From Synergistaceae bacterium (GTDB lineage Bacteria > Synergistota > Synergistia > Synergistales > Aminobacteriaceae): a DNA stretch of 32,073 nt. Position 1 is the stretch's first letter; the number at the start of each line of letters is the position of its first letter. Below are positions 1 to 32,073 of the stretch, piece by piece. Under the pieces are notes generated by a model, which saw only the letters and a list, made by a program, of their open reading frames with translations, did not search any database and had not been told where the DNA came from. The translations under genes were made by a program, and so were the position numbers. The stretch spans positions 1 to 32,073 of the forward strand of contig JAFSUP010000092.1 of the NCBI GenBank assembly GCA_017445205.1, written 5' to 3'.

Positions 1-77
1 ACTTTTGGTAAAAAGCGTGGTCTAGTGTCGGCTTTCGCTAATCTATGGCTTCTGCGTCTCATATTTACCGCAAAGTA

Positions 78-701
78 TTATAACATAGAGCCGTCTAACT
101 CACGACTAAAGTCGCGAGAATGCGACGGTTTTTCGTTCAAGAATATTATAGGCACTACTACGTCCCATACGTAATCAGCATCTGAGTTAGTAAAATTTTT
201 TTTGTTTAACTCTATTATTAATTTTGTTATGGCGTTGGTATCATTTTCACCGATACGATCATAAAATGCTCTAGTTAGATGAATACTTCGCGCAAGGTCA
301 TCGGGAACTACGATCTGTTTCTTCCAGCCTGCTGAAAGACATAATTTTATTGCGTCAGGATCATAAAACCAGTTCATTTCGGCAGCGGGCGTAGCATTAC
401 CCGGAACATCAATATCACCGCCCATATAAATTATTCCCGCGGCTTCTTTTGCGAGTGCAGGATATTTCTTCAGAGCATATGCAATATTTGTAGCTGGGCC
501 GATGGCCATTATAGTTATTTCGCCTGGATTAGATTTCACACTTTCAATTATAAAGTCCCATGCAGGAAGTTCTTTAGCTCTGGTCGTTGGATAGCCTAAA
601 AGAGGTTCTCTGTTCAAATTAAGATAATGCTTTGGCCGCTTCGATAAATCGGCAAAGTCATTAACAGAAAAATCCCAATATGCTCCGCAGAAGTTAGGCA
701 T
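78..701 (-). CDS. C-terminal part of a nucleoside hydrolase domain, cut off from its N-terminus by a TGA stop
   Basis: This frame continues the upstream fusion gene without a shift: the TGA at 702-704 is followed directly by ATG at 699-701. The 207 residues carry the rest of an inosine/uridine-type nucleoside hydrolase. Visible marks are IMAIGPATNIA, the MGGDI strand, the conserved GNATPAAEMN motif and a late YVWD segment matching the family's C-terminal active-site Asp. These enzymes cleave the N-glycosidic bond of nucleosides with a Ca2+ held by the N-terminal DxD...DD motif, which here lies in the other reading frame segment. The protein ends 28 residues after YVW, about 40 residues earlier than I expect for the family, so the 3' end may also be damaged. 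Only 77 bases follow before the window edge. Expression would need reinitiation at the adjacent ATG or readthrough. Most likely this is a decaying half of the fusion. Confidence 0.7.
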   Translation of the reverse strand: MPNFCGAYWDFSVNDFADLSKRPKHYLNLNREPLLGYPTTRAKELPAWDFIIESVKSNPGEITIMAIGPATNIAYALKKYPALAKEAAGIIYMGGDIDVPGNATPAAEMNWFYDPDAIKLCLSAGWKKQIVVPDDLARSIHLTRAFYDRIGENDTNAITKLIIELNKKNFTNSDADYVWDVVVPIIFLNEKPSHSRDFSRELDGSML

Positions 702-1622
702 TCAGTATAGTTTTGCTTCCTCAATCATGTTTCTGAATCCTGCAAGAGGTTCATCAGTTCCTTGATACACAGGAATATCAGAGCGTCCTATTAGTTCGAG
801 TTGGCGTAAAGCAGCAGTCGTAGCTTCGGCTAAAAAGACATTTCCTCCTGTTGTCGTAATACCGAGAAAATCAAGCATTCCCAACTTGTCTGCCTGTGCA
901 AGAACGAATATAGCAAAAGCATCATCGTTGAGATACGCTGTGTCTGTATCCAGTATGACTTTGCGAAGTGTCTGCGTTTTTTTATTAAGCCATTCTTCCA
1001 AAGTCAATCCCGACTCCATAATTTTTTTTGCCAGCTCTGGATCATCAATGTAACGAATATGCCAAGGTTCATAGGAATAGCCTGTAATATTGTCTTTCCC
1101 TTCCAGATACCTGAGAATAAAACCGTACTTGGCGAGTTTTGCATGTATTTTTTCCCAAATTTCCGGGTACTTCACCATGTCTTCGTTATAATAAATATCT
1201 TTCCCGTCTAATCTGAAGTAAAGATCAAGGGCGAGTCCTGTATGATGTTCTGAATACCCCGGTGTCGCAACTGTTTTAGCGGTATATTCCGGGCCATATT
1301 TTTTTGTGAAGCGCTCCACAATGTCCATTTGTTCAGCAACGCTTCTGCGAGCCGAATCAAGTTCGATTTCGATATTATCATTCTTGAGCAAATCTTCCTT
1401 GAGAAGCAGATAGGCCTCATAGGCTTTCTTTTCTACTTCAACGTCATCTCCAACTGAGTTCGTGATATGTACTGTTTTCAACATTTCTTCCCAGCCGTCA
1501 GGAAGTGAATGCGTTTTATTGACAAGCACCATATAATTAATTCCAGTTCCTGCAAGGTCATCACCGAAAGCAGCACACGACATTAGCACAACAAGCATCA
1601 TAGCAAATAAAAATTTTTTCAT
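702..1622 (-). CDS. Secreted D,D-carboxypeptidase (VanY/M15 type) fused to the start of a nucleoside hydrolase
   Basis: Residues 1-20 form a signal peptide, with an MKKFLF start, a hydrophobic core and a possible lipobox-like LMSC. Residues about 30-205 are a VanY/M15 zinc D-alanyl-D-alanine carboxypeptidase. The SEHHTGLALDL segment carries the SxHxxGxAxD zinc ligands, and EPWHIRY gives the second His. Such enzymes trim peptidoglycan stem peptides outside the membrane. From about residue 220 a nucleoside hydrolase begins at KVILDTDTAYLNDDA, the Ca2+/ribose-binding DxD...DD motif. It runs for about 90 residues and is then stopped by TGA at 702-704, after which the hydrolase continues in the same frame. 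The peptidase part is complete. AAAGGAG lies 8-9 nt before the ATG. The glnN terminator separates it from the upstream gene, so it probably has its own weak promoter. Confidence 0.85.
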   Translation of the reverse strand: MKKFLFAMMLVVLMSCAAFGDDLAGTGINYMVLVNKTHSLPDGWEEMLKTVHITNSVGDDVEVEKKAYEAYLLLKEDLLKNDNIEIELDSARRSVAEQMDIVERFTKKYGPEYTAKTVATPGYSEHHTGLALDLYFRLDGKDIYYNEDMVKYPEIWEKIHAKLAKYGFILRYLEGKDNITGYSYEPWHIRYIDDPELAKKIMESGLTLEEWLNKKTQTLRKVILDTDTAYLNDDAFAIFVLAQADKLGMLDFLGITTTGGNVFLAEATTAALRQLELIGRSDIPVYQGTDEPLAGFRNMIEEAKLY

Positions 1623-1650
1623 GAAAATTTCTCCTTTAATTTTTCAAAAT

Positions 1651-1678
1651 AAAAAATCGGGGTAGCAAACACCGCCCC
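1651..1678 (-). terminator. Intrinsic terminator of glnN
   Basis: Read on the minus strand, just past the glnN stop, GGGG pairs with CCCC around an imperfect inner stem. A run of six T follows (A-run 1651-1656 on the plus strand). It separates glnN from the carboxypeptidase gene. Confidence 0.65.
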
Positions 1679-1693
1679 TTAATTTTAATTAAT

Positions 1694-3817
1694 CTACGCA
1701 GAAAGCGACAACAAATTTCTATAAATCGGATACGGCCAAATATCCGCGGCGATTGTGAGTTCTGCGGCATCGCACTTTGCTCTTATTGAGTCCATTAACG
1801 GAATAATCTCGCCGATTAATAAATCCGAACGTTCGCGAGCGTTCATATGAGCAAGTCGTCCTTTGAGTTCATAGAGAGCAGTAGCATCTTTGATCAAAGC
1901 GTTCTTAGCGCGTCCGATGCCGTTTATATAATCGCGCCACGGTGTGCAATCTCCGAAGTCAATTCCGTCGAAATTGCTCAAAGATTTTTTCTCAAGAATT
2001 AACTGCTTCGACAACGCGGGCAAAACTCCCTCCCACAACATGTCATATAAAACAGCCGCTTCGACTTCGAGACCAGTCGCAAAACTTTCCATTCTGACCT
2101 CGTGAAGATTTTCAAGCTCATTTGCGCGATACACACCCAAGCTCGCGAGCATTTCTTTATTTTCCGGCTTGAGTAATAAATCAATTCTGTCCGGCATCGT
2201 TTCGGCTTCGATTAAACCGCGTCGCTTTGCTTCTTCGTGCCATTCGTTCGTATAAGCGTCGCCCTCAAACAAAATGCTGCTGCCACGTCTGAAAGCTTCG
2301 CGCGCTGCTTCGAGTGCTGCGTCGATAGGCTCTTTGCCGTCCGTGATTTTTTCTTCGACTAGTTTTGTAACTTCGTCAATGCCCCACGCCCACAAAGCTG
2401 CGAACATCGTAACGGGCAACGCGATTGACTGCGACGAACCGGGCGCACGAAACTCAAATTTATCTCCGGTGAATGCTACAGGCGAAGTTCTGTTTCTGTC
2501 CGAGTCGAACGGGATAATATCCGGCAATTTCGCCAGCCCTAAATCCATAATGCCGCGTTCAGGCAAAGAGACATCATAATCATCAAGTCGTTTAATCAAA
2601 TCCGTGAGTGCCGAGCCAAGATAGACACTTATAATCGAAGGAGGCGCCTCATGACCGCCGAGCCTGAATAAATTTCCGGACGTGGCAATTACGGCTTGAA
2701 GGAGGCTGTGAAATTTTGAAACTCCAAGAACGGCCGCCGACAAGAACGTCAAGAAGATTACATTGCGTCGATGACTATTCGACGGCTTTAATAAATTTCT
2801 GCCTTCGCTGTCAACAAGCGACATATTCGTATGTTTACCTGAGCCATTCATGCCCCAAAACGGCTTCTCATGGAATAATAATCTTAATTCATGTTGACGC
2901 GCTAATTTTCGCATTGTCTCCATCAAAATTTGGTTTTGGTCACAAGCTCTGTTAGCGTCAGAATATAAATGAGCGAATTCAAATTGACATCTAGCGACTT
3001 CGTTATGACGAGCCAAAACTGAAACGCCGAGCCGTGCTAAATCTCTTTCGACGTCTTCCATGTAACGCAAAACGCGAGGAGGAATTGCACCGAAATAATG
3101 ATGATCTAATTTTTGATCTTTAGCGGGTTGAGCGCCGATTAAAGTTCGTCCGCAAAATCTAATATCGGGCCTTAACTGCGCGCGCGGACGGTCCAGTAAA
3201 AAATATTCTTGTTCCGCACCTACGGTCATTTTTACGTTTTTAATTCCGCGTTGACCGAGGGTCTTTAGTAATTTCAAAGCGCGACTTTCAACAGCATCAA
3301 GCGCACGAAGTAACGGTGTTTTCAAATCTAACGGCGTGCCGTCATACGACAAGAACACTGACGGAATGCAAAGCGTGCCGCCCTTAGGGCTTTTCACGAT
3401 AAACGCGGGGCTGCTGATGTCCCACGCCGAATAACCGCGGGCTTCAAAAGTTGAACGAGTTCCGGCCGAAGGGAAACTTGAAGCGTCGGGTTCGCCTTGT
3501 GCAAGATGATGCCCCCTAAAAACTTCGATGGGGTTGCCTTTGGTGTCGGCCATTGTGAAGGCCTGATGTTTTTCGGCGGTTAATTCTGTCTGTGGCTGAA
3601 ACCAGTGTGCCCAATGTGTAGCGCCTTTGGAGATTGCCCAATCTTTCATGGCGCCGGCAACGATATCAGCGGCTTCGGGGCTTAATCGTTGACGTCCTTC
3701 CATTGCGGCCATAACTTGTTCATAAATATCTGAATTTAATTTTTGTTTCATGATTCGAGCGTCAAATAACATCGAGCCAAAAATTTCATGTACGGTTTTG
3801 AATTCACGTTCCGGCAT
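1694..3817 (-). CDS. glnN: Glutamine synthetase type III
   Basis: At 707 residues this has the length and order of the GSIII family, which makes glutamine from glutamate, ammonia and ATP in the cytoplasm. Signatures include TVGAEQEYFLLD (glutamate/metal-binding strand), HYFGAIP, HNEVARCQFEFA, and KPFWGMNGSGKHTNMSL, the GSIII version of the GS nucleotide/glutamate loop. A late FEFRAPGSSQS segment is also typical. GSIII is common in Bacteroides, cyanobacteria and several anaerobic lineages and is much longer than GSI (about 450 residues). The ATG at 3817 follows an AAGG-type ribosome binding site. It is a single-gene unit with a strong promoter at 3881-3909, a palindrome at the likely transcription start and a terminator at 1651-1678. 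The palindrome suggests nitrogen-responsive control, but the regulator cannot be named. Confidence 0.95.
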   Translation of the reverse strand: MPEREFKTVHEIFGSMLFDARIMKQKLNSDIYEQVMAAMEGRQRLSPEAADIVAGAMKDWAISKGATHWAHWFQPQTELTAEKHQAFTMADTKGNPIEVFRGHHLAQGEPDASSFPSAGTRSTFEARGYSAWDISSPAFIVKSPKGGTLCIPSVFLSYDGTPLDLKTPLLRALDAVESRALKLLKTLGQRGIKNVKMTVGAEQEYFLLDRPRAQLRPDIRFCGRTLIGAQPAKDQKLDHHYFGAIPPRVLRYMEDVERDLARLGVSVLARHNEVARCQFEFAHLYSDANRACDQNQILMETMRKLARQHELRLLFHEKPFWGMNGSGKHTNMSLVDSEGRNLLKPSNSHRRNVIFLTFLSAAVLGVSKFHSLLQAVIATSGNLFRLGGHEAPPSIISVYLGSALTDLIKRLDDYDVSLPERGIMDLGLAKLPDIIPFDSDRNRTSPVAFTGDKFEFRAPGSSQSIALPVTMFAALWAWGIDEVTKLVEEKITDGKEPIDAALEAAREAFRRGSSILFEGDAYTNEWHEEAKRRGLIEAETMPDRIDLLLKPENKEMLASLGVYRANELENLHEVRMESFATGLEVEAAVLYDMLWEGVLPALSKQLILEKKSLSNFDGIDFGDCTPWRDYINGIGRAKNALIKDATALYELKGRLAHMNARERSDLLIGEIIPLMDSIRAKCDAAELTIAADIWPYPIYRNLLSLSA

Positions 3818-3867
3818 TATACAAACCTTCTTTCAAATTTAGCAAAAAATTTCAAATAAAAACTGCT

Positions 3868-3881
3868 TAACTTAAAAGTTA
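3868..3881. promoter_or_regulatory. 14-bp perfect palindrome at the glnN transcription start region (candidate operator)
   Basis: TAACTTAAAAGTTA is a perfect inverted repeat lying directly downstream of the glnN -10 box and overlapping its edge, where a repressor would block RNA polymerase. It is AT-rich like GlnR/TnrA sites but does not match TGTNAN7TNACA. The regulator is unknown. Confidence 0.4.
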
Positions 3882-3909
3882 GTCTAGCCTAAATATAAAA
3901 ATCTGTCAA
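3881..3909 (-). promoter_or_regulatory. Sigma-70-type promoter of glnN
   Basis: On the minus strand a perfect -35 TTGACA (3904-3909), a 17-bp spacer and -10 TAGACT (3881-3886) lie about 60 bp before the glnN start codon. Confidence 0.75.
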
Positions 3910-3950
3910 TCTTTGCATAAAATTATAAAAATTATTCTTTAATTTGGGTA

Positions 3951-3959
3951 TGCTATAAT
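3951..3959 (+). promoter_or_regulatory. Orphan extended -10 box pointing into the 3' end of the DUF2922 unit
   Basis: TGCTATAAT is a perfect extended -10, the same 9-mer seen before the ferredoxin gene. No good -35 and no plus-strand gene follow it. Any transcript would start at the hairpin at 3971-4000 and run antisense to the DUF2922 gene. It may be chance. Confidence 0.25.
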
Positions 3960-3966
3960 CGGATAA

Positions 3967-4000
3967 GAAAAAAGCCCCTCGGCTGGTACCGAAAGGCTTT
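3967..4000 (-). terminator. Intrinsic terminator of the DUF1659-DUF2922 operon
   Basis: AAAGCC pairs with GGCTTT and, inside it, CGG with CCG, around a 6-nt loop (3971-4000). On the minus strand this is followed by T residues (A-run 3968-3973). It lies about 30 bp past the DUF2922 stop. Confidence 0.8.
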
Positions 4001-4028
4001 GAAAATGAATGAATGAATGAACTTAAAA

Positions 4029-4247
4029 CTAGCTAAGATCGATCGCGGTTTCTTCTGTGGTTACGATCTTTGCACTCTTGATAGCGACGGGCGGATTTTC
4101 GAAAATGTCGCCGTTCGTCACTATACTTTGCATAAGCGTTTTAATGTTGCTTGCGCTTGCATTAGGATCGGCGTAACTGTAGTTGATGCTCATGGAGTCG
4201 CCGTTCTCTTTTGCAAAAGTGAGCGATAATTTTGATACAGATGCCAT
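4029..4247 (-). CDS. DUF2922 family small protein
   Basis: A 72-residue protein beginning MASVSKLSLTFAKEN, with the DUF2922 pattern: a beta-strand start, a middle S-INYSYADPNAS stretch, and an AKIVTTEETAIDL end. The family is short, of unknown function, and typically follows a DUF1659 gene, as it does here. I place the start at the ATG at 4247 because GAGGTG sits about 6 nt upstream; the longer GTG reading overlaps that ribosome binding site. It is the second gene of a two-gene unit and is followed by a strong terminator. No catalytic residues, cysteines or membrane segments are visible. Confidence 0.8.
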   Translation of the reverse strand: MASVSKLSLTFAKENGDSMSINYSYADPNASASNIKTLMQSIVTNGDIFENPPVAIKSAKIVTTEETAIDLS

Positions 4248-4302
4248 CTTTTTCACCTCGCTTTCTAAAATTTTTACTGCCTGTCTTTCGACGGGAGCTA
4301 GA

Positions 4303-4530
4303 TTAGTCGTCGTTTGTCAGTTTACTAACTTCGACTTTGAGAACTTCATAAACGCTCTTTGATAAACAAGGTTCAAGCGCGTTGACGATGTTCATAGCTT
4401 TCTGATCGTTATACCGATTGGTATTCAGAGTGCCTAACGAGAGGCTAAGCGTTTTGACTTTACCGTCTTTAGTTCCGTTGTTCAGCTGTGCTGTTACAGA
4501 GATTTTGTTTAATCTGCTAACTACTGCCAT
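4303..4530 (-). CDS. DUF1659 family small protein
   Basis: A 75-residue protein starting MAVVSRLNKISVTAQLNNG, with the DUF1659 layout: two N-terminal strands, a K-T-LSLSLGTLN segment, then a helical N-ALEPCLSKSVYEVLKVEV tail. Its function is unknown. GAGGTG lies 7 nt before the ATG, and the same upstream motif (GAAAGCGAGGTGA) is reused before the DUF2922 gene, suggesting equal translation of the pair. It is transcribed from a near-consensus promoter at 4615-4642 and is therefore probably well expressed. The pairing suggests the two small proteins form one complex, which is inference. Confidence 0.8.
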   Translation of the reverse strand: MAVVSRLNKISVTAQLNNGTKDGKVKTLSLSLGTLNTNRYNDQKAMNIVNALEPCLSKSVYEVLKVEVSKLTNDD

Positions 4531-4592
4531 TTTTTATCACCTCGCTTTCATTTATGATTTTAATTTTTGTCGGCTTCCGTTTCCGGCGGCCA

Positions 4593-4608
4593 ATGTTCTT
4601 TCGAACAT
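4593..4608. promoter_or_regulatory. Inverted repeat just downstream of the DUF1659 promoter
   Basis: ATGTTC-TTTC-GAACAT begins about 7 bp past the -10 box, covering the expected transcript start. It could be an operator or a 5' mRNA-stabilising hairpin. It is not a LexA box of the CGAAC-N4-GTTCG type, because the half-sites face the other way. Confidence 0.4.
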
Positions 4609-4614
4609 GAGCAT

Positions 4615-4642
4615 ATAATATCACTTTTTTGATTTATGTCAA
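4615..4642 (-). promoter_or_regulatory. Strong promoter of the DUF1659-DUF2922 unit
   Basis: On the minus strand -35 TTGACA (4637-4642), a 16-bp spacer and -10 TATTAT (4615-4620). The transcript leader would be about 80 nt. Confidence 0.75.
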
Positions 4643-4680
4643 GTCTTTTTTGCAAGTTAATTTTAAGAAATTTTTATCTA

Positions 4681-4715
4681 TAAAAAATCCTCGATGAAAT
4701 AAGTATTCATCGAGG
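4681..4715 (-). terminator. Intrinsic terminator closing the rpl cluster and membrane-protein unit
   Basis: A perfect 10-bp stem, CCTCGATGAA/TTCATCGAGG, with a 7-nt loop (4689-4715). On the minus strand a T-rich run (4681-4688) follows. It lies about 50 bp past the stop of the gene at 4768-5154. Confidence 0.85.
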
Positions 4716-4767
4716 TAAATTATAAAAACCGTATGGAATTATTTTAAATTAAGAATAAAAATTTGAT

Positions 4768-5154
4768 TTATTCAGCAGCTTTTTTGAGAGCTTCTACGCG
4801 AGCTTTCTGTACTGCAACTTGATTTTCAAGATTTGCAAGCTGATCTTCTTCGGCTTTGAGCGAGAGCGTCAGACGTTCGGCGAGATTTTCAGAAACCGCT
4901 TTCATGGCTGCAAAGTCTTCTTTTAAGTCCGCAATATTTCCGAGTCCGCCCTGTTCGAGTTTTTCGATTCGCTGTTCAAGAACTGCCATAGCTGCTTTCA
5001 CTTCGTCGAGTTTGGGCGCGAATTTGTTCTGCGCGACTGTCCACATGACATTAAGCAACAAGATCGCACACACGACGCCGATTATTATCATTTTCTTTTT
5101 GTCTTTGGGAGACTGGGGAGTTTTCTTTACGTTTTGTCCATTTTGTGAACCCAT
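4768..5154 (-). CDS. Small single-pass membrane protein with a long coiled coil, unknown function
   Basis: 128 residues. A polar, lysine-rich N-terminus of about 21 residues (KDKKK just before the membrane) precedes one hydrophobic segment at about 22-41 (MIIIGVVCAILLLNVMWTVA). The rest, about 48-126, is charged and heptad-like (LEQRIEKLEQ, LKAEEDQLANLENQV), predicted to be a coiled coil. The positive-inside rule places the N-terminus in the cytoplasm and the coil outside. I do not recognise a family. AGGAGG lies 8 nt before the ATG. It follows rplL after only a weak hairpin (5180-5209), so it may be transcribed by readthrough from the ribosomal operon, in the position where rpoB normally starts. 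Nothing in it resembles RNA polymerase. Confidence 0.75.
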   Translation of the reverse strand: MGSQNGQNVKKTPQSPKDKKKMIIIGVVCAILLLNVMWTVAQNKFAPKLDEVKAAMAVLEQRIEKLEQGGLGNIADLKEDFAAMKAVSENLAERLTLSLKAEEDQLANLENQVAVQKARVEALKKAAE

Positions 5155-5179
5155 TATAAAACCTCCTTTTGAATATAAA

Positions 5180-5209
5180 CAAAAGAGGCCCTAAAAATTT
5201 CGAGCCTCT
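5180..5209 (-). terminator. Weak hairpin after rplL, probably a partial terminator
   Basis: AGAGGC/GCCTCT (5184-5189 with 5204-5209) encloses a 14-nt AT-rich loop. Only four T follow on the minus strand, so readthrough into the next gene is likely. Confidence 0.5.
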
Positions 5210-5225
5210 ATAAATTTCGTAATAA

Positions 5226-5603
5226 TTACTTAACTTCGACTTCTGCGCCAGCTTCGGTGAGCTTCTTCTTAATTTCCTCGGCTTCTTCTTTGGAAACGCC
5301 CTCTTTGATGTTCTTCGGGGGGTTGTCAACGAGCTCTTTAGCCTCTTTAAGGCCAAGAGAAGTGATCTCACGGACAGCTTTGATAACGGCGATTTTGTTT
5401 GAGCCGGGCGCTTTGTAAACGACGTCAAACTCTGTCTTTTCCTCAGCAGCTGCTGCGGGTGCTGCTGCGCCGGGCATTGCTGCCATCATCATGGGAGCCG
5501 CGGAAGCTGAAACTCCGAACTTATCCTCGAGAGCCTTTACGAGTTCTGAAAGCTCAAGCACTGACATTTCTTCAATAGCCTTAATAATTTCTTCGTGTGA
5601 CAT
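5226..5603 (-). CDS. rplL: 50S ribosomal protein L7/L12
   Basis: 125 residues with the standard layout: an N-terminal dimerisation helix pair ([20 protein letters not shown]), an Ala/Met/Pro-rich flexible hinge around residues 35-55, and the globular C-terminal domain ([20 protein letters not shown] ... [11 protein letters not shown]) that recruits translation factors to the stalk. An in-frame ATG 18 nt further upstream lies inside the GGAGG ribosome binding site, so the ATG at 5603 is the start. It follows rplJ by 36 nt in the usual order, allowing the stalk proteins L10 and L7/L12 to be co-regulated through the L10 leader. Confidence 0.97.
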
Positions 5604-5639
5604 AATAGTTTTTACCTCCATAAAATAATAAATAAATTT

Positions 5640-6176
5640 TTATGCTGCTGATTCCTGTTTCTTGTCCCGAATTTGGGCAAGGCATGTAACGAAATTGCGC
5701 ATTGTGCCAGAAAGAACATTGACAAGTCCTGATAAAGGAGCCGCAATGGTTCTGACGACCTGACCGCGCAGAACTTCTTTTGACGGAAGATCCGCAAGGG
5801 CCATAACCTGAGCGAGATTAAGCTGCTGACTTTCAAGTAAACCGCCTTTGAGAATAAACGCTTTTTGAGTTTTGTCGTTTGCATATTCTTTAAGGACTTT
5901 CGCGACTGCTACAGGGTCATCATAGCAAATTGCATAAATGTTCGGCCCTGCTGTCATCTCATCGGGGAGTTCGCTCAAGCCTGCTTCTTTCATTGCGATT
6001 TTAAAAAGCGTGTTCTTCGCGACTTTTAATTCGCCGCCCGCCTCACGAACTTTTTTTCGCAAGTCCGTGCTTTGAGCGACAGTCATTCCGCGATACTCGG
6101 CCACGAAAACGGCCTTAGTCTTTGAAAGTTTTTCTTTTAAGCCATCAACAAGCTCATATTTAATTTTTGCCGGCAT
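5640..6176 (-). CDS. rplJ: 50S ribosomal protein L10
   Basis: 178 residues, the usual L10 length. The N-terminal domain (KLSKTKAVFVAEYRGMTVAQ, LRKKVREAGGELKVAKNTL) binds 23S rRNA and L11. The C-terminal helix holds L7/L12 dimers. GGAGGTG precedes the ATG by 9-10 nt. It follows a long leader with a recognisable L10-binding fold and an attenuator hairpin (6204-6302), so L10(L12)n excess should repress its own transcript. Confidence 0.97.
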   Translation of the reverse strand: MPAKIKYELVDGLKEKLSKTKAVFVAEYRGMTVAQSTDLRKKVREAGGELKVAKNTLFKIAMKEAGLSELPDEMTAGPNIYAICYDDPVAVAKVLKEYANDKTQKAFILKGGLLESQQLNLAQVMALADLPSKEVLRGQVVRTIAAPLSGLVNVLSGTMRNFVTCLAQIRDKKQESAA

Positions 6177-6203
6177 GTTTAGTTTTCACCTCCTTTAAGT
6201 CTT

Positions 6204-6302
6204 AAAAAACTCCTCCCGAACACAGGAGGAGCGTTAATTACATGCTCAATTTGCTCTCTCCTGGGCAGAATTTTTAAGCGTTTAGCCTCTGCTGTCTTCG
6301 GA
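6204..6302 (-). ncRNA. Ribosomal L10 leader with transcription attenuator
   Basis: Read on the minus strand the leader starts near CCGAAGACAGCAG (about 6300) and contains AATTCTGCCCAGGAG (about 6259-6273), the paired elements of the known L10 leader family. A perfect 7-bp attenuator, CTCCTCC/GGAGGAG with an 8-nt loop, follows (6210-6231) and ends in six T (6204-6209). By analogy with the characterised family, L10-L12 binding to the upper fold would favour termination before rplJ. Confidence 0.85.
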
Positions 6303-6345
6303 AAAAATTTTATAAATCTAAATTAAGAAAACGAACGAAAAATTT

Positions 6346-7050
6346 TTATATCGCTAACTCTTTTTGAGCAAGTGCCGGGTCAACTGCGATTCCGGGGCCC
6401 ATTGTCGGAGCTATTGCAATGCTTCTGACGTACGTACCTTTGACCGACGCCGGACGCGCTCTGTAAATCGCCTGCAACAACGCTTTGACGTTATCATAAA
6501 GATCATCGGCTGAAAAATCTCTGCGGCCTGCTGCGTTGTGAGTGATTCCGGCTTTGTCGGCTCTGAACTCGACACGGCCCGCCTTAATTTCTTTGACGGC
6601 ACTGGCAAGCTCAAACGTAACTGTGCCGGTCTTCGCACTGGGCATTAAACCGCGTGGACCTAAAACTTTTCCTAAACGGCCTACGGATTTCATCATGTCC
6701 GGGGTTGCGATTACCGCGTCAAAATCCATAAATCCGCCCTGAATCTGTGCCACCATGTCATCGCCACCGACTAAATCTGCGCCAGCGTCCTGAGCTTCTT
6801 TAATCTTCTCGCCTTGCGTGATTACAAGAACTTTTTTAGTTACGCCTGTTCCATGAGGAAGACTCACGGTGCTGCGGACCTGCTGGTCAGCGTGGCGCGG
6901 GTCGATTCCTAAACGAACGTGAACTTCAATACTTTCATTGAATTTCGCTGTAGCGATTTCTTTGAAAAGATCGACGGCTTCACGAAGCCCGTATAACTTT
7001 CCGGCTTCGACTTTTTCGGCTGCTGCTCTATATCTCTTACTTCTTTTCAT
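6346..7050 (-). CDS. rplA: 50S ribosomal protein L1
   Basis: 234 residues with the L1 fold. [15 protein letters not shown] opens the protein, [20 protein letters not shown] is the conserved first strand, and [18 protein letters not shown] is the family signature. L1 forms the mobile stalk at the ribosomal E site and can repress its own mRNA. AGGAGG lies 7 nt upstream of the ATG. It is 54 bp downstream of rplK, as is usual. Confidence 0.97.
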
Positions 7051-7104
7051 TATCTTACCTCCTGCGGTTCTTGCGAGTGAAAACTCTCCCGCCGATTAAT
7101 AAAA

Positions 7105-7530
7105 CTAATCTGTAATTTCGATGCCCATTGAACGTGCAGTGCCTTCGATCATGCGCATAGCGGCTTCGATGTCGTTAGCGTTGAGATCTTTCATTTTCAT
7201 TTCTGCGATCTCTTTGACTTTAGCACGCGCCAATTTTGCAACTTTAGTTTTGTTCGGAACGCCTGAAGCCGTTTCGATTCCGGCGGCTTTCTTGAGTAAA
7301 ACGGCGGCCGGAGGCGTCTTAAGCTCAAACGTAAAACTTCTGTCGGCGTAAACCGTAATAACCGCAGGGATTATTAAGCCTGCCTGATCTTGAGTTTTTG
7401 CGTTAAACTGCTTGCAAAACTCCATGATATTCACGCCGTGCTGACCAAGCGCAGGGCCTACAGGGGGCGCGGGTGTCGCTTTGCCGGCTGGCAGTTGTAA
7501 TTTAATCTGCCCTACAACTTTCTTAGCCAT
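7105..7530 (-). CDS. rplK: 50S ribosomal protein L11
   Basis: 141 residues, exactly the usual length. The N-terminal domain has the [21 protein letters not shown] signature ([16 protein letters not shown] start). The C-terminal rRNA-binding domain contains [12 protein letters not shown] and ends [11 protein letters not shown]11 lies in the GTPase-associated centre beside L10. The ribosome binding site is a weaker AAAGGAAA. It lies between nusG and rplA, all on the same strand. Confidence 0.97.
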
Positions 7531-7593
7531 GATAAAAATTTTCCTTTCTGTTCTTAGTTGTTCTTAATTATATATTTGCAAAAAAATTATTGC

Positions 7594-8118
7594 CTAAATC
7601 TTCTCAACGGCTTTGTAATCTTTGTCAAGAGTAGCGTTTCCAACAATAAATTTAACTCTGTTTTTCGTTACTTCGACAACTTGGCCGGTGTAGCCTTTCC
7701 CCGGGCCTTCTTCAATAATTCTGACGGTGTCGCCGGGATTGATGTCTAGCTCAACTTTCGGGCCTTCTTCGGTATCTTGCTTCATTTCGGCCATGATTCT
7801 ATCGACTTCTTCTTGAGAAAGCGGAATCGGGTGAGTTCCTGCTCCAATGAAGCCTGTTACGCCCGGTGTATGTCTGACAGCGTACCAAGATTGCTCATCA
7901 AGAATCATTTCGACCATTACATAACTAGGATAGAGTTTACGAACGACCTCGCGACTTTTGCCATTTGTAACTACGATTCGCTTTTCAGTAGGCACGAGAA
8001 CGTTAAAAATTTTATCCTGCATGTTCATGGCCGCAATACGCTGCCGCAAGTCTGCTTCTACTCGTTTTTCATAACTTGCGTACGTCTGAACAACGTACCA
8101 CTGACGATCGCCAGACAT
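7594..8118 (-). CDS. nusG: Transcription elongation/antitermination factor NusG
   Basis: 174 residues. The N-terminal NGN domain (MSGDRQWYVVQTYASYEKRVEADL, with VLVPTEKRIVVTNGKSREV) contacts RNA polymerase. The HTPGVTGFIG segment precedes a linker, and a C-terminal KOW domain (GDTVRIIEEGPGKGYTGQV) binds S10 or Rho. It starts 6 nt after the secE stop without a clear Shine-Dalgarno, so translation is probably coupled to secE. Confidence 0.96.
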   Translation of the reverse strand: MSGDRQWYVVQTYASYEKRVEADLRQRIAAMNMQDKIFNVLVPTEKRIVVTNGKSREVVRKLYPSYVMVEMILDEQSWYAVRHTPGVTGFIGAGTHPIPLSQEEVDRIMAEMKQDTEEGPKVELDINPGDTVRIIEEGPGKGYTGQVVEVTKNRVKFIVGNATLDKDYKAVEKI

Positions 8119-8124
8119 TGAACC

Positions 8125-8337
8125 TTAACCCAATAACGCGCTAAAGAGCCACGCAAGAAGAAAATCTATAAGTCCTAGATACAACGAAACACAAAGCGTA
8201 AAAACGATTACTACTAATGTCCAATACCACATTTGTCTTCGTGTCGGCCAAGTTACTTTTTTAAGTTCGGCTTTGGCTTCACGAATGAAATTCATGATTG
8301 AAGACATCTTTGTGTTTTTTTCTGCTGCTTTTGCCAT
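8125..8337 (-). CDS. secE: Preprotein translocase subunit SecE
   Basis: 70 residues, the short single-membrane-segment form. A charged amphipathic stretch (FIREAKAELKKVTWPTRRQMW, with the conserved KKVTWPTR motif) is followed by one transmembrane helix at about 44-66. SecE clamps SecY in the SecYEG channel. AAGGAT precedes the ATG. It lies between tRNA-Trp and nusG, a widespread arrangement. Confidence 0.96.
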   Translation of the reverse strand: MAKAAEKNTKMSSIMNFIREAKAELKKVTWPTRRQMWYWTLVVIVFTLCVSLYLGLIDFLLAWLFSALLG

Positions 8338-8361
8338 TTGCTTTATCCTTTGCCAAAAAAA

Positions 8362-8437
8362 TGGCAGGCCCGGTAGGACTCGAACCTACAGCCCCCGGTT
8401 TTGGAGACCAGTGCTCTGCCAATTGAGCCACGGACCT
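8362..8437 (-). tRNA. trnW: tRNA-Trp (anticodon CCA)
   Basis: 76 nt on the minus strand. The acceptor stem AGGTCCG/CGGGCCT includes one G·U pair. The D-arm is GCTCAATTGGCAGAGC. The anticodon stem-loop CTGGT-CTCCAAA-ACCGG gives anticodon CCA. The T-arm is GTAGG-TTCGAGT-CCTAC, then discriminator G and an encoded CCA end. Location between rpmG and secE matches many bacteria. Confidence 0.96.
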
Positions 8438-8496
8438 GCGTGAAAACTACGAGCTAAATTTTACAACAAGTTTCAGTCTTTGGCAACTCTAAAATT

Positions 8497-8646
8497 TTAT
8501 TTTGACTCTTTATGAAGCACAGAAGCGTTGCACCACTTACAATATTTTTTGAGTTCGAGTTTCTTCTGCTGCTTTTTTTTGTTTACTGTCGTTGTGTAAT
8601 TACGTCTTTTGCACTGGGTACAAGTAAGTCCCACTATATCCGCCAT
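8497..8646 (-). CDS. rpmG: 50S ribosomal protein L33 (zinc-binding form)
   Basis: A 49-residue gene, [20 protein letters not shown] ... [17 protein letters not shown]. It has the L33 pattern with both CxxC pairs (C9/C12 and C36/C39) expected to bind zinc, so this is the C+ form rather than a zinc-free paralogue. AAAGGA lies upstream. It heads the rpmG-tRNA-secE-nusG-rplKAJL unit and follows an extended -10 promoter at 8683-8691. Confidence 0.95.
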
Positions 8647-8682
8647 TTTGAAAAATTCCTTTCTTAAATTTTAGATTGCGTT

Positions 8683-8691
8683 ATTGTAGCA
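8683..8691 (-). promoter_or_regulatory. Extended -10 promoter for the rpmG-secE-nusG-rpl cluster
   Basis: On the minus strand TGCTACAAT, an extended -10 with one mismatch, lies 37 bp before the rpmG ATG. No good -35 is visible. The same TGCTA(T/C)AAT word precedes the ferredoxin gene. Confidence 0.5.
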
Positions 8692-8703
8692 CAAAAAAGT
8701 TTT

Positions 8704-9349
8704 TTATTTCGGAACTGAAGCGAAGAGTTTCATTTTCTTTTGCACGATGTTATATCTTGGATTCGCCTTTTTAATCAGCGAGGCCATTACTTCGGGGTCG
8801 TCGGGCAAATGATAAGTGCAAAGCGCCAACTTCGGAGCAAAATTTTTCAAAGTCTCTTGCGCGCCTGCAAGCATATGACGCTCGAAGCCTTCGATGTCAG
8901 CTTTTATGAAATCGACGCGAGGCAAATTATGTTCGCGGACAAAATCATCTATGCTGATTGTTTCGACTTGTTCTTTTGATGTAGTTTCAAAATAATTTCT
9001 AAGTGAAGCACCGCTGTTGTTGTCGGGATTAAGATTTAATGAAGCTACTGAAGTTTTATCTGAAATTCCTTTTTGAATAGGAACGATGTAACCATTTAAT
9101 TTCGCGGTCTGTTCGAGATATTTGAAATTTTCTTTTGAGGGTTCAAACGCGTAAACAATACCCCCCAGAGCGAACTTTTACAGAGGCATAAGCGGCAAAG
9201 TCGCCGATCCAACTGCCGCAATCTAAAACAACGTCGCCCGGCTCGACTGTAACGTTCACTTTATCATTCACAAGTCCGTAAAGATCTTCGGCCAAAAATT
9301 TTTCGCATTCATCAAAAGTTTTTTCGTCGTAACGATCCTCAAAACGCAT
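8704..9349 (-). pseudogene. FkbM-type SAM methyltransferase, frameshifted at a G6 run
   Basis: Two frames together encode one FkbM-family methyltransferase of about 214 residues. The first segment (from ATG 9349) has the SAM-binding motif VVLDCGSWIGDFAAYA and runs out at TGA (9143-9145). The second frame resumes as GGIVYAFEPSKENFKYLEQ and continues without a stop through VDFIKADIEGFERHML to the TAA at 8704-8706. The switch sits at six G on the coding strand (plus-strand C6, 9161-9166). With five G the frame is continuous. FkbM enzymes O-methylate sugars or polyketides and often sit in surface-glycan loci. No Shine-Dalgarno is seen before the ATG, and an in-frame TGA lies one codon upstream, so the 5' end may be truncated too. 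This could be a true null, a slippage-controlled gene or an assembly error. Confidence 0.8.
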
Positions 9350-9465
9350 GTATCAACACAGCTTGCATGAATTTCAAGCTGACACTCTCCTTCGTGTGAT
9401 AGAAATTTTTTCAGCCTTATAATATATTGCTCAAAAAAATTTTGTTGAAAGCTGTGTGAAAAAAT

Positions 9466-10077
9466 TTGTTGCGCAAAAAAATTTTAGATTATTTCAAAAT
9501 CGATGGGACGCCCGGCGGCAATCAGGAATGGTTACCCGAATGGGATATGAACATGGGAGGCTGTGCCGCTGTAACGGCGTGCGACATTTGCATTTTTTTA
9601 TCTCGACTTCAAAACGAAAAATTTAGGACGCTTTACCCGTTCGACGCTGGAAATTTATCGCGCATAGATTTTATAAAATTTGCTTCGATCATGAAACCGT
9701 TTTTGACCCCGCGTTATCATGGAATTGATTATCTTGAAACTTATATTTGCGGCTTCTATGATTACATGAAAGAAATTAAAAATGAAGTTTTGACCCTAGA
9801 AGGAATTTCTGGAAATGTCGATTATGAAACTTTCGCTGCTGCTATTGTAAATCAAATTGACAGAAATTTTCCGGTGCCATTCTTAATGCTAATGCACCAC
9901 GATATTAAACTCGATGATTTTCAGTGGCATTGGTTTAATTTGGCGGGCTATGAAGAAACTGAAAACGATATTAAAGTTATGACCGTTACGTATGCCGAGT
10001 ATCAATGGTTCAGTCTTCGCAACATGCACGACACGCGCAACGAACGCAAAGGCGGAATTATTAAAATTAGGAGTTAG
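9466..10077 (+). CDS. Uncharacterised Cys/His protein, possibly C39-like peptidase fold
   Basis: About 203 residues. I do not recognise a named family with certainty. A GGCAAVTACDICIFL segment around residue 33 resembles the nucleophile helix of C39-like cysteine peptidases (GC-A-TA). Late in the protein a His in WHWFNLAGYEE and nearby acidic residues could complete a Cys-His pair. No signal peptide or transmembrane segment is seen, so it is probably cytosolic. The start is unsure: the frame opens after a TGA at 9457-9459, with TTG at 9466 or 9469 and no Shine-Dalgarno, so the 5' end may be truncated. The C-terminal residues IRS and the stop TAG are supplied by the heptad-repeat tract beginning at 10066. 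Confidence 0.55.
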   Translation: MLRKKILDYFKIDGTPGGNQEWLPEWDMNMGGCAAVTACDICIFLSRLQNEKFRTLYPFDAGNLSRIDFIKFASIMKPFLTPRYHGIDYLETYICGFYDYMKEIKNEVLTLEGISGNVDYETFAAAIVNQIDRNFPVPFLMLMHHDIKLDDFQWHWFNLAGYEETENDIKVMTVTYAEYQWFSLRNMHDTRNERKGGIIKIRS

Positions 10078-10125
10078 GCGTGAGGAGTGAGAAGTTAAAA
10101 ACTTCTTACTTTCTCCTTTGCTCCC
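10066..10125. repeat. Heptad-repeat tract A (hairpin form) overlapping a gene end
   Basis: Period-7 degenerate repeats: ATTAGGA GTTAGGC GTGAGGA GTGAGAA GTTAAAA, then the complementary ACTTCTT ACTTTCT CCTTTGC. The two halves can fold (AGAAGTT/AACTTCT core, outer AGGAG/CTCCT). The tract supplies the final codons and TAG of the upstream gene and may act as its terminator or RNA-end hairpin. Confidence 0.75.
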
Positions 10126-10241
10126 TTGGGAATTTTTAAAAAGTCAAACACGTTTGCACCTCTGTTAAGTTAAAATTGATTTTGGATTTTTACATTATAG
10201 CACGCACGGCAGGAGCCCAGCTGGCAGAGGAGGATTTCAAA

Positions 10242-10499
10242 ATGTTCAAGTGTGATTGTTGTGGTCAATGTTGCAAGAATGTCGGCAAAGTAAAAATTTT
10301 AGAGCGTCTCGCTGACGAATCGGGGGCATGCAGATTTTTAGACGCGGAAAAAAATTTGTGCAAAATTTATAAATCACGGCCATTATTTTGCAACGTTGAC
10401 GCTATGTTTAAAGTTTTCTTTGAAGACAAAATGACACGCGAAGAATTTTACAATTTGAATTATGAAGTCTGCGAAAAATTAAAAAAGCGCATTATATAA
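10242..10499 (+). CDS. YkgJ/UPF0153-type cysteine cluster protein
   Basis: 85 residues starting MFKCDCCGQCCKNVG. The CxCCxxCC cluster, followed by a CRFLDAEKNLCKIYKSRPLFC segment, is the pattern of the YkgJ family, proposed to bind zinc or an iron-sulfur cluster. No reaction is known. I start at the ATG at 10242 because GAGGAGG lies 7-8 nt upstream; the frame stays open back to a TTG at 10176, but that extension has no ribosome binding site. It is separated from the tract A hairpin by about 115 bp and lies 36 bp before the lytic transglycosylase gene, so the two may be cotranscribed. Confidence 0.75.
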   Translation: MFKCDCCGQCCKNVGKVKILERLADESGACRFLDAEKNLCKIYKSRPLFCNVDAMFKVFFEDKMTREEFYNLNYEVCEKLKKRII

Positions 10500-10535
10500 T
10501 ATTCAAAATTTTTTTTAAGGAGACTTCAATTTTAT

Positions 10536-12488
10536 ATGCACAAAAAATTTTTCCCCGCGATTTTGTTTTTATTAATCTTCGCGTCGTGTTCGTATGGTGC
10601 GGAGAGCTTGAAAAATCTTTTTTGGCGACGCGCTTGGCCGGAGATGGAAACACAATTTAATTCGCTCAAAAAGAAAACTGCAAACGACTACTCGCTCATG
10701 GCCAACGCTTACAGATTTCAAAATAAATGGCAAGAAGCCGTCGAACTTCTCGAAACTCATTCAAAAAATTTCCCGGCGTCCGTTCGTCCTTACGCTGATA
10801 TGACACGGCTGCTCGGCTACGAAAATCTTAATCAAGATAAAAAAGCTCTAACGCTCGCGGACAGTCTCTATAAAAACGCTCCGGCAGATCTGAAATATTA
10901 TGTCGCACTCGCTCAATATCGAATTTATGACAAAAATCAGGATTCAAAAAATTCTCTTTCAGCGTTAAATCGAATGTTGGCGAACGCAGGCACCGATGAA
11001 CGAAAAATTTACACACTCACGCGCTTGATAAAATTTAACACAAGCAATCAAGTTGAAAATGCCTTGAAGCTGCTAGAACTTCAAGGGAGCAACAAAGAGG
11101 CCGCGGCGGTGTTATCGCAAGTTAAAAACATGAACAACAATATCAAAACGGCGCTTGGAATTTATCATCACACTATGGGCGAAAATCAAAAGGCTCTCGA
11201 ATATCTGAACACAGCGACGGGACGCAAGGCTCTTTATTACAAAGCGTGGGCGAACTCGCGATTGAAACAAAACGATAACGCTTTGAATTTGTGGGGCAAT
11301 CTCGCAATAAGTGGCAACTCTTACGCAGCTAGCTCCGTAACTCGTCTCGGCAATCTTGCTAAAGACAAAGGCATGAAAGAAAAGACTATGCGAGTTCTTG
11401 AAAGAATTGCACGAGAACGTCGCGGAAATGTTCAGGCGCGCGCTCTTCAGGCTCTTGTTAATCTCACTGGCAAAGACAATCCGCAAGCAAGAGATATTTA
11501 CGAAGCTCAAATTTTGAAATCTTTCCCCGGCACAAATTTTTCTTTCAATGTCTTATGGGCGAGAGCTTGGCGAAATCTCGACGCCGGTAACGCTGCCGAG
11601 GCCGTGAAATTATTTCGACAGACCGACGCGCCGGACGTTACTTTTTATAAACGCGCAAGAATTTTATATTGGCTCGCTCACGCGCAACAACTCGCTGGGC
11701 AAAAACAAGCCGCGCAAAACACTCTTAACACTCTCAAAAATAAATATCCGCTCACGATTTACGGACTTTTGATTAATCCGAATCCCAAAATTCTCAATGG
11801 AACAAACCCGAATTTGAATCTCAAGCCCTCGGAGCTCGAAGAATGGGGATTTATTAATCACGCTTACTTAAGGCTCTCACGCCCGAAGGCAACCGCGCGG
11901 GAATTATATCGAGCTTTGATTTTGTCGCAATGGCTCGGGCTCGAAGAAAGTTACTCCGAAGCTCGCAGGCTTGAATCTTTAATGACTTCTAGTGCGACGC
12001 TTTATCGTTCGGACTTAGAAGCGCTTTATCCGCGGCCTTATAAAAATCTCGTTGACGCTGCGGCCAAACAGTACGGCGTCGAAAATAATTTCGTTTGGGC
12101 GATAATGCGTCAGGAAAGTGCGTTCAAAGTCAGCGCTAAGAGTTGGGTCGGTGCGGCGGGATTGATGCAACTTATGCCCGCTACTGCTAAAGAAGAGGCC
12201 AAGCGCGCGGGGCTCAAAAATTACGATTTATACAACGCAAGCGACAATATTAAATTAGGAACGTCGCACTTAGGTTGGCTCGGCAAAAATTTCGCGAGAA
12301 AAGAATACGTCATGGCAGCGTACAACGCTGGAAGCGGCAACGCTCGTAAATGGCTCAAAGCCGTAGGTGAACGCGCAGACTTGCCACACTGGATCGAGGC
12401 CGTGAAATTCGACGAAACTAACGGCTATGTTCAAAGAGTTTCAGCGAATTTAGAAATTTACAGACTGCTTTATGGCAATGTCAGATAA
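10536..12488 (+). CDS. Soluble-type lytic murein transglycosylase (Slt family)
   Basis: 650 residues, close to E. coli Slt70. A signal peptide (MHKKFFPAILFLLIFASCSYGA; FASC could be a weak lipobox) is followed by a long alpha-superhelical region of TPR-like repeats (about 25-490). A C-terminal SLT domain (about 505-640) has the catalytic Glu527 in MRQESAF, the GLMQLMPATA motif and MAAYNAGSGNARKW. It cleaves the MurNAc-GlcNAc bond of peptidoglycan with 1,6-anhydroMurNAc formation, in the periplasm. AAGGAGA lies 12 nt before the ATG. The 3' end overlaps tilS by 17 nt, indicating translational coupling. A periplasmic superhelical Slt supports a diderm host. Confidence 0.92.
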   Translation: MHKKFFPAILFLLIFASCSYGAESLKNLFWRRAWPEMETQFNSLKKKTANDYSLMANAYRFQNKWQEAVELLETHSKNFPASVRPYADMTRLLGYENLNQDKKALTLADSLYKNAPADLKYYVALAQYRIYDKNQDSKNSLSALNRMLANAGTDERKIYTLTRLIKFNTSNQVENALKLLELQGSNKEAAAVLSQVKNMNNNIKTALGIYHHTMGENQKALEYLNTATGRKALYYKAWANSRLKQNDNALNLWGNLAISGNSYAASSVTRLGNLAKDKGMKEKTMRVLERIARERRGNVQARALQALVNLTGKDNPQARDIYEAQILKSFPGTNFSFNVLWARAWRNLDAGNAAEAVKLFRQTDAPDVTFYKRARILYWLAHAQQLAGQKQAAQNTLNTLKNKYPLTIYGLLINPNPKILNGTNPNLNLKPSELEEWGFINHAYLRLSRPKATARELYRALILSQWLGLEESYSEARRLESLMTSSATLYRSDLEALYPRPYKNLVDAAAKQYGVENNFVWAIMRQESAFKVSAKSWVGAAGLMQLMPATAKEEAKRAGLKNYDLYNASDNIKLGTSHLGWLGKNFARKEYVMAAYNAGSGNARKWLKAVGERADLPHWIEAVKFDETNGYVQRVSANLEIYRLLYGNVR

Positions 12489-13539
12489 ATTTTATAAATC
12501 CGAAATCCCTTTTGAACTTTCAGATTATGTTCTAAAAAAATATTTTGAAGACACGGGCAAGCGTCAAGGCTGGTTCCCGGCAAATAACAGGGGCGCCGTT
12601 ATCGCAGTATCGGGCGGCGGCGATTCTGTTGCGCTGCTGTGGCTCTTTCATAAATTTTATGATGGAAAAATTTTTGTCGTTCATGTCAACCACGGAATTA
12701 GAGGACACGAAGCCGACGAAGATGAAAATTTTGTGATGAAACTCGCTCAAGAGTTCGGAGTCGAAGCTGCCGCAGAAAAAATTAACGTCCCTGAACAAAA
12801 ATTAAAAGGTGAATCGCTAGAAGCCGCGGCCCGTCGTCTAAGACGCGAGGCAATTTGCGAAATAATCCATCAAAAATTTCCTACTTCCTACTTTCTAACT
12901 CCTACTTGCTTTCTTGGACACAATCGCGACGACTTGGCCGAAACTGTTTTATTTAATATTTTGCGAGGCTCCGGGATTCGTGGCGCCGTCGGAATGACCG
13001 AATGCACAGAATATAACGAAATAAAATTTTTTCGGCCGCTCTTAGGACTTCGGCGCGATTTTTTGCGGGAGATTTTGAAAGTCAGAAAAATTCCTTGGCG
13101 CGACGACAGCACTAACAACGAAACCGAATACACTCGAAATTTCATTCGATTGAAGATTCTTCCATTGATAAATAGCAAAATTAATTCTTCCGCCATTGAA
13201 CACCTTGCAAATTTTGGCGAAGACATGCGCGCATTAAGACAGGCTGAAGACGAACGAAGCCGAGAATTATTAGAGCGTTGCAGGGATTCAGATTTTCAAA
13301 ATTTAGTTTTAAGTCGAAAAATTTTGCGCACGTTCACGAACGAAGAAAGAGCTTTAGTAATTCGTGAGGCCGGGCGAAATTTAAATCTGAAAACTTTATC
13401 GCGCGAACGTTGCGAAAAACTTGCGAATTTAATTGCGAAGTCGTCAAATTTTATTTTTCAATGGAGCAGAAAAATGACAATTAAAAGTGAAAATGGCAAA
13501 ATAATTTTTGAAGGGAGCGAAAACGAAAATGACGCTTGA
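12472..13539 (+). CDS. tilS: tRNA(Ile)-lysidine synthase, with a repeat-derived insertion
   Basis: 355 residues. The PP-loop ATP-binding motif SGGGDS is at 47-52, VHVNHGIRG follows, and GHNRDDLAET is the family's second signature at 149-158. The enzyme converts C34 of the AUA-reading tRNA-Ile to lysidine and is normally essential. Between the RREAICEII helix and GHNRDD lie residues 136-147 (FPTSYFLTPTCF), encoded by heptad tract B. This spacing is about 6-7 residues longer than in E. coli or B. subtilis TilS as I recall them. The frame stays open, so the gene is probably functional. Start ATG 12472 or 12478; no good Shine-Dalgarno, overlapping slt. The 3' end overlaps the hook protein gene by 11 nt. 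Confidence 0.93.
   Translation: MAMSDKFYKSEIPFELSDYVLKKYFEDTGKRQGWFPANNRGAVIAVSGGGDSVALLWLFHKFYDGKIFVVHVNHGIRGHEADEDENFVMKLAQEFGVEAAAEKINVPEQKLKGESLEAAARRLRREAICEIIHQKFPTSYFLTPTCFLGHNRDDLAETVLFNILRGSGIRGAVGMTECTEYNEIKFFRPLLGLRRDFLREILKVRKIPWRDDSTNNETEYTRNFIRLKILPLINSKINSSAIEHLANFGEDMRALRQAEDERSRELLERCRDSDFQNLVLSRKILRTFTNEERALVIREAGRNLNLKTLSRERCEKLANLIAKSSNFIFQWSRKMTIKSENGKIIFEGSENENDA
12878..12914 (+). repeat. Heptad-repeat tract B inside tilS
   Basis: TTCCTAC TTCCTAC TTTCTAA CTCCTAC TTGCTTT: five period-7 units in the coding sequence, matching the intergenic tracts. It is read in frame as PTSYFLTPTCF. Three heptads are 21 nt, so they can be inserted without a frameshift. Confidence 0.8.
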
Positions 13540-16009
13540 AAATCAGGTCGAAGAATTATTACAAGACTTTGAAAAATTAAAAAATCTCTTGACGCGAAAA
13601 GCCGCCGAAATTCATCAACGCGAATTATTAAAGGATATTGACGCACGCCGCGCAGATTGGGAACGTCGCTCAGCTCTTTTTGTGCCGTCGAAACAGCGAC
13701 TTGAGAGAGGCGGAAAAACTCTTGAGCTTGGTGAAGATTACGAAGTCATAAAAGAACTTCGGGCAATGCGCGAGAAAAATAAAATTCGTCAGGCCGCTCT
13801 TCGTGACGAAATGACGACCGCGCGCGCAGACCTTCGAAACGCGGAAGAAGCTTTGAATATCATTGAGGGCGAATATCGCGATAAACTCGCCGCGCAAACT
13901 CAACTTCAAAATATCGTGCAGCGGGTTAAGGGTCTTGACGAACAAATTAAAGACCGTCAGGAAGCTGTTAAACAAACTCGCGAAGAATATATGGAGGCCG
14001 AACGACAGAGAAAAGAATGCGCAGAACGCGTCGAAAAAGAGCGAATCGAGCTTGAAAAATTAGAACTCGCGATGCGTGAGACAAGAAAATTTTTGCAATT
14101 TCATTCGATTGATGAAAAATTACAGACGGGATTGGCTGGGATTCAAAAATGTTTTTCAATGTTCGAGAAGGCGGAAGCGCGACGAGCCGAATTAAAAACT
14201 TCGTGGAATAAGGCAATCGAACAACGTCAACAGGCTCAAATTGTCCTTAATGATCGCTCAACGACGCTTGCGGACTCCACGCACAGCCTCGCCGTTCATG
14301 AAAAATTTTTTGTGAAGGCGCGATCGTTTTATGAAAGTTCTCTCAAGGGCAAGACCATAGCTGAATGGCGCGAAATCTGCGACAGAAATACGCAACGACT
14401 TGCCGACCTTGATGAACTCTATAAAAAATTTCAGGCCGTTCGCGACCTTGAAGAACGAGTGAAAAATTTTCAGGAAATCAAAACTCGAATCCAACAAGAG
14501 ACCCGTAATCTTAATATTCGAGATGTCGAACAGTCAGGACGGATTAACGAACTTCAAGCCGAAGTCGCAAAACTTGAAAAGCGTTCGGAACTTCTAAAAC
14601 GCATTCAAGATATTGAAGCGGTCCGTGAACTTTTACAAGACGGTTTGCCTTGCCCATTGTGCGGCTCAATTTCTCACCCTTATGTTTCAGGCGCGGCCAT
14701 TCCAGACCCTGAAGAAATTCACAGACAGCTTTACGACACTCAAAGAGCGCTCGATAAACTTCACGACGAACTTGCTGCGCGTCAGGCCCGCGTGGGGAAA
14801 TTAGGCGAAGAATTTTCTTCCGTGTCGAATGACGAAGCAGAATTAAAAACTCAAATTAACGAACTTAAAGCCGAAATCGCTTCCCGCGTTTCTGTGCTAG
14901 GCTTGAGCTTCAGTCAGGGAATTTCGCCTTTTGAAGAAATCGACAAAGCGCGACAGAAGGCCCGCGACGCTCTCCAACTTGCGCGCAACAACGCCGAAGC
15001 CGCTGAAGCCGCCGAAGCCGACATGAAGACAGCAAGCGAAGAATTAGAATCGATTCGTGAGAAACGCGAGGCTGCCTCTCATTCGTATCAAGAAGCGCTG
15101 TTCAGTTTGCAAAATTCTAAAACTCACGAAGAACAAATCGCAGGCGAGTTCAAAACTCAAGAAGAGACCGTCGCAACTCTGAAACGCGAATTAATTTCAC
15201 AGATTATGCCTTACGGTTATAAATCCGTTCCCGACAAGAACCCCGGCCAAGTCGTCGAAGCTCTCGAAAAACGAATGAACGAATGGACCGACAACGCAAA
15301 TCGCAGCGATGTCCTTGAACACGAACTTTCAGCGGCAAATTCTAAAATGACGAGGCTAAAAAAGAATGCAGAGTCTTTGCGCGTGAAGCGTGATGAGCTA
15401 CAGAGCCGAGTTAAAGCCACAGAGGCCGAGCGAGATAGCGTGCAACAGCAGCGTATTGTAATTTTCGCGTCAAAAGTTCCTGATGATGAAATTGCAAGAA
15501 TGAATTCAAACGTCGAAGCGCTTCGCACTCGATTAAGTGAACGCCGCGAAACTAAAAACGAACGCGCTTTGAACCTCGACAGAATTTTAACTGAAATTCA
15601 CGGTGTAGAAACAGAAATGGCCAAGGGCCGCGAAGAACTTCAACGCTACGAAATTAATTTTGGCAAAAAATTATTGACTTTGGGATTTCGTAACGAAGAT
15701 GATTATGCCGCCGCATGTCTGACGCCGGAAGAACGTCGAGAACTTCAAACGAAGTTGCGCGAGCTTACTCAAGAAGATTTGGAACTGAACGCCGACAAAG
15801 AAAACGCGCAGGCGAAACTTCTTGAACTTCAATCGGGAGCAAGTGCCACGACTGACGAACTAAGCGCGGAATTGAAAAAATTAAAAAATTCTCTTGATGA
15901 AATTCGGGCCAAGGGCTACAAAAATTCCGAACTCGAAAGAATAGACGGCGAATTTGTTCCGGAGATTAAAAATTTAGTTTTATTATGCGGATTGCCGGAG
16001 GTGTTTTAA
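13529..16009 (+). CDS. Head-less SbcC/Rad50-like zinc-hook coiled-coil protein
   Basis: 826 residues from the ATG at 13529 (GAAGGGAGCG upstream; overlaps the tilS stop by 11 nt). Almost the whole protein is charged coiled coil. Residues 375-386 read CPLCGSISHPYV, the SbcC/Rad50 zinc hook, flanked by arms of about 374 and 445 residues. Around residues 45-95 the sequence (RRSALFVPSKQRLE ... LELGEDYEVIKELRAM) resembles the coil following the N-terminal head in SbcC. There is no Walker A, Q-loop, LSGGE signature or Walker B, which full SbcC (about 1000-1200 residues) needs for ATPase and DNA binding, and no SbcD nuclease in the window. The frame is open for 2.5 kb without decay, so it looks maintained. 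It could be a domain-loss form, or an unrelated coil with a convergent hook. Confidence 0.8.
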   Translation: MTLENQVEELLQDFEKLKNLLTRKAAEIHQRELLKDIDARRADWERRSALFVPSKQRLERGGKTLELGEDYEVIKELRAMREKNKIRQAALRDEMTTARADLRNAEEALNIIEGEYRDKLAAQTQLQNIVQRVKGLDEQIKDRQEAVKQTREEYMEAERQRKECAERVEKERIELEKLELAMRETRKFLQFHSIDEKLQTGLAGIQKCFSMFEKAEARRAELKTSWNKAIEQRQQAQIVLNDRSTTLADSTHSLAVHEKFFVKARSFYESSLKGKTIAEWREICDRNTQRLADLDELYKKFQAVRDLEERVKNFQEIKTRIQQETRNLNIRDVEQSGRINELQAEVAKLEKRSELLKRIQDIEAVRELLQDGLPCPLCGSISHPYVSGAAIPDPEEIHRQLYDTQRALDKLHDELAARQARVGKLGEEFSSVSNDEAELKTQINELKAEIASRVSVLGLSFSQGISPFEEIDKARQKARDALQLARNNAEAAEAAEADMKTASEELESIREKREAASHSYQEALFSLQNSKTHEEQIAGEFKTQEETVATLKRELISQIMPYGYKSVPDKNPGQVVEALEKRMNEWTDNANRSDVLEHELSAANSKMTRLKKNAESLRVKRDELQSRVKATEAERDSVQQQRIVIFASKVPDDEIARMNSNVEALRTRLSERRETKNERALNLDRILTEIHGVETEMAKGREELQRYEINFGKKLLTLGFRNEDDYAAACLTPEERRELQTKLRELTQEDLELNADKENAQAKLLELQSGASATTDELSAELKKLKNSLDEIRAKGYKNSELERIDGEFVPEIKNLVLLCGLPEVF

Positions 16010-16010
16010 C

Positions 16011-16730
16011 GTGAATATAACGTGGGAAGAACTTGGATTTTTTTTAACGCGATTAAAAAATTTGTCCGTCAGCAAGAGTATCACGCTTGGCGACAAAGGC
16101 GGCTTCTGTGTTTCGACGGGCTGCGATATTGAAAGCTGGGTTTATTATCCTGAACGCGTGAAAGATTCCTCAATTGTTGAGAGCGTCATAAAATTTTTCA
16201 AAGACGAAAAAATTTCTTTCATGTGGCCTTTGTATGACGGCGGCGAAAAATTTCTTGAAGATGCCGGGCTACTTTACGCAGGGAGTTTAACGGGAATGAT
16301 TTACGAGCCAGAAAAATCAAATTCGATTCCAGAATCTCAAAAAATAAATCCTGATGATTGGGCGCGAACTGCGTGGCACGGCTTCGGAGGAGGAGTTGAC
16401 GACGTGCCAGAAAATTATTTTGCTCTCGTGAGAAATTTTAATGATGCGCCGGAATTTTCTCTTCATGCTCACAAGACCGGCAAAAATTACGACGGCACTT
16501 TTATGTTAGTCAATGAGCCTGACTCGACGGGAGTTTATTATTTAGCGACGGTCCCGGAGATGCGCCGACGTGGAGTAGCAAACGTGATGTTGAAAGAAAT
16601 TTGTAAATTGTCGAACGGCAAAAAAATTCTTCTTCAAGCGACACCAATGGGACTTCCGTTTTATAAAAATTTTGGCTTCAAAGAGCTTTGCAAGATTCCA
16701 GTTTATTCAGATTCAAACGATGTGTTCTAA
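16011..16730 (+). CDS. GNAT-family N-acetyltransferase
   Basis: 239 residues from a GTG at 16011, one base after the stop of the hook protein, so probably translated by coupling. The C-terminal half is a GNAT fold: VYYLATVPEMRRRGVANVMLKE is motif A, with the acetyl-CoA-binding RRRGVA loop. QATPMGLPFYKNFGFKELC is motif B with the usual Y-x-x-x-GF ending. The N-terminal 120 residues (SWVYYPERVKDS, FMWPLYDGG) are less typical and may form a second degenerate GNAT-like half. The acetyl acceptor cannot be predicted. It ends at a convergent junction containing heptad tract C. Confidence 0.8.
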   Translation: MNITWEELGFFLTRLKNLSVSKSITLGDKGGFCVSTGCDIESWVYYPERVKDSSIVESVIKFFKDEKISFMWPLYDGGEKFLEDAGLLYAGSLTGMIYEPEKSNSIPESQKINPDDWARTAWHGFGGGVDDVPENYFALVRNFNDAPEFSLHAHKTGKNYDGTFMLVNEPDSTGVYYLATVPEMRRRGVANVMLKEICKLSNGKKILLQATPMGLPFYKNFGFKELCKIPVYSDSNDVF

Positions 16731-16734
16731 AAAA

Positions 16735-16790
16735 AATTAGGAAATAGAACTTTACTTTCTACCTCCTAATTCCCAACTCCTACTTGCCTT
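16735..16790. repeat. Heptad-repeat tract C (hairpin form) between convergent genes
   Basis: AATTAGG AAATAGA ACTTTA CTTTCTA CCTCCTA ATTCCCA ACTCCTA CTTGCCT. A 12-bp imperfect stem (TAGGAAATAGAA with TTCTACCTCCTA, two mismatches) sits in its left half. It fills the gap between the GNAT stop and the DUF1275 stop, so it may be a bidirectional transcript end. Confidence 0.75.
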
Positions 16791-17554
16791 TAATGCCCAT
16801 GTGGTTTCAAATCTAACATTGCCTTCTCGTAAATCAGATCCGAACGCAGCAAAAATATAAAACACAACGTTAGCGGCGCAATAGCGAGCCAAATACTTTT
16901 TTCGCCGAAGTAATTACAAGCGAACGTCATAAATGTTCCACCTATAAAGAACGCTAAAATTATTCTTGCGTGCTTCGTAGCTTTTTTTCGTGCTTCGGCT
17001 TCTTGTTCATGATGTCGAATTATCCGCGCTAAGCTGATTCCGATTTGTCGAACGTGATTGGTTATGAACGTCGTAGCCATTGGAATGCCTTCGGCCTGCC
17101 TGAACGTGTTAAATTGCATCGAACAAAGAAAACTTATTACTATCTGTGCGATTTGGTCCGGCCACGTCAGCGGAACGAATCCCAAAATGAAAAGCGTGAT
17201 TATTTCGATTCCGACCAGCAGAGTATCCCAGCGAATAAAATGAGAATGTCGGACTTTCTCCGGCAAAATTTCAGAAATAATCGTGCCTAATATATACGCT
17301 GTGAACGGGATAAAATAATAAAAGCCTTCTTTTATCTCGCCACTGCCGATTGCCATTGCCATTTTTACAATATTGCCGGTTTGAGCGTTGCTGAAGACTC
17401 CGCCACGAAGATTATAAGTGTAAAGTCCCATCATTCCGGCGGCGATTGTCAGAAGTTCAAAGATAAAATATTTTTCACACGTTAAATAAAATTCCCGATG
17501 AAGTTCTTTGTGAAGCTCTTTATGTTGTTCAGTCTTAAAATGATTTTCTTGCAT
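16790..17554 (-). CDS. DUF1275 (YoaK-type) membrane protein
   Basis: 254 residues, the usual DUF1275 length. After a His/Glu/Lys-rich N-terminus (residues 2-25) come about six hydrophobic segments, with the family motif GGVFSNAQTGNIVKMAMAIG and a later GIPMATTFITNHVRQIG segment. The family is an inner-membrane protein of unknown function. The start ATG at 17554 has its ribosome binding site supplied by heptad tract D (AGGAAG about 6 nt upstream, GGAGG further out). It lies 23 bp after the helicase-nuclease stop on the same strand, so it is probably the last gene of that unit. Confidence 0.85.
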   Translation of the reverse strand: MQENHFKTEQHKELHKELHREFYLTCEKYFIFELLTIAAGMMGLYTYNLRGGVFSNAQTGNIVKMAMAIGSGEIKEGFYYFIPFTAYILGTIISEILPEKVRHSHFIRWDTLLVGIEIITLFILGFVPLTWPDQIAQIVISFLCSMQFNTFRQAEGIPMATTFITNHVRQIGISLARIIRHHEQEAEARKKATKHARIILAFFIGGTFMTFACNYFGEKSIWLAIAPLTLCFIFLLRSDLIYEKAMLDLKPHGH

Positions 17555-17555
17555 T

Positions 17556-17591
17556 TTTACTTCCTACCTCCTACTTCCTAATTCCTAGTTG
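17556..17591 (+). repeat. Heptad-repeat tract D bridging two genes
   Basis: TTTACTT CCTACCT CCTACTT CCTAATT CCTAGTT on the plus strand. On the coding (minus) strand it reads ACTAGGAATTAGGAAGTAGG... and supplies the last residues and TAG of the helicase gene, plus the Shine-Dalgarno-like AGGAGG/AGGAAG of the DUF1275 gene. Confidence 0.8.
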
Positions 17592-20500
17592 AACAAAAGG
17601 CACAACCTTTCTTAAATGGACACGCTGCGCAATGCTCTAATTTTGGTTTTAAAATTCCTGACGCGCAATTTTCAGCAGCTGTTAGCACCCGCGATTTAAT
17701 TTCATCAAAATTTTTGCAAACTCGCTCCTTAAAAATTCCTTCACGCAAAAACGCTGTTGTAGTTTTAATTTCCTCATGGCCGGTTAGCTCGTGAGCGACA
17801 AGCGCGTAAAAGTCCAACTGTGATTCATAAAGTCCCGACGGCGCATTGTCGATCGCGGTTATTTTGTAGTCAATCAAATTATTTTCGTAAATTGCGTCAA
17901 TGGCTCCTGCAAGCGCTGTGTGAGAGTCGAGCCGAAGATTAAATTTTTTTTCGCGCTGAACGTCTTCACGAGTTCTTAACGTGAGGCCAAGAGCAGACGT
18001 GGCGAAACGCCCGAGCCATTCTCGAAGAGTTGATTTCGTTTTCGGACTTCGCCAAATTTTTCGAAGCTGCGCCGGGATTCGTGTAATCATTTCGCGGTCA
18101 TTAAGATAATATTCAAGCTCGGCTTCAAAATTTTCGTTTCGTGGCCAACGCGCTAATATCCAGTGCGTAAGCGTTCCTAAGTCTGCACCGCCGATAAAAT
18201 TTTCATCAGTTTCAAAATTTTGTTCACGTTCGCCGAGTTCCCATGATAGAGTTCGTCCTTGGCGATAACGTCTTCGCCACGCGAACGGGCACCACTCAAA
18301 CAAAGAGAACGCACTTGCTGAAAATTGCCGCAAAGAATTTTTCGTTTTTATAATCTCAACGGGCGCCCAAGGATTTTCATTTTCAGAATTTTGATTTTGA
18401 ATTTCTGGAATTTCAACATATTCGGCGAAATTAATTTTATTTTTTAATTTCTCGTCTAGATTTTTCAATAAAAAATCCGTCCATGAATTTTTATACGGCT
18501 CTTGATTTTTATCAACTAGGCCGCAAAAAATTAAACTATCTTGTGCACGAGTGGCAGCAACATAAAATAATCTCGTCTCCTCTTCTAAGTCGCCCTCGTC
18601 CGCTAAAAGAGTTTCCCATTTTGAACACTGCAATCTAGTTTCATCTTTTTTAATTTCGTCTGGCAGGTCTGAAAACACAATCCCTAAATCACGCGACGGG
18701 CGCAAGGGTCTGTTATCGATTCTTTTATTTTTTTGAGTGTCAAAAATTATTGCGACAGGATACTCAAGCCCTTTCGATGAATGCACTGTCCCAAGCCTCA
18801 CGGCATTTTCATTCTCATCATGCCATTTTGGCTCCTCAAATTTTATTGAACTCTTCACCGCACGCGTCAACCATTCCGCGCAAGCCGTCAGGCTAGAAGT
18901 CCCGGACTGCTGAAACGCTCGCGACATTGACAACGCCAGCCGGAAATTTCTCAACACTCGCAGGCGGTCTTGTTCACGATAACACGACAGCCAACGACGG
19001 TCTTTATCAAAAATCGAAAGTACACCGGCAGGGCCTTCGTTTTCACCAATGATAGCGAGATATTCGAGACGCGAATAAGAATCCGGGAAATTTTCTTTTA
19101 TTAAGTCGATTAGTTTTTTTTCTTTTGACATAAGCGTCAGGACTTTCAAGGCGTCCTCTTCGAGAATTTCTGCAAACGGCGACATCAGCCAGCCGGCCAC
19201 AGCAAACGAATCATTGACATCAGCAGCAGCGCGCAACAAGCAAACGACGTCACCAATTTCGCCGCGCGTGAAAAAATCTTCGCTTCGGTCGCGAATTAAC
19301 GGGATATTAAATTTTTCAAAGGCGTCTTCAATTTGAGAATACACACTGCGGGAGCGCAACAAAATCGAAAAATCTGAAAATTTCACGGGCCTGATAATTT
19401 CTTGCGCTTTATCCCAGACCGTCCGGCCTTCGTTGACCCAATTAAAAATTTCGGCAGCGAGATTTTCGGCTAAAAGTTTTCGAGCGTCATCTAAAGTTTC
19501 TTGATTTTCGACTAAAATCACTTTGAAGTCGGGCATGGAGCCATCATCACGTCCGCCATCTTTGAGAGCAGCGTCAATACTTTCATATTTAAGTTCGCGC
19601 ATTACGTCGGATTTTCCAAGGCCGTCGAGCCACAATGAAGAAAAAATTTTATTTATTTTGTCTAAAAGAGATTTTCGGGTTCTGAAACTGACGTTGAGAT
19701 TTACGCGTTTGTCGGCCTTTTTGATAGTTTCGGCGAACAAAGACGGATCGGCATGACGAAATTTATAAATAGATTGCTTAGGGTCGCCCACGGCAAACAA
19801 ACTGGCTTCAGAATTTTTGATTAAGGCTTCAATCATTTGAAATTGCAGCGGGTCAGTGTCTTGAAACTCATCGACGAGAACGTGAGTAAATTTTCTTCGT
19901 GAAGGGTCGTTATCGATAGCGCTCCTAGCATATAAAATCATGTCCGTGAACGACAAGAGGCCGCGGCGACGTTTCATTAAGTCCCACATTCCCCAAGATA
20001 CGGCGCAGAATTTTAATAACGTCTTTCTCATTTGCAATTCTTCCGGGGCAATTTCTTTATCGAAGTTGCGAGAAATTTCTTTTATTAAGTCTGGACGAGA
20101 TTCGCGCCAATTTCCTAAAGTCATTCCTAAAATCTGTTTAAGCGTCGCGAACGGTTCGTATTTGTTGGCAGTGATTTTTTTATCTTCATCAATGACGATA
20201 ACTTGATAAAAATTTTTTAGAGCTTCTATATCTAAAATCGAGTTTGATTTTTGCCAATTTAATAATTTATTTAATCTTCCGCCGGGGCCTTCAGGATTTT
20301 TAGCTTGAGGCAGCGAAATCTCTTCAAAAATTTTCCAGACTTCGCGCCATTCGTCAGCTAAAATTACTTCAACGGCCGGGCGAGTTCTTTCAATTAAGAG
20401 ATCATTAATGTCGTTTTCTGACCACGCTAACATTTGTTCCCACGTATGACCCGATGAAGAGTGAAGCTCTGCTGTAACTCGCGCGAAGTCGCTCAATCTC

Positions 20501-21051
20501 GTTGCGTTCCATCTATTAACGGCGTGAGTGAAATAAGAATCTTGATCGAGAAATTCCGCGTTCTCTCTTAAAACTCTGTCGCCGTAAGTTCGAGCTAGCT
20601 CGCGCAAATTTGCAAAGGCGGCCGCGTTCTTGATCCCTTCCCAAAATTCTTGCTCCTGCTGCGCTGTGATTACATCTGCTGTAGGGTCAATGTCGAGCGA
20701 CAGGCCAGACTCACGAATAATTCTGCCAGCGAAGGCGTGAATAGTCGATATCCAAGTGTCTGAAAGTCCGTCAGAAATTTCGCGTTTTCGTTCCTCATCA
20801 AAATTTGAAAGTTCTGAATTAATTCGTGCGATAATTCTGGTTTTCATTTCTGCAGCGGCTGCTTCAGTGAAAGTCAAAGTTAGAATGTCGGCAGGAATAA
20901 TTTTATTTTCTTCTAAGAGCCTTATATAGCGACTTGTGAGTACCCAAGTTTTTCCGGTTCCGGCACCGGCACCTACGGTTATGATTTTGTCATTTGCTTG
21001 TATAGCATCGCGCTGACCTTCGGGAGTGTCTGGAGGCAAAGTAAATTTCAC
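17578..21051 (-). CDS. UvrD/AddA-like helicase with C-terminal Fe-S PD-(D/E)XK nuclease
   Basis: 1157 residues from a GTG at 21051 (AGGAG 9 nt upstream). Superfamily 1 helicase motifs are present: Walker A GAGAGTGKTW (27-36), LTLTFTEAAAAEM, Walker B VLVDEFQDTD, GDPKQSIYKFRHAD, TVHSSKGLEYP and FYVAATRAQDSLIFCG. The C-terminus is a RecB-type nuclease with GAIDAIY (D1052) and LIDYKI (D1061, K1063). C921 in FEWCPFAW plus C1141-x2-C1144-x5-C1150 match the 4Fe-4S cysteine spacing known from AddB nucleases. A typical AddA lacks that cluster. The protein probably processes DNA double-strand ends. No AddB-like partner lies in the window. The C-terminal TRN and stop come from tract D. Confidence 0.85.
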   Translation of the reverse strand: MKFTLPPDTPEGQRDAIQANDKIITVGAGAGTGKTWVLTSRYIRLLEENKIIPADILTLTFTEAAAAEMKTRIIARINSELSNFDEERKREISDGLSDTWISTIHAFAGRIIRESGLSLDIDPTADVITAQQEQEFWEGIKNAAAFANLRELARTYGDRVLRENAEFLDQDSYFTHAVNRWNATRLSDFARVTAELHSSSGHTWEQMLAWSENDINDLLIERTRPAVEVILADEWREVWKIFEEISLPQAKNPEGPGGRLNKLLNWQKSNSILDIEALKNFYQVIVIDEDKKITANKYEPFATLKQILGMTLGNWRESRPDLIKEISRNFDKEIAPEELQMRKTLLKFCAVSWGMWDLMKRRRGLLSFTDMILYARSAIDNDPSRRKFTHVLVDEFQDTDPLQFQMIEALIKNSEASLFAVGDPKQSIYKFRHADPSLFAETIKKADKRVNLNVSFRTRKSLLDKINKIFSSLWLDGLGKSDVMRELKYESIDAALKDGGRDDGSMPDFKVILVENQETLDDARKLLAENLAAEIFNWVNEGRTVWDKAQEIIRPVKFSDFSILLRSRSVYSQIEDAFEKFNIPLIRDRSEDFFTRGEIGDVVCLLRAAADVNDSFAVAGWLMSPFAEILEEDALKVLTLMSKEKKLIDLIKENFPDSYSRLEYLAIIGENEGPAGVLSIFDKDRRWLSCYREQDRLRVLRNFRLALSMSRAFQQSGTSSLTACAEWLTRAVKSSIKFEEPKWHDENENAVRLGTVHSSKGLEYPVAIIFDTQKNKRIDNRPLRPSRDLGIVFSDLPDEIKKDETRLQCSKWETLLADEGDLEEETRLFYVAATRAQDSLIFCGLVDKNQEPYKNSWTDFLLKNLDEKLKNKINFAEYVEIPEIQNQNSENENPWAPVEIIKTKNSLRQFSASAFSLFEWCPFAWRRRYRQGRTLSWELGEREQNFETDENFIGGADLGTLTHWILARWPRNENFEAELEYYLNDREMITRIPAQLRKIWRSPKTKSTLREWLGRFATSALGLTLRTREDVQREKKFNLRLDSHTALAGAIDAIYENNLIDYKITAIDNAPSGLYESQLDFYALVAHELTGHEEIKTTTAFLREGIFKERVCKNFDEIKSRVLTAAENCASGILKPKLEHCAACPFKKGCAFCSTRN

Positions 21052-21076
21052 GGTTCAAATCTCCTAAATAAAAATA

Positions 21077-21114
21077 TAAAAAAACTGACAGGGCTTTAAG
21101 TATACCCTGTCAGT
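21077..21114 (-). terminator. Intrinsic terminator of the ferredoxin gene
   Basis: A perfect 10-bp stem, ACTGACAGGG/CCCTGTCAGT, with an 11-nt loop (21084-21114). On the minus strand seven T follow. It isolates the ferredoxin from the helicase gene downstream. Confidence 0.88.
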
Positions 21115-21144
21115 GGAAAATTCTGAAATTAAATTAAAAAATTC

Positions 21145-21315
21145 TTATTGTGAAATCGCGCTTACCGGGCAAGTCGAAACGCAGCTGCCACAATCTACAC
21201 AAGCTCCCGCATCAACTCCTGCTTTGCCGTCGTTCACGGAAATTGCTGAAACAGGGCAAGCCCCTACACATGATTCACAACCTACACATACGTCCTTATT
21301 AACTACTGCTGCCAT
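21145..21315 (-). CDS. 2x[4Fe-4S] ferredoxin
   Basis: 56 residues, MAAVVNKDVCVGCESCVGAC ... CVDCGSCVSTCPVSAISQ. Two CxxCxxCxxxCP motifs bind two [4Fe-4S] clusters, as in clostridial ferredoxins, which carry low-potential electrons in anaerobes. AAGGAGGAA lies about 6 nt before the ATG at 21315. An in-frame extension to 21408 has no ribosome binding site and overlaps the promoter. It is a single-gene unit with an extended -10 promoter (21397-21405) and strong terminator. Confidence 0.93.
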   Translation of the reverse strand: MAAVVNKDVCVGCESCVGACPVSAISVNDGKAGVDAGACVDCGSCVSTCPVSAISQ

Positions 21316-21396
21316 TTTAAATTCCTCCTTCTTAAATTTACTGCTCGTTTTAGTTTTTGATTTTTCGTGAAGCCCCTCTTGCCTCACGACGGTGAT

Positions 21397-21405
21397 ATTA
21401 TAGCA
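21397..21405 (-). promoter_or_regulatory. Extended -10 promoter of the ferredoxin gene
   Basis: On the minus strand TGCTATAAT, a perfect extended -10, lies about 80 bp before the ATG. The -35 region is poor, as expected for extended -10 promoters. Confidence 0.6.
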
Positions 21406-21448
21406 CATAAATTCAGTTATGCACGTGTTTTATGAGCCCAACATGAAA

Positions 21449-22204
21449 TTAAAAAACTTTCCAATCTAATCCCCTGCATAGCCACGCGCTCCCTCCGGCC
21501 GAAACGTGAGCTTCGATTTCGGATTTATCGCCCGTCAACGTCGGGACGACAAGATGATTAACACCGACTTCAAAAAAAATTTCTGGTGTAGCAGGGAGGC
21601 CCGGCCCTTGAATAAAACAGCCTTTTTTTTCGCGCAAAATGTTTTGAGTAGATAACAACCAACGGTCGCGAATTGCCTCTGGAGAAAGCCAAACCCATTC
21701 CGCTTCACGAACTCCGCGCGAAAATTCATCTTGCGGGAAACAATTTTGACGCCCCGCGAAACGGTCATCGAAAATTGCGAACCGCCAACCCCAATCACTC
21801 ATAAACGGCAGCAAATCGCGTTCATAACCAAGCACTGCGACTTTGTCAGACCTTGCGCACGTCATCACGGCATCAAGCGGCAAGCCTCCACCAGAGCTAT
21901 CAAACGGAACTAAAGCCGAACACGCTGCACTAGCTGCGGCAAATTCTTGTGGAAATGGCGAAACATAAAGCGCTGCTAATTTTTTCAATGACGCGTTCAA
22001 TAATTCTTCCGTGTGAATGGCGCGGGCCGTATGCGGTTCGACCCGTGAGTCTGGGACAAAACCAACTCCGGCGCGTCCGTCAGACGCTGAAATAAAACTT
22101 GCGTGCCAACCTAAAATTAATTTTGAGACGCGTGCGTCTTGTTTTTGATTGATGATTTCTGAAAGTCGTTCAAAAAAATTAATTGAGTGATTCAAGTTTT
22201 TCAC
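21449..22204 (-). CDS. DUF4213/DUF364-like (putative heavy-metal chelation) protein
   Basis: About 251 residues. The N-terminal part (VSKLILGWHASFISASDGRAGVG ... LKKLAALYVSPFPQEFAAASAACSA) resembles DUF4213. The C-terminal part (KVAVLGYERDLLPFMSDWGWRFAIFDD, then GCFIQGPGLPATPEIFF and NHLVVPTLTGDK) resembles the Rossmann-like DUF364 domain, proposed to bind metal. Homologues often sit near metal or cofactor genes; here a ferredoxin follows 134 bp downstream but on its own promoter. The longest frame starts at a TTG at 22264 and overlaps the ABC-F gene by 86 nt. I prefer the GTG at 22204 (TTG at 22195 is the alternative), overlapping by 26 nt. No catalytic residues can be assigned. Confidence 0.6.
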   Translation of the reverse strand: MKNLNHSINFFERLSEIINQKQDARVSKLILGWHASFISASDGRAGVGFVPDSRVEPHTARAIHTEELLNASLKKLAALYVSPFPQEFAAASAACSALVPFDSSGGGLPLDAVMTCARSDKVAVLGYERDLLPFMSDWGWRFAIFDDRFAGRQNCFPQDEFSRGVREAEWVWLSPEAIRDRWLLSTQNILREKKGCFIQGPGLPATPEIFFEVGVNHLVVPTLTGDKSEIEAHVSAGGSAWLCRGLDWKVF

Positions 22205-24083
22205 CCAAAATTTCCCACTGTGAATATAAATCTTGAATTTCTTTATCGAGATTGCCGCGTTCAATCATAAGATTTTTAATTTTCGTTGAGTCCGATAGCG
22301 TAGCGGGGTCACACAAAGCCGAATCGATTTCATTAAGTTGCGCTTCTGAATCAGAAATTTTTTTCTCACATTGTGAAATTAATTTTTTAATTTCTTTTAT
22401 CTCTTGCTTGTTGGAATTTTCGATTTTGTTTTTACGTTCACGAATTTCAGGGCGCAATTTTGAATTAGAAGATTCTGACGCGGCATTAAGATTTTCTTCG
22501 CGTTTATCCAAAAACCACGAATAATTTCCCGGGTAGTCATATAAAACGCCGTCGCGAATTTCTAAAACTCGTTCGGCCAGAGCGTCAAGAAAATGTCTAT
22601 CGTGAGAAACAATTAACAAAGTCCCTTGATACTTCATCAAAGCTCGTTCAACTATCTCGCGTGTGTCGTGGTCTAAATGGTTAGTCGGTTCGTCAAGAAT
22701 CAAAAAATTTGTTTCTTCGAGCATCAATTTATAAAGAGCGAGCCGGGCTTTTTCGCCGCCGGATAAAATCGCAGCCGATTTATAAATCTCGTCGCCAGAA
22801 AATAAAAACGCGCCCAATAAATTTCTTCGTTCGACGTCATTTAATTTAGAAGAAACAGAGCGAGCTTCTTCCCAAACGGTGTTGGAGTAATTTATATTCA
22901 TCGCGCTTTCTTGTGAGTAATACGCGAACTTGACATTATGACCGAGTTTTATATTTCCGGCCGTGGGAGCTTCGTTCATACTTAGAAGTCTTAATAATGT
23001 AGACTTTCCCGCGCCATTGACTCCGACGAGCGCAACTCGTTCGCCGCGATTTATAATGAAGCTGACGTTTTCAAAAACTCTCAAATCTCCATAGACTTTC
23101 GCAAGCTCAGAAACTTTCAAAACTTCCCAACCGCTTGGCGGTGCTTCAGGGATTTTTATTTTCACGGTCTTGGAGCCGGCAGCAAGTTCTATGCGTTCAA
23201 TTTTTTCAAGTTGTTTTACGCGGCTTTGAACTTGCGCGGCCTTCGTAGCCTTGTATCTAAATCGCGTAATAAAAGATTCGATTTTGTGAATTTCAGTTTG
23301 TTGACGAGCGTAAGCTTTTTCGAGCAATTCTTGATTTTGCGCTTTGACTTCGACATACTCATCATAGCCGAACGGATAAAAATTTATAATTCCGTGTTCA
23401 AGTTCTGCGATGCTATTGACAGTATTTTCCAAAAATCTTTGGTCATGCGACACAGTCACAACCGCGCCGAGATGAGTTCGGAGCCAACCTTCGAGCCATT
23501 CCATACTTTCTGTGTCAAGATGATTCGTCGGTTCATCTAATAATAAGACGTCTGGCGATGATAACAACAATGCGGCCATAGCGATTCTCATTTTCCAACC
23601 GCCAGAGAAGTCGCGACAATTTTTAATTTCGTCGTTTCGTTTGAATCCAAGACCGTGAAGAATTTTCATAGCCATCGATTCAAAAGCAAAGCCGCCAGAA
23701 TTTTCAAAGCGTCGTTCTAAACGCGAATGCTCGTTTAATAATTCGTCATGATTTTCTTGAGTTGCGGATAATTTTTCTTCAACGTCGCGCAATTTTTTCT
23801 CTATAGCAGCGATTCCGGCTTTGTCCTTAAGATACTGCATAAGCGGCACTGGCTCAAGTTCAATCAAATCCTGCGGAAGATAACCGAGAGATAAATTTTT
23901 TGAACGCTCTATGCTGCCGCCGTCGTGTTCTGTTTCATTCATCAGGACGCGAAGCAAAGTAGTTTTGCCAGCGCCATTAGGGCCGACTATGCCGAGGCGT
24001 GCACTGTCAGTAATTCTAAGATTCAAATTTTTAAATATGACTTTTTCGCCGAATGATAAATTCAAATTTTTAATGTCAATCAT
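22179..24083 (-). CDS. ABC-F family ATPase (YdiF/Uup-like)
   Basis: 634 residues with two ABC domains and no membrane segments. Domain 1: Walker A GPNGAGKTTLLR, signature FSGGWKMR, Walker B LLLDEPTNHLD. Domain 2: GVNGAGKSTLLRLL, LSGGEKARL, LILDEPTNHLD. Between them a Lys/Gln-rich coil (KAYARQQTEIHKIESFITRF ... VKQLEKIE) is the ABC-F linker that reaches the ribosomal P-site tRNA. A C-terminal coiled coil (about 560-634) is typical of Uup/YdiF types. Such proteins act on stalled or antibiotic-bound ribosomes; the exact subtype cannot be fixed. The ATG at 24083 has no clear Shine-Dalgarno and follows a nearby -10-like TACTAT, so the leader may be very short. Confidence 0.92.
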   Translation of the reverse strand: MIDIKNLNLSFGEKVIFKNLNLRITDSARLGIVGPNGAGKTTLLRVLMNETEHDGGSIERSKNLSLGYLPQDLIELEPVPLMQYLKDKAGIAAIEKKLRDVEEKLSATQENHDELLNEHSRLERRFENSGGFAFESMAMKILHGLGFKRNDEIKNCRDFSGGWKMRIAMAALLLSSPDVLLLDEPTNHLDTESMEWLEGWLRTHLGAVVTVSHDQRFLENTVNSIAELEHGIINFYPFGYDEYVEVKAQNQELLEKAYARQQTEIHKIESFITRFRYKATKAAQVQSRVKQLEKIERIELAAGSKTVKIKIPEAPPSGWEVLKVSELAKVYGDLRVFENVSFIINRGERVALVGVNGAGKSTLLRLLSMNEAPTAGNIKLGHNVKFAYYSQESAMNINYSNTVWEEARSVSSKLNDVERRNLLGAFLFSGDEIYKSAAILSGGEKARLALYKLMLEETNFLILDEPTNHLDHDTREIVERALMKYQGTLLIVSHDRHFLDALAERVLEIRDGVLYDYPGNYSWFLDKREENLNAASESSNSKLRPEIRERKNKIENSNKQEIKEIKKLISQCEKKISDSEAQLNEIDSALCDPATLSDSTKIKNLMIERGNLDKEIQDLYSQWEILGEKLESLN

Positions 24084-24290
24084 AATGACTTATAGTATCA
24101 TGTCGGTTATTAGAGTGCCCAAGCCAGCTTATAGAAAAATTTTAATTTGGGGGGTTAACGGAATTCGCTCTCATGTTCTTTAATTGCCAGAGCCTATATT
24201 ATTCGACATAAATTCGTTGTCAAATTTTTCGAGCTGTCTGCGTATTGCTTAACTATTGAGTATTCTTCTTTTTGCATATTCGTTTTGAAT

Positions 24291-24932
24291 TTATTTTCCG
24301 TAATGCCTTTTATAAGTTCCTTCCGGATTAACACTGAAAGCTCGTTTGAAAGGGCTGTTGACTTTCACTCTTACAGTATCTTCATCAAGAAATTTTAACG
24401 TTGCTTTCAAATCTCCGTCGCTGGCTTCTAAGATTTTGTTATCATAGTCATAAACGCCGGTGAGTTCTATTTTATCGCCTTGACCGCTGAAAGATACCTC
24501 AAAAGCCATTCCCGAATAATCATATAAAGATAAATACAAGTATGAATCTTTTCCGTTGTCAAAATAAGCGTCGTCAATGTCCCGCACGTCGATTAGTCCC
24601 AACATAATCACCGAAAGTCTTGCGCGAATACCTTCAGCTCTCTCAAGCGTCGCCATAGTATATGCTTCAACTCTTGAATAACCGTCTTCCATGAAAGCTT
24701 GCGCACGAACATCACGATCTCTTGCGATCCATTCGCGTTGATCATCTTTAAATTCGGCGAACTCTTCTTTGCTCATAGATTTCTTTGCTTGGTTGTAAGC
24801 GTTTGTCAATTCTTTGTCGGCCGCTGCGAAGTCAGGATTTTTCTTCATTCTTAAATATTCTGCATCGCTCAAAGCAAACGCAGGAACAGCAAACACAAAA
24901 ATTATTGCCACGACTGAAATTAAACGTTTCAT
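24291..24932 (-). CDS. Secreted LprI/DUF1311-domain protein
   Basis: 213 residues. A signal peptide (MKRLISVVAIIFVFAVPAFA) with an AFA|L cleavage site is followed by a DUF1311 (LprI-like) helical domain at about 22-105. Typical segments are ADKELTNAYNQAKKSMSKEEF and DDQREWIARDRDVRAQAF. The C-terminal half (110-213) is beta-rich and of unknown type. LprI of mycobacteria was described as a lysozyme inhibitor, but DUF1311 proteins are diverse and this one lacks the usual C-x(n)-C pair. Its ribosome binding site (AAAGGATAGG) overlaps the end of the aspartate kinase gene 12 nt upstream, so it belongs to that transcript. Confidence 0.8.
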   Translation of the reverse strand: MKRLISVVAIIFVFAVPAFALSDAEYLRMKKNPDFAAADKELTNAYNQAKKSMSKEEFAEFKDDQREWIARDRDVRAQAFMEDGYSRVEAYTMATLERAEGIRARLSVIMLGLIDVRDIDDAYFDNGKDSYLYLSLYDYSGMAFEVSFSGQGDKIELTGVYDYDNKILEASDGDLKATLKFLDEDTVRVKVNSPFKRAFSVNPEGTYKRHYGK

Positions 24933-24944
24933 AAAAATTCTAAC

Positions 24945-26252
24945 CTATCCTTTCAAAATCATTTCCGTGTATAAGGCTTTGACCGCGCTGTCATAATCTT
25001 CATCGTAAACTCCAAGAATTATATTCAGGGCGTCAGAGCCTTGATCTATCATTCGCACTTTTACGCCAGCATTTGAAAGAGCTGCGAAAACTTTTTCAAA
25101 CATTCCTTTTAGCGTACCCATTCCATGACCAACTATAGCAATTAGTGATAAATTTTTCTCGACCATAATTGAATCAGGGTCAATAACGCGCTCTATGTCT
25201 CTAAGAATTTCATTACGTCTTAAGTCAAACATTGGAGTTTTTACGACAATAGACATTTTGTATATTCCTGAAAGGCAATGTTCGCAAGCTACATGATACT
25301 TTGCAAAAAGTCCAAACAATTTTTCACCGAAGCCATAGAATTTATTTAGTCCATACTTCTCTATGTGAATAACGTTGAAGTTTCTGCGTCCTGCGATACA
25401 AGCAGCTACGCTACGAGAAATTTTTTCAGGCAGTTTTGCACTTATTAACATTCCGTTATTATCTGTCAAGCTGCAAATTTTCATCGGGATTTTTTCTTCT
25501 CGCAACATGAAAATCACGCTGTCTCTTACAATGTGAATACCAATGTAATTTAACTCAACTGCTTCATCGTATGTAATATTTTTAATTAGTTCGGGATTAA
25601 GGACTACAGCAGGGTCAGCGCTGAAAATTTTTGTTGTCTCGCTCCACTTCTCGAACATGTCCGCTTTGAGAGCACGCGCAACTATCGCTCCTGATGAATC
25701 ACCATCGCCTCGTGAAAACGTTTTGACGCTACCGTCAGGCATTGAACCATAAAATCCGGGTATCACCGCATGTTCAAGCGTTCTGAGTTTAGAGAAAACA
25801 GCGACAAACGTTTTGGCTTCGTTCAAAGTTCCGTCGTTGTTAAAGAAAATTATTTCGGAGGCGTCAACAAAGTCCCACTCTAAAGATGCGGCAAGAATTT
25901 TTCCCATTATATATTCACCGCGACTGCCGATATAGTCCGGGCTTTGACCTAGAAATAAATCTTTTTTTAAGTTTGTGATTTCTGCTTCTAAATCGAAATT
26001 TATTTCAAGAATGTCAATGATTTTTTTGAAACGCTTCGAGATTTTCTCTAGCATTTCGTCATAATCTTCGCGGCTGTTGAAACTTGCATGGCTCATAAAG
26101 AGTAAGTCTGTTATCCCGGTGTTGTTATAAGTCTGACCCGGCGCAGAAGCAATGACGTAGCGACGCTCGGGATCAGATTTCACGATTTCGATCGCCCTTT
26201 TTACTCCTTGTGCGTCGGCCATGATACTTCCGCCAAACTTTGAAACAATCAA
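24945..26252 (-). CDS. lysC: Aspartate kinase
   Basis: 435 residues. The kinase domain starts MIVSKFGGSIMADAQGVKRA (KFGG motif) and has SRGDGDSSGAIVARALKADMFEKWSETTKIFSADP, the aspartokinase active-site region. C-terminal ACT domains (about 300-435; SLIAIVGHGMGTLKGMFEKVF) bind amino-acid effectors. It phosphorylates aspartate at the entry of the lysine, threonine and methionine pathways. KFGGSIM replaces the usual KFGGTSV, a mild difference. It starts at TTG 26252 with AAGGAGGAG 6 nt upstream, which fixes the start. No lysine riboswitch fits in the short 5' region. The promoter is probably at 26283-26311. Confidence 0.93.
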   Translation of the reverse strand: MIVSKFGGSIMADAQGVKRAIEIVKSDPERRYVIASAPGQTYNNTGITDLLFMSHASFNSREDYDEMLEKISKRFKKIIDILEINFDLEAEITNLKKDLFLGQSPDYIGSRGEYIMGKILAASLEWDFVDASEIIFFNNDGTLNEAKTFVAVFSKLRTLEHAVIPGFYGSMPDGSVKTFSRGDGDSSGAIVARALKADMFEKWSETTKIFSADPAVVLNPELIKNITYDEAVELNYIGIHIVRDSVIFMLREEKIPMKICSLTDNNGMLISAKLPEKISRSVAACIAGRRNFNVIHIEKYGLNKFYGFGEKLFGLFAKYHVACEHCLSGIYKMSIVVKTPMFDLRRNEILRDIERVIDPDSIMVEKNLSLIAIVGHGMGTLKGMFEKVFAALSNAGVKVRMIDQGSDALNIILGVYDEDYDSAVKALYTEMILKG

Positions 26253-26282
26253 GCTAACTCCTCCTTAGAAAAATTTTTTATC

Positions 26283-26311
26283 ATTATTTCAAGCACGAAG
26301 ATAAAAGCCAA
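26283..26311 (-). promoter_or_regulatory. Candidate lysC promoter
   Basis: On the minus strand TTGGCT (26306-26311), a 17-bp spacer and AATAAT (26283-26288) lie about 30 bp before the TTG start. Confidence 0.45.
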
Positions 26312-26325
26312 TATCTTTACAAAAA

Positions 26326-26337
26326 CATTCGCGAATG
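26326..26337. promoter_or_regulatory. 12-bp palindrome in the lysC/ytfQ divergent region (candidate operator)
   Basis: CATTCGCGAATG is perfectly palindromic with a central CG, as in LacI-family sites. A related half-site, GTTTGCGAAA, lies about 10 bp further toward ytfQ. It lies upstream of both divergent promoters. No regulator gene is in the window. Confidence 0.4.
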
Positions 26338-26366
26338 AAAAATGACGTTTGCGAAAAAATTTTTGT

Positions 26367-26395
26367 TTGTAATTTATGATTTTTTGCTGTAAGAT
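26367..26395 (+). promoter_or_regulatory. Candidate promoter of the sugar transporter operon
   Basis: -35 TTGTAA (26367-26372), 17-bp spacer, -10 TAAGAT (26390-26395), about 70 bp before the ytfQ-like ATG. Confidence 0.5.
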
Positions 26396-26464
26396 TTTCA
26401 TATCTCATTTATTTTTCAACAAAATTTTATACGGGCTAATTGTCCCGAACGGAGGGAATTTTTT

Positions 26465-27457
26465 ATGAAAAAAGTATTGTTCCTCATGGTCGCTCTTGTT
26501 ATGGTTGTTTGCGTTTCCGCGGCAAGCGCAAAAGACGTTGTAATCGCGTTCTCACAGATTGGTCAGGAGTCAGACTGGCGCACAGCTAACACCGATGATC
26601 TTCGCTCAGCAATCGAAAATCACGCGGGTTGGAAACTCGTTTACGACGACGGACAGCAGAAGCAGGAAAATCAGATTAAGGCACTCCGCAACTTCATCAC
26701 ACAGGACGTTGATTATATCCTCTTCACCGGCGTAGTCTCAACAGGTTGGGACGAAGTTCTTAAAGAAGTCAACGAAGCTGAAATTCCGTTGTTATTGATT
26801 GACCGTCTTCCCGACTGCGCTGACAAAATCGACTATGTTGCAGCATTCGGCGGCGATTTCGTTGAAGAAGGTCGCAGACAAGTCGCTTGGGCAGGCGAAT
26901 ATCTCAAAGCTGCGGGCCGCGGCGATGAAGACGTCAACATCGTAATCATGGAAGGCACGACCGGAGCAAGCGCACAGACCGGACGCACCGAAGGCAACTT
27001 GGCAGCGCTGAAAGAATATCCTCATCTTAAATTAGTAGGACAGCAGTCAGGAAACTTCACGCGTGCTGAAGGTCAGGCAGTCATGGAGAGCTGGCTGAAG
27101 TCAATCGACAAAATCGACGTGTTAATCGCCCAGAATGACGACATGGCGCTCGGTGCTATCGACGCAATCAAAGCAGCGGGCAAAGTCCCCGGCAAAGATA
27201 TTATCATCGTAGGTTGCGACTCTGTTAAAGCAGCTTTTGACGCAATCGTAGCCGGCGAAATGAACGCTACAATCGAATGCACACCGCTTTATGGCGCGTT
27301 TGTTGTTCCTACAATCGAAGCTCTTGAACGCGGCGAAAAATTTGACAAAACAGTCGTTCACCCTGAAGAAGGCGTGTTCGACATGGACGGCGGAATTGAT
27401 TTAGGCACAGTGAAATCAATCAAAGCCGCTGATGTAATCTCACAGAGAAGATACTAA
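26465..27457 (+). CDS. ytfQ: Sugar ABC transporter substrate-binding protein (YtfQ-like)
   Basis: 330 residues. A signal peptide (about 1-22, ending SAASA) precedes a periplasmic-binding-protein fold of the ribose/galactose class. The start (VVIAFSQIGQESDWRTANTDDLRSA), YDDGQQKQENQIKALRNFI and VSTGWDEVLKEVNEAEIPLLLIDR closely track E. coli YtfQ, which binds galactofuranose. IAQNDDMALGAIDAIKAAGKVPGKD is the hinge region. GGAGGG lies 7-8 nt upstream of the ATG. It is the first gene of a four-gene transporter and is followed by a hairpin and terminator, which should make the binding protein more abundant than the membrane parts. The exact sugar is inferred only from the YtfQ resemblance. Confidence 0.9.
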   Translation: MKKVLFLMVALVMVVCVSAASAKDVVIAFSQIGQESDWRTANTDDLRSAIENHAGWKLVYDDGQQKQENQIKALRNFITQDVDYILFTGVVSTGWDEVLKEVNEAEIPLLLIDRLPDCADKIDYVAAFGGDFVEEGRRQVAWAGEYLKAAGRGDEDVNIVIMEGTTGASAQTGRTEGNLAALKEYPHLKLVGQQSGNFTRAEGQAVMESWLKSIDKIDVLIAQNDDMALGAIDAIKAAGKVPGKDIIIVGCDSVKAAFDAIVAGEMNATIECTPLYGAFVVPTIEALERGEKFDKTVVHPEEGVFDMDGGIDLGTVKSIKAADVISQRRY

Positions 27458-27461
27458 AAAC

Positions 27462-27512
27462 AATTAGGAAGTATGAGGTAGGAAGTAGGAAGTAAAAGCC
27501 TCGTTCCTACTT
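27462..27512. repeat. Heptad-repeat tract E (hairpin form) in the transporter operon
   Basis: AATTAGG AAGTATG AGGTAGG AAGTAGG AAGTAAA, then AGCCTCG TTCCTAC TT. AAGTAGGAA (27483-27491) and TTCCTACTT (27504-27512) form a perfect 9-bp stem with a 12-nt loop, 4 nt after the ytfQ stop region. It could protect the ytfQ mRNA 3' end. Confidence 0.8.
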
Positions 27513-27554
27513 AAAAAACAGGAGCAGAGGAGAAATCTTCGGCTCTTGTTTTTT
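27513..27554 (+). terminator. Intercistronic terminator between ytfQ and ytfR
   Basis: AAAAAACAGGAGC pairs with GCTCTTGTTTTTT (27513-27525 with 27542-27554) over 13 bp with one G·T pair, ending in six T. Partial readthrough is expected because ytfR has no evident promoter of its own. Confidence 0.75.
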
Positions 27555-27556
27555 GT

Positions 27557-27606
27557 AGCCGCTCCCTTGTTCTCCCACCCACCCGAACTGCGGTCGCGGC
27601 TTTTTT
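27557..27606 (+). terminator. Possible second terminator before ytfR
   Basis: AGCCGC (27557-27562) and GCGGCT (27596-27601) can pair around a long 33-nt loop, followed by six T. The long loop makes this weak. Confidence 0.3.
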
Positions 27607-27629
27607 AAGAGAAAGGAGAGAAAACGATT

Positions 27630-29129
27630 TTGGATAAAAATATCCTAGAAATGAAGGGTATCACGATTCAATTTCCAGGCGTTAAAGCCCTGGACGGCGT
27701 GGACTTTTCATTAAGAGCTGGTGAAATTCATTCGCTGCTTGGCGAGAACGGCGCGGGAAAATCCACTTTAATAAAATGCCTCACTGGCGTTAATAAAATG
27801 GACGCGGGGAAAATTTTGCTTGACGGCAAAGAAATTGCACCGACTGACCCCGGCAACGCTATCGAGCTTGGAATCTCGGCTGTGTTTCAAGAAATTAATT
27901 TGTGTCCTAATCTTAGTGTCGCTGAAAATATTTTTGTTGGGCGTCAGCCTATGAAGCACGGACAAATTAATTGGAACGAAATTAATAAACGTGCTTCGGA
28001 GCTGATGTCGCGTTTTCATCTTGACATTGATGTTACAAGGCCGTTATCTTACTATTCAACCGCTATTCAACAAATGACTTCAATCGCGCGAGCCGTTGAT
28101 ATTCAAGCAAAAATCTTGATTTTGGACGAGCCGACAAGCTCACTTGATGAGAACGAAGTACAACTTTTATTTAGTGTAATGCACGAACTAAAAGCCGCAG
28201 GCATGGGAATAATCTTCATCACTCACTTCCTTGATCAAATCTACGCAGTGTCGGACCGAATGACAATACTACGAAACGGCCATTTAGTTGGAACATACAA
28301 CATCGATGAGCTTACAAAATTTGAACTTGTTACCAAAATGGTAGGCAAAGACATGGACGTCATCTTCAGTCTTAAGCGTGCTGAAGTCGCTCCTGACGCT
28401 GATTATATGCTCAAAGCTGAACACATAGGCGACGCTTCAAAAATTAATGACATCTCCATTAATGTTAAAAAAGGCGAGTTAGTTGGATTTGCGGGACTGC
28501 TTGGAAGCGGGAGGACAGAGACGGCAGAAATGCTTTTCGGAGCCACACGGACGGTAAAAGGAGATATTTATATCGACGGTGAAAAAATAATTTTGCGTCA
28601 ACCGTTTGATGCAATTAAAGCCGACATTGCATTTTGTCCCGAAGACCGAAAACGCGACGGAATCATAGGCGATCTCTCGATTCGTGAAAACATAATGCTT
28701 GCTGTACAATCACGCAAAGGCTTTATGAAACCAATGACGCGCCAAGAACAAACAGAACTTGCAAACAAGTATATAAAAATGTTGGGTATAGCTACGCCAG
28801 ATTGTGAAAAAAAAGCTGGTGAACTCTCAGGCGGCAATCAACAGAAAGTTATTTTAGCGCGTTGGATGGCGGCGAGCCCCAAAGTTTTGATTTTAGATGA
28901 ACCGACTCGCGGCATAGATATTGGCGCAAAAGCTGAAATTCAGCGGCTTATGCTCGAAATGTGCGGCGAAGGAGTCTCTGTAATCTTCATAAGCTCTGAA
29001 TTTGATGAAATCATAAGATGTTCAAACAGAATCGTGATTATGAGAGACCGCGCAAAGGTTACAGAAGTCAAAGGCGAGATTTGTACACAACAAGACATTT
29101 TGAAAATAATTGCGGAAGGAGCTGCGTAG
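27630..29129 (+). CDS. ytfR: Sugar ABC transporter ATP-binding protein (YtfR-like)
   Basis: 499 residues with two fused ABC domains, the RbsA/MglA/YtfR form. Domain 1 has Walker A GENGAGKST (38-46) and Walker B ILILDEPTSSLD. Domain 2 has a degenerate P-loop (GLLGSGRTETAE), as usual in this class, with LSGGNQQKV and ILDEPTRGIDIGAK intact. It powers uptake through the two permeases downstream. I use the TTG at 27630 with AGGAGA about 10 nt upstream; an in-frame ATG at 27651 is a weaker choice because residues before it belong to the domain. It lies 172 bp after ytfQ, past a hairpin and terminator. Confidence 0.93.
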   Translation: MDKNILEMKGITIQFPGVKALDGVDFSLRAGEIHSLLGENGAGKSTLIKCLTGVNKMDAGKILLDGKEIAPTDPGNAIELGISAVFQEINLCPNLSVAENIFVGRQPMKHGQINWNEINKRASELMSRFHLDIDVTRPLSYYSTAIQQMTSIARAVDIQAKILILDEPTSSLDENEVQLLFSVMHELKAAGMGIIFITHFLDQIYAVSDRMTILRNGHLVGTYNIDELTKFELVTKMVGKDMDVIFSLKRAEVAPDADYMLKAEHIGDASKINDISINVKKGELVGFAGLLGSGRTETAEMLFGATRTVKGDIYIDGEKIILRQPFDAIKADIAFCPEDRKRDGIIGDLSIRENIMLAVQSRKGFMKPMTRQEQTELANKYIKMLGIATPDCEKKAGELSGGNQQKVILARWMAASPKVLILDEPTRGIDIGAKAEIQRLMLEMCGEGVSVIFISSEFDEIIRCSNRIVIMRDRAKVTEVKGEICTQQDILKIIAEGAA

Positions 29130-29130
29130 T

Positions 29131-30195
29131 ATGTCAGAAAGAAGATATGACTTTTCGAGCCTTATGCAGTCTAAAGTTACGTGGGCAGTTATCGCAGAAC
29201 TTTTAATTTTGTTAGTGTGTTTTGTAATCCGCCCGGACTTTTTTAGTATTAGTTATCAGCCGTCAACTGGAATGCTATACGGGAGCTTGATTGACATCGT
29301 TAATCGCTCCGCCGAAATTACAATAATCTCAATGGGAATGACTTTAGTAATTGCGTTAGGCGGCACGGATCTTTCTGTCGGTGCGCTTGTTGCAGTGGCC
29401 GGAGCCATTGCGTTGAAATTTCTCCGCTGGGACGTCCTCACTTATACAACACCTGGAGATTATACAGTTTATCCTTATATTTTGGTGTTAGGAGTTCCAC
29501 TTGTTGTATGTGCTTTAATGGGCTTATTCAATGGTTTTCTTGTCGCTAAGGGCGGTATTCAGCCGATAATAGCAACTTTAATTTTAATGGTATGCGGGCG
29601 CGGAGTGGCTCAAATTTTAACGGACGGTAAACAATTTACAACTGGTTATTCGCCATTTAGGATAATTGGACAGGGGAGTTTCTTATATTTGCCGATGCCG
29701 ATTATTATTACGATCGTTGTAGTTTTAGCGGTTGCAATTTTCACACGAAAAACTGCTTTCGGCGCATTCGTTGAATCTGTTGGCGTCAATCCTAGTGCTA
29801 GCAAACTCTCTGGTATAAAGGCCGCTAATGTCATATTAATTGTATTTATGATTACAGGCTTGTTATCTGGAATTGCGGGGCTAATTTACTCAAGCCGCAT
29901 AATGTCCAACGACTCGAATAATGCTGGATTAAATTTTGAAATGGACGCAATCCTAGCTGTAGTCATAGGCGGCACGAACATGTCCGGCGGAAAATTCAGC
30001 CTCGCGGGCACCGTCGTTGGGTCTTTAATCATTCGCACGATTGTAACTTTTGTATATTATTTTGGTATCGTTGCAGAAGCTACGATGGCATTCAAAGCGC
30101 TGATTATAGCTGTTGTTATAGTGTTGCAATCCGAACCGGTGCGAAAATATTTTGCCAAACGTGCGGCGCTGCGTCAGGGAGGTGCAAGAGCATGA
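29131..30195 (+). CDS. ytfT: Sugar ABC transporter permease (YtfT-like)
   Basis: 354 residues, strongly hydrophobic with about eight to ten membrane segments, of the BPD_transp_2 family used by ribose-type transporters. Marks include ISMGMTLVIALGGTDLSVGALVAVAGA and VVIGGTNMSGGKFSLAGTVVGSLI. The start ATG at 29131 follows GGAAGGAG and lies one base after the ytfR stop. An extension to 29110 would overlap ytfR and is rejected. Its stop overlaps the yjfF start (ATGA). The second permease suggests a heteromeric channel, as in E. coli YtfT-YjfF. Confidence 0.92.
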   Translation: MSERRYDFSSLMQSKVTWAVIAELLILLVCFVIRPDFFSISYQPSTGMLYGSLIDIVNRSAEITIISMGMTLVIALGGTDLSVGALVAVAGAIALKFLRWDVLTYTTPGDYTVYPYILVLGVPLVVCALMGLFNGFLVAKGGIQPIIATLILMVCGRGVAQILTDGKQFTTGYSPFRIIGQGSFLYLPMPIIITIVVVLAVAIFTRKTAFGAFVESVGVNPSASKLSGIKAANVILIVFMITGLLSGIAGLIYSSRIMSNDSNNAGLNFEMDAILAVVIGGTNMSGGKFSLAGTVVGSLIIRTIVTFVYYFGIVAEATMAFKALIIAVVIVLQSEPVRKYFAKRAALRQGGARA

Positions 30196-31226
30196 GCAAC
30201 AAGCAAAATTTATTTACACGCCTCACAAATCCAAAATACATAATGGTATATGCGACCATTGGAATATTTTTTATAATCTATGCTCTTGGCGGCATTCTTT
30301 ATGGCGACAAGGGTTTTCTCACAGTCAGAACGTTTGTAAATTTATTTATTGATAATGCTTACTTTGGAATTTCGGCCGTAGGCATGACAATGGTATTAAT
30401 AACCGGCGGCATAGATCTTTCCGTAGGTGCTGTTGCCTCCTTAACCGGCATGTTTATAGCTTACGGAACTTCGGTTCTTAATCTTCACCCTCTAACTTGT
30501 ATCGCTGCAGCGTTAGTTATGGGCGTCGGACTCGGTCTTCTCATGGGTTGGGTGATTCATTATCTAAATGTTCCTGCGTTCATTACAACTTTGACGGGAA
30601 TGTTTTTAGCGCGTGGTGTGTGTTCATTGATAAGCCGCGAATCGATTGACATTCATCACCCGATGATAGATGCGCTCGCCGGCTGGAAAATTTATTTAAT
30701 GAAATACGCTGACGGACGTTGGATAAAAATTAAACCAATAGCATTTATAAATTTCAATGTAATTTTGTTTTTAGTAATGATAATCATAGGCGCGTTTATC
30801 CTGCAACGAACCCGCTTCGGACGAAACATCTACGCTATAGGCGGCAATGAACAATCCGCGGCCTTAATGGGACTTCCGGTCGGACGCACAAAAATTTTAG
30901 TATATGGCTTCAATGGCTTATGCTCCGTTCTCGCTGGAATCTCTTACGCTCTCTACGTTAAGAGCGGTTGGAATCTCTCGCTTCAGGGCGGTGAACTCGA
31001 AGTTATAACATGCGCTGTAATTGGTGGTACGTTGTTGACAGGCGGCGTTGGCTATATGGCGGGAACCTTGTTCGGTGTTCTTTTGAAGTCCGTTATACCT
31101 GCACTAATTACTTTCAACGGCAATTTGCTATCATGGTGGGGCAAAATTGCGACCGGACTTTTACTTTTGCTCTTCATATGCATACAAAGATTTGTCGTAA
31201 CTACATCGGACAGAAAACAAAAGTAA
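30192..31226 (+). CDS. yjfF: Sugar ABC transporter permease (YjfF-like)
   Basis: 344 residues, the same permease family as the preceding gene and fourth in the operon. It shares the AVGMTMVLITGGIDLSVGAVASLTG motif and the INVIGG-type loop (ITCAVIGGTLLTGGVGYMAGTLFG). The start overlaps the ytfT stop by 4 nt with GGGAGGTG upstream, so translation is coupled. Gene order Q-R-T-F equals the E. coli galactofuranose uptake operon. No clear terminator follows before folP, 45 bp downstream. Confidence 0.92.
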   Translation: MSNKQNLFTRLTNPKYIMVYATIGIFFIIYALGGILYGDKGFLTVRTFVNLFIDNAYFGISAVGMTMVLITGGIDLSVGAVASLTGMFIAYGTSVLNLHPLTCIAAALVMGVGLGLLMGWVIHYLNVPAFITTLTGMFLARGVCSLISRESIDIHHPMIDALAGWKIYLMKYADGRWIKIKPIAFINFNVILFLVMIIIGAFILQRTRFGRNIYAIGGNEQSAALMGLPVGRTKILVYGFNGLCSVLAGISYALYVKSGWNLSLQGGELEVITCAVIGGTLLTGGVGYMAGTLFGVLLKSVIPALITFNGNLLSWWGKIATGLLLLLFICIQRFVVTTSDRKQK

Positions 31227-31233
31227 ATCTCAA

Positions 31234-31248
31234 ACCTAACTCCTCACT
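31234..31248 (+). repeat. Two-unit heptad remnant (tract F)
   Basis: ACCTAACTCCTCACT between yjfF and folP matches the CCTAACT/CCTCACT heptads of the longer tracts. It is short enough to be chance. Confidence 0.35.
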
Positions 31249-31271
31249 CTTAAATAAAGGAGAATTGTATT

Positions 31272-32073
31272 TTGATTTACCCTGTAAACATAAAAAATTA
31301 TTCTGATCTTCTCGACATCTGTAACAAGATTCAAACAGACCCGCGAGCTTTCGCTTATCTTTCTCAAAAATCCAATGTCTTACATTTTTATGGCGAACAT
31401 GTTGACTACAGGGCGGCTGCGTTTTTGAAGCAGGAATTATTAGCGCGAGGCGGCGACACCGTTGTTACTAAGCACGTTATCGACGGCAAAACGGATTTCA
31501 GCAATGTCCTCCTCATGGGTACACCTTCGCAATTAAAAAGCCTCATTGAAAAATTAAAATCTATGGACTGTTGGGGCTTAAAGCAGTTGCGTGAAGAACT
31601 TTCGCGAGCATTCGCAAATTTTTTTGTTACAAGTTGGAGCGTCGGTGAAAAATTAAAATTGGATAATGATACAAAATTAATGGCAATCATAAATCTAACG
31701 CCCGATTCTTTTCATGAGGCAAGCCGCGTAAAAGAGAATGACGTTTTATCAACTGCCCAAAAATTTTTAGAGCAAGGCGCAGAAATTTTGGATATTGGCG
31801 CAGAATCCACCCGCCCGGGCTTCGAGCCTGTTGAGTTAAATGAAGAACTCTCGCGACTAGTTCCAGCTTTAAAAATTTTGCGTCGTGAATTTCCAAAAGT
31901 TGTAATTTCTGTCGATACTTATAAATCTGAAACAGCGCGCGCGGCCGTTGAGGAAGGAGCCGACATCATAAACGACATCAGCGGCTTTGAGCTCGATACA
32001 AAAATGCTTGAGTTAATTTCAAAAATTAGTGTGCCGTATGTGTTGTCTCATTTCCAAAAAGAGCCTTGCGAAA
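31272..32073 (+). CDS. folP: Dihydropteroate synthase, 3' end beyond the window
   Basis: At least 267 residues from a TTG at 31272 (AAGGAG 9 nt upstream); the reading frame runs off the window end. The first ~135 residues (YPVNIKNYSDLLDICNKI, FYGEHVDYRAAAFLKQELL) form an N-terminal extension seen in some longer DHPS proteins. The TIM-barrel core begins at MAIINLTPDSF with the pterin-site Asn, followed by ILDIGAESTRPG and VVISVDTYKSETARAAVEEGADIINDISG. The enzyme joins p-aminobenzoate to a pterin diphosphate in folate synthesis and is the sulfonamide target. It is close behind the sugar transporter and may be read from the same transcript, without a functional link being implied. Confidence 0.93.
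   Translation, partial: MIYPVNIKNYSDLLDICNKIQTDPRAFAYLSQKSNVLHFYGEHVDYRAAAFLKQELLARGGDTVVTKHVIDGKTDFSNVLLMGTPSQLKSLIEKLKSMDCWGLKQLREELSRAFANFFVTSWSVGEKLKLDNDTKLMAIINLTPDSFHEASRVKENDVLSTAQKFLEQGAEILDIGAESTRPGFEPVELNEELSRLVPALKILRREFPKVVISVDTYKSETARAAVEEGADIINDISGFELDTKMLELISKISVPYVLSHFQKEPCE

Follow-up and report, generated by a model that had tools for sequence, protein, structure and literature searches.

A headless SbcC-derived protein, here called HOOK, is retained in a gut bacterium of the family Synergistaceae and in dozens of related bacteria; it consists of two long coiled-coil arms and a zinc hook. From sequence comparisons, it is nearly certain that the ancestor of HOOK was a long-armed SbcC ('SbcC-L'), from which both ATPase lobes and the adjacent sbcD gene were lost. 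We propose, with a probability of about 0.5, that HOOK serves as an ATP-independent tether or scaffold, dimerised through the zinc hook and retained from SbcC-L, whose arms would bind one or more partners. Relative to the original prediction, which had been made from the DNA letters alone, the results add support for descent from a displaced full-length SbcC, for graded intermediates, and for at least two independent head losses.

The window, that is, the whole stretch of 32,073 nucleotides that was analysed, belongs to an assembly of 1.92 Mb that is 80% complete. Open reading frame analysis, together with domain and HMM searches, placed HOOK (826 aa) on the plus strand at 13529..16009. It is one uninterrupted frame of 826 codons, with its ATG at 13529 and its stop at 16009. 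The gene is part of a Slt-TilS-HOOK-GNAT cluster, all on the plus strand, that begins with a lytic transglycosylase (SLT) with TPRs (10536..12488). This is followed by tilS (12472..13539), which overlaps HOOK by 11 nt, and after HOOK by a GNAT acetyltransferase (16011..16730), whose start adjoins the HOOK stop and has a GGAGG just 5' of it. A GGGAG within tilS (13513..13517, plus strand), read directly from the sequence, is a likely ribosome-binding site for HOOK. Between the two arms lies the zinc hook CPLCGSISHP (residues 375-384; 14651..14680, plus strand). The original prediction of two coiled-coil arms around a canonical hook, in an intact 826-codon frame overlapping tilS, was therefore correct, as was its claim that neither SbcC half is present in HOOK or an adjacent frame (see below). 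Further along the window, at 17578-21051 on the minus strand, there is an AddA-like helicase-nuclease (UvrD and PDDEXK_1); no AddB was recognised beside it in a Pfam scan of the flanking genes (10536-26252).

No ATPase domain was detected in HOOK with Pfam or NCBIfam, and its best NCBIfam match to SbcC (NF007600, E = 8e-7) covered residues 295-520 only. When the N- and C-lobes of ten intact Synergistota SbcCs were searched by tblastn, they gave zero matches in the 32-kb window; SbcC arms, by comparison, could be aligned with HOOK at 713 positions (E = 3e-76). Nor were SbcC lobes found by tblastn, frameshifted or flanking, at any HOOK locus of the genus. Profile searches with the lobes, proposed beforehand, agreed with this: custom lobe HMMs recovered 19 of 19 working SbcCs (E <= 7e-58) and gave nothing better than E = 0.25 (Z = 100) against the HOOK proteins. 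No P-loop lobe was thus found in HOOK, and the flanks were empty by tblastn. An HMM of the arms and hook, built from six intact SbcC-Ls (G092, G094, G095, G097, G101, G102), recovered 35 of 35 HOOKs with E values from 1e-121 to 4e-89. Chance or generic coiled-coil similarity is ruled out by these full-length arm scores and by the tree described below.

The survey covered 188 genomes of the phylum, 43 of them from the genus; nearly all are drafts, probably mostly MAGs, and gene absences in them are weak evidence. HOOK was present in 39 of the 43 genus genomes, 35 times at full length (809-843 aa) and four times cut by contig ends. The order Slt-TilS-HOOK was kept across the genus wherever the contig was long enough, which answers a question on the tilS-hook gene order raised with the original prediction. 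GNAT lay directly downstream of HOOK, on the same strand, in 30 of 35 loci, and was absent there in the other five (G062, G076, G077, G078, G079). HOOK was missing from G057 and G069 though tilS was in view, and neither gene was found in two further genus genomes. The hook was retained in 34 of the 35 full-length orthologues. The exception, in G054 (L084, 5947-8400), is otherwise intact but has lost the hook cysteines, the motif being replaced (RELLSGSVSAKYSSALPDPN). This natural hook-less and head-less variant implies that HOOK can in some cases dispense with the zinc hook.

In other genera of the family, the 765-residue arms-and-hook block of HOOK sits inside the SbcC-L proteins, which are 1,230 to 1,296 aa long. 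In the six genomes named above, SbcC-L is an ordinary SbcC with GPTGAGKT, LSGGE and DEGF, encoded directly after sbcD, and the HOOK block aligns with it throughout. Heads decayed by point changes were found in two genera: SbcC-L of G104 has LSEGE and DDGF in place of LSGGE and DEGF, and that of G096 carries DGGF and no longer has the Q-loop glutamine. In three further genera (G036, G045, G090, G091), the heads are wrecked: they are only partly recognisable and lack Walker A, the signature and Walker B, and sbcD does not adjoin the gene. Heads are entirely absent from the genus HOOKs and from G033 and G100. G035 resembles this headless form, although contig ends break up its copy, and the G033 and G035 genomes reach a completeness of only 70-75%. 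Masked bases in the flank of G039 leave the head state not readable there. The SbcC-L of G096 (L066, 5117-8905) is apparently an SbcC that is losing its function; no sbcD was found in this genome, which is 98% complete. G045 holds two differing wrecked-head copies (L060 on C24, L061 on C78), each cut by a contig end, with the hooks CPLCGASTHP and CPLCGALAHP, and it also has a complete SbcCD (L075).

In a tree of 35 rows (IQ-TREE), the genus HOOKs (100/100) were placed at the tip of a ladder, G045 > G036 > G039/G090/G091. The headless G033 and G100 (100/99) were placed beside G096 (100/100), within a clade that holds intact SbcC-Ls. These placements argue for at least two separate complete head losses and at least three head decays. 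HOOK starts about 50 residues past the end of the SbcC-L N-lobe, and the stretch of SbcC-L from the N-lobe to about position 250 is missing from it. The arm base expected to bind SbcD, whose position we take from Mre11-Rad50 structures, has therefore probably been lost.

A genome search for sbcCD, also suggested in advance, found a separate sbcC and sbcD in the window's genome (G000). On contig C74, a TIR-like gene separates sbcD (403 aa) from sbcC; this SbcC, of at least 852 aa and cut by the contig end, has Walker A, LSGGE, DEGF and the hook CPICGATEHP, and its similarity to HOOK is confined to the surroundings of the hook (E = 8e-5). The TIR-like gene (L076, G000:C74, 2553-3854, minus strand) encodes 433 aa, with an N-terminus that matches a PADLOC TIR effector (E = 3e-9). 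In G085, in contrast, sbcD and sbcC are adjacent. Within the genus, which is represented mostly by draft assemblies, 35 genomes had both HOOK and SbcC, 4 had HOOK only, 3 had SbcC only, and 1 had neither. Where contig ends did not truncate them, working SbcCs had open frames of 843-1051 aa. Another intact SbcC was found in G036, G039, G045, G090, G091, G100 and G104 and in nearly all genus members; in genomes with an intact SbcC-L, no second SbcC was detected.

Selection was assessed by simple Nei-Gojobori-type counting on pairs with dS < 1.5. The median dN/dS was 0.08 for HOOK (17 pairs), compared to 0.21 for working SbcC (6 pairs). Over 153 species pairs, mean identity was 61% for HOOK, 62-63% for the lobes of working SbcC and 27% for its arms, and HOOK was more conserved than the SbcC arms of the same species in 153 of 153 pairs. 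Conservation of the HOOK arms extended to polar columns (0.61, compared to 0.65 for hydrophobic ones); the corresponding values for working SbcC arms were 0.23 and 0.35. The hook itself is nearly constant in HOOK, whereas it varies among working SbcCs. In the intact SbcC-Ls, the arms are 46-60% identical and gap-free at an N-lobe identity of 73-77%, compared to 29-42% for the arms of other Synergistota SbcCs at similar head identity. On the evidence of these alignments, the unusually strong constraint on the arms is older than the loss of the heads. For the wrecked-head pair G090/G091, identity is 53% in the N-head and 73% in the arms, the reverse of intact pairs, where heads are more conserved than arms. 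That a head-less hook protein is maintained, as originally predicted, is borne out by 35 intact frames, the near-universal hook and the low dN/dS; the relatives indicate an old, strongly selected gene, not the recent deletion product under relaxed selection that had been considered as a counter-possibility.

Conservation peaks at residues 31-60, 181-210, 361-390, 541-570 and 691-750. In the N arm, all on the plus strand, these include an arm-base block (residues 31-60; 13619..13708; mean column identity 0.71) and an elbow-like break (residues 181-210; 14069..14158; 0.74). In the C arm, also on the plus strand, they include a break roughly opposite that of the N arm (residues 541-570; 15149..15238; 0.73) and an arm-base block (residues 704-750; 15638..15778; about 0.75) at the arm end, from where an SbcC would continue into its head. 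An AF2 monomer model, computed from 11 rows, shows confident long helices (mean pLDDT 83) and no globular head; its pTM of 0.31 makes the global shape unreliable. The helices are interrupted at residues 192-201, at the hook, at 458-466 and at 563-572. If the arms pair antiparallel, the conservation peaks would correspond to base, elbow and apex.

A tether or scaffold with arm-bound partners is the reading we favour, because the arms are conserved as a whole, polar positions included, and well beyond the apex. In the HOOK lineage, the second sbcCD supplies the working SbcCD function. The zinc hook, whose ligand motif is conserved, probably joins two HOOK chains into a rod or a V; Rad50 hooks are described to dimerise stably (PMC6969161). 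Such a dimeric rod would serve as an ATP-independent tether or scaffold, and conserved surfaces on the arms and their bases would provide binding sites for at least one partner, for which the GNAT encoded next to HOOK is a candidate. In a wider sense, a class of ATP-independent zinc-hooked rods may have arisen at least twice in Synergistaceae, SbcC heads being lost after a second SbcCD had taken over catalysis, since the arms already had a separable, sequence-specific role. We would put even odds on this scenario.

The main rival, possible but on balance doubtful, is that HOOK regulates the working SbcCD: the hooks of the two proteins would pair, and the resulting one-headed complex would limit or retarget SbcCD. 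Both carry canonical hooks (CPLCGSISHP and CPICGATEHP), nearly every adequately complete genome whose SbcC-L is headless or wrecked has a second, intact SbcC, and in G069 HOOK and SbcCD are missing together. There is also a precedent from work in human cells, an engineered human Rad50 hook fragment without the ATPase and Mre11 sites that bound wild-type Rad50 and was dominant-negative (PMC4782334). Capping, however, needs the apex only, yet the entire 760-residue arm surface is conserved. Moreover, HOOK is kept in G056, G064 and G073 (91-95% complete), where SbcC was undetected, and it is the hook of HOOK that is nearly constant while that of its supposed target varies.

A two-gene unit of HOOK and the GNAT that follows it, in which the hooked rod would position the acetyltransferase or be its substrate, is unlikely. 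The tight spacing and the 30 of 35 genus loci agree with such a unit, as does the presence of GNAT near SbcC-L in G036, G039, G045, G090, G091, G033, G096, G097 and G099 despite differing upstream neighbours. GNAT is, however, missing from the five loci listed above and beside most intact SbcC-Ls, and it diverges faster than HOOK (about 38% compared to 62% identity between G000 and G085). A split SbcC, in which other genes of the genome would supply the head lobes and these would join HOOK as polypeptides of their own, is logically possible in a genome only 80% complete, but very improbable, as a search for the SbcC N-lobe found at most one per genus genome, the start of the working SbcC. Finally, although heads of the sister-genus copies are visibly decaying (dN/dS 0.17-0.34), the idea that HOOK arose by a recent deletion, or is a displaced SbcC turning into a pseudogene, is already contradicted and ruled out by 35 full-length intact frames, a dN/dS of about 0.08, the hook in 34 of 35 orthologues, and arms more conserved than those of working SbcC.

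Studies of Rad50 and SbcC usually treat the arms and hooks as extensions of the ATPase. In HOOK, the ATPase has been removed by nature, and arms and hook are under selection as strong as that on catalytic heads. Stages of head loss survive in living relatives and offer a natural test of arms and hook alone. The case suggests that the arms of SMC-like proteins can have specific binding roles that do not depend on the motor.

How HOOK relates to known systems can be stated as follows. It shares with SbcC/Rad50 the CxxC zinc hook between two long coiled-coil arms, in the same arm-hook-arm order, and common descent is evident from the arm HMM scores (1e-121 to 4e-89) and from its place in a tree with full SbcCs. 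It has neither the N-lobe with Walker A and Q-loop nor the C-lobe with ABC signature and Walker B, and the SbcD/Mre11 nuclease gene found beside the intact SbcC-Ls examined is absent beside it. HOOK thus belongs by descent to the SbcC lineage, yet without the defining ATPase features it is not an SbcC. The closest Foldseek chains were of SMC/MukB/Rad50 type, beside further coiled coils; their TM scores were poor and informative on architecture only, and no solved structure matching HOOK by sequence was found. SMC and MukB have a globular hinge and ABC heads; HOOK has a zinc hook in the place of the hinge and no head. The archaea-specific SMC-related protein ASRP, a weak coiled-coil match (NF045487, E = 1e-5), is described as a member of the SMC ATPase superfamily (PMC9389158), whereas HOOK has no ATPase. 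LmuB (Lamassu) and JetC (Wadjet) show weak coiled-coil similarity to HOOK (E = 1e-8), but LmuB has an ATPase head and lmuA/lmuC as neighbours, while HOOK is headless and lies among Slt, TilS and GNAT. A reading of HOOK as a defence system was rejected, the matches being weak and confined to coiled coil, and no Lamassu or Wadjet partners being recognised beside it. In the titles and abstracts of the literature searched, mostly open-access, no natural headless SbcC/Rad50 or SMC was reported, engineered fragments only. The engineered Rad50 zinc-hook fragments (PMC4782334) resemble HOOK in having a hook without ATPase or Mre11 site; they are laboratory constructs, whereas HOOK is natural, has full arms and is under selection.
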